A stretch of DNA of 64,000 bases from assembly GCA_019775845.1 (NCBI GenBank), contig JADQAV010000059.1:1-64000 (forward strand), read 5' to 3'. Below are positions 1 through 64,000 of the stretch, piece by piece; positions within the stretch are counted from its first letter, which is position 1; the number at the start of each line of letters is the position of its first letter. Under the pieces are notes generated by a model that saw nothing but the letters and a program-made list of their open reading frames with translations, made no database searches and was not told the DNA's origin. The stretch is from Myrmaecium sp. VS I D KN 1 (taxonomy: Eukaryota; Ascomycota; Dothideomycetes; Valsariales; Valsariaceae). The translations under genes and the position numbers were made by a program.

Positions 1-31
1 ACCCTAACCCTAACCCTAACCCTAACCCTAA
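1..31. repeat. Telomeric repeat tract (CCCTAA)5
   Basis: Five perfect CCCTAA units follow a leading A. This is the C-rich strand of the TTAGGG telomere used by most filamentous fungi, oriented as expected for a left chromosome end. The tract is short, so the assembly probably stops just inside the telomere. An interstitial telomere-like tract is less likely because it sits exactly at base 1. Confidence 0.95.
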
Positions 32-313
32 AAGTATTATATAAACTAGAGAGCCCTCTTACCTTCTTATCTTCTCCTCTTATAGTTGATTTATTAGGCT
101 ATTTCTAGCCGCGGTTCATACTATAATATAATTAATCTATATTACTGAGCTTATAAAATAGTCTTTTTATAATTTTTTTTTTGATTTTTTACGCCTAAAT
201 ATATAGATTTAGGAGGATATATACTTAGGGTAAGAGTTAGGATAAAAGTAGATAAACGTATATATATAAGATTAAGTAAGTATTATTCCTGTTTACCCTC
301 GTCTAGCTAGTCC
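32..313. other. AT-rich subtelomeric spacer
   Basis: About 280 bases rich in A, T and TpA steps lie between the telomere repeat and the first gene. There are poly-T runs near 170-190 and TATATA runs near 260. I see no open frame of note. The composition contrasts sharply with the GC-rich gene that follows and would suit repeat-induced point mutation (RIP) or simple subtelomeric drift, but there is no second copy here to prove RIP. Confidence 0.7.
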
Positions 314-2032
314 TTATACCCGAAGACTCGCAGTATTCTCCTTCATAAACGCATATGCTTCCTCGCGATACGTATCCGTCGTCGTCCCCGCTACTCCCGC
401 ACTGCTAAACTCCATCAGATCCCTCCCCTCGCTCGTCCATCGGGGCCACGCATCCCCAGGCGCACCCGTATATACAAAGTTAAAATAAAACGTCAGCATC
501 GCGGTGCGGAAGGCGCCGGTATTCGTCACGAAAAGCGGGATGAGGTCGCTGGCGTGGAAGGAGCCGAGGAACGGGGTGCCGTAGGCGATAGGGGCGAAGT
601 AGGACCAAAGCTCGGTTTTGCCAGCCGCGGCGAGGGCGTCGAGGTAGATGCGGCGGGTGAGGGTGAAGGTGGCGTCGCCGAGGAGGGCGGCGAGGCGCTT
701 GTAGACGGGGTAGAGTTCGTTGAGGACGCCGGTGCGGAAGGGGCTGCCGGCGGCGGGGTCGGCGGGGTAGAGGGCGACGAGCTGCTGGATGAGGGAGGTG
801 TTGGCCTGGGGAAAGTAGGCGGAGAGGTAGGCGACGATGTCGGCGGTGGTGGTGAGGTTGGCTTGGAAGAGGGCGAAGATGGTGCCTTCGTCTTCGAGGT
901 CGCCGACGATGATGGGGACGTCGGCGGCTTGGGCGAGGACGGAGGCGTCGTCGGGTGAGGTCGGGTAGAAGGGGGAGCTGGGATCGGGACGAGGGAGGTA
1001 GGAGAGGTCGACGGAGGAGTAGCTGAGGAGGCCCGGGACGGAGTTGGCGGCGTTGAGGAAGTCTTCGTAGGGCAAGGCGCGCAGGCAGGTGAGTGTGTCT
1101 GTGGCGTCGGTGCAGCCGGCATACGAGACGACGGCGTCGTAGATGGCTTGCGGCTTAGGGTGGTCCACGGGTACGGTGGGTGTGGTGGATCCTGAGTTCA
1201 TGATGGCGCCGCGGAAGAGAGGAACGCCGGTAGTGGGATGTAGGTTGTTGCCGCCGTTGATGATAGTATGGTCGAACGCGCTGATGGCTCCGGCGCTTTC
1301 TCCCCAGATGGTGACTTTCTCAGGATCACCACCGAAGGCGGCAATGTTCTCGCTCACCCACTCCAACGCCAGTCGCTGGTCGCGCAGACCCAGGTTCGTG
1401 CTGCCTTCGGCAGCGAGCTCCTTGCCGGGCATAAAGCCGAAGCCTCCGATGCGGTAGTTGACGGCGACGAAGATGATGGGCTGGCCGAGGGAGACGGAGG
1501 TCTCCACGATGGCGGAGCCGTCATACATCTCCGTCCCTCCGAGCTCGAACCCGCCGCCGAAGATCCAGAAGAGGACGGGCAGGGAGGATGAGCTGTTGGT
1601 GCCGCTGGGACGGTGGATGTTGAGGTTGAGGCAATCCTCGCCTTGCACGGTGACAGTCTGAACCAAGGGAGTATCAAGCAGAAGGCCCAACACGTCCGTG
1701 GGAACTTCGGAGGTGGAGAAGTACATTTGCGGACAGGAGCGAGGAACGCCTGTTGCAACCAGGGTGCCGTACGTCTCGTTGATGTATTGAGGAGGCTTCA
1801 GACGGAGAGAGCCCACCGGCGCCTGGGCGAACGGGATTCCCTTGAAGGTCTCAACATCGCCGGAGAGCGCGCCGATCACTGTTCCATTGGAGATAACAAC
1901 GGTTGGAGACGTCGCTCTCTCAGTGAGGGGCGGCAAGGCTGGGGCAGCCTGCACGAGGCGGAGGAGCGGTCCAACAACGAGGGTGGACAAGAGGAGCATC
2001 GTGAATCGAGCGCACTGCAGACTCCATTCCAT
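314..2032 (-). CDS. Secreted type-B carboxylesterase (alpha/beta hydrolase)
   Basis: Intronless, 572 residues, the usual length for the family. The N-terminus has a hydrophobic stretch (about residues 9-29) ending in VQA-AP, which looks like a secretion signal, so the enzyme probably acts outside the cell on esters. Family marks in order: the EDCLNLN signature (about 132-138), the oxyanion loop GGGF (about 159-162), the nucleophile elbow GESAGA with Ser246, an acidic residue in a DEGT motif near 384, and a His in a GSFHAS motif near 493, which together give the triad. Type-B carboxylesterases/lipases hydrolyse carboxylic esters; the actual substrate cannot be read from the sequence. The gene ends about 280 bases from the telomere yet its frame is intact. 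The ATG at 2032 is used because it directly precedes the signal peptide. Confidence 0.92.
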   Translation of the reverse strand: MEWSLQCARFTMLLLSTLVVGPLLRLVQAAPALPPLTERATSPTVVISNGTVIGALSGDVETFKGIPFAQAPVGSLRLKPPQYINETYGTLVATGVPRSCPQMYFSTSEVPTDVLGLLLDTPLVQTVTVQGEDCLNLNIHRPSGTNSSSSLPVLFWIFGGGFELGGTEMYDGSAIVETSVSLGQPIIFVAVNYRIGGFGFMPGKELAAEGSTNLGLRDQRLALEWVSENIAAFGGDPEKVTIWGESAGAISAFDHTIINGGNNLHPTTGVPLFRGAIMNSGSTTPTVPVDHPKPQAIYDAVVSYAGCTDATDTLTCLRALPYEDFLNAANSVPGLLSYSSVDLSYLPRPDPSSPFYPTSPDDASVLAQAADVPIIVGDLEDEGTIFALFQANLTTTADIVAYLSAYFPQANTSLIQQLVALYPADPAAGSPFRTGVLNELYPVYKRLAALLGDATFTLTRRIYLDALAAAGKTELWSYFAPIAYGTPFLGSFHASDLIPLFVTNTGAFRTAMLTFYFNFVYTGAPGDAWPRWTSEGRDLMEFSSAGVAGTTTDTYREEAYAFMKENTASLRV

Positions 2033-4904
2033 TCGAGCGGGGACTCAGCACATATTTCTACATTCACATACCCCCCACCATCACCACCAAAAGCACATGC
2101 GACAAGAGAAAAAAATTCGACAAAAAAAAGCCAGCATCGGTCTCACAAGACGGTCCAACCTCGGCCACTCTCACAGCCCGCAAGTGGAGAGAGGGCTGAA
2201 CGACGTTCAATCTCCGGAGAGCGGGTCAACATTTCCCATTGGTGATTGGTGTGAACCCTTGACCGGATCTGACCGCAGCCGGCGGCGGACGTTAAACCGT
2301 CCCTGCGCTGGAAAGACCCACCCGCGATCGCGATTCGACGGCGCCGGCCCGGCGGTCGAACACGTGCGGCCGGGGGTGTGAGAGTGGGGCAATCAGCAGA
2401 CCTTCGGTATCAGGGCGATCCCCCGCAATCCGAACCAGCGGCAGGGACAACGACCAGGGCCTGTGATTAGCCGCGGTGTATTGAAGCGATCGGTGAAAGC
2501 GATGCCATAGGCGGGCTGAAAGCGGCACGGAGCGCTGAACGCCGGCTGTGAAGGGGGCTGTTCACGAGAGACAGCTGGTACGAAAAGGGGTAATGCGCCG
2601 TCTTGGGCATGTCGAGGCCATGGGAGGGAGGAAGAGTGACTGGTCAGGATGGTAATTTGTATAGATGGATGGCGGCTGCGGTGGAACGCTGTGGTGTTGT
2701 TGCGGCTGAAGAATCGTTCTCTGCGAATTGCGAATTAAGGTTACACACCCAGAGACAGTTAGGCCGAGGCTGGCTGAAACGGAGATGCTTGCGCGGCCAG
2801 TCGATGGAGCGCATAACTGACTCGAGCTGAGAGAGGTGTAGCACACCCGTTCAGCTTATCCAAGAGTGGGCGAGGTGAAGACTGGTCGAGCAGACGGCTC
2901 GTGCCGTGCCGGACTCAACGCCAACGCTATTGAATTGTGGTACGACGGAAAACCGATGTGAAAAGGGCCGAGGAGATGTTGATAAGACCATGCGTCTTCC
3001 TCCGTCTTGACACCATCCGATTCTGGATCACGATCGATCTCAAAAGTGTACTTCGAGAGCTGGTTCGAGAGCTGTATCTGTCCGAGACTTCGTGACCTTT
3101 TTTTTTCCATGCTTCCCACTTCGTCTTTCTGCTCCGAGTAACGTATCATCAACTCAGATACGAGGATTATAATGCCAGTTGATCTCACAGAGCACGTCAA
3201 AGGACTACTCCCAGACAAAAAAGCTATATACCCACTATATTATGTGTGACAACAGCTCGAGGATAAGCTTACCCGAGGTGACCACCCTGGGGTACTGACC
3301 GGTGGGGAAAAGAGTAGAGATCAAGAAAATAAAGAGGAAGAGAAAAGACAGTAAGCATACGCGCACGAAATCAATAGTTATTTCCCCTCCTTGAAGATAA
3401 AAAATCAGTTGCCAGTCACCTCCAAGCGTACTAAGGTCATCACACTTCCTTTTCTCCGGGGAGGAAGTCTACTGCTTCAGCAGTATAGAAGTCACTGGCA
3501 CCACCACCCCTCCGCCAAAAAAAAAGCAACTAAGAAAACACATATACACCACCTTCGTATAAATTAGTGGTTAGCGTTGCTCGATGCACGTCTTTAACCA
3601 GGGTAAAGCAGCCTCGGGAAAGCGTTAGATTAGGTAGGAACGAGGATCTCACAACTTATCCAAGGCGTGAGCTTACTAGCAACTACACGGAGAAACGGTG
3701 TAGTCTCGGGAAGGACCCGTTCATGAATAAGACTCTGAGTTGATATAGCGGGTATGCGGCAAAGGGCGCAGTGGTTCACAGCAGATATTATATTTAATAG
3801 GCACACTATGATACTGTCCCCCAACCCTAGGTAAGCTCGGAGAAACATAACCGCGTCTCTTCACGCCTATAGCAGTAAGTAGGTGGAAGGAGGGATGAGG
3901 AACTCTGGTGATAATAGCTGTGATTATGTGGAGTTTGAGGGATTGAAGTATATATATTGTTATGGGGTTGATGGGATACATGTACCCTTCCTTCCTCATT
4001 ACTGGGAGGAAGAGGGAGAGTGAGACGGTGAGAGGAGATGGGGATAAGAGGTCATGATCCGTAACACCGTAAGATTAACTTACCAGCCCCAAGCTCGGAG
4101 AAACACCCCCGCGCGTCTTCACTTACATGGTAGGTGGATAAAGGAGGGATGAAGAACTGTCCTGTTGAATGACCGCGGGAATAATCCGGGGTCTTGATGG
4201 CTTAAGTATTCTGTTATGGGGCATGATGGAATGCCTGGACCTTCCTTCCTTCCTTCCTTCTTTATCAAAGGGGAATAACGGAGAGGAAGATAGGAGAGAG
4301 AGATGAAGGGGATGAGGGGGATGAGGGGGATGATAAGAATGAGGCGGTGGTGAGTTTAGACTCTCTCTCCGCCCTTCCTTTACGGTAACTTCCTGTCTTC
4401 TTGTCTTTCGCATGCACGATGAGAAGTAAAAGAAGAACTCTTCATTCAAGGCCTCTATCCGCGGTGGCTCGTCGCACGAACGAATAAACCAAGATGGCCA
4501 GACAAAAGGGTGGAAGAGAATAAGCTAGTATAACACCAGATCTTCCCCGCGGAAAGCAGACGGTGGGGAATAAGAAGAAGAGAGAGAAAAAAAAGCATAA
4601 AGGACGAAACAAACAGGAGAAGGAAAGAGAAAGAAAAAGCCATCGTAATTCAAAGCGACGTGGCTATGACGGCGAGGCAATAGCCCAACACCTTGTCAAG
4701 GCAGAACGATCGACCATGGGTCATCCTAACCGACGAGACAAGATCTGTAAGGGAAAGAAGAATCAAGGTCATCAAATTCGTTATCCGGCTCGCTTCGTAA
4801 GTACCATACATGCAACAAGCAATGAAAAAGAAAAAGGAGAGTAAAAGGAGAGGACGAAGGATACAACCAGTGCACCTCTCTGTCCCTCGCATCATCCCAT
4901 CGCA
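2033..4904. other. Long subtelomeric intergenic region
   Basis: This 2.9-kb stretch lies between the start of the carboxylesterase and the 3' end of the FAD-Rieske gene. The first few hundred bases must hold the esterase promoter. An open frame of 120 codons at 2856-3218 (minus) has no recognisable motif and I do not call it. The stretch 3833-4350 holds a diverged tandem duplication, listed separately. The last 300 bases are A-rich and probably include the 3' UTR of the oxidoreductase. Confidence 0.6.
3833..4350. repeat. Diverged direct duplication, two copies about 258 bases apart
   Basis: The string AAGCTCGGAGAAACA occurs at 3833 and again at 4091. After each copy the same order of motifs follows: CGCGTCTTCAC-like sequence, a TAGGTGGA box, AGGAGGGATGA(A/G)GAACT, a GGGATTGAAG or TGGCTTAAG box, TGTTATGGGG, GATGG(G/A)AT, CCTTCCTTCC, and a GGAGAGAG-rich tail. 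The copies differ by many substitutions and small indels, so the duplication is old. The unit carries no coding signal. It may be a subtelomeric satellite or the remnant of a small repeat. Confidence 0.7.
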
Positions 4905-6626
4905 TCAATACCCCACCTCCGCCGACGCCGCACCCTTACTATCCCTCCGCATCTCCGCGCGCTGCTGCTCAGCCTTGCCCTCCGCACCCTCAGGGTGCAA
5001 GTTCCCCTTCGCCGGGCCCTGCACGCACACGCCCTCCTTGCTAAAGCGAGAGCCATGGACCGGACAATCCCAACTCTTCTCCGCGTTATTCCAGCAAACC
5101 ACGCCCTTCATATGCGGGCACAGCGCGCTGAACTTCTGGACCGACCCGTCCTCAGCCCTGTAGACGGCGACAGGCTTGCCGCCCTTCGGGTTCAGCACGC
5201 CGCCCGAGCCCGGGGCGAGGTCCTCGATGTCATGGATGTCGCTTTCCAGGAAGCGCTTGTACTGCGTGTTGATCTGGACGTCGTGGCTCAGCATGCTGGG
5301 TAGGCTCTTCGCGATGCTGCTCAGCCGACCCGGGTCGTACAGCTTGGCCCAGGGATTGTGCACGCCGTGGATCTCGTCCGCCAGCAGCCGCCCCGCCAGC
5401 ACGCCGTGGGTGAGCCCGTTGCCGGAGTCGCCCGTCACGATGAAGGTGTGCTTGGTGTGCGGGTTGCGGCCGATGAAGGCCATGTAGTCGACCGGCTCGA
5501 AGATCTGGCCGCTCCACTTGTAGTCGACGGCGCCGGCTTGTGTGTAGCGTTCGCGGACCCAGCGCTCGAGCTCTTCGAACTGGCCACCCGCGCTGTGCTG
5601 GCCGACTTTGTGGTCGCAGCCTCCGATAACGAGGTAGTCGTCCTGGTCGTCGCAGGGAGTGAAGCGGATGTACTTGTACTCCTCGGCTTCATCGTACAGG
5701 AGGCAATCCTCGTAGCTGCCCTTAGGGATGCGGATGGCAATGCAGTATGTCCGGTCATACTCCATCTCAGCAATGACGCTCAGCTTCTGGATCGGCACGC
5801 AGGTGGCCTCGACGGCGTGGTTGGCCGTAATGGTGTGGCCGTTTTCCATCTGCACTTTGACGGTCTTGTGGCCAAGGCCGAGGATTTCGACGCCGGGCTC
5901 GGAGATGGAGGACATGCGGGTGTGGGTGTAGCAGCTGAAGTTCGGCTGCTGCTTCAGCCAGTTCAGAACGCCCACAAGGTATTTGGTGGGGTGGAAAGTG
6001 GCTTGCCCAGCAAAAATGGCACCGCCGCGCTGGTCGATGGGGCCGTCCCAGCCCTTGACGGTAAGATCGGAGTCGAAGGTGACGTCCAGGCCGAGGTGCT
6101 TCGCCTTTCGTACCTCCTCCTGGATGTTCGCAATCTCCTCTTTGTGCTTGGAATTGCTGCGATCATACTGGCTGATCTCGTAGCCGGGGAGGAGGCGGTA
6201 CTCGCATTCAATGCCGAGCTTCTTTACGATCTCTCCGACGTGCTTCAACGCCCACGTGTGGCTCTCGGCTGCGACCTTGGCCCCGGCCTCGCCGTGCTTC
6301 TTCGCAATGTTGACGTAGCCGTCATCCAGGGCGTTTGACAGGTGGCCGGAGGTGCGGCCGGTCTCGCCGGAGAGGATGTCTCGCGCCTCGATCATGGTCA
6401 CTTTGGTACCGCGGCTGACAAGCTCATAGGCCACGCTGATGCCAGCGATGCCAGAGCCGACGATCACGACGTCGGTGTCGATGTCACGGTCGAGGGTGGG
6501 GAACTGGGGGTATTTGGAGTATGGCAACCGGTGAACCCAGACCGGGTCAAGCTGGCCGGAGGTGTGCATGGGGTACTGAGCATCTGAGGTTTCGGCAGCC
6601 ATCTGGCGCGGCTGAAGGGTAGCCAT
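4905..6626 (-). CDS. FAD-dependent oxidoreductase (DAO type) with C-terminal Rieske [2Fe-2S] domain
   Basis: From the ATG at 6626 the product is 573 residues without introns. An N-terminal Rossmann FAD-binding segment has VGSGIAG (about residues 56-62) in a DAO-type fold, followed by the ARDILSGETGRTSGH region. The last 80 residues form a Rieske domain: Cys503-x-His505 and Cys521-x2-His524, spaced as in [2Fe-2S] ligands. FAD-plus-Rieske fusions of this type are common in bacteria and fungi and are thought to be oxidoreductases with internal electron transfer; the substrate is unknown. The frame stays open upstream to 7025. An in-frame ATG at 6842 would add 72 residues rich in Arg and Ser and poor in acids, which could be a mitochondrial presequence. 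I prefer 6626 because homology-like sequence starts just after it. The gene is divergent from the MFS gene at 8130. Confidence 0.9.
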   Translation of the reverse strand: MATLQPRQMAAETSDAQYPMHTSGQLDPVWVHRLPYSKYPQFPTLDRDIDTDVVIVGSGIAGISVAYELVSRGTKVTMIEARDILSGETGRTSGHLSNALDDGYVNIAKKHGEAGAKVAAESHTWALKHVGEIVKKLGIECEYRLLPGYEISQYDRSNSKHKEEIANIQEEVRKAKHLGLDVTFDSDLTVKGWDGPIDQRGGAIFAGQATFHPTKYLVGVLNWLKQQPNFSCYTHTRMSSISEPGVEILGLGHKTVKVQMENGHTITANHAVEATCVPIQKLSVIAEMEYDRTYCIAIRIPKGSYEDCLLYDEAEEYKYIRFTPCDDQDDYLVIGGCDHKVGQHSAGGQFEELERWVRERYTQAGAVDYKWSGQIFEPVDYMAFIGRNPHTKHTFIVTGDSGNGLTHGVLAGRLLADEIHGVHNPWAKLYDPGRLSSIAKSLPSMLSHDVQINTQYKRFLESDIHDIEDLAPGSGGVLNPKGGKPVAVYRAEDGSVQKFSALCPHMKGVVCWNNAEKSWDCPVHGSRFSKEGVCVQGPAKGNLHPEGAEGKAEQQRAEMRRDSKGAASAEVGY

Positions 6627-8129
6627 GGTACGAGGGGAGATGTTCGTAACAGGAATTCTTGGAATGTTTGTGTTTGTTCGTGGTGAAGGGGATGCTGAAG
6701 AGGGTTTGCCTGTCGGTGAAGGACGTTGGCAGGTATGGTAGGAGGTTAAGGAGGAGAACGAGGAGAGAGGCAGACACGAGGAGAGAGGCAGACGAAATGC
6801 ATGACGCTCAGAGCTGTACAGTGCCGCACGTCTGGCGGTCATGATGACGTTCGCCGTCAAGCGAGGCTGGACAGGGCCTGCATCTTGTCTTATCTGATGA
6901 GATTGAAGGAGGGGGGAGACAGTCTGAGGTTGAAGTGAGAAGGAGAATGGGAATAGAGATGAAGAATTGAGGGAGAGAGACTTGAGAGGCGCCTTTTCAA
7001 GGGACATCCCTACAGCTTCTCGCATATTGCAATGACGTCCGGCGGCAGTTTACATCATCTGCACGTTGAGTGGAGGGAAGACCGTGGGGTGTGGGGGAGT
7101 GCTGCGGAGGATCGTTGTGATGCCTCAGGCAGAATTGACAAGCAAGGGCGGAGTGGAAGGAGCGGAGGGACAACAGGGGTGGAGGGTTGCGGCTTGGCAG
7201 GAGGCGTTTCTTCCGCTCCGAACCGTCAGATTCGACACCATCGAGCGACGATAGGGAAAGAACAGAACATCGGGACAGCAGCTTGCGTCGTTCCTCTCCC
7301 TTACTCCCCCCCTCGTTCTCCATGGATTCGTTGACTTTCAGCGTTCGTCATCATCAGATATGTACGAGTCAGTCGCAAAAATGTCTTGCGGAGTGGAAGA
7401 AGCGTAGAATTATTGACCGCCCGTGGTCTGTCATTCGGAAGAGAGACGTGAAAGTGAGAGATTGCTGATTCGAGTGGAGAATATAGTTTTTCTTGAGCGG
7501 AGCTGAAGGAGTACGGGAGACGTGAGCTGCGAGTCTAAATCCGCAAATCCGTAAATCCGAGCTGTCCGTCTGACTCAGCGGCCGAGGCCTTGACCTTGGC
7601 GTGCAGGTCAGATCTGAGCAGATCTCTCCGCTGATTCGATTTTGCAAGTCCGTCGGGACTTTCTCGTACGAAATAGATGTTACAGAGACACGATCGTCAA
7701 TTGAGATATAAGGAAGCCGATTTCTCCTGCTAATGATAAATAGAAGGACTGTTAGGAGTACGGGCAGCAGCCTTCATTAAAGATCGGAAGGCTCTCCTAC
7801 ATATCTGATACGCGACTTGCGTCGGCGGCGGGGACGGGAGGATCCACATCGTGAAAGCATCATCGGATGTCCTGTCGGGCCTTTTTTCTCGACGGATTCA
7901 ACATTCCCTTTTCTTCCACGCATTCTCCCTCCACATACCCGCGACCTTCCCCCCTTATATACAACTCACCGATCTCTTCTCCAACGGCGTCCTCCCATCC
8001 TCCTCCTCCCTCTCCCGCGCATGAGAGGTTGAACGACCATCCACGTCGACGACACGCCGACAGGACGAGCCTTCAATTCCACATCCCTATCGCACGTCGC
8101 ACGTCGCACGTCATACGTCGCACCTCGCC
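6627..8129. other. Shared divergent upstream region of the FAD-Rieske and MFS genes
   Basis: About 1.5 kb separates the two divergent start codons. The first 400 bases are C/T-rich on the minus strand and open in frame with the oxidoreductase, so they are either its 5' UTR or an N-terminal extension. The 180 bases before 8130 are C/T-rich on the plus strand, typical of a fungal 5' leader. I see no other gene here. Confidence 0.55.
7955..7961 (+). promoter_or_regulatory. Possible TATA element of the MFS gene
   Basis: TTATATA lies about 170 bases upstream of the MFS start codon, followed by a pyrimidine-rich leader. Position and composition suit a core promoter, but a single AT motif is weak evidence. 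Confidence 0.3.
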
Positions 8130-9821
8130 ATGGCTCCGGCGACGCACGACATCGAGAAACGAGCGGAGGACGACGAGTACCAGCGAGCGGGTACCGACCC
8201 ATCTCCGACGACCCCGGCCTACAACACCCCTGAACCGTCCCGCAAACCATCCCTGATCGATGCCGAGTCCGCGCCAGGATCCCGGAAGTTCGAAGACGAA
8301 GACGACGGGTCCGACGACAACGACATCTCCCCCACCGAAGGCCACCATGGCGGCGAACACGCGCTGGAGAAGCAAGCGACAGGCGCGCACTCGATGGCCT
8401 CCACAACGCGACCAGCCATGTCAGCAGGGCGGGAGGTCGCCTTCGTGCTGCTGACCTCCTCCGCACAGCTACTCACGCAAGCCGGAATGGCGATATCGAT
8501 CGCGCCCTTGCACATCATGTCCGACTCCTTCGGGTCGCCGAGCGCAGGCCAGCTGAGCTGGTTCACAGCCGCGTACTCACTCTCGGTGGGGACCTTCATC
8601 CTGATCGCGGGCCGGCTGGGCGACATGTTCGGGCACCGCCGGCTGTTCGTCTGCGGGTGGGCGTGGTACAGCGTGTGGAGCCTGGTCGCCGGCCTGACCG
8701 TCTACTCCGGCAGCCAGATCTTCCTGGACGTGTGTCGGGCGCTGCAGGGGGTCGGGCCGGCGGTGCTGCTGCCCAGCTCGCTCGCCCTGCTCGGTCGCAC
8801 CTACCCGCCCGGCCGGCGGAAGGAGATGGTCTTCGCGTTCTACGGGGCGACCGCGCCGAACGGCTTCACGCTCGGCGCGCTCTTCTCCAGCCTGCTGGCC
8901 ATGCGCGCCTGGTGGCCGTGGGCGTACTGGATCCTAGCGATCGTGTGCGCGCTCAACGCCGTCCTCGCCGTCGTCGTCGTGCCGGGCCACCACGACGAGG
9001 ACACGCACGAGGAAGCGCAGGTGTTCGACTACTGGGGCGCGCTCACCGGCGTCTGCAGCCTCGTCCTCTTCAACATCGCCTGGAACCAAGGGCCGGTGGT
9101 GGGTTGGGACAGTCCCTACGTCATCGTCTTCGTCATCCTGGGCGTGCTCCTCTTCGGCGTCTTCCTCTGGATCGAGCGGCGGGTGGCGGCGCAACCGCTC
9201 GTGCCCGTCGACGCCTTCGACTCGCACGTCGGCTTCGTGCTCGGCTGCATCGCCCTCGGCTGGAGCAGCTTCGGCATCTGGCTGTACTACTTCTGGCAGT
9301 TCGCCGAGGAGCTGCAGGGGGACACCCCGCTGAACGTGGTGGCGCAGTTCACGCCCGCGTGCGTGAGCGGCCTCTGCGCCGCCTTCACCGTCGGCTTCCT
9401 CCTCTCCCGCGTCCGCACCAGCTGGATCATGATGGCCGCCATGGTCTGCTTCTGCGTCGGCAACGTCATCTTCGCCGTCCTGCCCGTCGGCCGGCTCTAC
9501 TGGAAGCAGGTCTTCTGGTCCGTCCTCATCACTCCCTGGGGCATGGACATGAGTTTTCCCGCCGCCACTATCATCCTTAGCAATCATGTGCACAAGAAGC
9601 ATCAGGGCATCGCTGCCAGCCTCGTCACCACCATGGTCAACTACTCCATTTCGTGGGGTCTCGGCATCGCCGGTACCGTCGAGGTCCACGTCAACCGTGG
9701 CGGCACCGATCTCCTGCGCGGTTATCGGGGGGCCTGGTACACTGGCATTGGCCTGGCCGGTTTGGGAGTCGTCATGAGCGTGCTCTTTGTGGCCAGCAGC
9801 TACCGAGGCGGGAAGAAGTAA
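8130..9821 (+). CDS. MFS transporter, DHA2-like 14-helix family
   Basis: Intronless, 563 residues. A hydrophilic acidic N-terminal tail of about 105 residues precedes hydrophobic segments that fit the 14-span layout of drug:H+ antiporter family 2. Recognisable motifs are GQLSWFTAAYSLSVGTFIL in the first helices, the MFS motif A form GRLGDMFGHRR after helix 2, and the LQGVGPAVLLPSSLALLG segment of helices 4-5. It resembles yeast ATR1/YOR378W-type proteins, known for aminotriazole/boron resistance or ammonium transport. The actual cargo here is unknown. It should sit in the plasma or vacuolar membrane. The start is set by the ATG just after a CT-rich leader. It converges on the UPF0658 gene downstream. 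Confidence 0.9.
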   Translation: MAPATHDIEKRAEDDEYQRAGTDPSPTTPAYNTPEPSRKPSLIDAESAPGSRKFEDEDDGSDDNDISPTEGHHGGEHALEKQATGAHSMASTTRPAMSAGREVAFVLLTSSAQLLTQAGMAISIAPLHIMSDSFGSPSAGQLSWFTAAYSLSVGTFILIAGRLGDMFGHRRLFVCGWAWYSVWSLVAGLTVYSGSQIFLDVCRALQGVGPAVLLPSSLALLGRTYPPGRRKEMVFAFYGATAPNGFTLGALFSSLLAMRAWWPWAYWILAIVCALNAVLAVVVVPGHHDEDTHEEAQVFDYWGALTGVCSLVLFNIAWNQGPVVGWDSPYVIVFVILGVLLFGVFLWIERRVAAQPLVPVDAFDSHVGFVLGCIALGWSSFGIWLYYFWQFAEELQGDTPLNVVAQFTPACVSGLCAAFTVGFLLSRVRTSWIMMAAMVCFCVGNVIFAVLPVGRLYWKQVFWSVLITPWGMDMSFPAATIILSNHVHKKHQGIAASLVTTMVNYSISWGLGIAGTVEVHVNRGGTDLLRGYRGAWYTGIGLAGLGVVMSVLFVASSYRGGKK

Positions 9822-10237
9822 GACAGAATAAGGATGGGCAAAAAGAGGGGGAATCTTTTGCTGAGTCGATGCCGGCGTATCTGACGTTTGTATAGCATCT
9901 TGCTTTTTCCTTATTTTTTTTTTCTTTCTTTTTTTTCTGGTGTTTCCTTGCGTGATACCTCTTCGGCGAACGGAAATAGACTTGATATGTACATAGACGG
10001 ATAATGAAGAAGGAAAAGACGATGATGACGGGTGGCACGAGGGAAGTGAGCGGCAAAAGTGGTGGAGCATTACGTATATAAATACAGTAATGTATATCGG
10101 GATATCTTTCCTTCCTTCAGAAGTTGCATCCTCTTCTTCTTCTTCTTCTTCTTCTTCTCTACATCCATACATACATCCACCCACCCCTTTCTTTCCTTCC
10201 CCAACCCACGTCCCTCTCTCTCTCTCTCCTCCCTCTC
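9822..10237. other. Convergent intergenic region with CTT microsatellite
   Basis: This 416-base gap lies between the 3' ends of two convergent genes, so it should contain both 3' UTRs. It holds T-rich stretches near 9905-9940, a (CTT)n run at about 10133-10158, and CT-rich sequence to 10250. I see no gene. Confidence 0.6.
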
Positions 10238-11703
10238 TCAATCCAAACTCATCCTCTTCTTCCTCAACTCTCCAAACTCTCCCGCCTTTCCCGCCCCCGC
10301 CGTCTCCTGGAGCTCCAAGATATGGACGCGCGAGCCCGCATGCTCATGGCGGTCGATATAATCCTTGAGGCCCTTGCCAAAGTTGCAGAGACACACGATG
10401 GAGGTGGCGATGGTCATGGTGATGGTGAGGATGGCGATGAGGGCGAAGCAGGAGAGGACGGAGAGGGAGACAGCGTAGGCGGCGGCGGCGGAGTTGTGCA
10501 GGTGCATGATGATCAGCATGTAGACGAAGTAGGCGAGGGCGAGGAAGTAGGTGCACTGTACAGGTGACGGGTTGAGGTTAAGCAGCGCGTCAGTCAAAGC
10601 GAAAAGGGGAGGGGGGGTGCGTACCAGAACGAAGATCATGCCGATGCGGTTCTCGCGTCGACTGAAGAGGAGGGAGAGGAAGAGGATGGCGAGGGCGAAG
10701 ACGCCGCCGACGATGCTGAGGATGAAGTTCACGCTCGGGCTGGACAGGACGCTGGAGCAGTAGACGGCCAGGAAGCAGATGATGGCGTAGCAGTCCACCT
10801 TGAGGAGGACGGCGTAGAGCTGAGAAAAGAGGAGGAATGAGGTCAATCAGCATCCCACGGGTGGAGGATTTGTCCCACTCCACTCACCTGAAAAGAAACA
10901 TGACGCTTCCTCATCTTGACATCCGCGCCCACCTCCCGATAGGTACTCCAGCTCAGACTGCGCATGGCGCGCCAGGCCACACCCGCCAACACAACCGAGA
11001 AAACCGCCACAACAATCGGGATCGCAAGCAGCAACGGGCCAACCCGACTCCAGACCGTAACCGACTTATCATAAAGGTACCCCGCATCGCTCATGGCCGC
11101 CGCCGCACCCTCAACCTGGTCGCGCTGAAAGACGGCGTGGAAGAGCAGGCCGAGGTTGAAGACGCACGCGGCGCTGATCTGGATCGTGGAGCGGAGCCGG
11201 ATCGCGTCGCCGATGTACAGCAGCTGGAATACGACGGAGAAGGCGAAGAGGCCCAGGTTCGTCGGCACCGTCCGCGCCGTCGGCACCCGGCTCGCCGTCG
11301 TGGGCCGCAGGTACGCCTTCCATTCGACGAAGACGACCCTGTGGTGAGGAACGTCCGGGCCAGTGGGGCCCGGGGTGAGTCAGCCTAGGTCTCCCACATA
11401 ACATGGATACGCACACGGACGCCTCCGGGTCCGTTCGGAAAGATGTAGCTCACGGGCTTTGAGGCTTGGGCTTGGGCTTTGGGCTGGACTGGGCGGGGGC
11501 GGGGCGGAGGCGGAGGCGGAAGCGGGGGGTTTTCTCCACTATCACCACCACCTCCTCCGCCCCCCGGGGGAAAGAGAGAGGGAGAGAGAACTGTTCTCAT
11601 GGCGTTGTACTTACGATTGGCAGGCCAAGACGGCGATTCCCTGCAGAAGCGCAACGAGGAAGAAGAGTTTCAGCGAGCTAAACTGCCACGAAAGGAGCTG
11701 CAT
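10238..11703 (-). CDS. Multi-span membrane protein, UPF0658 Golgi-type family
   Basis: Four exons on the minus strand: 11703-11615, 11338-10888, 10819-10625 and 10555-10238, giving 350 residues with all junctions in frame. Donors are GTAAGT, GTGAGT and GTACGC; acceptors are ACAG, TCAG and ACAG. About eight hydrophobic spans are visible, the first right at the N-terminus. The segment TVPTNLGLFAF followed by RLRSTIQISAACVFNLGLL, and the KMRKRHVSFQLYAVLLKVD segment, resemble the fungal UPF0658 family, whose S. pombe member is placed in the Golgi. Function is unknown. The first intron (276 bases) is longer than the others. A small extra exon inside it is possible, since the alternative segment around 11450 is also open. 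The C-terminal 25 residues are hydrophilic and basic. Confidence 0.75.
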
Positions 11704-12002
11704 GGTGGGCTGGATGTGAAGTGAGGAAGCGAGGAAGCGAATGAGAAGAAATGAGAGGGCGAAGAAAAGGAACGAAACAAGAGGAGGGAATAGAAACCCC
11801 AGAAGAAGAAGAAGTCGAAGACTAAACGAGCGACTGGTCCTGATTAGGATGAAGACAAATCCAGGACAACGAGTGAGGGAAGGAGGGAGTGGGAGAGGGA
11901 GGGGAAGAAAACGAGCGACAAGTAAACCGGCAAAGCAAGAGAGAAAGAAAGAAAGAAAGGATCGTGAATGAATAATCGACTTCAAAGCGTGAGGTGGGTG
12001 AG

Positions 12003-12035
12003 TGGGCGAGGTGGGCGAGGTGGGCGAGGTGGGCG
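12003..12035. repeat. 9-base tandem repeat (GGGCGAGGT)
   Basis: Nearly four consecutive units of GTGGGCGAG/GGGCGAGGT lie in the upstream region of the UPF0658 gene. It is a plain minisatellite without coding sense. Confidence 0.8.
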
Positions 12036-12417
12036 ATTGAGTGGGGAAGAGGGGGGAAGGGAGAGAGAGGAGAACGAACGTCTCCCCTCAATCCCCCCTA
12101 CTCTCTGTGCACATATTTAGATCACAGCAGAGAGAGAGGGGACGCACACACACTTACGCGTTCAGCCTTACGGTAAGGCGAGTAACGAGGTGGAGTAAAG
12201 AAAAAAAAGGGGGGGAAGATGGGAAAGGGGAAGGGGAGCTTGGGCCTCTTTGGATCCCGTGTGTGGGACTCCCCCGCCGCGTATAAACAACTAGGTACAG
12301 TGTATACCCCCGTTTCTTTTTATAGCAGCAGTAATGGGGTGAAGTATATGTGGAGAGAGTATATCTGATCCAGGTCTATGTACCTGGTCAATTATCCAGG
12401 GAGAAGCTGAAGGGTTA

Positions 12418-12450
12418 AGACGTGAAGGGAAAGACGTGAAGGGAAAGACG
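12418..12450. repeat. Short direct repeat, GACGTGAAGGGAAA twice
   Basis: Two exact copies of a 14-base unit followed by a partial third (GACGTTC). There is no evident function. Confidence 0.75.
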
Positions 12451-13793
12451 TTCGCACCCTCCCTCCTAGTGTAGTAACCGGCAAAAAAAGACGGCATCAG
12501 TGCACTGGATTCAGTGAATTTTCCACTACTTCTAATAGATAACGTGCCTGACGGCCATATGTAATGCGGCCTACCTAGTTTTCCTGGTCAACGGGGGCTA
12601 GCTTGCAGGAGCCAGGCCGGATTCCTATTCAAGCAGATAGTCGTATTGGCCGCCACTATATCGTTACTTTCTATACGATATACGGTAGAAATATAGTAGG
12701 AGTATTAACTGGTCGGTACAACTTCGAAGTAGTAACTTCAGTGGCTTCTGCCGTCTACTTTACTAAGGGTACTCAATGCTAGCGGATTTACTAGGTAATT
12801 AAATATCTATCTAAACCGTTGGGGAGACCAAGCCGCATCGCATACGGCCGTCAAACACGTTCTCGTGCCAGGATAGTCGACAGACCATACTATCAACGTT
12901 ACTTAGTCTAACGACTCCTCATCTCCGTTTCATGGCACCATGAGAGAGCAGGCAATAGGTAATGAGACCGGCCAACCAAAGAAGGAAAAGAAAAGCCAAA
13001 ATGTTCAAGATCGATGGAGACACAACCACAAAAACATCCACAAGACGATACACGATCAACCAGCAGACTCAGTCCTAGTAACTCCACCATAACCACCCAC
13101 ACCCCACCGACAAAAGAGACGGAGCAGTCAGACCATCCAGCCAAGACAGTCGACCCAACATCAACTCTCAAATGGAGAAGGTAGACGGCAACGGAACGCC
13201 ACGTGCCGTCATCATCCCAGGGAGCTCGGATGATCCCATGCTCGCCGTAACTTACTGGCCAGGGGAAAGTACAATATGCTCACGCTGACACCAGTGGTGG
13301 TGGTGCTCGGTAGATCAGGTGCGCTGCGACTGATGCTGACATGAAGATTCGGACCACGGAAGTGCTTCCGAAGGTACTGCCAGGGTTGGAAGTGTGGAGG
13401 TGCTGCGCGCTGTATTCAGACGGGAAGAGGAGGTGTGATGGGGGTACAGCGTCGTACAGTAAGTATCATTTGTGATCATGTCAAGGAAGCAAAGTGCGTG
13501 AACATAGTCAGCAGACCTTCATTCAGAAAAGAGAGAGCAAAATAAGAAGAAGAAAAAAAGGGGTCGGATAGGGAATGCAGAGATCGACGGATATAAACAA
13601 GCCAGCTGAAATCTCGAAGAACGAGGTAGAGAATGCGTGGACATACAATATCTCTCTAACTATTAATTGACATAAATTCACAGAACATGTGCACCAAGAA
13701 GCAGTGAAGCGCGCAAGCATGTATATGAATAAGTATGTATTGTCCCGTATATATGAAATCCTTCTGTACCTCTACCTACAGCTACGACCAAAG

Positions 13794-15170
13794 CTACGCC
13801 CACGCCCACCCCTCCTCCTCCAGACTCAGCGGCGTGAGTCCAACAAGACGCTCCTCCCTCATCTCCCTCCGTTCCTCCTCCTCCGGATCCTGCAGCGCCT
13901 CGCCCTCCTCAGCCTCATCTTCAAACCACCGATCCCTCAGCAACGCCGCCACCGTCTTTCGCTCTCCATCATCCCAGCGGAGGCAGCCCTCCACAAACGC
14001 ACGATCGCGCGGTTCCAGCAGCACTTCATCTTCGTCGACGTTATACTCATCCACCACTCGCTCCATCTCCTCCATATCCCCCCACCACTCCGCCGGTGGA
14101 TCTCCACAGCGCCGCCGCTGCACGTCCAGCACCGCCATCGGCCGGCGCTCGTCCTCGCCGTCCTTGCCTGAGCTTCCGCGGGGGCGGAACGGTTGGTAGT
14201 CGTTTCCGGCCATGAGGCTGATCATCTACAGATGGAAATGGGTCGTTAGCTACCGAAGCGGATGAATGAGGAATGGAAGGTATGACGAACCGTGACACCG
14301 AAAGCCCACACATCCACCGCCTTTCCCCACGACCGATCGAGCAGAGCCTCCGGAGCGCGGAAGATAGCCGCGTTGACGAGGGAGCCGGGGATGGTGTGGG
14401 TGTGAGTGGCATGGGGACCGAGGTGCACCGCCTGTGCGAAGTCACCCAGGACGACGGACGCGAAGCGGTTGCGGTAGGCTCCTGTCTGCGACGTGGACGG
14501 GCTGGCGTAGTTGACGAAGATGTTGTCGGGCTTGAGGTCTGGTTGTTGAGGATGTGAGTGAGTGAGTGGGTGATTGAAGGGGCTGGAGGGAGGGAACGAA
14601 CCGGTATGCACCCATCCTCTTTCATGCATGACCTGCAGTCCTTCGAGCACGGCGCGGGCTACGGCGTGCAGCTCGATCCGGTTCAGACGCCGGGCCTTGG
14701 CGGCGGAGAGCAGGTTGTCGTCGTAGTACTGAAGCACGAGAGCGGGTGGGTGGTGGTGGTGGTGATGGTGATGGTAGTGATCGCCGTTAGCCTCTTCAGG
14801 GTAACAACACTCGTCTAGGAGCTGCCGGATCCGTGGCTGATGACGGAAGAGACGGAGAAAGGTGCGCTCGCGGTCGAGAAAGGACGATGGGGCTGTCTTG
14901 ATGATGACGGGGGTGCAGGTGGGGGAGCTGGTAGGATGAGGTCAGTCGATGCGTGAGAAGTGTACACAGCGCTTGAAGACAGCAGAAGATTGAGGGCGAA
15001 GTGGCAGTGAGGTTGACTGACAGGACTTGGGCTTTCCAGATGTCACTATCGCGCCAGTTGCGGATGTGTTTGGTAATCTTGTAGCTGGCCAGGCGGCCTC
15101 GAATGATAGAGCCGACGGTCAGTTTATGGAAGGGAGAGTTGGCGGTCGTGTTGGTATTGGTCATGGTCAC
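13794..15170 (-). CDS. Protein kinase-like protein with unusual catalytic motifs
   Basis: Four exons: 15170-15022, 14927-14602, 14538-14291 and 14225-13794, totalling 384 residues with in-frame joins. Donors are GTCAGT, GTTCGT and GTTCGT. The kinase fold is recognisable from VIIK (Lys60), Glu70, the catalytic loop HTDLKPDN (His157, Asp159, Asn164) split by an intron, GDFAQ (the DFG motif as DFA, Asp191), and the APE motif RAPEAL near 220. The glycine-rich loop is hard to see: the N-terminal GSIIRGRL stretch is the only candidate. Lys, both Asp and Asn are retained, so it could be active despite DFG to DFA and HRD to HTD. A run of eight His follows residue 101. The C-terminal half is rich in Glu/Asp. 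The substrate is unknown. An in-frame ATG two codons downstream (15164) is an equal start. Confidence 0.82.
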
Positions 15171-18100
15171 GGAGTCTGCTGTCGATAGCTGGTTGAGGAA
15201 GCGGCTGAGAAAGACTGCAGAGAGTCGTAAAGAAGGAGGCTTGGTGAGGGGCTTTTAAATGAATGAGCGAGCGGTGAATAGGATAGCAGGGACAGAGAAG
15301 TGACAAGGCCGGGAGAGGTCTTGGGCGCGTGGACCTGGCCGATTTGTTCTCTGGACAACTGGGCGATTGGACGACTGGTGAGAATTCACCGGCGAAGGAG
15401 AGTAGGTAGTAGGTGTGTCGGGTCGTGCGAGGGCAAAGGGACAGGACGTCGTCATGGTCGCGATTGGGTTGCGCAAGTGTTGCGACTGCCGGATGGAACA
15501 CGCTCGTCTCGTCCTTCGGCCCCCTTTCGTCCCTTCCGTCGCTGTCGCCCCTATCGTCGTCACTTATCTCCCACCAACCGTCGCTCTCCGGTCGAAGGAC
15601 GGAAAAGGTTCAGTGTGATGTGGATGGGAAGGCGTAGTGTTGTACTGGTACATCCAGGAGCTCCGGTGCGATTTATGTACGTCAGGGCCATGACACCGGA
15701 AAAGGATGTTGGGCACGCGACAGGTGGAAGCATGGAGAGTAGGATGCGTCATTGGATGCCTGGTCGGATAGGCCACAGTAGATGTTTGACCGGTGTTATG
15801 GTATGATGGCTGAGGTCGTTGACAGATGGTGGGATGCCGGGATGCACGTACTGTATGCATGTCTACCCAAACATTGATCTCCGTCCGAGTCCCAATGTGA
15901 GCGCTCATACCGAGGTCAGTAACACCGTAGCCACATCCCTCAGGCTGATGGGTATGGTTCTCGGGCAGCAAGGGGACGGGCCGTCCAATAGCTGCAGATG
16001 GTCTCGGATGGAGGGGGAGAAGGAGGGGAGGGGAGGGGTAGGTGTGTGACATGGATTCGAGGCAGCCATCTCTCATCCGGCCTGGGGAGCTCCTGGATTC
16101 TCCATGCGAACCGCCGCCGGCTTGTCACCTTGCATGCTTGCCACCGACCCAACATGGCAGGCAGTCGCGTGAGCTTTGTGAATGTGAACGCTTGGTGGCA
16201 GCTGCTCGGAGGAGTACAAAAACGCCGGATGCGCTCATCCCTTCAGGCTCCAGCCTCCGTGCCCGCGGTGCTGTGTCGCCGTGTATTCTCCAGGGCTGGA
16301 GCGACAGCAGTGTATCAGGTGGGAGCAAATGGTCACACAAGTTTCGGTGTTTACTGTTTGTATGTATATACGTACTTCTCAAATAGGCAATCCGGAGGTC
16401 CCTATCGGACAGCACTTTAGAATCAAAATCTCGGCTGAACTACCTTAACCTCCATCCTCATCATCCTCTCACCGGGACGTACATGACTGCCTTACGGATT
16501 TTCTGTAGCCAACGCATCTCTCTTCTTGATTGTTTGATGACAAAATATCCAGAATGGGCGAAACTCTATATGGTCCTATATAGGCCTTAGCACTACACCA
16601 CTCAATAAGTACGTTGCCCACATTTAGTAGATCATTAAGTAAAAAGAAACACCTCCGACTCCCTGTCTGCTAGCAACCCCCTTGCCAAAAGACTCTAGAT
16701 TGTCAAGCCTGCAAGAACCACCTTTTTCCCACCAGGCAGATTCTCATGTACGTAAAAACTGCCTAAGTACAGTACCTACCCTCTCCTTCCCAGCCAGCAA
16801 AGCTCATGCATGTGCGTAATGCGCGTCTTACGTCACTCGGCGCCACCTACAGCCCACTGCGATGGTCCTATCCGGACAACTGGTGCTGTTGATGCCTAGA
16901 ATCCCACACGATAAGCCTGAGGCAGGGTCTACAGCTACTACATACTATGTGATGGGCTGCAGGTCCCGTCAGCTGTGTTCGATTATACATTCAGGTCAAG
17001 GAAATATCCGGGCCTTTGGCTGTTGTTAGGACTAGCTTACTTATAGTTCCAGCGACGGTGTATGTGTTCCAGATACGAATATCTACCGTAAGGTACCTAG
17101 TTACCGTGGGCGGTCATGGATCCTAGGTCATATATGTACATACAACACTACTAACATACTTGTCGTTGAAGGTGGAATCGATATCAAAACACCGACTATT
17201 CTACAGCCTTCCTCTACTCGCCTAATCTACTCCTTCGTGTGCAGTCTTCATAACGCCGCCTGAGAATCTACCAAATGGCTCGCCAGAGACGCTAGTCGCG
17301 TATGCTCGACTGATCCGTACGGCCCGCTGTGGACAATCGAGCGAGATGCTACGCTGATAAAGTGAGCAGGCCTCCCGTTGTTGCTGAAGTGACAAGGGAA
17401 GCGTCCGGGTAAATCCTCTGCGGGTCGGTATTCCAGTCAAGTATTGCATTTCAGCATTTCTAACTGCAGCCTTTCGATCGTGCCGTGCCGAAATCGTGCC
17501 TAAAGCGTGGGCAAGTGAGTGAATGCATGCCCTGTGACTGAACACCTTCCCGTCCAGAATTTGGCTGTCAGACGTGAGAGCTGTGGCGAGAAGGTGAACT
17601 CTAGAGCACTCGGAATAGGCTTCTTTGGTACTTTACAAGCCTCTCCTGACATGCGAAGTCACATCGCCGTTCAGGGTCTGGAATATACTCGTTCGGCTAC
17701 TCCACTTCTCCGTGTTCAAACTCTCGAGCGCCTATGGTTCCCCCACTTCTTGGACTGTGAACTATCTGGCTCGAACGCAGGCTGAAAGGGAGCTCGTATA
17801 TACGCCCTTACCATCTTCAAACACGGAACAAGGCGCCGCGCGCGATGTGATGGGTTTGTTTTGGGAGTGGGTTGGCCTGGAGGGGTTGTGTTGGTTGAGG
17901 AGGAGAGATATGTTAGCTAGGATGCTTGGGGGCTGGACTGACTTGCATGGATGGCATTGTTTTGAATATAAGGAACCGATTTCGTGGAGTGTTTTGCTCT
18001 ATTATATAGACTGCTACCGCATTATCCCTCCATCACGAGTATCCCAGAGAAGGGTTCTCCGATCTTGATTCTATACGGATAAAATGCCATTTTTCTAAGT

Positions 18101-18346
18101 AGATTGATACTACACATGTAATCATAATCACCTAGTCACGTCTACAAACTGATCCCATCACAGAACTTGAATATTTACCTTCCTTGAAGCCTAAACATAT
18201 CAAGGGTATCCTGCTACCGAAACAAAACAAAACGACATACACGACCCGAAACAATCTCGCCAATCTCAAGCGAAACAAACCACCGAAAAAGGAAGAAAGT
18301 CGTTACAAAGTCATAAACTCATACAGGCTCGGTCGGTTAATCATCA
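15171..18346. other. Gene-poor region of 3.2 kb
   Basis: The first 100-200 bases should include the kinase promoter. The rest shows only short frames of 60-170 codons without motifs, and the sequence between about 16420 and 18300 is less GC-rich than the genes. From 18180 onward the A-rich sequence is probably the 3' UTR of the minus-strand HeLo gene. I see no gene, tRNA or element here. Confidence 0.55.
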
Positions 18347-21300
18347 TCACGCACACCCCACCCCCGCCGCCTCCCTCCTCTCCCGGCCCACCTTCACCAC
18401 ACCATCCGACACCGACGGAGGAGCAGCGGCGGAAGCCGCAACAGCAGGGATCATCTTCGCACCACCATTGCCACCACCACCATCACCACCACCAAGACCC
18501 AACCCCGCCATCTCCCGGCCCAGCCCATCCATCTCCAGCGCCAAATCAACAAGGTACCGCTGCTGCTTGCGGCCGGGGAAGCAGACTTCGGCGTCGTGCC
18601 CGTCAGGCGCAACGTTGCGCCCCAGCGGCGGAGGCACCCCCTCCAGCACCGTTGCCGCCGCCGCCGCCGCCGTCTCCGCGCCCGGTAACCGGACCACGCG
18701 CGCGCGCAGGGTGCGGCGGATATCCTCGAGCAGGACCTCCATGGGGCAGAGGTAGGTCAGCCGCAGACGGTCGCACCAGGCGAGGACGTGGCCGCAGACT
18801 TTGCCCTCGGCGTCGTCGATGATCCAGGCACCTGAGTCGCCGCCGACTACATTTAGGCAGTGTCAGTTAGCCACAACTCGAGGGACAGAAGAAAAGGGTC
18901 AGGACAAGTACTCACCTCCAAACCCCCCCATCACCGTCCAACTCCGACTCATGCTCCGCCGACCCCAGATGCGCACCGCGCTCATCGCCGCCCCGACCAC
19001 GCCGCCCGTGAGCCCGCTCGTGCGCGCCAGGCAATGCACGCGCAGGCCCGCCAGCTCGCTCGCCCCGCGCACCGCAACAGGATACTCGTCTTCTCCTTCC
19101 CGCTGGGCGGCAGGAGGGAGGCCACGCCAGCGCGCCCCGCCGCGGACGACGTTGCGGCGTTCCGTCAGCAGCCGTTCGGGTCCGATGTCCAGGACCACCC
19201 AGTCAACCTCGTGGCGAACGCCCCGCATCGTGCGGCGGCGGATGCCGGAGCTGGCGTGCACTTCCGCGAACAAATGGCTGGCCAGATGCTCCTCGTCGCG
19301 GTCTTCCTCGGAAGGGAAGAAGGATGGATCGACGTCGTCGATTGCGGGCTGCGTGAAGGAGATCTCTTTGCGGTAAGAGCGGTCCGGCGTCTCAGCCGGT
19401 GGAGGTATGCCAGGGACATCGCCGATGGTGGACGCCGCAGAAGAGGCAAGGGACATCGCATCGTCGTCGTCGTCGTTCAGCTCCTCCGAGGAGTCAGCCT
19501 CGTACTCGCTCGTCCCAGCCTCTGCGTCACTATCGTATAACCAGTCGTTCCCCTCCTCATCGTCATCGGCATCATCGTCGCTGATCTCGAACCTGCCGTC
19601 CATGACGCCTTCGCCGATCTCCAGCGCTTCCTGACCGCCAACGCCAACGATCCAGTCCGCGCCCTTGCTAGAGCTTCGCACAGGCAGCGAGTCCTCAATA
19701 TGACCTTCCGCCCCCAGGGCAGCGTCTGCGCCTTCATCCACCCCTTCATCATCTTCCTCCCCCTCCTCTTCCTCCGACGGCGCATCCAGCGCATGATGCA
19801 CGCTCATCCCCATCAGCTCGCCATCGACCTCAATCAAGCCACCAAAGCTCACAGGCGGGAGATGTCCGACCTCCTCGCGCCACGCACCGATGCTCGCACC
19901 GCAAGTGGGGTGGGACTGGTAGTGCGGGTTCAGCGGCTGCAAGGAGCAGGAGTGTCCGGCTTTGGGGGGATCATCCGGCCGTGAGGGCGGCGGCGGGGGC
20001 GGGGGCGCCATGGACCGACGGGCGCGGGAACGCTTGGCGGACGGGGCGGCGGCGCGCTTGGCTTTGGAGCGGCGGACCGTGCCCCGGCGGACTTTGAGAT
20101 AGAAGGTGGAGGTGTCGTAGACGAAACGCTTCTCGAGCACTTTGCGGACCTTGGGGACGGAGGTGCAGGTGACGAAGATGGTGGGCCGGATGACGGCGGG
20201 CGTGGCGCCGACGGCGAGGAGGTCGATGCTGATGGTTTCGGGGGAGTCGCGCAGCGCGTGGGCGACGAGCTTCTCGAGACGGGGGAGGTAGGAGTCGTGC
20301 CAGAGGGTGGTGACTTCGGAGGGGAAGTGATGGTGAGGATGGATATGGAGTTTAGGCTTGGTGGGGGATCTCGGTTGATTGGACGGGAGACAGGCGGTAA
20401 CATGCAAGTTAGTGGGAGGAGGGATGCGCGTCTCTACGCCCTCTTCAGCCGGCGTTCGAAGCAGGCGGTTCGATTCCACGGTCGATGTCGGTAGTGTCGA
20501 CGCCGGGTTTGTCAATGACCTGCTCTGCGACGCGAATCCAGATGCAACAGCAGCCTGTCTCCGTCGCCATTGTTTCTGCAAAACAATGATCTTCCGCCGA
20601 TACTCTCTAAAGGAAATCTTGCCGCACCTCGCTCTCCAAGCACGCTGTATCGTGTTCGCAGCGGCGACAACCTTCTCCTTGTAAGCCTGCGTCTGGTTCA
20701 CCGTCGCAGGCGTGACAAGATTCGAGTTGCTTCGCCCGACGGGCGGAGGAGCTTCCCTCCTCGACGTGCCATCGTAAGGCCCATGCCAGTCGACCTCGCT
20801 CTCCGGACGCGCGCTCGCCGTGAACATCTCCACCCCGCCGCCAACATGACCTCGCAGCTCTTCCGCCGCCTTTTTCATCAAGCCACCAAGGTCCGTGGCA
20901 ACCGCCTGCGACCGCAGAACGTGGGTCTGAGACGACAGGAGAGACTCGCCTTTCCCCTCCTCCCCACCGAGAGGGTGCGACTCGCCCGCCCCCGGCAGCA
21001 TGCTCTTCTTCCGTCTGGCCGCGCTCGTGGTGAAGCCAGGGCCTGCCCTGCCCAGCGACCGAAGATCCTCGTCACTTTCGTCTTCATCGATCAAACAGCA
21101 CCGCTCCAACCGCTTCAAGACCCCCGCATATACCGGCGCCAGGAGGTCCTCGCCATCCCGGCCGTCCGTGGCCTCCACGGCGGTGAAGCAGCCTCGCACG
21201 GCCTGCATGTACGCCGAGCCGCACTTCGCCGCCAGCCGACGGATCCACAGCTCCTCCAGCCGCTGCTTGAAGTACTTCAGCGAGTACTTGGGCTTGAACA

Positions 21301-22825
21301 GGTCGGCCAGCGGGATCCAAAGCCCGATCTCGAGGAGCGTGAGACCAAGGGCGTAGAGGTCGTGTGCGGGGGAATACGCTTTCGCCGCGGCGGATGGGGT
21401 GTTGGCGCCCATAGACACGAATGGATCGAGCGGGTGACGATACAAGTTCTTCTGGACGAACGACGGGTCCTGTGCGTCCTCCTGCGACAGCGACGCCTTC
21501 GAAGGCGTAGGGTGTTCGATCGAGAACTCCGAGAAGACGTCCCAGCTAGCGACGACGGGGGCGCGAAGGTCGTAGTTCATGACGCGGTAATGGCTTGTGG
21601 GTGGGTATTTCGGCTTCGGCTTCGGGAAGAGCAGAACGTTCGCGCTGTTCACATGGCGGTGGGTGAGACCTTCACCGTGAAACTTGCTGAAGGTTGTGAC
21701 GAGAGTGTAAGCAAGACGGAAGCGGTCTTCGAGCGGAGGCGCAATGGCGAGGGAGGTGTGAGAGGGGTTGTTGGGGGATTTGGACGACAGCTGGAGAAGC
21801 GAAAGGAGAGTAACGGGGCGCAGGTGTGAGGGCGGTGAAATGGTCGGGATAGTAGCGAGGGGATGGAAAAGGGTGGAAGGTATAGAGTACACAAGTCCGT
21901 AGCGTGGCTGGTCGGGATCCTCGAAGTAGCCAACGCATGGGAGCGTACCGCTGCGAGGCGATTCAGACGACAGGCGAACGAGGAGGGAGAGCAACAACTC
22001 GAGCCGTTCGGTCGGTGGTGATGCGCCGGCGACCTTGTAAGTCGAGTCATATGTGGCGTATTCGACAAGAACAGGGAGTTCAGTCATCTGAGCGTCGGAA
22101 TGCCAGGAGCTCGAAGCGGTAAGTGGAAGATGCTGCTGACGCATCCGCCCCACGAGCCTAGTCGCCGGCGTAACACCGATGCTTTCATAAGGTGGCGGCT
22201 CTTCCTCCGGTAGGATCAGATTTTCCGGATCGATCTTCGGTGGCAGGGGCGCTTTCGACATGCTCGACAGGGCTGTGTTCGTTCTCGTGGTCGAAGGGTC
22301 GGTGGGATCCACCAAAGTGATCTCCGAGGGGCTGTACATGCCCAGCATTCTGGCATCGCCGCCCTTTTCGGACCGTAGCAGAGCCTTGTCCGTTCCCTTC
22401 CTGGCCCTGGACACATCGAACAGGATATCGATCGAACTGGCAAGGTCCCTCGCCAGATCCTCGTACCGCGCGAGATCCGCCGGAGCGGGCCCCTTCTCAC
22501 CTCCCACGGAGTGGATCTGCATCCGCTCCGCCTCGTCGAGCATCCCCTTGATCGTACTCAGCACGCCCGTGACCGTCTCCGTCAGCCCGGCTCTGGCCAG
22601 CGGCTCGTCGATGTCCCCCTTTGCCGTCGCCGTCGGGCTGTTGTCCGCCCATTCCCAGCCCCACTCCAGCAGCCGCGCGCGCTGGACGCTGATCTTTCGG
22701 CTGAGCTCCGGGAGGCATCCGGTATGGTCGCGCTCGACGACGGCGTCGCAGGAGTGTTTGGCGTCGCTGTAGAGCCGGGTGAGGCGGCGCGCGTCGGAGG
22801 CGGAGGCGGGGAGCGGTATCGACAT
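18347..22825 (-). CDS. HeLo-type / pseudokinase / IQ / trypsin-like fusion protein
   Basis: Two exons (22825-18916 and 18846-18347) encode 1,469 residues; the intron has donor GTGAGT and acceptor TGTAG. Residues 1-130 resemble the fungal HeLo (prion-inhibition) domain, including the RARLLEWGWEWA helix, but the hydrophobic first helix of HET-S is absent. Residues about 230-590 are a kinase fold with HRH (389-391) in place of HRD, Asn396 kept and Asp419 in place of the DFG Asp, so it is probably a pseudokinase. An IQ motif starts at Ile726. Proline- and basic-rich linkers follow. From Cys975 a chymotrypsin-like domain appears: His1010/1011 in SVHHAL, Asp1208 in VDWVVL, and Ser1308 in GGDSGAW, the last formed only by splicing. 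An Asp/Glu-rich insertion of about 190 residues separates His and Asp. A cell-death or allorecognition role is inferred. The frame is open upstream to 23065; 22825 is the start that leads directly into HeLo-like sequence. Confidence 0.85.
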
Positions 22826-23341
22826 GTCGGTCGGCGTCGTGCGGCGGAATGGAGTCGCGATAGGAATAGGGTGGTTGTGAGGATACTCAAGTAGACACGT
22901 CCATGGCGACAGAAAGATATGTCCGTGGAGTAGTAGGGAATGTGAGCCAGAGGTGAAGGTTGGTGAAGAGCGTTGTGTGGGGAAGTGAAGTGAGACGGGC
23001 TGCTGCCTGCGACCGCCGCGGTTGCCTCTCGTCCATCTCCGCTCTCCGCATGTCATCCGCGCCACGCGGGGAGGTCAGTGCGCCGTCCCTGCACAGCCGC
23101 GTGACGCGCCACAGCGGCGACTGGCTGAAATCGTTGCCTGGCAACCTTGCCGCCTGGCGAATCAATGTCTCCAGCTGTCGGACTTTGCAGTCACAGGCTG
23201 TGGTAAGCGCTACTTTATACAGCAGGGATGCAGAATGATCCATACGGGCCACTCGGGCCAAGTGATGGCTTTTATACACCGTAACCACATACATATGTAC
23301 ATATACATCTGCAGGCCTGAGACAGCGTCCTTCCTCCCCTC
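22826..23341. other. Upstream region of the HeLo-protease gene
   Basis: About 515 bases lie between the HeLo gene start and the stop of the upstream same-strand SDR gene. It should hold the HeLo gene promoter and the SDR 3' UTR. The frame of the HeLo gene stays open back to 23065. There is a TTTATA stretch near 23213 (TATAAA on the minus strand), a weak core-promoter candidate about 390 bases upstream. Confidence 0.5.
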
Positions 23342-24348
23342 TCAAAAAGTGGCCGGCATCACACTCAGCCGGCCTCCATCCGTAATCTGAACATTCCCAT
23401 TCACATACGCACCCGCCTTGCCCACCAGATACAAGATAACACCCGCCAAATCCTCAAACGAGCCCTTGCGTCCCGCCGGAATCTCCCGGACGCCATACTC
23501 CTCCTTCGAGCCCGCCGTCATGTCGCTGGGGTAGATACCCGGGTCGACGACGTTGCTGCGGATCCCCCAGGGCGCCAGCAGGTGGGCCAGCCCTTTCGCC
23601 TCGTGGATCGCCGCGGCCTTGCTGCCGGCGTACGCCATCCCCGCCGTGATGTATTTGTTAAACCCAGCGATGCTCGCCACCGTCACGATCTGGCTCTGTC
23701 GACGATCGCTCTCCTCCACACCCTCCTCCTTCGCCTTACCCACATCACGACGTCTCGCCCTTCCCTCCTCCACCTTCCCGCCCTCCCACCCCCTTCGCTG
23801 ATTCCCCCGATCAAGCAGACCCAGGAACGCCGCGCTCACGCCCACCACAGCCGCCGCGTTGACGGCGAAGGTATCCGCCCAGCCGTCCCAGTCGGCCAGC
23901 AGGATGCGCTGCAGCTCCGCCACCGAGTCCGCGGCGTGCACGTCGGTGTGCTTCGGCCCCAGCATGCCCGCGTTGTTGATCAGCACGTCCACGTAGCCGA
24001 CCTCCCGCTCGACCTGCGCGACCGCTTTCGCGATCGAGGCCGGGTCCGTCACGTCGCAGCCGACGGGCACGACTGTCGTGGATGTTGAGGGGAGGCTGGC
24101 GATGGCGCGCTCGAGGACCTCCTGTCGTCGGCCGAGGATGTAGATGCGTGCGGCGCCGGCTTGGGCGAGGGCGGAGGTGAAGGCGAGGCCGATGCCTAGG
24201 GATACGCGGTTAGCGTTGAGTCATTGGGGATGGTGGTGAGAGGAAGGTGGAGAGGTATGGACATACCACTGCCGCCGCCCGTGATGACGATGACGAGACC
24301 TTTGGCGGAGTAGAGGTCCGCGAGGTCGAGGGGAGCGGTGATATTCAT
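23342..24348 (-). CDS. Short-chain dehydrogenase/reductase (classical SDR)
   Basis: Two exons (24348-24267 and 24195-23342) encode 311 residues. The intron (donor GTATGT, acceptor CTAG) falls inside the cofactor loop, and joining restores TGGGSGIG, the NAD(P)-binding TGxxxGxG motif near residue 24. NNAG follows in the usual position, then an IASIAG-type Ser and the catalytic YAGSK (YxxxK). The C-terminus has the ITDGG sequence common near the end of SDRs. Compared with typical 250-residue SDRs there is a charged insertion of about 35 residues (the RGNQRRGWEGGKVEEG region) before the catalytic Ser, probably a surface loop. It is an NAD(P)-dependent oxidoreductase of unknown substrate, probably cytosolic as no targeting signal is visible. 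Confidence 0.92.
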
Positions 24349-25156
24349 TTTGGAGCAAGTCTGGGGAGTTGGCTAGCTAGTGAAGGGGTTGCTGAGGTCG
24401 TTATTGAAGTTGCGGTGGTGACGTATCGATAAGAAGTGGGGGAAGAGATGATGTTGACTCCGGCCCCGCAATTGCAACCGGCTAGCGATGACTTCCGCGG
24501 AGGTGGATGCCTACAGTAAATACCATGTAGAGGCCTCGTCTCATAAATCATAGAGCCATATACGCACGTATAAACAAAATATCGGGACAGCATTTCACAT
24601 ATGCACATTCCATTTTATCTGCAAGTCGAATAATAACTCGATCCGATTGCCTGCCCTAGCACGAGCGAAGACCCGCCTCAGCCTTATACGTGAGCGGATT
24701 ATATAGCATGCTCTAGCCAACCGCAAGCTTCAAGCTTCCTACTCCCCTTGTAGCAAGCTTTCATCGACGTCCATGGAGACAGGGAAATGCTGTTGGCAAA
24801 GAGACTTATCATAAAAGGTATGCTATTAATACCATACCCTTTGCTCAGTAAGAGGGTAATGGGTACTGTAGAAGCAAATTCCCCTTGATACCGAAAAAGA
24901 GAGAAGAAATAAAATTACAAGACTCGAGGTAGAGGATGAATCCTATAGGAGGCCTTCCCTTAAAGATAAGATCCTATGGCCGAATGACTTCAACTCCTCT
25001 GTCCACCAAATCATCACTTCTCTTCTCTCCCTCCGTCTCAAACCATCCTAGCAGTCTGAAGATAACCATAAGAAGACATCCCTCCCAAGCTTCAAGAACC
25101 CCCCAAAAGAGACCAATCAACCCCCAACAAAAGCACAGAGTATGCCAAGTCCACTC
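24349..25156. other. Intergenic region between SDR and acetyltransferase genes
   Basis: About 800 bases between two minus-strand genes. It should hold the SDR promoter and the acetyltransferase 3' UTR. I see only short frames, no repeats and no RNA gene. Confidence 0.55.
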
Positions 25157-26592
25157 CTACTTCCCACCCTGACCCGCCAGCGCGTTGCAAAGAAAAGTCT
25201 TATACATCATCGGCATGCTCTTCACCCTCTGCGCCTTGGCCTCCATCTCCTTCAGGTCAGGCTTCTTCTTCTGCTTCTTAACGTCCACCGCCTTGTCATC
25301 CGACGCCGACACCGCGGCGTGGGCCTCTTCACGCGTCAATCCTTGTTTCTCGGCCCTCACACGCTCCTGGCCCATCGCAACAATAGACGCAGCAACAGGC
25401 ATCCTCTCCCCACCGCCAACCACATCCGGCACAACCTTATCATTCCTACGCTCTTCAGCACCGCCGCCGCCCATCCGTTCCCCCGACAACTCCCTCCTCA
25501 ACCCCGAGCCCTCCCTCTTCACCCCACCCTCCGACTTCAAAAAGAACCCGGACAACGCACGATGCAACTTCCCCCGACCCTGCTTGCCACCACTCCTCAC
25601 ACTAGCACCCGGCTTCATCCACACGCCCACGCCCACACTCGCCGCCGCCGCATCCTGGCTATGGGGGGCGCCGACATGGTCTGCCGACATCCCAACCGGC
25701 GGGAGCGCAGACACCGCCTCCGAACCCTTCAGCAAGCTCTCCCGCCGACTCATGCGGACCTCCGTCTCCCTCGCCAGCCGGCCCACAACGCGTGCCGGAT
25801 TCCCCTCCACCACGCAGAAAGGCGGCACATCGCCGCGGACGACGGCGCCGGGCAGCACGACGCTGCCTTCACCAACGGTGACGCCAGGCATGATCGTGGC
25901 GCCGGCCTGGATCCACACGTTCGCGGCGAGAGTGATGGGGAGGGCGAAGGCGCGGCCGTCGCGGCGCAGAGCCGGGTCGAACGGACGGGTCTCGGTGAGC
26001 AGGGAGACGTGCGGGCCGAGGAGGCAGTGGGGGCCGATGTGGATGGGGGCGCTGTCGTGCAGGGTGAGGCCTGGGTCGGCGGTGACGTGGGGGCTTATGA
26101 AGACGTTGCAGCCGAAGGCGAGGTGGAAGAGGGGCGCGATTGTGGACGTGGCGTCGATGGCGCCGAGCAGCTTGAGGAGCCGGTCGGTGCGGTAGGCGGC
26201 GAGCATGGTGGCGGAGATGGTGGTGAGGGTGGGGAGGTCGTGGTTGTAGGCGTGTAGCGCGGTGTGGATGGCGAGGCGGTGCTCGACGAGGATGGGGTCG
26301 GTGGGATCGAAGCTGAGGGGTGGTTACGCGTTAGTTGCTGGCTTGTGGAGGGATTTGCACGGTTGGTTTGAGGCGGAGGAGGGTTGTCTTACTACATGCC
26401 CGAGATCATCTGCTCGAATGCTTCGCCGCGCGGGACGGGGACCACGAGTTTGTAGCTGCGGTCGATAGCGGCCTCATCCTTAGTTGTCTTGGGACGCATG
26501 ATGGTGCTGGGAACAGTGGTAGCCATGCCAGAAGCCAGCTCCATGCCTGGGGCGGGCTTGATGGTGCCGTTGGAAAGGTAGTGAGTTGGCAT
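25157..26592 (-). CDS. Maltose/galactoside-type O-acetyltransferase with long C-terminal tail
   Basis: Two exons (26592-26393 and 26312-25157; donor GTAAGA, acceptor CTCAG) encode 451 residues. The join gives MISGMYFDPTDPILVEHR, the maltose acetyltransferase (Mac) N-terminal motif. A left-handed beta-helix of hexapeptide repeats follows, with IHIGPHCLLGPHVSLLTET, NVWIQAGATIMPGVTVGEG and VVLPGAVVRGDVPP, ending in the VEGNPARVVGRL motif typical of NodL/LacA/Maa enzymes. These transfer acetyl from acetyl-CoA to a sugar hydroxyl. The usual length is about 200-230 residues; here roughly 60 extra residues precede and 170 follow. The tail is charged and low-complexity and may be a localisation or interaction segment. 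The sugar acceptor is not determinable. Confidence 0.9.
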
Positions 26593-27309
26593 CGTTGACG
26601 GTGATGCGTGCGACTGGAATGACCAAAGAGGTGTCCGGGGAAATGGATGGGTGGTTCGATCCAAGTAGAAAAGCTGACGGTTGAAAATGGAAAGAGAGAA
26701 TTGGGGGAGAGTTGAAATGAACAATGTTTGTGCTGGAGGGAAGATCTAGTTTTGTGTAGGAAATACGACGGCAGATTTCGTGGTGACTCTGACTGCCCGT
26801 AGCCGAATAATGCACACTTTCTGTGACAGATCAGCATCTCGCGTCGACGTAAGAACTACTGTTGTGACAGTCTTCACGCGCCGAGCGACAGCGTCGTCCT
26901 TGGTTCTTGGCGCTATAATGTGACCTGGCGAATATTTTGACCTGAAGCCCGCATGAAAACGGACGACTCGGTCGCGATCACAGGTGTCGTCACCGCTCGC
27001 GAAAAACATGTGAAGTTCTGCCAACAGCGGTTGCGCTGTTCAGTTCAGGCGTCCTCATTAAAATGGCAAAGACATCGGATCACGAGCAGAAAACGACGGT
27101 ACCTTTGCGCAGCAAGAAAAAAAGATATTTAATTGAAAAGACGTAGGGATTTTATGAGATTGGAATGGCAAGGAAAACAGACGTACAAGATTACAACAGT
27201 GAGGAAGAGGTGGTTCATGACAATGAAAGAATTGACCGAATCGAAAATCAAGAAGACGATCTACGAACCCCTACCACTACCTCCCAGACTTACCACCCAT
27301 TCCGATAAA
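26593..27309. other. Intergenic region between acetyltransferase and carrier genes
   Basis: About 720 bases between minus-strand genes: the acetyltransferase promoter near 26600-26800 and the carrier 3' UTR near 27100-27300. I see no gene or repeat. Confidence 0.55.
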
Positions 27310-28840
27310 TCACTCCTCCTTCTTGATCCCACCCACCACGCCCCTCGCCGTGCCACCACTCTTCCGCATCGCCTCTTCCGCCTGCCTCATCCCCTGCTGA
27401 CCAATCTCCCTCGCCTGATCCGTCGCATCCCCAACCGCACCACCACCCATCTGAAAGCTCTCCCTCAAGATCTCCCTCCCCCTTTCCACAGCCATTGTCG
27501 TCCCACTCTTGACACCCTCCGCCAACGCCCCGCTCCTCTGAGCGCCCTGGCTAACCAACTCCCCACCTTTATCAACTCCCTCTCTGGCCACGCCCTCCAT
27601 CGCCCGCGCATACTCGGTCGCACGAGCCTTGGCCTGCTCCGCCAACTCCTGCGGGCTCGGATACCGCTGCATCGCCTTGAGCAGCAGGTAGTACAGGCTG
27701 ATGACCAGCGCGTGGATCCGCTCTTTCATGAGCATCGTTAGGCCATGCGAGAAGAAGCCCTTCAGCACCTCGCCGCCCAGGCCCTGGTACAGCGCGCCGA
27801 CGCCTTCGTTCTGCGCGATTTGCCAGACGGCCGCGAAGACGCTCCGCCTGGCCCGGGCCTTCGCCCTGGAAGCCGCGACCTGCGCCTGGTGGCGGATGGT
27901 GTCGTTAGGGTCCTTAGGTTCCCGTGAGAAAGGATCGGCGGGCTCAGCGTTGGCAGAGTGCCCTGAGACCTGTGCCCGTGTTTTGACGAGAGAAAACGGG
28001 TAGGTAATGGTGCTCGCGATAGCCTTGCTCAGGGCAGCGAGGAGGAAGGTGATTCGTGGACCAGGGTCGCTGCGGCGGGAGCGGGGAACGAGAGCACGCT
28101 GGAACGTCTCGTGCAAGAGGAAGGTGATGGCCGGGTTGAGCGTGAGAACCAGTGTCGCAGAGTAACCGGACCAGAAGCCTGCCAGGCCTTTCTCGGACTT
28201 GATGTCGTCGATGATGCTCTTGACACTTGGTGAAGACGAGACTGCCGACATTGAGGCGGTCTGCTTGCGGGTCACGATGTTTTGGACGGGGGTGGTGAGG
28301 AGCTTAGAGAACGCGCCTGACACCATGCCGACGAGGAGTTCTTCGTGGATAGGGAGAGAGCGAGCCCCGCCATGAGCATTGCGACGCTTCTGGCGGACGA
28401 AATTGTAGGCGAGGAAGAATAAGAACGAGTCCAGAGCGCTCTTGGTGGTGTCCTGTGCGAGGCCACTGTAGAATGCACGGAGGCCGCCTTCTTGCCGGTG
28501 GATCTTGTTCACTGCGTCCAGCAACCCTTTGTATTCTTCATCATCCACCTTGTGGATCTTGCCTTCCTTCTGCAATTGCCGCTGAACTTGCAAGCGTGTG
28601 ACGATGAGGCTTAGCGGGTAGATGGCGACGGAGGAGATGGCGGTGCCTGCGGAGCCAGAAATGGCATGACCAAGCGCGGGCAGAGCAGGGCCGGTGAGGA
28701 GGGAAGATGGCTTGGAGAAGTCTTCCTGGTCAATGTGATACTGCGTAAAGGCATCCTTGGTCTGTCAGTAGCCGTCAAGGTGCAGAGCTGTTGGTAGGGT
28801 ACGGGGTACGAACAAGCTGACTGTCGTAGCCGTGAGCCAT
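27310..28840 (-). CDS. Mitochondrial carrier family protein, peroxisomal adenine nucleotide carrier-like
   Basis: Two exons: a nine-codon first exon (28840-28814) and a large second exon (28761-27310), 492 residues in all. The donor is GTTCGT and the acceptor GACAG. Three carrier repeats are visible, each with a Px(D/S/Q)xx(K/T)x(R)-type signature: YPLSLIVTRLQVQ, TPVQNIVTRKQTAS and YPFSLVKTRAQVS. All three lack the usual Asp/Glu at position three, as in the peroxisomal ATP carriers (ANT1/PMP34 group), which swap ATP for AMP across the peroxisomal membrane. The usual length is about 300-350 residues. About 110 extra C-terminal residues form a predicted helical, Ala/Gly/Arg/Glu-rich tail (for example AMEGVAREGVDKGGELV). 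The substrate assignment is by resemblance only. Confidence 0.85.
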
Positions 28841-30392
28841 GGCTGCTTCAGGACTGCCGGAGGCCAATCTGCTGCTTGGAGAGCGATACAGTGGACGTTC
28901 TCGTCAACGCGCGAGACACGGAGGCTTTTGAGGAGAGGGCATCGAGGAGAACATCGGAGGAGAACATGACGACAGAAAGGCGTACAGTGAGAGCCCGTGG
29001 CTGATGGCTGTTGGAGCTGGAGCCTCGGTCTGTCCGCAGGGTGTCGTCATGAGACGGCGGGGGTCCTCGCAGCTTCCCCGACCTTCCTTGGCGGTCGGCT
29101 CGCCTCGATCACATGCGCTAACCCGCACTCATATGCCTCAGGCATACACGCTCCTCTATGGGCGACTTCAGCCTTGTGGAGAGAATCTACAGCACGTCAC
29201 CGAGAGTTATAGAAAGAGGAGTGTTTATTCCAAAGTTTTACCAGTTCATCTTCTCAATTCTCAACACGACCACCTCAACAACCTCACCTCACCCTACCTC
29301 ACTCTACCAGGCCGTCGAGAACGTTCTCCGCTGCCTCTGAATGTCACTGTACCGATACCGCTGCGGCATCGGAAACATCTCAAGCTGGCGGCCCGGCACT
29401 GCGCCTTCATTCATCCATGCTGGCCTGGTAGCAGCTACGCGCGACGGCTGCGGCGCGAACAGGAGACCGTCTCGATTGTTCGCGAAGAGGGGTGCGTCCG
29501 GTCCGCCTTGGTGGTGGAAGTGATCCGTAAGGGCCCAGTTGCGGAAGCCTCGACGATCCATGTATGTGTGTGACGGTATACGTAGGTACTGTAGTTTATT
29601 GAAGGATTCCTGGCTTTGCACTTTCGTATATATCTCCACCGAGTCATGAAGGAAGCAAATGGCACCCAGCTGTGTCTTTCCCGATACCTAGCAACTCCAC
29701 AGCCAAAGGGGGAAGGAGTGAGGGACACTTATACAACCACAAACCCGAGGATGCTTCCGTAAACCTTCCAGCCAGCACAGACTCCAAGCAATATCCTTCG
29801 TTTGTCAACAAACTCGGTGAATGAGGCCAACAAACCTCATTCACGCGCCATAGCTTCAGTATAGCTACCGATACATACATAATCCTTCATTTCAACGGAT
29901 CCTTGTTTCCACCATCCTCGGAAACCCGCAGTCGCGGCGACTAGCAAACGTCTGCGCCGAACGGCAAACAGCGACGACAAAAGCATTGCTCACCGTCAGA
30001 CTCGACGCACACAGCACGGCGCATACAAACCATGCACACCGCCCGTCTCTCGCAAACCTGAAGAAAGGGGAGGCGTCTCTCGGTCCAACCGCGCAGGCAC
30101 GTCGCACACACACATATATGGAGCTTTGCAAACATGTATCTAACCCAGAGAAACAAAGAAGAGGATTTGGATCTAGACGCACTTTTTCAAGACATCCATA
30201 CATCCATACATACATCGGCTATTCATTGTATTCCATCCGCATTCACATTCTCCCCGCCGAAGCGCCGGCGAGCTTTTTCCGCGACGGGGCAAAGCGCAAA
30301 ACAATCAGACCTAGAAAAGGAAACACAAGAACAGCGCCAAAGCAGCCAACGGAGAAGAAAAAAAGAAGAGACAGAAAGGACGAAAAAAAACC
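28841..30392. other. Intergenic region upstream of the carrier gene
   Basis: About 1.5 kb. The first few hundred bases should hold the carrier promoter. Several overlapping frames of 60-220 codons on both strands have no motifs. I see no gene. Confidence 0.5.
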
Positions 30393-30890
30393 ATGCCCTC
30401 CCCCCCTCCCACCAACCACGCCCCAATTCTCCCCCCACTCCTCTTCGATCCATTCTCACTCACTGTCGGAACCACCCCGATCACACCTCCCTCTTCTTCC
30501 CCACCATCTCCACCACCCCCGCTCCCAAACGGAACCACCCCACCCACTCCTCCATATTCACCTCCTCCGTCTCCACCTCCTCTACCACCAGGACCTCATC
30601 CCTCCCCCGAACCTCCTCCTTCTCCCAAACCCCCGCTCACAAACGGCATAAGAACAACAACCGCCGCTGCTGCTGCTTCGCCTCCACCACCTCCTCCGGA
30701 AATCCCCACGCAGCCTCGGCGGTGGAGCCGGTGGAAGGAGCGGATGTTGGGGAAGTTGAAGGTGAAGGTGAAGTTGAAGTGGAAGAGGAGGAAGAGTGGG
30801 GGAAGTGGAGGGGCGGGGGGAGAAGAAGGAGGAGGAGGGGAAGTGGGAACGCAGGGATTGGTGAGCGGATGTAAACGAGAACGGAAGTGA
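30393..30890 (+). CDS. Possible small proline-rich protein
   Basis: A 165-codon frame starts at an ATG preceded by an A-run and CC, a good fungal start context. The first 100 residues are dominated by Pro, Ser and Thr. A strongly basic segment with Trp follows (RRWSRWKERMLGKLKVKVK), then a Gly/Glu-rich end. A possible donor (GTGAGC) near 30861 would extend or change the C-terminus. Low-complexity composition alone can keep a frame open, and the opposite strand is also open here (30582-31094), so this is a weak call with no recognised family. Confidence 0.33.
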   Translation: MPSPPPTNHAPILPPLLFDPFSLTVGTTPITPPSSSPPSPPPPLPNGTTPPTPPYSPPPSPPPLPPGPHPSPEPPPSPKPPLTNGIRTTTAAAAASPPPPPPEIPTQPRRWSRWKERMLGKLKVKVKLKWKRRKSGGSGGAGGEEGGGGEVGTQGLVSGCKRERK

Positions 30891-31513
30891 GGAGGGAGTT
30901 GGTGTTGGGTTGGGTATTGGGGTTTCTTCTTGGGAGACAGCGTTAAGTAGAGTGGTTTGTAATTGGGATAGTGTTTGCAGAGAGATGTAAATTAGATGAT
31001 AGAGAGCGAGGAAGCCTGGGGAAAGCGAAGTGTGATCCTTACGTCGGGGAGATAGGGGGTCGCTGTAGGATGGCTTGTTTGAGATTTCATACACTCACTA
31101 CTCTTTAGGCTTGTTTGTGAGCGACAGAACTCTTGGGTAGTAAGTACAATATTCTCTAGAGTGATTCCTGAGTTTTTGGATTAGGTTATCCATAGATATA
31201 AGCGCCGGCAAGGCTGCGTTTGTGCCTTAGCGCCTGACGTCGGGAAGTGGCGGGGCGATGACGAATGCAGCCGCACCAGTCTGGCCCGACCCCTGCGCTG
31301 CGCCCCTCTTGGCGTTCCGGCTGGCGGCTCCTGTTCCCTTTGACCTTTCGATAACTACTCAGGCACTTCTCTCTCCACTTCGCAACATCAAACCACCATA
31401 CTCTTCCTACCATCTTCACCTATCACCGCTCATCGCATCAACCGCCATCGATCACCACAACCTCTTGACCACATCCCTTACTCTACTCTCGACGCACATT
31501 GGTGCCGCTCACC
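30891..31513. other. Intergenic region before the DUF7728-like gene
   Basis: About 620 bases; the last 200 are C/T-rich with several ATCACC-type stretches, fitting a fungal 5' leader for the gene at 31514. I see nothing else. Confidence 0.5.
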
Positions 31514-32771
31514 ATGCTGTTCCGTTCGCTCGGCCTCGGCGCCACCCTGGCGCTGACGGCAAACGCCTTGTTGTTGCCTCCCAACTTCTCCGGCGCCTCC
31601 ATCCAGGACCTCCCGGAGGAATACACCAAGGACTCTCGCGATGTGATGGTCAGGCTGCCCTGTGCTGAATGCTCCATCAAGACGACGTCCGGCACCGGTG
31701 CGCCCACCGAGGAGGACAGCGCTTTAGTATGATCTCGCCACATCCGAAACCCCAGACGACTCTTGCTAACAGACGCAGGTCGTGTACTTCGACGTCGGAT
31801 CTAACCGCGACGCCCTGCACATCAACCACGTCCAGTTCTACCCTCCCTCGCCCAACACTATCCTCGACGAGCTGTACACATACACCGTCCCCTTCGAGGT
31901 CGACACTGACGAGATTCACACCTACATCGGCGACCATGACATCGCTCGCTCCCGCATCACGGGCTATACCTTCCACTTCGACTTCGCCTCCACCATCTCC
32001 GAAGCCGGCTTCGAGCTCCTCCCCATGGTCTTCAGCGTCACCTCCGTCGACGGCGTCACCGTCTCTCCCCCGGAGATGATCGTCAACCTGATCAAGGACG
32101 CCAACGGCGCCCTCGCGATCGCCTCCGTTGAGACCCGTCCTGTCAACCCGCCGCACAAGGACTCTCCCAAGGACCACCCCATCTCCGACAAGGAATGCGG
32201 TTCCATGCCCGCCCTCCTCTGCAAGTGGAAGAGCATCCTTGCCGACAAGCTGAACAGCATCAAGTCCGTCCCCAAGGTCGGCTGCCACGGCAGCATGGCC
32301 GGCCGCTTCCGGCCGTCCCACCACCCCCACCCGCCTCGCCCGGACATCGAGGAGGCCGAGGAGGGCTCCGTCCCTGACCACGTCCACCACCACGGCCATG
32401 GCGAGGGCGCCCACGCGCACGGTCCGCACCACCACCGCCACGGCAGCAAGCTCCACGCCTTCCTCCACTCCGCCACCCGCGTCTTCTTCACCGTCTTCAT
32501 CCCCGTCGTCGTCGGCGTGGCCGCGGGCATGGCGACCTACCTCGTGGGTATGCTCATCGGCTGCACCATCGCCTTCGTCATCGCCCGGATCCGGGGCGAG
32601 CACCGTGGCGGGTACGCGCTCGTGGACGCCGAGGAGCGCGGCGAGGAGGAGTGGGTCAACGAGAAGGAGGCGCTGAAGCAGCAGGAGTTTGTTGCGGAGG
32701 CTGAGGCCCCGCCTGCGTATGAGGAGAAGGAGGTTGTTATTGTTGAGGAGGAGCAGGAGAGAAGGGAGTAA
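31514..32771 (+). CDS. Secretory-pathway membrane protein with His-rich region (DUF7728-like)
   Basis: Two exons (31514-31726 and 31779-32771; donor GTATGA, branch TTGCTAAC, acceptor GCAG) encode 401 residues. An N-terminal signal peptide (about residues 1-18, ending ANALLLPP) is followed by a domain with a CAEC pair (RLPCAECSIK) and a beta-rich region. A His/Pro-rich segment then carries more than 20 His between about residues 250 and 310, followed by one transmembrane helix (VFFTVFIPVVVGVAAGMATYL and beyond) and an acidic tail of about 60 residues ending in Glu-rich sequence. The layout suggests a type I membrane protein. It resembles a conserved fungal family annotated as DUF7728; that name is from memory and should be treated as tentative. 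The His-rich segment could bind metal ions, which is inference. Confidence 0.85.
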
Positions 32772-33344
32772 GGTGTTGGGGTTGGCGGGACTGATTGCGA
32801 TGGACGTGTGTGATTTATCAGATTGACAAGGATGATGACGCACGCTGCGCGATCGGTTCGAACCCTGCCCCTCTCCCTTTCACACTCTCCCTCTGCGCCC
32901 ACCTCTTATCCATCCCAACCAACCAAATGAAAGCATCATCGCGGTGTAAGGATGGAACAATCTCCACAGCTGAACATGCTTCTTCCTTTCATCTCTCACC
33001 TTTCACATAGTGCCTCTCCTTTCCCCTCCTTTCGTCGTTTCTTTTGTCGATACTTGGACTTTCCGGGGGGTGTTTTTCCTTTCTTCCTTTATTTGTTTTT
33101 TGGGTTCCTTTCCTGTGTTATACTCCAGCCGTAGTAAGTAGTGGGCGAAAGAATGATATCAGGAGTTTTGACTTTCAATCCAGACATCCCATGTGGAGAA
33201 GTATGCATACACAGAGTTCAATTGTGACGGTCTTCATCTGCCTTCCTCTCCTGCCTTCGGGCGGGTGTGCTGTCCTTAATAAGACAGAAGAACGGCGTTT
33301 CACGTACGCACTATCAACACACCTACTGTCCAAACTCAACCAAC
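32772..33344. other. Convergent intergenic region
   Basis: About 570 bases between the 3' ends of the DUF7728-like and AT-hook genes. It is T- and C-rich from 33000 and probably holds both 3' UTRs. A perfect tRNA B-box-like string at 32854-32864 does not sit in a tRNA fold (see rejected items). Confidence 0.5.
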
Positions 33345-34793
33345 CTACCCACTCCTCCTCCTCCGTCCCCTCCCACTTGCCCCCGTCCCCGTCCCCGTCC
33401 CAGTCCCACCTCCAACTCCCACCCCAGTCCCAGTCCCAGTCCCAACCCCAGCCCCAGCCACCGGTCCACCCCTCTCCCTCACCACCCCAACATCCCCCTC
33501 AATCCTCCCCACAAACCCCACCAGCGCCTTGGCCATTCTGGACGACCACCCTCGTTCCTCTGCTTGCCCATCCCCCCTTTCCCCCGTCTCCACCTGCTCC
33601 TCCACTTCCTCCTCCGCAGAAGCAGCTAGAGCGTCAGCGTCAGCGCTAGCAGCGTCAGCGCCAGCAGGCGCAGCGGGAGCAGCAGCAGACGACGCCCCCC
33701 GCCCCTCCCGCCACGCCCTCAGCACCTGGCCCCCGACGCGCACACCCGCGGTCAGGACGCGTATGTCATCGGGCGAGAGGGTGAGCGCTGGTGCCAGGGG
33801 GAGGGGGATGCGGTAGCGGCCCGTGAGGGCGAGGTGGCCCTCGTCGGAGGCGGCGGCGACGGGATAGGAGGTGGATGTGGAGGTTGTATGCCGACGGCGG
33901 GGAGGACGAGGGAGCGTCGTCATCTCGCCCGAATCGTCAGCGGCTTCGTGGAGGTCGGTTGGCGGCGCTGGGCGTGCGGTTGTCGTGATGACGGCTGCAG
34001 TCGGGGTGGTTGTGGGGTGGGCGACTTTGCCCCCCTCCTGGTCGTCGTTGTGCTCGTGCTCGGGCGGCCGGTTCAGTTTGCGCGGTCGGCCGCGGCGGCG
34101 TGGGCGCTTGTCGGTGGGGTTTTCTTCGTCGTCTTTGGCGTCGGGGGCTTCGTTGTTGTTGGTTTTGTTTCTATGCTCCGCGGCGGACGGGAGTGGGGCG
34201 GATGCTTTGGTTTCTTTGGCTGCTGGAGTTGTATCTGAGGATGGGACAACGGGCGGTTGACGCAGCCCCTGCTGCCCCTGCCCCAGCTTCTCCAGCCCAT
34301 CAACCCTCCTCTCCAGATTCCGAACACGAGTCGTCAGGCCGCGGAGAGCAAGCGTTGTGGACGGATTCTCCGTCGGCTGGGGCTCTTTCGGAGTAGGCGT
34401 GACAGTGGTATCCGTCGCGGTGCTGTTTCCGCTCCCCGTCGACGTGATGGTCGAGGACTCGCTGGGACCTTTGTTCAGCTTGCGGGGTCGTCTGCGGGGG
34501 GCAGGGTTGTTCGGTGTGGGTTTGGAGGTGGAGATGGAGGGTGCTGGGGTGTTTTGTGCTGGATTGGGGTCAGGCGAGGGCTGAGGCTGGGCGGTGATGG
34601 GCACGCCGCCAGCGATGGAGCTGTCATCCGTGATGGTGGATGGAGGTGGTGGGGGAGGTTTAGCTGTGGGCTTGATAGACGGCGGCGTCCGGGTTGAGGA
34701 CGGGTTCGGATGGGGCGCAAGTGGTCTGCGGATTGTGGAGGCGGAGGCGGAGGCGGAAGTGGATGCGGAAGGGGACTTGGTGGAGGTGGACAT
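33345..34793 (-). CDS. AT-hook-containing low-complexity protein
   Basis: Intronless frame of 482 residues starting at the ATG at 34793. The N-terminal third is Ser/Thr/Pro-rich. Two basic motifs stand out: PRRRPRKLNKG near residue 100 and RPRRRGRPRKLNR near residue 235. The second carries the RGRP core of an AT-hook, which binds the minor groove of AT-rich DNA. A short coiled-coil-like stretch (RGLTTRVRNLERRVDGLEKLG) lies between them. The C-terminus is a Gly/Thr/Val repeat (GTGTGTG) encoded by hexamer DNA repeats. A nuclear, DNA-binding role is likely but the function is unknown. Low complexity leaves some doubt about the exact limits. Confidence 0.65.
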   Translation of the reverse strand: MSTSTKSPSASTSASASASTIRRPLAPHPNPSSTRTPPSIKPTAKPPPPPPSTITDDSSIAGGVPITAQPQPSPDPNPAQNTPAPSISTSKPTPNNPAPRRRPRKLNKGPSESSTITSTGSGNSTATDTTVTPTPKEPQPTENPSTTLALRGLTTRVRNLERRVDGLEKLGQGQQGLRQPPVVPSSDTTPAAKETKASAPLPSAAEHRNKTNNNEAPDAKDDEENPTDKRPRRRGRPRKLNRPPEHEHNDDQEGGKVAHPTTTPTAAVITTTARPAPPTDLHEAADDSGEMTTLPRPPRRRHTTSTSTSYPVAAASDEGHLALTGRYRIPLPLAPALTLSPDDIRVLTAGVRVGGQVLRAWREGRGASSAAAPAAPAGADAASADADALAASAEEEVEEQVETGERGDGQAEERGWSSRMAKALVGFVGRIEGDVGVVRERGGPVAGAGVGTGTGTGVGVGGGTGTGTGTGASGRGRRRRSG

Positions 34794-35246
34794 GATGAGG
34801 CGGTAAGTAAAACAGTAGAAATGTGAGTTCTGAGCTTGAATATGAGAGTGAGAGTCGGAGCCTCCGGTTTTCTTATTGTCCCTGTTGTTACTTCTGCATG
34901 GTGTGGTTCAGCAGACGTCATCCTGCCGCTGCCGCCGCCGCCTCCTCCTTCGTCGGCCTTGATTTTCTGGTTTGGTTTGGTGGTTGGAGGGGCGCAAGGC
35001 ACAAGGCTGAACCGTGAAACCTCAGGCAGCAACTTGTCAGTACGCCACACCGTCGTCGAAATTGACAGATGAGTTGCATTTTCAAGATGAATTCAGTGCA
35101 TTCCCTTGAAAGAAAGCAAGTCAGATTGAATCAGGCGAGCAAATCAAGGAAGGAAAGGCCATCTAAAAACGTTCCATCCCATTCGCACCCTCACTAAAAT
35201 CCCACGCATATTCAAACTGGTAAGTAGAAGGTGAATTGAGAAGGAA

Positions 35247-35350
35247 AGAATCAAGGAAGAAAAGAATCAAGGAAGAAAAGAATCAAGGAAGAAAAGCACC
35301 AGGGAAGAAAAAGATCAAGGAAGAAGAGGATCAAGGTATAACAGGATCAA
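35247..35350. repeat. Degenerate tandem repeat, about 16-base unit (GAATCAAGGAAGAAAA)
   Basis: Three near-exact units and at least three diverged ones (GCACCAGGGAAGAAAA, AGATCAAGGAAGAAGA, GGATCAAGG) follow one another. It is purine-only on the plus strand apart from ATC. It looks like a local minisatellite. Confidence 0.8.
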
Positions 35351-35469
35351 GGAGGGACCCATCCCTATCCGCGGTCCTCATCCAGAAAAAGACTAAAGAA
35401 AAAGAGGAGAGAGAAATACAAGCGGCTTGATCTGTATCGCCGGCTTATTGACATGGCATAACGGTAGTG

Positions 35470-35670
35470 CAGGGGGTGCCGGATGGTGAAGTGGATTGCT
35501 GGATGGATGGGGGAATATATGAATGACCGACGTATTGGGACCGCAGCGAGGGGTATATAGGTGAGCGATGTGCATACGTGAATGGATGGACGGAGGGATG
35601 GATGGACGTACGTGTATACACGACAGATGGAACGTAGATGGATAGACGGTGGATGGACGGGGAGGGAGGC
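35470..35670. repeat. Imperfect GGAT/GGAC tetramer-rich tract
   Basis: Repeated ATGGATGGA, GGACGGAGGG and GATGGACG strings are spread over about 200 bases, mostly around 35470-35510 and 35578-35665. It is a decayed microsatellite without coding sense. Confidence 0.65.
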
Positions 35671-36330
35671 AGGAAGAAAGCACTTAGACCGATATCAAAC
35701 CTTCATCATACGGGCCTGGATCCTGCTTTTCCTGCCTAGTGAACGGGGAAAGCAGGGGGAACGACATGGTGAGGAAGGAAAGATGGCGCACGGATAGATT
35801 TCGCCATCGCAGGGGTGCTTCAATGGTGCAGGGTAGTAGCAAGGACACCAACAACGACGATTACCGACAGAAAGAAAGGAAAGATAGTGGAACAATGATG
35901 AGAAGAAGAAGGACAGTTGAACGAGAGTGAAGAGGAAGAGGTGGATGTGTCAATCATGCTACGGCATTAGTGCTTGAAGGGGAAGAATCAGACGCTTTTA
36001 TAAAGTACAGGACTTCATTCTAGCGCCGAGCGTTGCGTTTCTGATGCTCTGCAATAGTAAAGCGGAGAATAAGAATCCCAGTGCCAACACCAGAGACGGT
36101 TATAGAAAGCGTGAGGTCCCCCAAGGTCCAACAAAAAACCCACTCGCAGTATGGAAAACCCGCCATCAAGAAAGAAAAGCCCCCATCCCAAAATTCCCAA
36201 AAGCCCAATAGCCCATCCAAAAAAACAGGCTAATCGAAGCATATTCTACGGGTCCCGCACGACGGAGGATGGAAAGGTAGAGATCATTGCACGAGACCCG
36301 CGCCGTCCGCCGCCTGTCGTAGCCACACCT

Positions 36331-36957
36331 CTATCCCCTCATCCACCACACCATCTTCGGCTTCAGCTTCCCGCGCAGCGAGCCGCCACCGCCACGAACA
36401 CCGGGGTACCAAATGATGCGTTCATCGCCGTTACGGGGACCAGGGGTGCGGGCACCGGCGCGAGGATGGGTCGGGGCAGCGGTGGAGGCAGCGACAGCGG
36501 ATGAGAACGAGGTTGCTTGCACCGTCATCTTTTGTTTCGGAGTGTTGTCGTTCGTTCTAGGAGCGGTGGTGCTGGTCTTGACTGCTGCGACCGGTGCGTC
36601 AGGGTGATCGCGAGGAGGGGTGTGCTGTGCCTCTTGCTTCTGGTGCTCTTGTTCTTCTTGCGGCTGCGCCTGCTGTGGCTGCTGCTCGCGCAGAGCAAAG
36701 TTCTGGAGGAAGCCAGTCGTGGCAGGGATCATGGTCGCGTCCGCAGCGGAGGGATGATGTGCTCCTTCGGTGGAAGCGGCTTGTTCGTGGAAGGCATTGA
36801 AGGACACGACGCGTGGTGCGGGGGAAGTGGACGCGGGTCGGTCGGTCATGGAGATGATCGCGTTGGACGCGGCGGGGGTGTTACCAGCATGGTCTGGTTG
36901 CGACATCGACAACATGGTGAGCGAGGATAACTTGTTTCGAAGTCGTTGGATGCTCAT
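36331..36957 (-). CDS. Small hypothetical protein
   Basis: From the ATG at 36957 the frame gives 208 residues; an ATG eight codons upstream (36981) is also in frame. The start SIQRLRNKLSSLTMLSMSQ is amphipathic. The middle is rich in Ala, Pro, Thr and Gln and looks disordered. The C-terminus is distinct and basic/aromatic (RIIWYPGVRGGGGSLRGKL, then KPKMVWWMRG). No family is recognised. A TATATAA element on the minus strand about 140 bases upstream (37097-37103) supports transcription. Confidence 0.45.
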   Translation of the reverse strand: MSIQRLRNKLSSLTMLSMSQPDHAGNTPAASNAIISMTDRPASTSPAPRVVSFNAFHEQAASTEGAHHPSAADATMIPATTGFLQNFALREQQPQQAQPQEEQEHQKQEAQHTPPRDHPDAPVAAVKTSTTAPRTNDNTPKQKMTVQATSFSSAVAASTAAPTHPRAGARTPGPRNGDERIIWYPGVRGGGGSLRGKLKPKMVWWMRG

Positions 36958-37096
36958 GGTGATCCTTGTCGGCGCGTGCAAAGTGAATACAGCGGAGGTG
37001 AGCTATGAACAGCGTCTGCAAAGGGTACAGAGCAAGGTAGAGAGAGGGTGAGCGGGAGAAAGAAAGTCAGGAAGCGGGCGAGAAAAGAAAAGGGAC

Positions 37097-37103
37097 TTAT
37101 ATA
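37097..37103 (-). promoter_or_regulatory. TATA box-like element for the hypothetical gene at 36957
   Basis: Read on the minus strand this is TATATAA, preceded by C and followed by GTCCC, about 140 bases upstream of the start codon. Position and match are reasonable for a core promoter. Confidence 0.4.
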
Positions 37104-38906
37104 GACGCTAGTCGCAAGACAAAGTCAGAAAGATGTGACGTTCGAAAAACAAAAGAAATGAATCGCAGGTCAATAGAACAGCGGTGAGCTAAGTGCTGCT
37201 TAATTGCACACAGAAGAGGTAGGCTAAGCAGATATCTAAAAGCCTTTCATAATTATAAGTCGGTAGAATGTCACTGTCACATGCTTGTCGCCCGCTGGGC
37301 GGGTGAAGTGGCAGCCCTTGCGCTGTGGATGGCCTATGTGCGGTGCATCGACCGCATAACGATAAGAGGTCAGTTTGCCTAGTATTATACGGAGTTCAGG
37401 GACCGTGAAGGCCAAATGGACCCAGTCCCTAGGAAGTATGTTTCGAACATACACAGTGAACTATGCTGAGGTCATGCACGAACAAATGGGTGCAAACACG
37501 CGAAGCCATACTGGCAGCGAGATAGCGACATGGGACATCTCAATCTGCTCTCTATCAACAACGCGTCGGGGGAGCAGGAAGTCTCTTAAAACGAAAAGGC
37601 GGACAAATTTGGCTGTACGAGTTCAACTGATGCGCTGTAAAGGAGCGATGAGGAACAGGGGTTTGACAGAACAGAGATTGTGAATTCCAGGAAGGACATG
37701 ATGAATGATAGACACACAACCGTCTGTCTACGTAGACTACGGGTTTTCTGGACTGACGAAGGGAAGAGCAGGACGTATATGCGGAGAGCATTGAGCGAGC
37801 GCACAGCACACTCGACAGATGGAGATCCACGACGATACGAAAGCAATGGACAGGAAACACAACTGGGCTTGAGAAAGGCAGAGAAATGGAGACAATCACA
37901 GACTGATAGTGAAAAGAAACCTATCATGGTCTGCCTGATTGTCCAAGGCGGCGGGTGATGTGCGGACGCGTCGTAGGGCTGGAGATAGTTATCCCTTCGT
38001 GAATCGCGACGGCTGTAAAAGAAGATCCGGGACAAAAAGCGGGCTTCAGATCGACCATTGTATCCCATGGGCGAGCGGATCTGCACGTCTTGTATACGTT
38101 CGCTCATCTCCAATCTGAAGTATTGAAGGACGCTGTCGGGGTTGCTGAAAGACAGCACGAGGGCTCCGGACGAAGAGTTAAGACCTGTATAGTGAGTGAG
38201 AGAAGAGAAATGCACGATGATACCACAGTGAGTATATCGCACAAGGTGGGAGTGCGTCCTATGCATCGAGAGGAGGTGATTCCACGGATCTCCAGAGGAA
38301 ACGCAGCCATCAGCGGTCCAACGTCATCGCCGAGACGCGCTGGAAGGTCGGGGAATGCAGACCGCACACCAATCTGCGATGGGCGAACCCAGGCTGATGC
38401 CTAGGCCATGCCATTGTACGATGGTGCTCTAGATCCCCTAGAAGAAGGTTGACGCTCATCGCCGTCCGGCATTCATCGCGTTCACGTACACCCACGAAAC
38501 ACGCAACGGTGGAGGGAAGTCGTGATGTTCTGGTGTTCTGGTGTTCCGGCCTGACAGGCGGACGTGTGCCTTAGCGCGTCTCGGCTACGGCGGGGCAGGC
38601 GGCCAGGCAGACAGGCAGCAATAGGTATCCCTTCCCTTTGGGAACGCGTGAAGAAAGAAGATGACGCTCGGACCATTTACCGGCCCCAACGCAACATCAG
38701 TTGAGCGGCTGGAAAGGAGACGCTCCAAACGAAACATCATTTTCGCTTGCAAACCTCGTCCTTTTTTCCTCTCTGCCATTTCCCCTGCCATTTCCATGTT
38801 AGCGCGGGTTCCCTCTGCCCGCGACAAGTTGCTTACCTTACCTGACCTCTCAAAGTAAACTTTCCCAACTCGTCCCGGAAGCACGCCCGAGATCAACGCG
38901 TCCGCC

Positions 38907-38914
38907 TATTTAAA
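38907..38914 (+). promoter_or_regulatory. TATA-like element of histone H4 (TATTTAAA)
   Basis: TATTTAAA lies about 158 bases before the H4 start codon, followed by a C-rich stretch and a CT/AC-rich leader, as in other highly expressed fungal genes. Confidence 0.55.
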
Positions 38915-39071
38915 CCGAACCGCCCCCATCTCCCTCCCGCTTTTGCTTTTCTCTCCCCTCCTACAACCAACAACCTCACCCACCACCCAGCGACCCCCGA
39001 ATACTACTACCACCAACGCGTCAACACCCATCACCCTCGACCTCTTTCATCACTTCGACACCTCTCTCATC

Positions 39072-39715
<644 letters not shown>

Positions 39716-40109
39716 GCGTCTCGCGCTTTTCGCTTCTGCCGTCCGTCATGCTGTTCCCGTAGGCTGCCGCTAGCAGTCCTTCACCGGTTCGACGATGGTC
39801 TACGTGGGATGTACGCGATACGGTGGCGTCTTGCTCCTTTTTCTCTTTTATCTTTTGCTTGGGACAACAACATGAGGGTTTTGCTTATTCCTGAGGGGAA
39901 GGCGACTGGACTGGGCTAGGCGTTTTCATCATGACACTGGGGTCAATCACCCGAGGGTGTCGGGGGGTTTCTTTTTCTTTTTCTTGAGTACTAGACTCTG
40001 AACAATCACGAAAGGCAATGGAATACAATGCTACTGATCCATGACTTGATCTTTACACACTTGTCTTAGAAAATGGATAAATGCTACCGTATCGACATAG
40101 ATCAACCCC
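39716..40109. other. Convergent 3' region of H4 and permease genes
   Basis: About 390 bases with T-rich stretches near 39835-39860 and 39970-39985, probably 3' UTR and poly(A) signals of H4, and the 3' end of the permease gene. Nothing else is seen. Confidence 0.5.
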
Positions 40110-41898
40110 TCACTCCCTCTTCCCCCTCTCCTCCACCACACCCCCCTCCACAACCCCCTCTCTCCCTTCCACCACATCCCGCCCCACAACAACACCCTCC
40201 TGCACTCCCCCACCTTGCCCAAAAACACAAAACTCCCCCCGTCCCCCTCCAAGCCACCAATGCCCCGCCGCAATCAACACCACCCCTCCCACCGCCGGCA
40301 AACAGTAATTCATGTCCTCCCCCGTCACCGGATGCGCCATCGGGAACAAAAACGTGACGCAGCAGAAGAGCAAGAACGTGGATGCGAGGAGGTGGAGCGC
40401 GATGGAAAAGAAGGGGCGGTGGATACGGAAGGGTGCGCGACGCAAGACCTCCTCCGCCTCCGCCTCCTTCCCGCGAAACCCCGGCACGCGCAGCAGCCGC
40501 AGCGTGCGCAGCAGGACGGGGACGAGGTAGGAGAGGTAGAACCCTTGGGTGGCGATGGCGACGACGGTGTCGAATCCCGCGGCGGCGGGGAGGAAGGCGA
40601 GGGAGCTGAAGGCGGCTTGGACGGCGGCGGTGGCGACGAGGGCGCGGACGGGGACGGGGACGCGGCGAGGGGCCGGGTGGACGGTGGACAGGAAGGAGGA
40701 AAAGGGCAGGCCGCGGTCGCGGGCGAAGGCCCAGATGGCGCGGGACCCCTCGGCGGCGAGGCTGTTGGCGCAGCCGAGGCCGATGAGGGCGAGGCAGGCG
40801 GTGAGGGCGGTGGCGCCGGCGGGGGACGAGGAGGAGCCGACGGAGTCGAGGAGGATTTGGACGAGGGGGGAGCCCGTGGGGGAGGCGGCGGTGGCGGCGA
40901 TGTCGGGCCCGAGGCAGAAGGCGAGGGCGACGAGGAAGGCGAAACCTGTGGCGAGGCCGACGAGGACGGAGAGCAGGATGGCGCGGGGCGCTTGCCGGCG
41001 GGGGTCGTGCAGCTCCTCGACCATGCGGGCGGGGGCGTCGTAGCAGCACATGCCGAAGGCGGCCTGGAGGATGCCGAGGAGGGCGGCGTAGCCGTTGGGG
41101 AACCCCCCGGTGAGGTTTTGGAAGTCGGCGAAGACGAAGGCGGCGCGGTTCTTGCGCGGGTTGAGCGCGAGGATGGTCACGGTGATGACGACGAAGGAGC
41201 CCAGGTTCCAGACCAGCACGAGCCGGGAGATCCGGTTGAGCAGGTGGGGCAGGTAGATGTTGCTGGCCGCGGCCAGGAGGGCGAGCAGGTAGGTGATCAG
41301 GACGTGGTGCCAGCGCTCGATCACGTAGGCTGGGTGGTTGAGCTTGGCCATCGCGAGGATGAACGACGTCGCGACCGAGTTGTTCACCGCGCCCATCGCC
41401 AGCACTCCGATCAGCAGGAACCAGCCGGTCAGGTAGGCCAGTCCGCGACGGACCGGGGCCGGCGCCAGCATGCTCACCCACGCTACCTGCCCGCTCGCCA
41501 CCGGCCAGGCCGAGCACATCTCCGCCATGCTGGCCGCGACCGCCAGCGTGGCTACGCACAGGCACAGCCAGGACCAGATCATCACCGGGGGACCGCCCGC
41601 TTGCACTCCGATGATGAGCACACCGCCCAGCGCCGTCCAGGACGTCACGATCGAGAAGGAGAACCCGACCATGCCGAGGAGGGAGAAGGTTCGCTTGAGC
41701 TCTGGAAAGGGCGGAGGAGTGTCAGCTTGAACGAGTTCAGGGGGTGGAGAAGAGGAGGGTCTGTTGTACGATGCGAAGCATACCTGGCTTATACCCCAGC
41801 TGCTCCACGGTAGCATCTTCATTGTCAGCGGTCGAGGAGAGGCTTTCGTCCGCCTGTTTCGTTGGTTCCGCGAACGTCGTCGCTTCGGGGGAGGCCAT
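40110..41898 (-). CDS. Amino acid/choline permease, APC superfamily
   Basis: Two exons (41898-41784 and 41701-40110; donor GTATGC, acceptor CCAG) encode 568 residues. The first exon gives a hydrophilic acidic N-terminus. The join reads YKPELKRTFSLLGMVGFSFS, the typical entry to helix 1 of the fungal GABA/choline permease family (UGA4, HNM1, BAT1-type). About 12 hydrophobic spans follow, with the family's GSRAIWAFARDRGLPFS segment near helix 8 and a MVEELHDPRRQAPRAI loop. It should import a small amine or amino acid across the plasma membrane; the substrate cannot be chosen by eye. The last 60 residues are a Gly/Val/Glu-rich tail of unusual composition. Confidence 0.9.
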
Positions 41899-43177
41899 GG
41901 TTGATGAATGAAAACACCAGACCAGGAACAAGATCGGAGAAAGAAGAGACAGAGGCGACGAAGTGAATAGCCTCGAGCTCCGCTGACAGCGAGCGCAGTA
42001 GGTGAGGACGAAGGACACGGGAAAGATACGAGCAAAGACAGAAACTCAGTGAGCGAGCATTGGAGAGCAGGAACAGGATGAAGGAGATCATATGAAGGAG
42101 GAGATGAGAGTTATCAAAGACCTTTGCCCCTCCCCCTCATCCCCCACGGATCACCGTCAGCCAACCAGCGCGGCCATCCCCGGCGAACGAACAGGCAGAG
42201 AAGTGAATAAGTGAGTTGAAGTGGGGCCAGGATGGAAACCCCTCCCACCGGGCCGCAAAAGGACGATATACACACATACAACGGGCGTGTAGGATACACA
42301 TACCCAAAGCAGTTGGCCAAGCAAAACAGAAGAGCAAAAGAAAAGGGAAGTTGACATGGGGAAACGGCGAAGATACTGTAGAGAACAGAAGAGAAATGAT
42401 AGATCGACGACGCGACCCCCAGCGACCTGTCGTTGCGGGAATAGCCTTATCGACGCGACCACACCCCCGGTCTCGTTGTATCGGATGCAGCTCCTAGGGA
42501 GTGATTAGTGGTGTTTGTGGTGAGTAAGAAGAAACGCAAATGCAAAGTGAATTCGAGGGTTATCTCATACCCGCCGAAGTGGCGGTCTTTTGCCCTGCTT
42601 GCCCAGGTGTTCGTCCTGCGGAGACGTGCAGTTGACGAAGATGGAGATGGAGGTGGCCAGCGGGGGTGAGTGGGGCGAGGTGGGGAAATGGATGGAGAAG
42701 ATATTGAGAAGATATTGAGGCCTGAGGCACAGGAGTATATGCCTGAGGCAGGCAACACATGTCTATCATTCTCTTCATGTTGTCTGTACAGTTTGTTGGC
42801 GAGGCGGACGGTTGGCGTCTTGCTTGTTTTTGAAACTATCTCGGATTGCTATCTCTCTCTGTTAAGGCGTGCAGGACGCCAGTGCTAACCATCGGCTATG
42901 CCAGGAGACTGTATGAGGAAGCGCGTGGATATTGCACCGCACAGGAATGCCTATATGAGCTGAGTGCATCTCTGCAAGTGATCAGGGAAACCAGAAAGAG
43001 GAAACACTGAAAAGAGGAATAAAGCTAAGACAGAAAAGTGCAACATTGCAACAGAGAGACCATAGAAAGATGATTCAGTTCCAGTGCCTAGAATCGAACA
43101 ACTCCCACTTTCCCCCACCATCTTTCAACGCCGTAATATGAGCCCCCGCAAGCAAGCCGCCTTCGCTCCCATACACT
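41899..43177. other. Intergenic region between permease and DBP9
   Basis: About 1.3 kb between two minus-strand genes, with the permease promoter near 41900-42300 and the DBP9 3' UTR near 43000-43177. No gene or clear repeat is seen. Confidence 0.5.
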
Positions 43178-45125
43178 CTACTTCCTGCCTCTCGCATTGA
43201 ACGTCTTCAACGGATCCGCTCGTCTCACCGCGCCCTTCCGCTTATTCTTGTTCGCCATCCGGGCCTTGCGGATCCGATTCTCGCGCTCCTTCTTCGCGCT
43301 CACGAAGCCGACGTCCTCCGTCAGGGCCTTCTTGGCCGCGCCCGGCAGCAGGTAGTCCGGCACGTGCTTGAGGTGGGGCTGCACGCGGGCAGTCCGCAGC
43401 TCGCCGTTGTGCCGCAGGTGGTTCAGCAGATCCGGGTCCTCCTCGAAGTCGCGCTTCAGCTTCTCGCTCTTGAGAAACTCCTGTCGCAACTCGCGCTTGC
43501 GGGCGGCCTCGACCGCGATGCCGGTCACGGCCCGCAGGGCGTCCGTCAGACGGTAGCGGAAGCCATCCAGCCGCTTCATGTCGAAGTTGTACGGCTGCAC
43601 CGGGTTGCCCTTCTTCTCCTGGTGCTTGACGATCTTGGCGAGCACCTCCTCGTCGTGCTTGGACCCTTCGAAGCTCGTCGGCTTGTGCTTGCGGTACAGT
43701 TCGCGCGGGATGACGAAGGACAGGGCCATGCCGTTCTTGCCGGCACGCGCCGTCCGACCGATGCGGTGGGTGTACGATTTTGAGGTGGCAGGGAGATCGA
43801 AGTTGAGCACGCACGCCACATTCTTGAAGTCGATACCGCGCGCAACACCGTAGTCCTTATCCCGCTTGGGCGCTTTCCGCTTCTTCTTGGGGATCTCCGC
43901 CTTCTCCTCCTCGGCCTTTTCAGGGACAGTGTCCTCACCACCAGCCTCCTTTCCTGCATCCTCCTTTTCCGAATCTGCCTTTCTCTTCTTGCTAGCCCTC
44001 TCCTCGCTCTCATCCTGCTCCTCCTCTTCATCCTCCTCTTTGACCTTCTTTTTCTTCTTACGGTGCTCATCGCCGATGACCTCGTTCTCGTCCGTCGCAA
44101 TGATGATGTCGTAAACGCCCTTGTTGAACTCTTCTACCACATGCAGTCTTGAGTTGACCGGCAATTCTGAGTTCAACACACAGCTCTTGATGCCAAACTG
44201 TTCCAAGAACAGCTTCAACCGGTAGCAACGGTTGATGTCGCCCACGAACACGATGCACTTGCCCTTGATAAGCTTGAGCATGAAGATTGCATAGATCAAC
44301 AAGAACTTCTCGTCCTCCGCGCACTTGATCACGTATTGGCTGACGGTTCCCATGTCCTTTTCCTCCCCATCCAGCTCCAAAGCCACGGGGTCCCTGCAGA
44401 ACAGTCCCTTCAAGGTCTCCAGCTCGGTGTTCAGCGTCGCGCTCATCAGGAAGGTCTGCATGCCCTTCGGCAAGACCTTCGAGATGCTTTCGAGGTCCTC
44501 CTCATAACCGTAGCTCAACACAAGATCGGCTTCGTCGATCACGAGGTGCGCGAGATTGGCGACGGAGAACGCAGAACTGTTCAGGTTGGCCGAGGCTCGG
44601 CCAGGCGTGGCGATGACAATGTCCGGCGAGTCCGCAAGGCGCGCCCGCTGCACCTGGGCATCCTCATTCTTCGTCAGGTTCTCCGCGCGAACGTCTTGTC
44701 CGCAGTATGATGCCAGTGCCTCGACAGTCTTGGTCACTTGGCCAGCAAGTTCGCGCGTGGGGACGAGGATCAGAGCGGACGTGCATTGGGTGTAGTTCGG
44801 GCTGGCTTTGCGCTTCAGGATGGACTGGATAATGGGGAGGACGTAGGCGGCAGTTTTTCCAGAACCGGTCTTTGAGCGAGCTATTGGAGTGAGTGGGATA
44901 GAACTATACTCGACAGCAGGATAACATACCTAGAATATCTTTGCCTTCGAGAGCGAGCGGGATAGCCTTCGCTTGAACCGGCGTCGGGTTCGAGAATTTC
45001 TGACGCTGGATGGCCTGCAGGATGCGTGCGTCAAGGCCGAGGCTGTCAAAGGTAGCCTGCGTCTTCACACTAGAAGGCTTAGAAACCTCCTCGGGCACGT
45101 TATCGTCATTGAGTTTACGCTTCAT
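43178..45125 (-). CDS. dbp9: ATP-dependent RNA helicase DBP9 (DEAD-box)
   Basis: Two exons (45125-44930 and 44880-43178; donor GTATGT, acceptor ATAG) encode 632 residues. All DEAD-box motifs are present: Q motif ([15 protein letters not shown] to PTPVQ), Walker [11 protein letters not shown] (about 66-75, created by splicing), PTRELA, TPGR, DEAD (181-184), SAT, and [10 protein letters not shown]. The long acidic/basic insertion after [11 protein letters not shown], full of Lys and Glu, and the [20 protein letters not shown] segment are hallmarks of DBP9. The yeast enzyme acts in the nucleolus in 60S ribosomal subunit assembly. The C-terminus is basic with a nuclear-localisation-like [10 protein letters not shown] stretch. 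Length fits the family (about 600). Confidence 0.95.
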
Positions 45126-46407
45126 GGTGGTGTTGGACTTCGAGATTGATGTTGCTGTGTCTTGCGCTCTTGGGAAATTTTGATTTGAGGTATGGCAGAA
45201 CGACGACAGCGCCAAGCCTCCGCGGCTCACCGCCCGATTAACAGATGCCGATCTGCCAGAACGGGCACCCGTGGTCAATCCTTCCTCCGAACCGGAAAAA
45301 AATTCACAAACGTACAGAGATCAAGCTTCCAGCGTGCAGTGAAGATACGCTTGCTTATATTTCACCTCAGATCCTCTGTGTGAAGCCAGAGCTTACCCAT
45401 TACCCCGGATTTGCCTCGGAACTTCCACGGTATTCAAGGCAAAACGCATACTTATTCGAGGCCGATAATGACCGGTATACGAGTTGCAGAACAACTTCGA
45501 TATTCGTCTCTCCCATAGTAGGCGAAATACAGACCGCACCACGTCCTTTGCTCCTGCAGAATGCGTGCATCAAGAGCATGGTCTCAATACTTCAGTTACC
45601 CACGTCTTCGAATCTAATTCATATCTACATATTCAGGTTCTCATCACTTCTTTGCAACTCTTCCTTTTCTCTCCCTGTGTCCTTCCCCCAGCCCTCTTCC
45701 CCTTTCTGCGCCTCCATACGGCTGTCGTACTCAAAGTAAACTGGTTGGTTAGATCTTTATGTCATGGCCGACGAAGCGGACCAATATGCCGGATCTGCAA
45801 AGCTGTCTAACCTTGGCACATCCGACTCCCTCTCAAGGCACTAGGCTTCTACATATTTACATCTGTCGATTGGCTATTATCGCCTCGATGTCGGCAAGGA
45901 TCGCTAGGCTCACCCAGTACTACCTTACACGGGCGCCTAAGGTCCAGCTCTGGCCGCTTTATCCGGCTGAGCAATCCCGGAAAGCTGGAAACTTTCTTGA
46001 CACTCATTCAATCGTTCAATTTAATCGTTTCTTCATTGATTGGTCAGATATCGTAATTCGTTAATCGTCCAGATATGTATGTACCCGTTTCCTTTCACTC
46101 CCTGATGCGTAAACCGGCAATTTGATTCCCTCGTCACCCTGGGCAGAAGTTGAATTAACGAATGAGCAGTAGAAGAATAAGGAGAAGTTCGACAAAGCAT
46201 ATCAACAATGGCGACACGAAGAATAAGAAGAAAGGAAACATTTCATGCCAATCAGCAGCCTTGGACAAATTGCAGGCTTCAACTGATCCAGAATTTCAGG
46301 GTCCATACGTAATCTCGATGAGCGGAAAGAATAGCTGCGTTCTTGCAGCTGCGTAACGTATGTTGGTGCGCCGGTACGCCCCCTTCTCTTCCTCTGACAA
46401 TGCAAGC
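45126..46407. other. Intergenic region between DBP9 and DUF6590 genes
   Basis: About 1.3 kb holding the DBP9 promoter and the DUF6590 3' UTR. It is less GC-rich than the genes. A 164-codon frame at 45245-45739 (plus) lacks motifs. No gene is called. Confidence 0.5.
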
Positions 46408-46568
46408 TTAATCATGCATGAGTACATCCTCTCTTTCGTCTTCATCGGAGTCAATATCCTCGTCTCTCTCCTTTGTGCTGTCGCTCTCGTCGTCCTCTTC
46501 GTAGTCCTCTTCACCATCTTCTTCGTTATCCTCTTCGTCATCCACTTCATCCTCCTCTTCCTCATTAT

Positions 46569-46599
<31 letters not shown>

Positions 46600-47480
46600 T
46601 TCTTCCTGCACCAATTGCCCTCCATGGTACACATCTGCCTCCCCTCGTTCAGCAATCCAGTGCTCGTACAGGTATCGCCTCGACTCCTGCGAGACCATAC
46701 CTAAGTCTTTGACTTTAACGTTGTTTTGAATCGGATAATGTATGCCGAAGTTGATTCGCGATGGCCGAGACAGACGAATTTCCCTTGAGGCGGGATCGAT
46801 GGTGATTGGCACCTTCCGCAATGCTTGTTCCCCTGGGACCAGCATGGGTGTCTGCCCCCTGACGACGACAATTGCATGCGCTTGTGGATCGACGCCTGGC
46901 TTTGTAGTGGCACGCCCGCCATATGTGTATACGGGGCTGCAACGCAGTTAACGCAGAGGGACGGCAGGATGAGCGGGATGTTCACCGACCATGCATAACA
47001 GAATCTGCGCATCTGTTGGACCACAATGAAGCGCCGGATACCGCTATGGGCTAACTCCCCAAAGCTGACCTCTGTCACACCACTAATGGGATAAGTACGG
47101 TCTGTTGTCTCCCCTAGGCTTTCGGTATGAAGTGTGGTGAAGACCTGATGGCCAACATTAGCCCACCGTTGGCACGCTGCAGGACGGGGATATTTCACCC
47201 TTCCAAAAACAAAGAAATTTGCCGGCTGGACACGGTAGTCTGGTCACGGGTTAGTTACCAGCGCGCGAAGCATGATATGCTTTGCTGACCACCATGTAAC
47301 CTGCTGGAGGGCTCTCGAGGTGGCCTGAACCAGGTGTATCTATATTCCCCTAGACGCCCGAGCATCAGTGCCAACGCTCGCTTAACAGATTACTCTTCTG
47401 CCCTCACCATTCTCCCAGATCGCCCTGTAGTAATCTCGCCTCGCGGCACTCCACGTCCAGTCACCGTTGTTCGTTGCCAT
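46408..47480 (-). CDS. DUF6590-domain protein with acidic C-terminal tail
   Basis: Four exons are proposed: 47480-47408, 47349-47293, 47239-46990 and 46936-46408, giving 302 residues (the exon-2 donor could instead lie at 47290, adding one residue). The N-terminus NGDWTWSAARRDYYRAIWE fits the start seen in many DUF6590 proteins. The domain follows with FFVFGRVKYP, HSGIRRFIVVQQ, CPVYTYGGRATTKPGV (joined by splicing), AIVVVRG, and the strong SRINFGIHYPIQNNVKVKDL motif. DUF6590 is a fungal family of unknown function, common in variable genome regions. The last 65 residues are almost all Asp and Glu. Exon borders two and three are the least certain part. Confidence 0.8.
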
Positions 47481-48112
47481 GGTGGTCGGGTTCGCCTCAG
47501 AATTTCTTGTCGCTCTTTGGCCACAGCCTGATTCCGGGAAAGGGACATACTTATAGAGCCACGAAGCAGTGACATTCAGCTCGCTGCCTCAAGAGACGAG
47601 TCCCAATGCAATTCGCTATGGCCGTGGAGCCGCACGGCTCGTGGAGGTTGCAAAGTTACTTCGAGGTGAAGAAGAGGCGAGAGGCTGTCTGGCAGGGATC
47701 TGGGGGGTACCCTGGCCATCCGTCGTGGCCCAATGCCCAGCTGACAGCGGCCTCAACCCCCACGTAAGCCACAGCTTTTAGCCTGGGCTCACCGATGAAC
47801 GCGCCCCCAGTCTGATCGGTTCCCGTTCCCTGGAATGTTGTGATGTTTTGCCTGCTTGCCTTGCCAACGCCACCTTCTGCATCTAAGAAGCATCGCGCTC
47901 GCGTTCACCACCTCCACCAAGACCAGAGACGGGTGCTTCTCAAGCACAGGTCAGCGTACTTCCCACCCACATGGGGCGACATTGGAGCTGATGGTACGTA
48001 CCGCGCGCGCAATCGAAGTCTCTCCGAGATCGTCTTTTTCCTCTCAGCACTTCGCCCAGGACAGAGGGCCGGATGAAGAGGTCGGGCTATCGATCTCCTC
48101 GGCACGACTTTA
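47481..48112. other. Divergent promoter region between DUF6590 and coiled-coil genes
   Basis: About 630 bases shared upstream of two divergent genes. Nothing else is recognised. The divergent layout allows co-regulation. Confidence 0.5.
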
Positions 48113-49666
48113 ATGAGTTCCCACGCCGGAAGCTCCGGACGACGCCGGAAAGGGGACGTGAGGAGGGCAAGCGGTCCCATAAGCAAGGCGGCCAAAGGCC
48201 GAGATATCGCAGCGGAACATGGACGGTTGGTGGAGTTGCGCGAAGACGTATGGGCCCGGCGCTTGAAACTGAAGACGCAGCGAGAGCTCTTAGGACTGCA
48301 GCGTGCCAGTACGGCTACACTAGAGGATAAACTCACATCCGCCATGATACAACAGCGGGCCGGTGCGCAGGCCGGATTATCGTCTGAGATTGTCCATATC
48401 CGTGAACAAGTCCAGGCGGCGCGCGATCGGCTTGGAGAGATAGACTGGGACTACAATGAAGCCGAGTCATCGTACAACGGGGCAGAGTACGATCTGGGTG
48501 AAGCAGAACGCCAATTCTATAGTATGCTCGCCAGTTCGCTGCCAGTGCCTGGAAAGAAGACGAGACACCGAGGAGTCCCACTCCGTTCTAATCCACCACC
48601 ACCACCACCTCCTCCTCCTCCTCCTCCTCCTCCTCCTCCACCACCACAATTCGATGCACCATCTCCATCAAATTCTGGAGCTTCCGACCGAGACCAGCGA
48701 GAACAAGCTATAGAACAGGCTATCGCGGACATCGCCATGTTGCAGGAAGATATGTCGGAGCTCCGACAGGAGAAAGTCCAAGTCGAAAAGAAAAAGGAAC
48801 TGTTCGACCGTCAAGGAAAACCGACCGCGCAAGCCGATCTTGACTTCCTGGCGAACTTCAAGGGGATGTACGACCGTCTGTCCGTCGCTCTGATCGACCG
48901 CCAGGTCGAACTTCAAAAGCTCCGGCCAGAGGTCGTATCGGACGATGGCGCCAGGCCTGAGAAGGACAGGGCGTCTGAGCCGGCGCTGCAGAAGCGGAAC
49001 CCGCTCCCTATCGCCCTCGGGCCGCAGAGCGAAAGCGGAGCCGAAGCGCTCCAGGAGAGGTGGCTGGAAACGAGGAACAAAATCAATCAGTGGTTGCTAG
49101 ATGTTCTGGCGGAGTCGAAGATGGAAAAACTGCACCATAAAGCGATCCTGGAGCAGCCTAGCCTCAGTGATACCGCGTGGTGGCAGGTGGTGAAGAGCAA
49201 CTGGGGCTCCGAGGCCGCGTCGGTGGTCATGGATCCCAGCATCATGGGCGGTCTGGGAAACTCGGCCGTGACGAGAACCCTAGCCGTTGTTTCCGCGGCA
49301 AGCGAACAACTCACCGGACCGCAGTTGACGCCTTTCCCATCCCCACCAGCGGTGCGTGCCGAACCGCACGAGGCGCGAGGCCCCGCCTCTAATGCAGGGT
49401 CAGCGGAAGAATATTTTTCGGCGTCGGCTTCCTGGACGGAGCGAGCCCTCCAGGAGATTTCAGGATCGTCACGCAACCTTACTCCGCCGTCCGTACTTCC
49501 CGCAACGCAAAACGACGATGCGAAAGTGAGACGGGCGTGGTGGAAACAATTGAGGCCCGACATCGGCGGACGCGAGGCTCGCGTTCGCCAGGGTACCGCC
49601 ACGCCTCCTCAGAGTGTGCACGCCCGACGTACGCCAAAGCATCTGGGGGAATGCCATATCTGCTGA
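48113..49666 (+). CDS. Coiled-coil protein with polyproline run and C-terminal CaaX-like motif
   Basis: Intronless, 517 residues from the ATG at 48113. Residues about 35-150 and 205-290 are charged, heptad-like and predicted helical (for example LVELREDVWARRLKLKTQR and EDMSELRQEKVQVEKKKEL), separated by 18 consecutive prolines (161-178) encoded by a CCA/CCT run at 48593-48646. A Trp-containing helical region follows (about 330-380). The protein ends GECHIC, which fits a CaaX prenylation box (C-H-I-C), so it may be lipid-anchored on a membrane. No family is recognised. It lies divergently beside the DUF6590 gene. An upstream in-frame start is not apparent. Confidence 0.75.
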   Translation: MSSHAGSSGRRRKGDVRRASGPISKAAKGRDIAAEHGRLVELREDVWARRLKLKTQRELLGLQRASTATLEDKLTSAMIQQRAGAQAGLSSEIVHIREQVQAARDRLGEIDWDYNEAESSYNGAEYDLGEAERQFYSMLASSLPVPGKKTRHRGVPLRSNPPPPPPPPPPPPPPPPPPQFDAPSPSNSGASDRDQREQAIEQAIADIAMLQEDMSELRQEKVQVEKKKELFDRQGKPTAQADLDFLANFKGMYDRLSVALIDRQVELQKLRPEVVSDDGARPEKDRASEPALQKRNPLPIALGPQSESGAEALQERWLETRNKINQWLLDVLAESKMEKLHHKAILEQPSLSDTAWWQVVKSNWGSEAASVVMDPSIMGGLGNSAVTRTLAVVSAASEQLTGPQLTPFPSPPAVRAEPHEARGPASNAGSAEEYFSASASWTERALQEISGSSRNLTPPSVLPATQNDDAKVRRAWWKQLRPDIGGREARVRQGTATPPQSVHARRTPKHLGECHIC

Positions 49667-52450
49667 ACCATTCCGTGGCACCACGCGCATGACCCCTGAG
49701 CAAGGGATCGTCTGTTTCGCTTGTTGGAAGCGGGTTTGCCGACGAACGTCTCTAGCCAGCATGCTCTTACCGTCGAGGCCGGTCCTTCGGTGTGCTCTGA
49801 GGATTCACAGCGGCCAATCTAAGTCCTGACTGGCACCAGTGGATCTTTGCCAGCACTTCTTCCTATACCGCCTCTGCGTTACGGATCCGGTCAGCAAGCG
49901 TAGAATGGTACGCGGTAGAGCAGTGCATGCAAGTCTATTGACCGGCTTGAGGCGGGGCAGCCTTGCACGCCCCCCACTCCCTCGTTTTCCTCACTATCCG
50001 ACAGCAGGGGTGATCGCCATGCAGCCTTTCTTTTCACCTCTCAGTCTTCTACATTCACTTGACATCATCATGCAGTTGGGTTCTGGCCAGCCGGGAGGCT
50101 GTTGGTTTCTCATTTCTCATGCCCTTTTTTATTTCTTCTCTGTCGTTATTAATATTATTATCATTCAACACGGGAACATGAAGGCTGGCCTTCCTTCAAG
50201 AGCAAACAGCACACAATGTATCATTATCACCAATCCCAGCATGCAATCCTGCTGCCTTACTCTCCGCTCATGCAAGAATTTCTCATTGGTGCCGTGCAGA
50301 TCCAACTCTCACGCCCACAGGAACGCTGAAACCCTTGGAAAAAAAGGCTTCGTGATCGACGGTACGGTGCTCGATGTCCTGGCGAGGCTTGCGTGCGTGC
50401 GTGCGTGCGTGCATGCTGTGACGGCCCAACGTTCGCCATGCGCTGTTCAGCATTATCTTCACACCGTCGGATGTCAACCGTTGTCGATTTCCCCCTTTCC
50501 CTATTGTCAAGGGAGGGGGACGATCATTCGGCTTCAAAAAACAGGAATCCCATCCACGGGAGCGCAAGGCTGTGAATTGCATCGCGAGAGGAGCGAGCAG
50601 TTGGTTGCCTTCCTCATCCCCTAACCAACCTAACCAATAGCACGCTGACAAAAGCAACCTGTAGTCGGTCGAAGACGAGGCGGTGAGCCTCGAAAATCGC
50701 CCAATGACGGCGGGTTTGCGATCGGTAAGTATGTTCTTACATGCTGAATGGTGCAGCACATCGCGCGCGCGCGTCCAGCCCGCTCCAACCAAACCATGTT
50801 CACCGGACGACGGCGGTGATGTGTATGGTACGGTAGATGCTACGTTGACATCCAGCCTAGCAGCGGCGCTGCCGCCAACCCAGCACGTTCCGGCGCTTGC
50901 GGATCCTGCGTGAAGAAGACGTTGCGGGGAACGTGGGGGTGAAGGGGAAGGGGGTTCAGCAGGTTCACACAGCCTCGCTGGCCCGGGCCGGATAAAGGGT
51001 CCCCGGACGGATCGGCTTACGTATGTGAAGGATGTGCATGCTGCCGGACATACACTATTGTACATGCCTACCGGTTTACAGTGTACACCCCCTTGGCATG
51101 GCCGGTGGTTAGCTTACGCCATGCATGTGGCTTGAGATCCTGGTTTACACGAATAAAAGACCCGTCCCGAGACTGTTTTTTCCTCGTAACAAGACGTGCA
51201 TTATGCAACGCTAACCACCGGCTGCGCCATCGGACTGTACATACAAACAAGGGATTCTCTGAGAAGCAGATCGTCGCGTTCAGCTTGGGCTCGTGTTCTT
51301 CTTCTCTCCTCCAGGGGGGTTTTTTGGAAGCCGTACGATCTGTGCGTCGGTTCACCGGAGCGTTCCTCCAATCGACCTTCACTCTTTTTTAAGTGACGAT
51401 GCGCTTGCTGGGTGACCATCCTTGCTCAGCCCTAGCCGACCGGAGTTCCACTGCTGCGGGATGCCGGCCCCTCCCCAATGACGAAGACAACAGGGGGTAG
51501 CGGTGTTTACTCCTTCTAGGTATTCCGAGGACCTTTGGCTTTCGACCGGATGGCACTTGCACGTTGCGCCACCCGCTGCTCCTGTCCTCGTGCCAGCGCT
51601 GGCAGCTTCTTCGTGCCAACTATTCACACCCTTCATCAGAGGAAATACCTAGTGCACAAGTGGAAATCTGACTATCAGCCATCCCCGAGCCCTCAGCATC
51701 ATCCAGCAAAGAAAGATTCCAAGGAAGAGCACCCAAAACTTCAGAAAAGCATAAGGGGGGGAAATGCCTTAAGGGCCCCGCGGGACCACAAGGCTGAAGA
51801 TCCGGAGCGTTGTCCCTAGCGAACAAGCGGGCGGACCCGCGTTCGCCCCGCGGTAGGTGACGGGAGGTGCCCCACCTGAGATGCGGAATTACCTTTTGCG
51901 GGGGAGGGGGAGGGGGGCACTGGGGGGGAATCCCCATCCGAAGATTTGGCCCGCTGGACTTCCACCGGGCAACACCAAACCCTTCCACCGAAGCATTATC
52001 ATCCTTCCCTGGAAACTCGAGCAAACAAACAACGTGGAAGTGGAGACTTCGCATTCCATGCCCACGTTGTTACGAAGCCTGCCCTTCGTCCTTACAAAAG
52101 ATGTACTGGGCAGTGTAAGACAAATAACCAATCACGAACAATACAGGACAACAAAGGGCGACCGGCCAAAACACGGCATGGAGCTCGAGGAAACAAAGGG
52201 AGTACAAAGATGCGAAGGCCAAGGTGGCTTGAAAGGGTATGTTCTCGCGTCTTTCGAAGACGCTGGTCTCTGGCATTGTCATTGCTGCTGCTGGTATGCT
52301 TCGATCGTGCCGGTGGACTCGAGGACTCGTTTCCTTCGCGTCAGGATGGGATGGAAGGAGATATAGAGCCTGGTGAGCGTAAGAGCGGCAGGGGAGACGA
52401 TGGTTTGGAAGGAATTGTGGAAGATCATGGGCGGTTCTAAAGAGCGAGCA
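49667..52450. other. Gene-poor region of about 2.8 kb
   Basis: Only short or motif-less frames on both strands, up to 261 codons. It includes a TGCG microsatellite (about 50389-50411). I see no gene, tRNA or mobile element. Confidence 0.5.
50389..50411. repeat. GCGT tetranucleotide microsatellite
   Basis: About five GCGT units (TTGCGTGCGTGCGTGCGTGC) followed by a GCATGC variant. It is a simple sequence repeat. Confidence 0.8.
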
Positions 52451-52741
52451 TTATCCTATCCTCATCTCAATCATCAAAGCACTAACTGAAGCAGTAGGCC
52501 GTGGAAACATAACCGAACAACCTCGTGATAGACCTCCTGTCTCATGAAGATACAATGTGCCCTCTTGCACGCCCACTGCCACACAGTGTTCGTTCGGGAA
52601 GCAAAGTCCCAAGATCACGGCTGAGCCCGCCCCAACAATGTACTTCTTGTTCACCACGTTCAACTTTCCCACCTTAGGATTGTACAATATTCCCCCGGGA
52701 GAAGGATGTGACATTGTCGCAAACTCCCACAGCTGAGACAA
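52451..52741 (-). CDS. Doubtful short frame, possible gene fragment
   Basis: A 96-codon frame with balanced, non-repetitive composition: SPGGILYNPKVGKLNVVNKK and VAVGVQEGTLYLHETGGLS look like beta-strand protein. A GTTAGT donor near its end and a TTTAG acceptor near 52441 would shorten it by only a few residues. No family is recognised. It could be a small gene, the last exon of a decayed one, or chance. Confidence 0.25.
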   Translation of the reverse strand: MSQLWEFATMSHPSPGGILYNPKVGKLNVVNKKYIVGAGSAVILGLCFPNEHCVAVGVQEGTLYLHETGGLSRGCSVMFPRPTASVSALMIEMRIG

Positions 52742-52790
52742 CAGAAATCCCTCTTCATAAATATGACGGGAATCCGCGCGGTTTCCTAAG

Positions 52791-52875
52791 ATATCATCAT
52801 CAGCATCTCAGCATCAGTATTAGCATCTGCATCAGCATCAGCATCTTCAGCATTTCAGCACCTTCAGCATCTTCC
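52791..52875. repeat. CAGCAT-rich microsatellite upstream of the Cys-rich gene
   Basis: Repeated CAGCAT, CATCAG and CAGTATT units over about 85 bases, ending roughly 150 bases before the start codon at 53027. It probably lies in the promoter or 5' UTR. Confidence 0.7.
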
Positions 52876-53026
52876 AGCAGAAATCACCAGTCCATTCCGC
52901 AAATCATCTCGAATTCTGGGAATTCGATTCGACACTTCCAAACCAGCAACCAGACGATCAATCCATCTTGTTCAACCTCACATCAACCCACAACCCCATC
53001 AACGAATCCTCAACTCCTCAAAAAAA

Positions 53027-54715
53027 ATGTGCCGCTTCCACCTCATCATCCACCGGTGCGGCCACGGCTCCATCTCCGCCCTCCCGTCCCAGGACTGCCC
53101 CCTAGCGGGCGTGTACCTGCACAGCACGCTCCCAGAGCTCGCCAGGGCCCCCGCGCCCTGCCATCCCCTCCCCGCCGACTTCGCCCACCCCTCGTACAGC
53201 ATCGGCGACGTCTTCGAGCAGCCCTTCTTCAGCAGGGTCCCCTGCACGCCCTGCGCTCTGCACGACGACACCTGGTCGATGTGCGGGCCGATCGAGCTGG
53301 CGGTGCATCAGCGCCGGTTCCCCGCGATGAGCGCGGAGATGGCCCGAATCGCGCAGAAGATCGTGCAGAAGCACAACGTGGTGGAGGAAGCGGTGCGTAT
53401 CGCGCGGCGGTTGCCCGCGGCCGTGAAGGAGCAAGTGCGCGAGCGGATCGTGTATCGCATGCTGACGGACAGGGAGCCGGATCACGAACGACGAAGCGGC
53501 GGCTGGAAGGGCCACATGCGACGTTTCCTTACGAACCTCTCCCTGGCCTACTACTGGACGATGATGCTCCCCCAGCTAGCCAGTTCACCCCTCCCCATTT
53601 GGAACCACGAGCGCGTCTGTCGGGATCTGGCATGCGAGTACTACCATCGGGCTGAGGCGGAGGTGAGCAACCTGCTGCAGCTGCTGACAGCGCTGGAGGC
53701 GCTGGCGATGGATCAATCTGGCGCATCGTCCCCACGCGCGTTCCTGGAGAACGTGAGGGCGTGCGAGGCCGCCCTAATGGCTTGCAACGCGGACCCCAGG
53801 TTCGAGAATAGCGTGGCGGCAGAGGAGGAAGCTTTCCTTGCTGCTCATGCAGCACCCGTACCGTCCTTTCCGCCGAGCGTTCGGTCGAGCGCCCCCAAAG
53901 TTAAGCCTCCTCCTCTGGACCTCTACTGTGAAGAAGACGATGACAGCAGCGTATCCCAGGGCAGCGCACCGATGTCCTTGATGAGCGACGGAAGTATACA
54001 GGCGGCCTGTACCCCAACTAGACAGGAGTCTGCGACAGACGCTGCAGCCGGTGCTGAAGAGAGCCGCTCGTCCATGGACAGCATCCTTAGCCACATCTCT
54101 GTCCGACCGCTGGTTCCAAAGTCACCGTCTCCGAAGCCCTCTCCATCCAGCATCGACTCCACCGAGGCCGACGATGAATACATGTCCGATTACAGTGACA
54201 TCAGCTCCTATTCGGACAGCGACTACGTCCCTAGCCCCGTCGCACGTGCGCAGGCCGCGCAGGCGGCCAAGGACCCTCTCTTGGGTCCGAAGCCCGCCGG
54301 CTTCATGGTCCGCTTCTGGGGCAAGGACCGCCATTACCGGCTCCCGACGATCCCGAACGAGGAGATCCCGACGCCAAAGTGGTACGTCCACTTGCCCATC
54401 ACCGTGCGCTTCCAGAATCCGGAACCCTTCATAGAGTCGGACCCGAGCCACCTGCTGCGGAAGCGGAAGCACACTCCCCTGAGCACATCGTCACGGGGTC
54501 CCTGCAAGCTCTGCAATGACGAGCTAGACCCGCTGGAGTTCTGCAGCGGGTGCACGCCGGCCCCGGGTCATCGGGGCGGGGCGCCACAGGTGAGTGAAGA
54601 CTCGGCGGACGTGTCGATTCATCCGCAGAAGAAGGTGAAGTTGTCGCCTCGTCAGTCGAGACGACGGGCCCGGAGAACGACTTCCAGCCCGGCTGGGAGG
54701 CAGAATAGGCACTGA
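53027..54715 (+). CDS. Hypothetical protein with Cys/His-rich N-terminus
   Basis: Intronless, 562 residues; the ATG at 53027 follows an A-run typical of strong fungal starts. The N-terminus begins MCRFHLIIHRCGHG, then further Cys at about 24, 45, 73, 76 and 86, an arrangement seen at the start of many fungal orphan proteins and suggestive of a small zinc site. Residues 90-260 are helical and charged. Residues 270-420 are Ser/Pro/Asp-rich and probably disordered, including a YMSDYSDISSYSDSDYVPS stretch. A second ordered block (AGFMVRFWGKDRHYRLPTIP) precedes another Cys cluster (CKLCNDELDPLEFCSGC) and a basic, Arg-rich end that could be a nuclear signal. No family is recognised. Confidence 0.75.
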   Translation: MCRFHLIIHRCGHGSISALPSQDCPLAGVYLHSTLPELARAPAPCHPLPADFAHPSYSIGDVFEQPFFSRVPCTPCALHDDTWSMCGPIELAVHQRRFPAMSAEMARIAQKIVQKHNVVEEAVRIARRLPAAVKEQVRERIVYRMLTDREPDHERRSGGWKGHMRRFLTNLSLAYYWTMMLPQLASSPLPIWNHERVCRDLACEYYHRAEAEVSNLLQLLTALEALAMDQSGASSPRAFLENVRACEAALMACNADPRFENSVAAEEEAFLAAHAAPVPSFPPSVRSSAPKVKPPPLDLYCEEDDDSSVSQGSAPMSLMSDGSIQAACTPTRQESATDAAAGAEESRSSMDSILSHISVRPLVPKSPSPKPSPSSIDSTEADDEYMSDYSDISSYSDSDYVPSPVARAQAAQAAKDPLLGPKPAGFMVRFWGKDRHYRLPTIPNEEIPTPKWYVHLPITVRFQNPEPFIESDPSHLLRKRKHTPLSTSSRGPCKLCNDELDPLEFCSGCTPAPGHRGGAPQVSEDSADVSIHPQKKVKLSPRQSRRRARRTTSSPAGRQNRH

Positions 54716-55810
54716 GCGACTATGCGGTCCGCTGGGGTGGGAACCGATTATGAGGCACGCGGTTGTGGCTGGACAGCTTCGCGGCAGCACAAGGTGAGTT
54801 CGCTTCGATGACTGTGGTGATGGGTAACATGTAAAATAGCTTAACTGATGTAAGATGGGCGACAAGCAAAGGTGAGTAGCAAATAGAGACCTGAGAGATA
54901 CGACAATTGAAATGGAAACAAATAATGCTTGACCATAGACCAGAAATATGCACATTCGTGGGTGAATTGAAACAGAAATGTAAGGGAGAAATAACCTGAG
55001 GCAAGAGGTAACAGGGATAGCACCATGTGCATCAGTTCTGATTTGAACCTTTAGCAAAAACATTCGCTCATGCTAACAAATGCTTAGAGTGTTAGAGCAG
55101 TGTTAAGGTCAACAACCCTTAACTGAATGGCGAGTTTGGCGGCAACTTACCGAACTTTTAGCAGCAGGATGAGCGGAGTCTTCGAGATACTGTTCCCACC
55201 TCTAGGCGTAAGGCGGACGTGTCATGATAGCCGAAGCTTGCCAGCGACTCTTTGGCCGCACATTTCTCAGCCATTTTGCAAGGGCGATCCAGTGCAATAA
55301 TTCTTTGATTAGCCTCTGCATCGGGTGAAAAGGCATATTAAAAGTCTTTGGTGCAGCGATACATCAAGAGAGCTGGTACATCGAGCTGTTGTCGGCCATT
55401 AATTTGTACTGGGTGAGTCCGCTTCCTATTGCTTTCCTAGTGGCATAAGGCATGTTGGAGGTTTGACGCGAAGATGATAAAGGGAGACGTGTTGACATGA
55501 ATCCATTGGATTTTCAGCTGATCATTATCAATAATGAATATAAGATTGTCAAGAAACTTGCGAGAAACTTGCGAGAACCCGATAGGCCGTGTGAAGCTCT
55601 ACCCTAGAGACGGGAAGACGTAATTGAAGAGGTAGGGATAGCGGAGGTTACTTGGTGCATTCCGCTGACGGTTCCGCCGACGGTTCCGCCAACGGTTCCG
55701 CATAGGAAAGGCTATCCCTGGAAGTAGAGGTCGGGATACCGATCGCTGCACAGCGCATGGTGGTGCGCTGATTCAGCAGAACAGTCGGCGGTTGTGAAAC
55801 ACGGCGAACA
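54716..55810. other. Convergent intergenic region
   Basis: About 1.1 kb between the Cys-rich gene and the thiamine-binding gene, less GC-rich near 54830-55600. It contains a 12-base tandem repeat (55661-55701) and a two-copy AGAAACTTGCG repeat (about 55551-55575). No gene is seen. Confidence 0.5.
55661..55701. repeat. 12-base tandem repeat (GACGGTTCCGCC)
   Basis: About three and a half units with one or two changes each. It sits 110 bases past the stop codon of the thiamine-binding gene, so it may be in its 3' UTR. Confidence 0.8.
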
Positions 55811-56232
55811 TCATGTCCCCTCGTTCTTCACGTCAGTCTCTAGGATCCGACGAACTGCTTCCACCTTATCCTCAAACGACTGCTTCTTGTCGGTCCTGGT
55901 GCCAACTCGGATGTCGGACTGAATCCGCACGACTCCATTGGCGTGCAGCATGGCATGCGCCTGCCCGATCACCTTCATAACCTCATCCCAGGAGCCCTCT
56001 GTGCGAATTCAGCAAACCGCAGTATGGCGCCAGCCGTGGGAACTGTGGTTTACTGACCTACGGTCGTGCCGGCGCTGTGCATCGAGTAATGCAAGCCCGA
56101 CCTCTTGAGCAGCCGCTGAACTTCGGCCACCTCCTTGGAAACCGATGCCGTGGGTGTGCCCAAAGGAATGAGGCAGAAGTCGGCAGTACAAGAGAGTGGC
56201 GTCTGCAGCGTTGAAAGATCGACTGGAGACAT
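55811..56232 (-). CDS. Thiamine-binding-fold protein, MTH1187/ECM15 (UPF0045) family
   Basis: Two exons (56232-56058 and 55998-55811; donor GTCAGT, acceptor CACAG) encode 120 residues, near the usual 100-110. The first exon gives ADFCLIPLGTPTASVSKEVA and LKRSGLHYSMHSAGTTV. The second, joined in frame, gives EGSWDEVMKVIGQAH, the HANGVVRIQSDIRVGTRTD core, and the final KVEAVRRIL helix. These match the small ferredoxin-like MTH1187/Ecm15 fold, whose members bind thiamine or related small molecules. The physiological role in yeast is unclear. Neither exon alone is long enough to stand out. An in-frame ATG 12 codons upstream is possible. Confidence 0.9.
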
Positions 56233-56855
56233 GTTTGAACGCGCGATGCAAGCTGTGAACGATACCAAAGACGTTGTTGGAATAGAGTTTGTGTTCTGCG
56301 GAGGAGGGGCAGTCGATGTCCCACCATGCCTTGCTGGGGTGCTCGCTATCCTTTCCCCTCGCTGACCTCACAGGGCGCCCGGACGGCTTCCTCCTCCCAC
56401 ACGCTCCTCCCGTCGCTCCCCGATACCACCTACCCATCTGTCCTCCGGAATCCGCCACAGATCACGAAGCTGCCGGGACTCGCTTCGACCTCATTGATCA
56501 AGCTTGCAACCGCTACATCGAACGCTGATTATGACGGTCCTCCCCAAGCGATATCTATCTCCGTCTCGGAGGCTAGGGATACTTTGATGATCCGTCGCTT
56601 GGCAAGCGCGCGTTTCGACTGCGCTTCTGAACTTCATGCGACGCCGACTGATTATTTCACGATTGTGATACCCTCGATTCCTTCCTTTCCACCCATTCTC
56701 GGCTTGTTCCTGCCATAACCAGTGGTGCGCTTGACATCTCTCGAAGCTGGAATCGAAGATGTCGTTAGTCGCAGTGGGCCTGCATTCTACCTTACGCAAC
56801 TTCAGCCCCTGACTGCCATTCATTTGAGTACGTTTTATCACCTACCGTTAGACAA
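56233..56855. other. Divergent region between thiamine-binding and IPK1 genes
   Basis: About 620 bases. It must contain both promoters and, possibly, an unrecognised first exon of IPK1. There are short open frames on both strands without motifs. Confidence 0.5.
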
Positions 56856-58178
56856 ATGGACGCCAGATCCAACGTGGGAATGCTCCTCGTCTGCCACCTG
56901 GTTTATGTAGCCGCCCCTCCCCGCATACTCCCCGACGCGGTGCAGGAGTCCCTCTATGCCGTTCGTTACAAAGCAGAAGTAAGTGACGCAACCACGTCTG
57001 AAATATTGCGTAGCCTCCTGACTGACTTGCTCACCATTCTCTAGGGAGCCGCTAATATCATCTTTACCCTTACAAAATGCGATGCCCCAACCGACCAGAC
57101 CTGCTCCTATTTTGCAGTGAGGTATATGAGCCACGGAGACGAGATTGTATCGATCCCAAACGAGCCTCTAGAGTCCTACTGCCTGCGCGTGCCCAAGGCT
57201 TCAACGCATATCCTGCCGCCTGCTCATTTCGAGAACACCATGTTTTTCATAAAAGACTACATCAGGCGCGACCTCATCGCGGCTCACTACTGCGTCTCAG
57301 TCGTGCCCGGCTTCGCCACGTCGCTCAATGGACACTTAGCACGCCTGGGCTCGGCAAGACCTGAGAGATGGAGGAATCATACCGTTCATGAGTATATGTA
57401 TTATGCCTATCTCATCCAGGACATGAGTAGGTTGGCTGGGGTATCGGCAGACCCTCAACTTCAGCCAATTCTACTCGAGATCAAGCCGAAGTGGTTACTA
57501 CAGTCTCCGGAGGCTCAGGGTCTCGAAATGGTCGAAAGATGCCGCACATGTGCTACCCGAGCATTACGCAACCAGAATCGTGGCCCAGCGGACAAAGAGC
57601 AAGCTGAATTCTGCCCCTTGTGGCTGGTCTCGCAGAACCGGGAGGAGGTTGGAAAGATTGTACGGATGCTACTGGAGAAGAACGATGGCTGGAAAGCCCT
57701 CGAAGAACCCGCCAGAACGGAAATCCACAGCGAAATCACCAAATCGTTGACGCAAGGCGAAGGCTTCGAGTGTCTGTCTTCACTTCGCCGCGCCCAGGCT
57801 CGTTTCGCGCCTTCAAGGTTGGACGCTCAACACGTGCTGGGAAGGTTTTGGGATCCCGTCAACATGATGGATATGAGCAGTCTCAGCAAAGTAATCGACT
57901 TTGACGAATGCATGGATCGACTGGACCTTTCCGGCCTCGCCATGACCCTTCGCGATTGCTCCATGTTCATTCAAGTGCACCCGTCACGCCCGACATCCGT
58001 TGTGGTAAAACTGGCGGATCTGGACTTGAAAAGGACCTCAAAGCAGCCGGTCTGGAGGGCACATGAACGGCAGCTGCTCAACGGTGGATGGTATGTTGGA
58101 AAGGAGGCGAATCGCCAGCCGGAGACGATCTGCAAACTCGCCCACGAACGAGCACGGGATACCGCATGGTATATGTGA
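56856..58178 (+). CDS. ipk1: Inositol-pentakisphosphate 2-kinase (IPK1)
   Basis: Two exons (56856-56978 and 57045-58178; donor GTAAGT, acceptor CTAG) encode 418 residues. The join gives YKAEGAANIIFTLT, the family's nucleotide-binding start. YCLRVPK, then EIKPKW at 186-191 (the hallmark E-I-K-P-K-W), FCPLW, and LADLDLK with Asp366/Asp368 follow in family order. IPK1 phosphorylates inositol 1,3,4,5,6-pentakisphosphate at position 2 to make phytate (InsP6), which acts in mRNA export and other nuclear roles. The start is less certain than the rest: about 35 residues lie before the conserved LPDAVQESLYAV region, and an upstream exon is possible. Confidence 0.92.
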
Positions 58179-59291
58179 ATAATCATGGTGTTTGGTGGAA
58201 AAGAGGTTAGATTCTGGCGCGGAAAGACGGGATTTTGATTTGATGGGCTTGGGGTTCTTAGTATATTGTTTCTTTACACTTGGGGGTTTTCTCACGCTCG
58301 TCGCCAGAGACGGCGATGAATATTATGCTTGTGCAATATCATACCTATTATGCTGAGACTTCGCGCTGAAACCGTGCACGGTATCAGCAATCATCGCAGC
58401 CGCGCATCTCTACTAGCATTTGGTCTTCTGGAATATTCGGCGGTCAACAGACCACCTCGTAGGGATGGTTTGGTTGGCATCAAAAGGGAATGACGAGGAG
58501 GTAAGGATGCGATAGCATTGACCAGATGGCAGCTCTCAGCCCTAGGCTCGGAAGCCGGAAAGGTCGCTCGGGCTGACTCAAAACCGTCGCCGTCTCGGGC
58601 ATGGACGTGAATGGGGTGCCCGGGTGGCGGAGAGTGGCCGCTTCCCCTTCTCCAAAGTCTCCCCTTGTCCCAAAGCCGTTTAGCGGGGCTCCGGAGAAGA
58701 TTGACATCCGCACTCCCCTCCATCCAACGCCGCTCGACCGTTTTGCCTGCCCGTCGCATGTGCTGCGCGATACGCTGTGCCAATCTTGCTGTGAGTGCGC
58801 ATCAATCCCCCCCGAAGGGCACGAGCATGTGTGCGGCCGCAGACGAGATCTGGTGCTGGGAGGTTGGCTCGCACTGGTGGTGAATGAAGATTCGATCTGC
58901 GGCTGTCACTTGCCGTCCCTCTACGTCGTGGTAGGTGTAGTCCCATGCTAACCTACGTGGACCCCTCCAGCTCGGTTCGGAGTGTCCCCAAAATCAAAAA
59001 CCTCCCATCGATTACCAAGATACCCATCCACGACCCCCAACCACGCCCACCACCACCCTCGCACCGCCTGGATCCTCTTCGAACCCCGAGCCGTTGCGTT
59101 GAAACATCATCCGTGCCGTTGCTTGCAGCGGTCGGCCCCCTTCTCCCAAACGCCACCGGAGAAGCACTATCCGCTACTACCAACAGCTGTGGAAAATACG
59201 GTCTTTCGTTCACCGAGTTTGCCTTCGAAGCCTACACACTTGATAATTTAGAGGAAGCGAAGCCTGGGCTGGCACTGCTGGACGGAGAAAT
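58179..59291. other. Intergenic region between IPK1 and the Cys-pair protein gene
   Basis: About 1.1 kb between two plus-strand genes. Open frames of 60-170 codons on both strands lack motifs. It should hold the IPK1 3' UTR and the promoter of the next gene. Confidence 0.5.
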
Positions 59292-61288
59292 ATGGCAACA
59301 ACCACCGGAGGTTCGTAACGTTGACTTCCCTCTCTTGCTCCCCGGGCGACCTGTCAATAAGTTCAAACTTTTGCAGGTTGTCACGGTCAACCATGCTCTG
59401 GAGACTCGAGCACCTAGCTTTACAGCTGTTAACACGCATCTTTCGCTTTTCTATAGGTTATGAGTGGTCGCACTCATCGCCGCACCGATCTACCGACACC
59501 GTCTCGCCCATCTACCCCGAGCGACCGATTCGACCGCTCCCCAAGCGCCGCCTTCGCAATAAACTGTCGCCTGAACAAGCCAACTCCATCATCTATCCGC
59601 CTACGCCCCCCGCCCAGCCTCCGCTCTTTACCTTTCCATACAGCCAGCTGGACAAAACCCCCAGTCTTGCCACTCGTCACAACGGGCCGTGCACGTGTGA
59701 GATCAGCCATCGTACGGAGAGTGACGAGGAGTTTGAAGATGGAGAAGCGGTGCCCCACTCGCCGAGCTTACCGTATTCTCGCATCGCAGCCAGGAATGGC
59801 GGGCAGGGCGGCGGCTTCTCACAGCCGGAGTCTACGGCATCGTCAGCGGATGGATACGAGTCTTTTGAAAATACGAATAACAAAAAGAAGAGGAAGATTC
59901 CGAACATGGGAAGTTCGAACGGCCTCAGTCTTTCGGCGGAATTAGCAAGCATGGGTATATCCACGAGTCGGGACGGAGGTGCGACGGATGACGATGGCGT
60001 CGGCAGTGGACAATATTATCAGTCGGGACTTCCCGTTCAGAGTCCTGGCTCTGGTACTGGTATCTCCGGTGCCGGCAGAGGAAGGTACGGCCGCTCGACT
60101 GGACGAGCATCTGTCGAGCGTCGGCCGTTGGGCTCTTCTACGAATGCCATCAATGCATATCCCAGTCCCAGGTCTAGGCGAGATGTGACTGGGGAAGCAG
60201 GCAAAGGTATGTTAGTGAACATCAGGCGGTGTGCTTGCGTTAACAGCTGTTTAGATAATCAAACCGAGCAAGGCGGTATCATTTCGAATGCGATCGCGAA
60301 AGCAAATGCAGAAGCAAATAACCGCGAGGACAACAAATTCGGCTTGCTAGAGCATCTGGAGCAACAGCTGCTGAAAACCCCTGCTCCCAAAACACAGTTC
60401 ACCTTTACCTGCGGCTCCGACTCAGCGAATAAGATGGTCTGGCCTGGACAAGGTGGAACATATGTCTCGGACAGTCCAGTGCACCAGGCCAACAAGCCGT
60501 GGACTTCGTCGACCGCTCCTTCACTGCCTCATCCTCCAACTCAACCTCCTGCGCCGACCAACGGCGTCCGTCGATCAAAGGTGTCTACACACGGCACACA
60601 GACAAGCCCGAACATGGAAGACACGCAGCCAGGCGTTCAATCCGGCCAGCCGCCACCAGGCCAAGTCGCGCCCAACGGAGACCAAGCCCAGCAGCAACCG
60701 CGCAAGCCCCGTCGTCGCCCGAGCAAAGAGTACGCGTTGGCTGCGCGTCAGCGCCGTATGCAGCAGGAATACCAAAACTACCACCATCCACCACGTCGGG
60801 AGGACATATGGATCTGTGAGTTTTGCGAGTATGAGAGCATATTTGGAGAGCCTCCGGTGGCTTTGATTCGGCAGTACGAAATCAAGGACAGGAAGGAGCG
60901 GAAGCGACTCGCGGAGAAGCGCCGCTTGCTGGAGAAAGCGAGGATGAAGGGACGGAAGGGCAAAAAAGCAACCAAGAACGCCGCAAAGAATGCGAATAGC
61001 AGCCAAAGGGGTCAAGCGGCGTCGGGCGGCCAGGGCTACGATGGGCAGCAAGACACTGTGCAGGGAGATCCGCAGGGCGAGGAGTACATCGACGATGAGT
61101 ACGATGATGTTCCGCCTCCCGCCCCGACTCCGTCGGACCACCATGGAACGTCGTCGAAGGCAGTTGCTAACGGGGACTACGGTCACAATCACAGACCCAA
61201 CGGCAACGGCCACCCACCTCTCGCCACCACGAACGGCAAGGGCTTCGGACCGGTCAACGGCACCTCCGCCGTCGCCAACGCCGCATAG
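59292..61288 (+). CDS. Conserved fungal hypothetical protein with Cys-pair motif
   Basis: Three exons: 59292-59310, 59457-60206 and 60255-61288, encoding 600 residues. The 19-base first exon (Met-Ala-Thr-Thr-Thr-Gly) uses donor GTTCGT and joins ATAG to give GGYEWSHSS. The conserved-looking segments are SPIYPERPIRPLPKRRLRNK, an EQGGIISNAIAKANAEANN helix with FGLLEHLEQQLL, and DIWICEFCEYESIFGEPP followed by a long basic helix (KDRKERKRLAEKRRLLEK). The two Cys in ICEFCEY could be half a metal site. The rest is low-complexity. The second intron (60207-60254, 48 bases) is a multiple of three without a stop, so retention would add 16 residues. No function is known to me; the basic helix suggests a nuclear role. 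Confidence 0.82.
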
Positions 61289-63644
61289 CTCTTGGACTCG
61301 ACGGGGTGGGCCGTCCTAGTTCTTCTCTACTGTTCTGCTCTGGTCTTTCTTACCGTCTTCGTTTCCTCGGTGGTCGAGTTCTGGCTGGCGGTTTGGCTGA
61401 TGCGGACGACGTTCTCCACGGAACGGGCTATCGTTTCGTGAAGAAGATATACTTCCAAGATATTCTCGGTTAGGGGGTTAGGGGGGTGGCTATACATCTT
61501 CACTTCTGCGTCTCTTTGACGCCCTGAGATGTCAATCCTGGGGGGTTTATCTTCTACCGTAGCTATCTTCTCAGCTCGTCCGACAGCTTAACTTGGAATC
61601 ATTCCACTCACCCTGCTTCAGGCACGTCTTTGTATGAACGCTTAACGTTACCCCAGCATCAATCGTTTTTCCAAAATTATTCCAAGTCCTTGCGGATGGC
61701 GCCTGAATGCGCAATTAACCCCTTGATTGCCCCTTCCTGCTGCATCCATACCTACTAGTACAATCAAGACACACCAATCCATTTCTTTAACTGATTCTCC
61801 CCATCAGCATCATTAGAGCAGTTCATCCTCACGATCATGACTTGCACGATTTTCTATCTGATCATCTCAAGAGCCCTTTTTCCTCCCCTTCTTTCATTCT
61901 TTTTCCTCTCCCTTCACCACATAAGAGCTAATTATAGCAACAAACCAACCTTTTCGGAGAACATTACACCAGCTTCATACTGAACAGACGGTTGTGATGT
62001 ACGTGTTACCTGCGTTATTTATACCTCTGCACAGAAAGAAATCACAGCCCAGCACCGGCACCGGCATAGCCTTCCTCTCCTTTCTCTTTCACGGCGTGGA
62101 CTTTCCGCTCCTTTCGCTTTTCAACATGACAGTTGGCGTTGGTAGAAGATATTTCGGAAAGATATCCAACTGCAGGTGATGTTCCTCTCGTCATCTCCAT
62201 GCCCCAGCTCGGTACCGCACGTAGTAGGTACTAGTCCGTCATCTGTATGGAAAGAATACTTCTCCCTAGTAGTAGATAGGCATGTGCCGCATCATACTAT
62301 GCAATCTATATTTATATACTTCGGGACGGGCATGGACGACGAACCTACCCCCTGATATATACACCAAGTGATCGTACTCCACCATACTTAAGCCCCTACT
62401 ACTACTACTACACCCCGCCCCCACCGTGATTAGCACCCCCACCGCACCCCGCAATTCAGCATCCCACCCCCACTGCATGACACAGCACCCCACCGCACCC
62501 CCCTTCCCCACCCAGCACCGCACCCCACACTAGGTACCCCCACCGCACAAGACCCCCTACCACGCCCCCACCATACCTACCTCCATGAAATAATCCTCCA
62601 GACCTCCAAACCTCCAGACCTCGGAGCTCTCCGCGAAAGTCCCACCTCACCCAGCCCACCCTACACAGCGTACCTATGGACATCTCTATACAAAGAAGAC
62701 AGAGGACAGAAAAGCGTGCACATGCCGATGCGACGTGAACGGCGACGGAATGGCAAGGTCGAAGGGGGGCAGGGTGAGAAAAGAAAAAAAAGGGGGAAGA
62801 AAAGGGAAGAAAAGGGGGAAGAAAAGCAAAAGATCAGAGGGAGCTCAGAAGATGAGTAAGTACCTTTCCTATCCTATTCTCATCATGTGATAGGATGGAT
62901 TCTTGATGTACGATGCGATGGATTTTCCGCCTCCTATCCACGGGAACCATATATCCCCTTCTCTTCCCTCCCCTCTCCGCTCATTGAATTCAATGCCAAG
63001 GGATGCTCATACTCCTACTTCACCCCTCACACAAACGAACACAAAAGCAAGTAAGCAAACAGGTAAGCAGGGAGGAGAGGAGGAGGCAAAAGCCACCGTT
63101 CACCGTCCAGCAAATAACGCGATCACACACGAGTGAAAGTAAGTATAAAGAACGAAGTTAATTTGACTTGCTTTTCGTACTGCTATTCCCACCTCGATCC
63201 CGTGGGAGATCAGAATCAGTCAGAATCAGTGTTCTCGCACGAGGAGACGAGCGGAGCTGAGCGAAAGAAAGAGAGGGAGTTGTAGCGGGAGAGGGAGGAA
63301 ACGAACGGCAAGATGAAATAAAAACAAAAGAACAGCGAGCGTGCTAAAAAGACGGAGAGCAAGCGGGATAACGAGAGAATAAAAAGAAGAAGAGGAAGAA
63401 ACACAAGAGGAATAGAGGAGGGGTATTCATCTTCCAGCCAAACCGATAAAAAAAAGAGAGAGAAAAAAAAAGGAAAGACAAGTAAAAGAGAGGAGGGGGC
63501 TAGCAAAAACCAACCAATAAACAGGAACGAAAAACAAAAATAAGAAGATGTCGTATCTCATAACCCATCTGCCAAAAAACCAAGAACAAAAAGAAAAAAG
63601 AAGAAACAACCCAACCCAACCCAGCACAGCACCGCTCATCTCAT
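61289..63644. other. Convergent intergenic region of 2.4 kb
   Basis: It contains the 3' UTR of the preceding gene, a C-rich repeat tract (about 62400-62580) and A/G-rich sequence from 62760 to 63620 that probably includes the 3' UTR of the Gln-rich gene. No gene is seen. Confidence 0.5.
62400..62580. repeat. C-rich degenerate repeat (CCCCACCGCA units)
   Basis: CACCCC, CCCCACCGCACCCC and ACCCAGCACC strings recur about a dozen times over 180 bases with an ACTACTACTACT run at the left edge. It is strongly strand-asymmetric, C-rich on plus and G-rich on minus, so the minus strand could form G-quadruplexes. Confidence 0.75.
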
Positions 63645-64000
63645 CTACGCCACATAAGCCGGCGGCGCCTCACCCACCCCCTCCTCCCCATCCTCCTCCA
63701 GCGGGCGTCCCCAGAACCCAGCATTCGCATTCGCATTTGGCTGGGACTCCGACCGGTCCGCCGCGTGCCTCCCCTTCCCTTTCTCATCCTTAACCCGACG
63801 CTCGACCTCCTTGGCAATCTTGTTGATCCAAGCCTGCTCGAGGATGCCGCCGGACATGCCCATGCTGTCGCCGAACGGCTGCAGCGGAGTGGGGTAATGA
63901 TGATAGTGATGTTGATGGTGCGGTGGTTGTTGGTGTTGGGATTGTTGCTGCTGTTGCTGTTGTTGCTGCTGTTGGTGCAGCTTCTCGAAGCTGTAGGAGC
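63645..64000 (-). CDS. C-terminal part of a Gln/His-rich protein (cut by the window edge)
   Basis: The minus-strand frame is open from the right edge to the stop at 63645, about 118 codons. It reads from a SYSFEKLHQ stretch into a run of 11 Gln, then Gln/His/Pro-rich sequence, then a compact block (GILEQAWINKIAKEVERRV) that looks helical, a charged linker with an Asn-Ala repeat, and an end in EAPPAYVA. PPAY fits the PPxY motif that WW domains and Nedd4-type ubiquitin ligases bind. The start lies outside the window. Long Gln runs are common in fungal transcription and signalling proteins, but no family is recognised. Confidence 0.7.
   Translation of the reverse strand, partial: SYSFEKLHQQQQQQQQQQQSQHQQPPHHQHHYHHYPTPLQPFGDSMGMSGGILEQAWINKIAKEVERRVKDEKGKGRHAADRSESQPNANANAGFWGRPLEEDGEEGVGEAPPAYVA

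Follow-up and report, generated by a model that had tools for sequence, protein, structure and literature searches.

The minus strand of the window (the whole 64,000-nt stretch of DNA analyzed here) carries, from position 22825 to 18347, a gene whose spliced product of 1,469 residues joins a HeLo-like and pseudokinase head, an IQ-type linker, and a C-terminal module similar to the plant protease NAL1. In our reading, held with roughly balanced confidence, the protein is a serine protease with a regulatory role inside the cell, conserved among filamentous ascomycetes. The NAL1-like PA-clan protease and its predomain would be the working part, the HeLo-like bundle and the pseudokinase would together form a head for sensing or oligomerisation, and calmodulin would dock on the IQ-type linker. 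Once activated under the control of the head, the protease would cut a specific partner, for which a nuclear transcriptional regulator seems the likeliest candidate. As far as we could see, the fusion is widely conserved and unstudied, with known types of parts in a new combination. Among the open-licence papers listed, none describes a HeLo-pseudokinase pair joined to a NAL1-like protease, and those listed for NAL1 show no fungal NAL1-like protein.

The gene (18347..22825) contains a single 69-nt intron (18847..18915, minus strand, GTGAGTAC...CTAAATGTAG), located directly before the GGDSG motif. Exon 1 (22825-18916) comprises 1,303 codons plus one base, and exon 2 (18846-18347) reaches the stop codon. 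The spliced reading agrees with the uninterrupted GVGGDSGAW of the relatives and reproduces the 1,469-residue protein with His1010/1011, Asp1208, and Ser1308 described in the original prediction. An annotation artefact was rejected, exon 1 being aligned over 99% in most relatives among the best 120 of 182.

The search with exon 1 as query retrieved 182 proteins at E ≤ 1e-3. Most of the best 120 could be aligned with about 40% identity over 99% of the query, and some were shorter or fragmentary. Counting by eye among these 120, the architecture, originally read from one gene, recurs mostly at full length in at least 65 named fungi, each appearing once (the protein database searched was clustered at 90% identity, which bears on the count of one copy per species). 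Counts given below on 121 rows include the window protein, metagenomic gene models, and fragments. Judging by organism names, nearly all relatives belong to Dothideomycetes, with one candelariomycete (Pycnora); Trichophyton (Eurotiomycetes) and Haloplaca carry the C-terminal module as well. The window protein, in a tree built from 27 rows, fell on a long branch (1.37) within an unresolved group of 14 rows (support 95/94), together with Pseudovirgaria and a Pleosporales-type cluster; this position is unsure because its composition deviates. The deepest forks of the tree were weak (51/3). Several clades agree with fungal orders, in keeping with vertical descent. The family is apparently inherited vertically, as a single copy per species. 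Paraphoma (P0175) shows that the protease part can occur in additional copies.

The C-terminal module consists of a predicted strand-strand-helix-strand predomain (20072..20275, minus strand, residues ~851-918), placed beside the protease as in NAL1, and of a predicted chymotrypsin-fold domain (18689..19948, minus strand, residues 960-1356, with the intron inside), both assigned from the model of the relative P0121, with the predomain placed on the window protein through the protease-part match. The putative triad includes the pair His1010-His1011 (19793..19798), in which 1011 is the catalytic His by motif reading, Asp1208 (19202..19204) within HEVDW, which is HEIDW in most relatives, and Ser1308 (18833..18835) within GGDSGAW, all on the minus strand. 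The aligned rows covering all three positions kept His, Asp, and Ser without exception (103/103), and a triad by chance was rejected on this count. The chymotrypsin-type domain first proposed from the letters of the gene is thus upheld by the predicted fold of P0121, and the module is probably a PA-clan serine protease, with His, Asp, and Ser in order within the fold. The His-Asp spacing was of 155-196 residues, with a median of 29% D+E (103 rows), and in the window protein it holds an acidic insert (19376..19777, minus strand, residues 1017-1150). The counterpart of this insert had low pLDDT in the P0121 model; it is possibly an inhibitory or metal-binding segment. A conserved ITQPAIDDVDxDFFP block follows it.

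When predomain and protease of P0121 were compared with solved structures, the first match was the plant protease NAL1. The fungal module shares with NAL1 and its plant homologs (rice, maize, barley) the predomain plus protease fold and, by reading, the HH at the catalytic His and the GR-SG...G and GDSG motifs; it differs in the long His-Asp spacing and the acidic insert. On the NAL1 PDB construct, Pfam gives only NAL1_N, Nal1_C, and a weak S64, and NAL1 is not known to carry a HeLo, kinase, or IQ part. The Pfam profiles NAL1_N and Nal1_C had no match in P0121 up to E 10, and the same profiles matched rice NAL1 at E 3.3e-44 and 8.3e-151, respectively. The profile-profile comparison of the fungal module with NAL1 was weak, near noise level, and the search of PDB sequences with the C-terminal profile returned two chance-like matches and no protease chain. 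Ssy5 resembles the window family in being an intracellular fungal PA-clan protease with a weak profile overlap; unlike it, the family stays below the S64 cut-off (Pfam Peptidase_S64, best E 0.23 and 10.3 bits against 23.6, in 1/53 family members), and Ssy5 peptidases are described as single-domain (PMC5567314). Rice NAL1 (P0243) and the fungal relative P0218 both gave weak matches to the same stretch of the Ssy5 (S64) profile, which hints that they may form one intracellular PA-clan group with Ssy5. As a separate observation, the protease-module relative P0175 of Paraphoma chrysanthemicola has GDAGAW in place of GDSGAW, and its N-terminal half gave no HeLo or kinase Pfam match; it is likely a dead-protease relative.

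Upstream of this module lie tandem IQ-like motifs (20531..20680, minus strand, residues 716-765), recognized by a loose core match. At least one loose core was present in 120/121 rows and at least two in 95/121; among random stretches, the corresponding shares were 26% and 6%. The IQ motif originally proposed is therefore enriched in the family in this loose form, but it misses the Pfam IQ cut-off (the best of six relatives scanned had 19.5 bits against the required 20.3, and the window protein gave nothing at E ≤ 10). Binding of calmodulin by the linker is possible. Between predomain and protease, a Lys/Arg-rich, nuclear-localisation-like cluster (20012..20101, minus strand, residues 909-938) reached at least 8 K/R per 20 residues in 120/120 rows, with a background of 2.2% (one of the 121 rows was dropped for having too few letters). 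Bipartite nuclear-signal patterns were present at the cluster in 79/120 rows and monopartite ones in 7/120, and the cluster would fit a nuclear signal.

The second part of the head is the DUF7580/pseudokinase domain (21080..22255, minus strand, residues 191-582), in which both the model and the fold search found a kinase fold. By reading of the motif positions, the beta-3 Lys is replaced by Glu or Asp in 120/120 ungapped rows (Glu in the window protein), and the Asp of HRD is kept in 113/121 rows, with Glu in seven and His in the window protein, which reads HRH and so also lacks the catalytic-loop Asp. The DFG Asp is retained, most rows having D-L-F at this motif. With NCBIfam, 2/4 proteins showed weak matches, largely to kinase families and none near a cut-off. 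The domain is apparently inactive, which agrees with its initial description as a pseudokinase.

The HeLo-like helical bundle (22373..22798, minus strand, residues 10-151) was assigned from family-level Pfam matches and from the predicted structure of residues 1-600 (mean pLDDT 74.6), with helices at residues 10-35, 39-59, 73-78, 82-107, and 115-151. Pfam HeLo (PF14479) matched 30/31 family members at E ≤ 0.01 (best 1.9e-9). The HeLo assignment once made for residues 1-150 thus holds for the family, but the window copy itself (E 0.0039, 17.5 bits) falls below the Pfam cut-off of 23.2 bits. The profile of residues 1-162 found two chance-like matches and no HeLo chain among PDB sequences. The fold-search matches listed for the N-terminal model were kinases; MLKL was not among them, which excludes nothing.

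The helix with which its killer relatives pierce membranes is missing from this bundle. In HET-S, residues 1-34 are described as a hidden transmembrane segment and as the killing element (PMC3531502), and among over 100 HeLo domains TMPRED is reported to detect this segment in almost every one, TMHMM in 21/35 (PMC3531502 section 22). We adopted this published standard, canonical HeLo domains being compared by that description, and applied it to 106 of the 120 relatives (14 were removed by an N-terminus filter). None of them reached a 19-residue mean hydrophobicity of 1.6 within residues 1-60 (0/106), the highest value being 0.81, and the window protein had −0.03. In 7/7 proteins inspected, the best Pfam HeLo stretch starts at profile position 34-38. 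Outside the N-terminus, the same script found stretches of at least 1.6 in 11/106 relatives; in the window protein, there was one of 1.63 at residue 492, within the kinase-like domain.

Taken with the intact triad (103/103) and the basic cluster, this sensor-like head without a membrane helix makes an intracellular regulatory protease the most economical reading. As the membrane-piercing helix is absent, the protein seems better read as a switch that regulates by cutting than as a pore that kills. The nuclear transcriptional target is suggested by the basic cluster and by the analogy with NAL1, which degrades TOPLESS-type corepressors, and with Ssy5. Proteins of the NAL1 type work intracellularly: a maize NAL1-type protein is reported to degrade a TOPLESS-like corepressor (PMC12915138), a barley one is described as nuclear (PMC6776861), and Ssy5 (S64) is described as processing a transcription factor (PMC5567314).

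An active-looking protease fused to a sensor-like head might instead work as an upstream initiator in the manner of HET-Q2 and its gasdermin HET-Q1: without killing on its own, it would cleave and thereby activate another protein as the death effector. Protease-triggered gasdermin death is reported in fungi (PMC10197012). We consider this unlikely. HET-Q2-like proteins share with the window family a protease that may accompany other sensor-type domains, but HET-Q2 is an S8 subtilisin, and about 80% of fungal gasdermin genes, as described in the same source, are clustered with a protease gene, mostly of the S8 type and in some cases CHAT (PMC10197012). The window family has the predicted chymotrypsin fold of the P0121 module instead, and the HET-Q2 analogy was dropped for this difference. 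Furthermore, neither a gasdermin nor an NLR match was found among the 20 scanned ORFs of the 70 listed in the window, from which intron-split genes could escape. Ten of the 20 had a match at E ≤ 0.01: a carboxylesterase, a FAD/Rieske oxidoreductase, an MFS protein, a hexapeptide protein, a mitochondrial carrier, a short-chain dehydrogenase (23345-24070), an amino-acid permease, a DEAD helicase, an inositol-pentakisphosphate 2-kinase, and a weak LSD1 zinc finger.

More improbable still, in our opinion, is the self-contained death or incompatibility switch of the original prediction, in which the HeLo domain would perforate membranes, the pseudokinase would hold this domain back in the way known from MLKL, and the protease would either release it or amplify the signal. 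The joining of sensor-like parts to a protease stands, and so does the family-level PF14479 match in a helical domain at the extreme N-terminus, as in HET-S and other HeLo proteins. The succession of a helical and a kinase-like domain is also a likeness of layout to MLKL and to some fungal HELL proteins, which are described as having a HeLo-type domain beside a pseudokinase (PMC12881547). However, the window family differs from MLKL and the HELL proteins in its added C-terminal protease and missing membrane helix, and from the HeLo proteins in the absence of the hydrophobic N-terminus. The death reading is weakened because there is no HET-S-type helix, inheritance is apparently vertical, no NLR or gasdermin match was found in the scanned neighborhood, and HET-Q2 is of the S8 type. 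The family is conserved and apparently single-copy, whereas het genes are patchy in distribution, and the matched neighbor ORFs are metabolic, transport, or housekeeping. The protein may still contribute to death or incompatibility, in which case cleavage of a partner is a likelier route than a HeLo pore. Least probable of all is a scaffold role, with the protease dead or limited to a single self-cleavage and its fold conserved for binding: a pseudo-enzyme precedent lies in the pseudokinase of the same chain, and P0175 carries GDAGAW, but the triad is retained in every covering row.

Within the regulatory protease reading, a bolder version appears doubtful, if somewhat less so than the alternatives above. 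In it, a HeLo and pseudokinase module of the death type would have lost its membrane helix and would now serve as the sensing head of a nuclear protease of the NAL1/Ssy5 kind, gated by Ca2+/calmodulin and rewiring transcription. If the regulatory reading is true, filamentous fungi own a conserved regulatory protease that has drawn little notice and in which pieces of the cell-death toolkit are combined with a NAL1-type enzyme; HeLo would not always mean killing, and proteins named as het-s domain or prion-inhibition proteins would need to be re-read. If the bolder version holds, a fold family of the necroptosis type would be linked to protease signaling through a limited-proteolysis switch.

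Lastly, we searched the source genome (25.7 Mb, 66 contigs). The protease part was found at one place and HET domains at seven places at E ≤ 0.01, while the sole HeLo match at E ≤ 1 was the window gene, below the cut-off; all three counts are lower bounds, and the HeLo control matched only once, also below the cut-off. One HeLo match and seven HET-domain places are few for a Pezizomycotina fungus. The S64 and Nal1_C searches gave no match and their controls were equally silent, which says nothing on absence. The NACHT places were unspecific, since the NACHT control matched in all 14 bacteria and archaea. Two peptide patterns from the protease-module alignment gave 47 pattern matches in prokaryotic genome contigs and no confirmed relative, and the window showed neither an Rfam nor a tRNA match. 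For DUF7580, the genome holds one other place, C7:363212-363535, the only further one at E ≤ 1.
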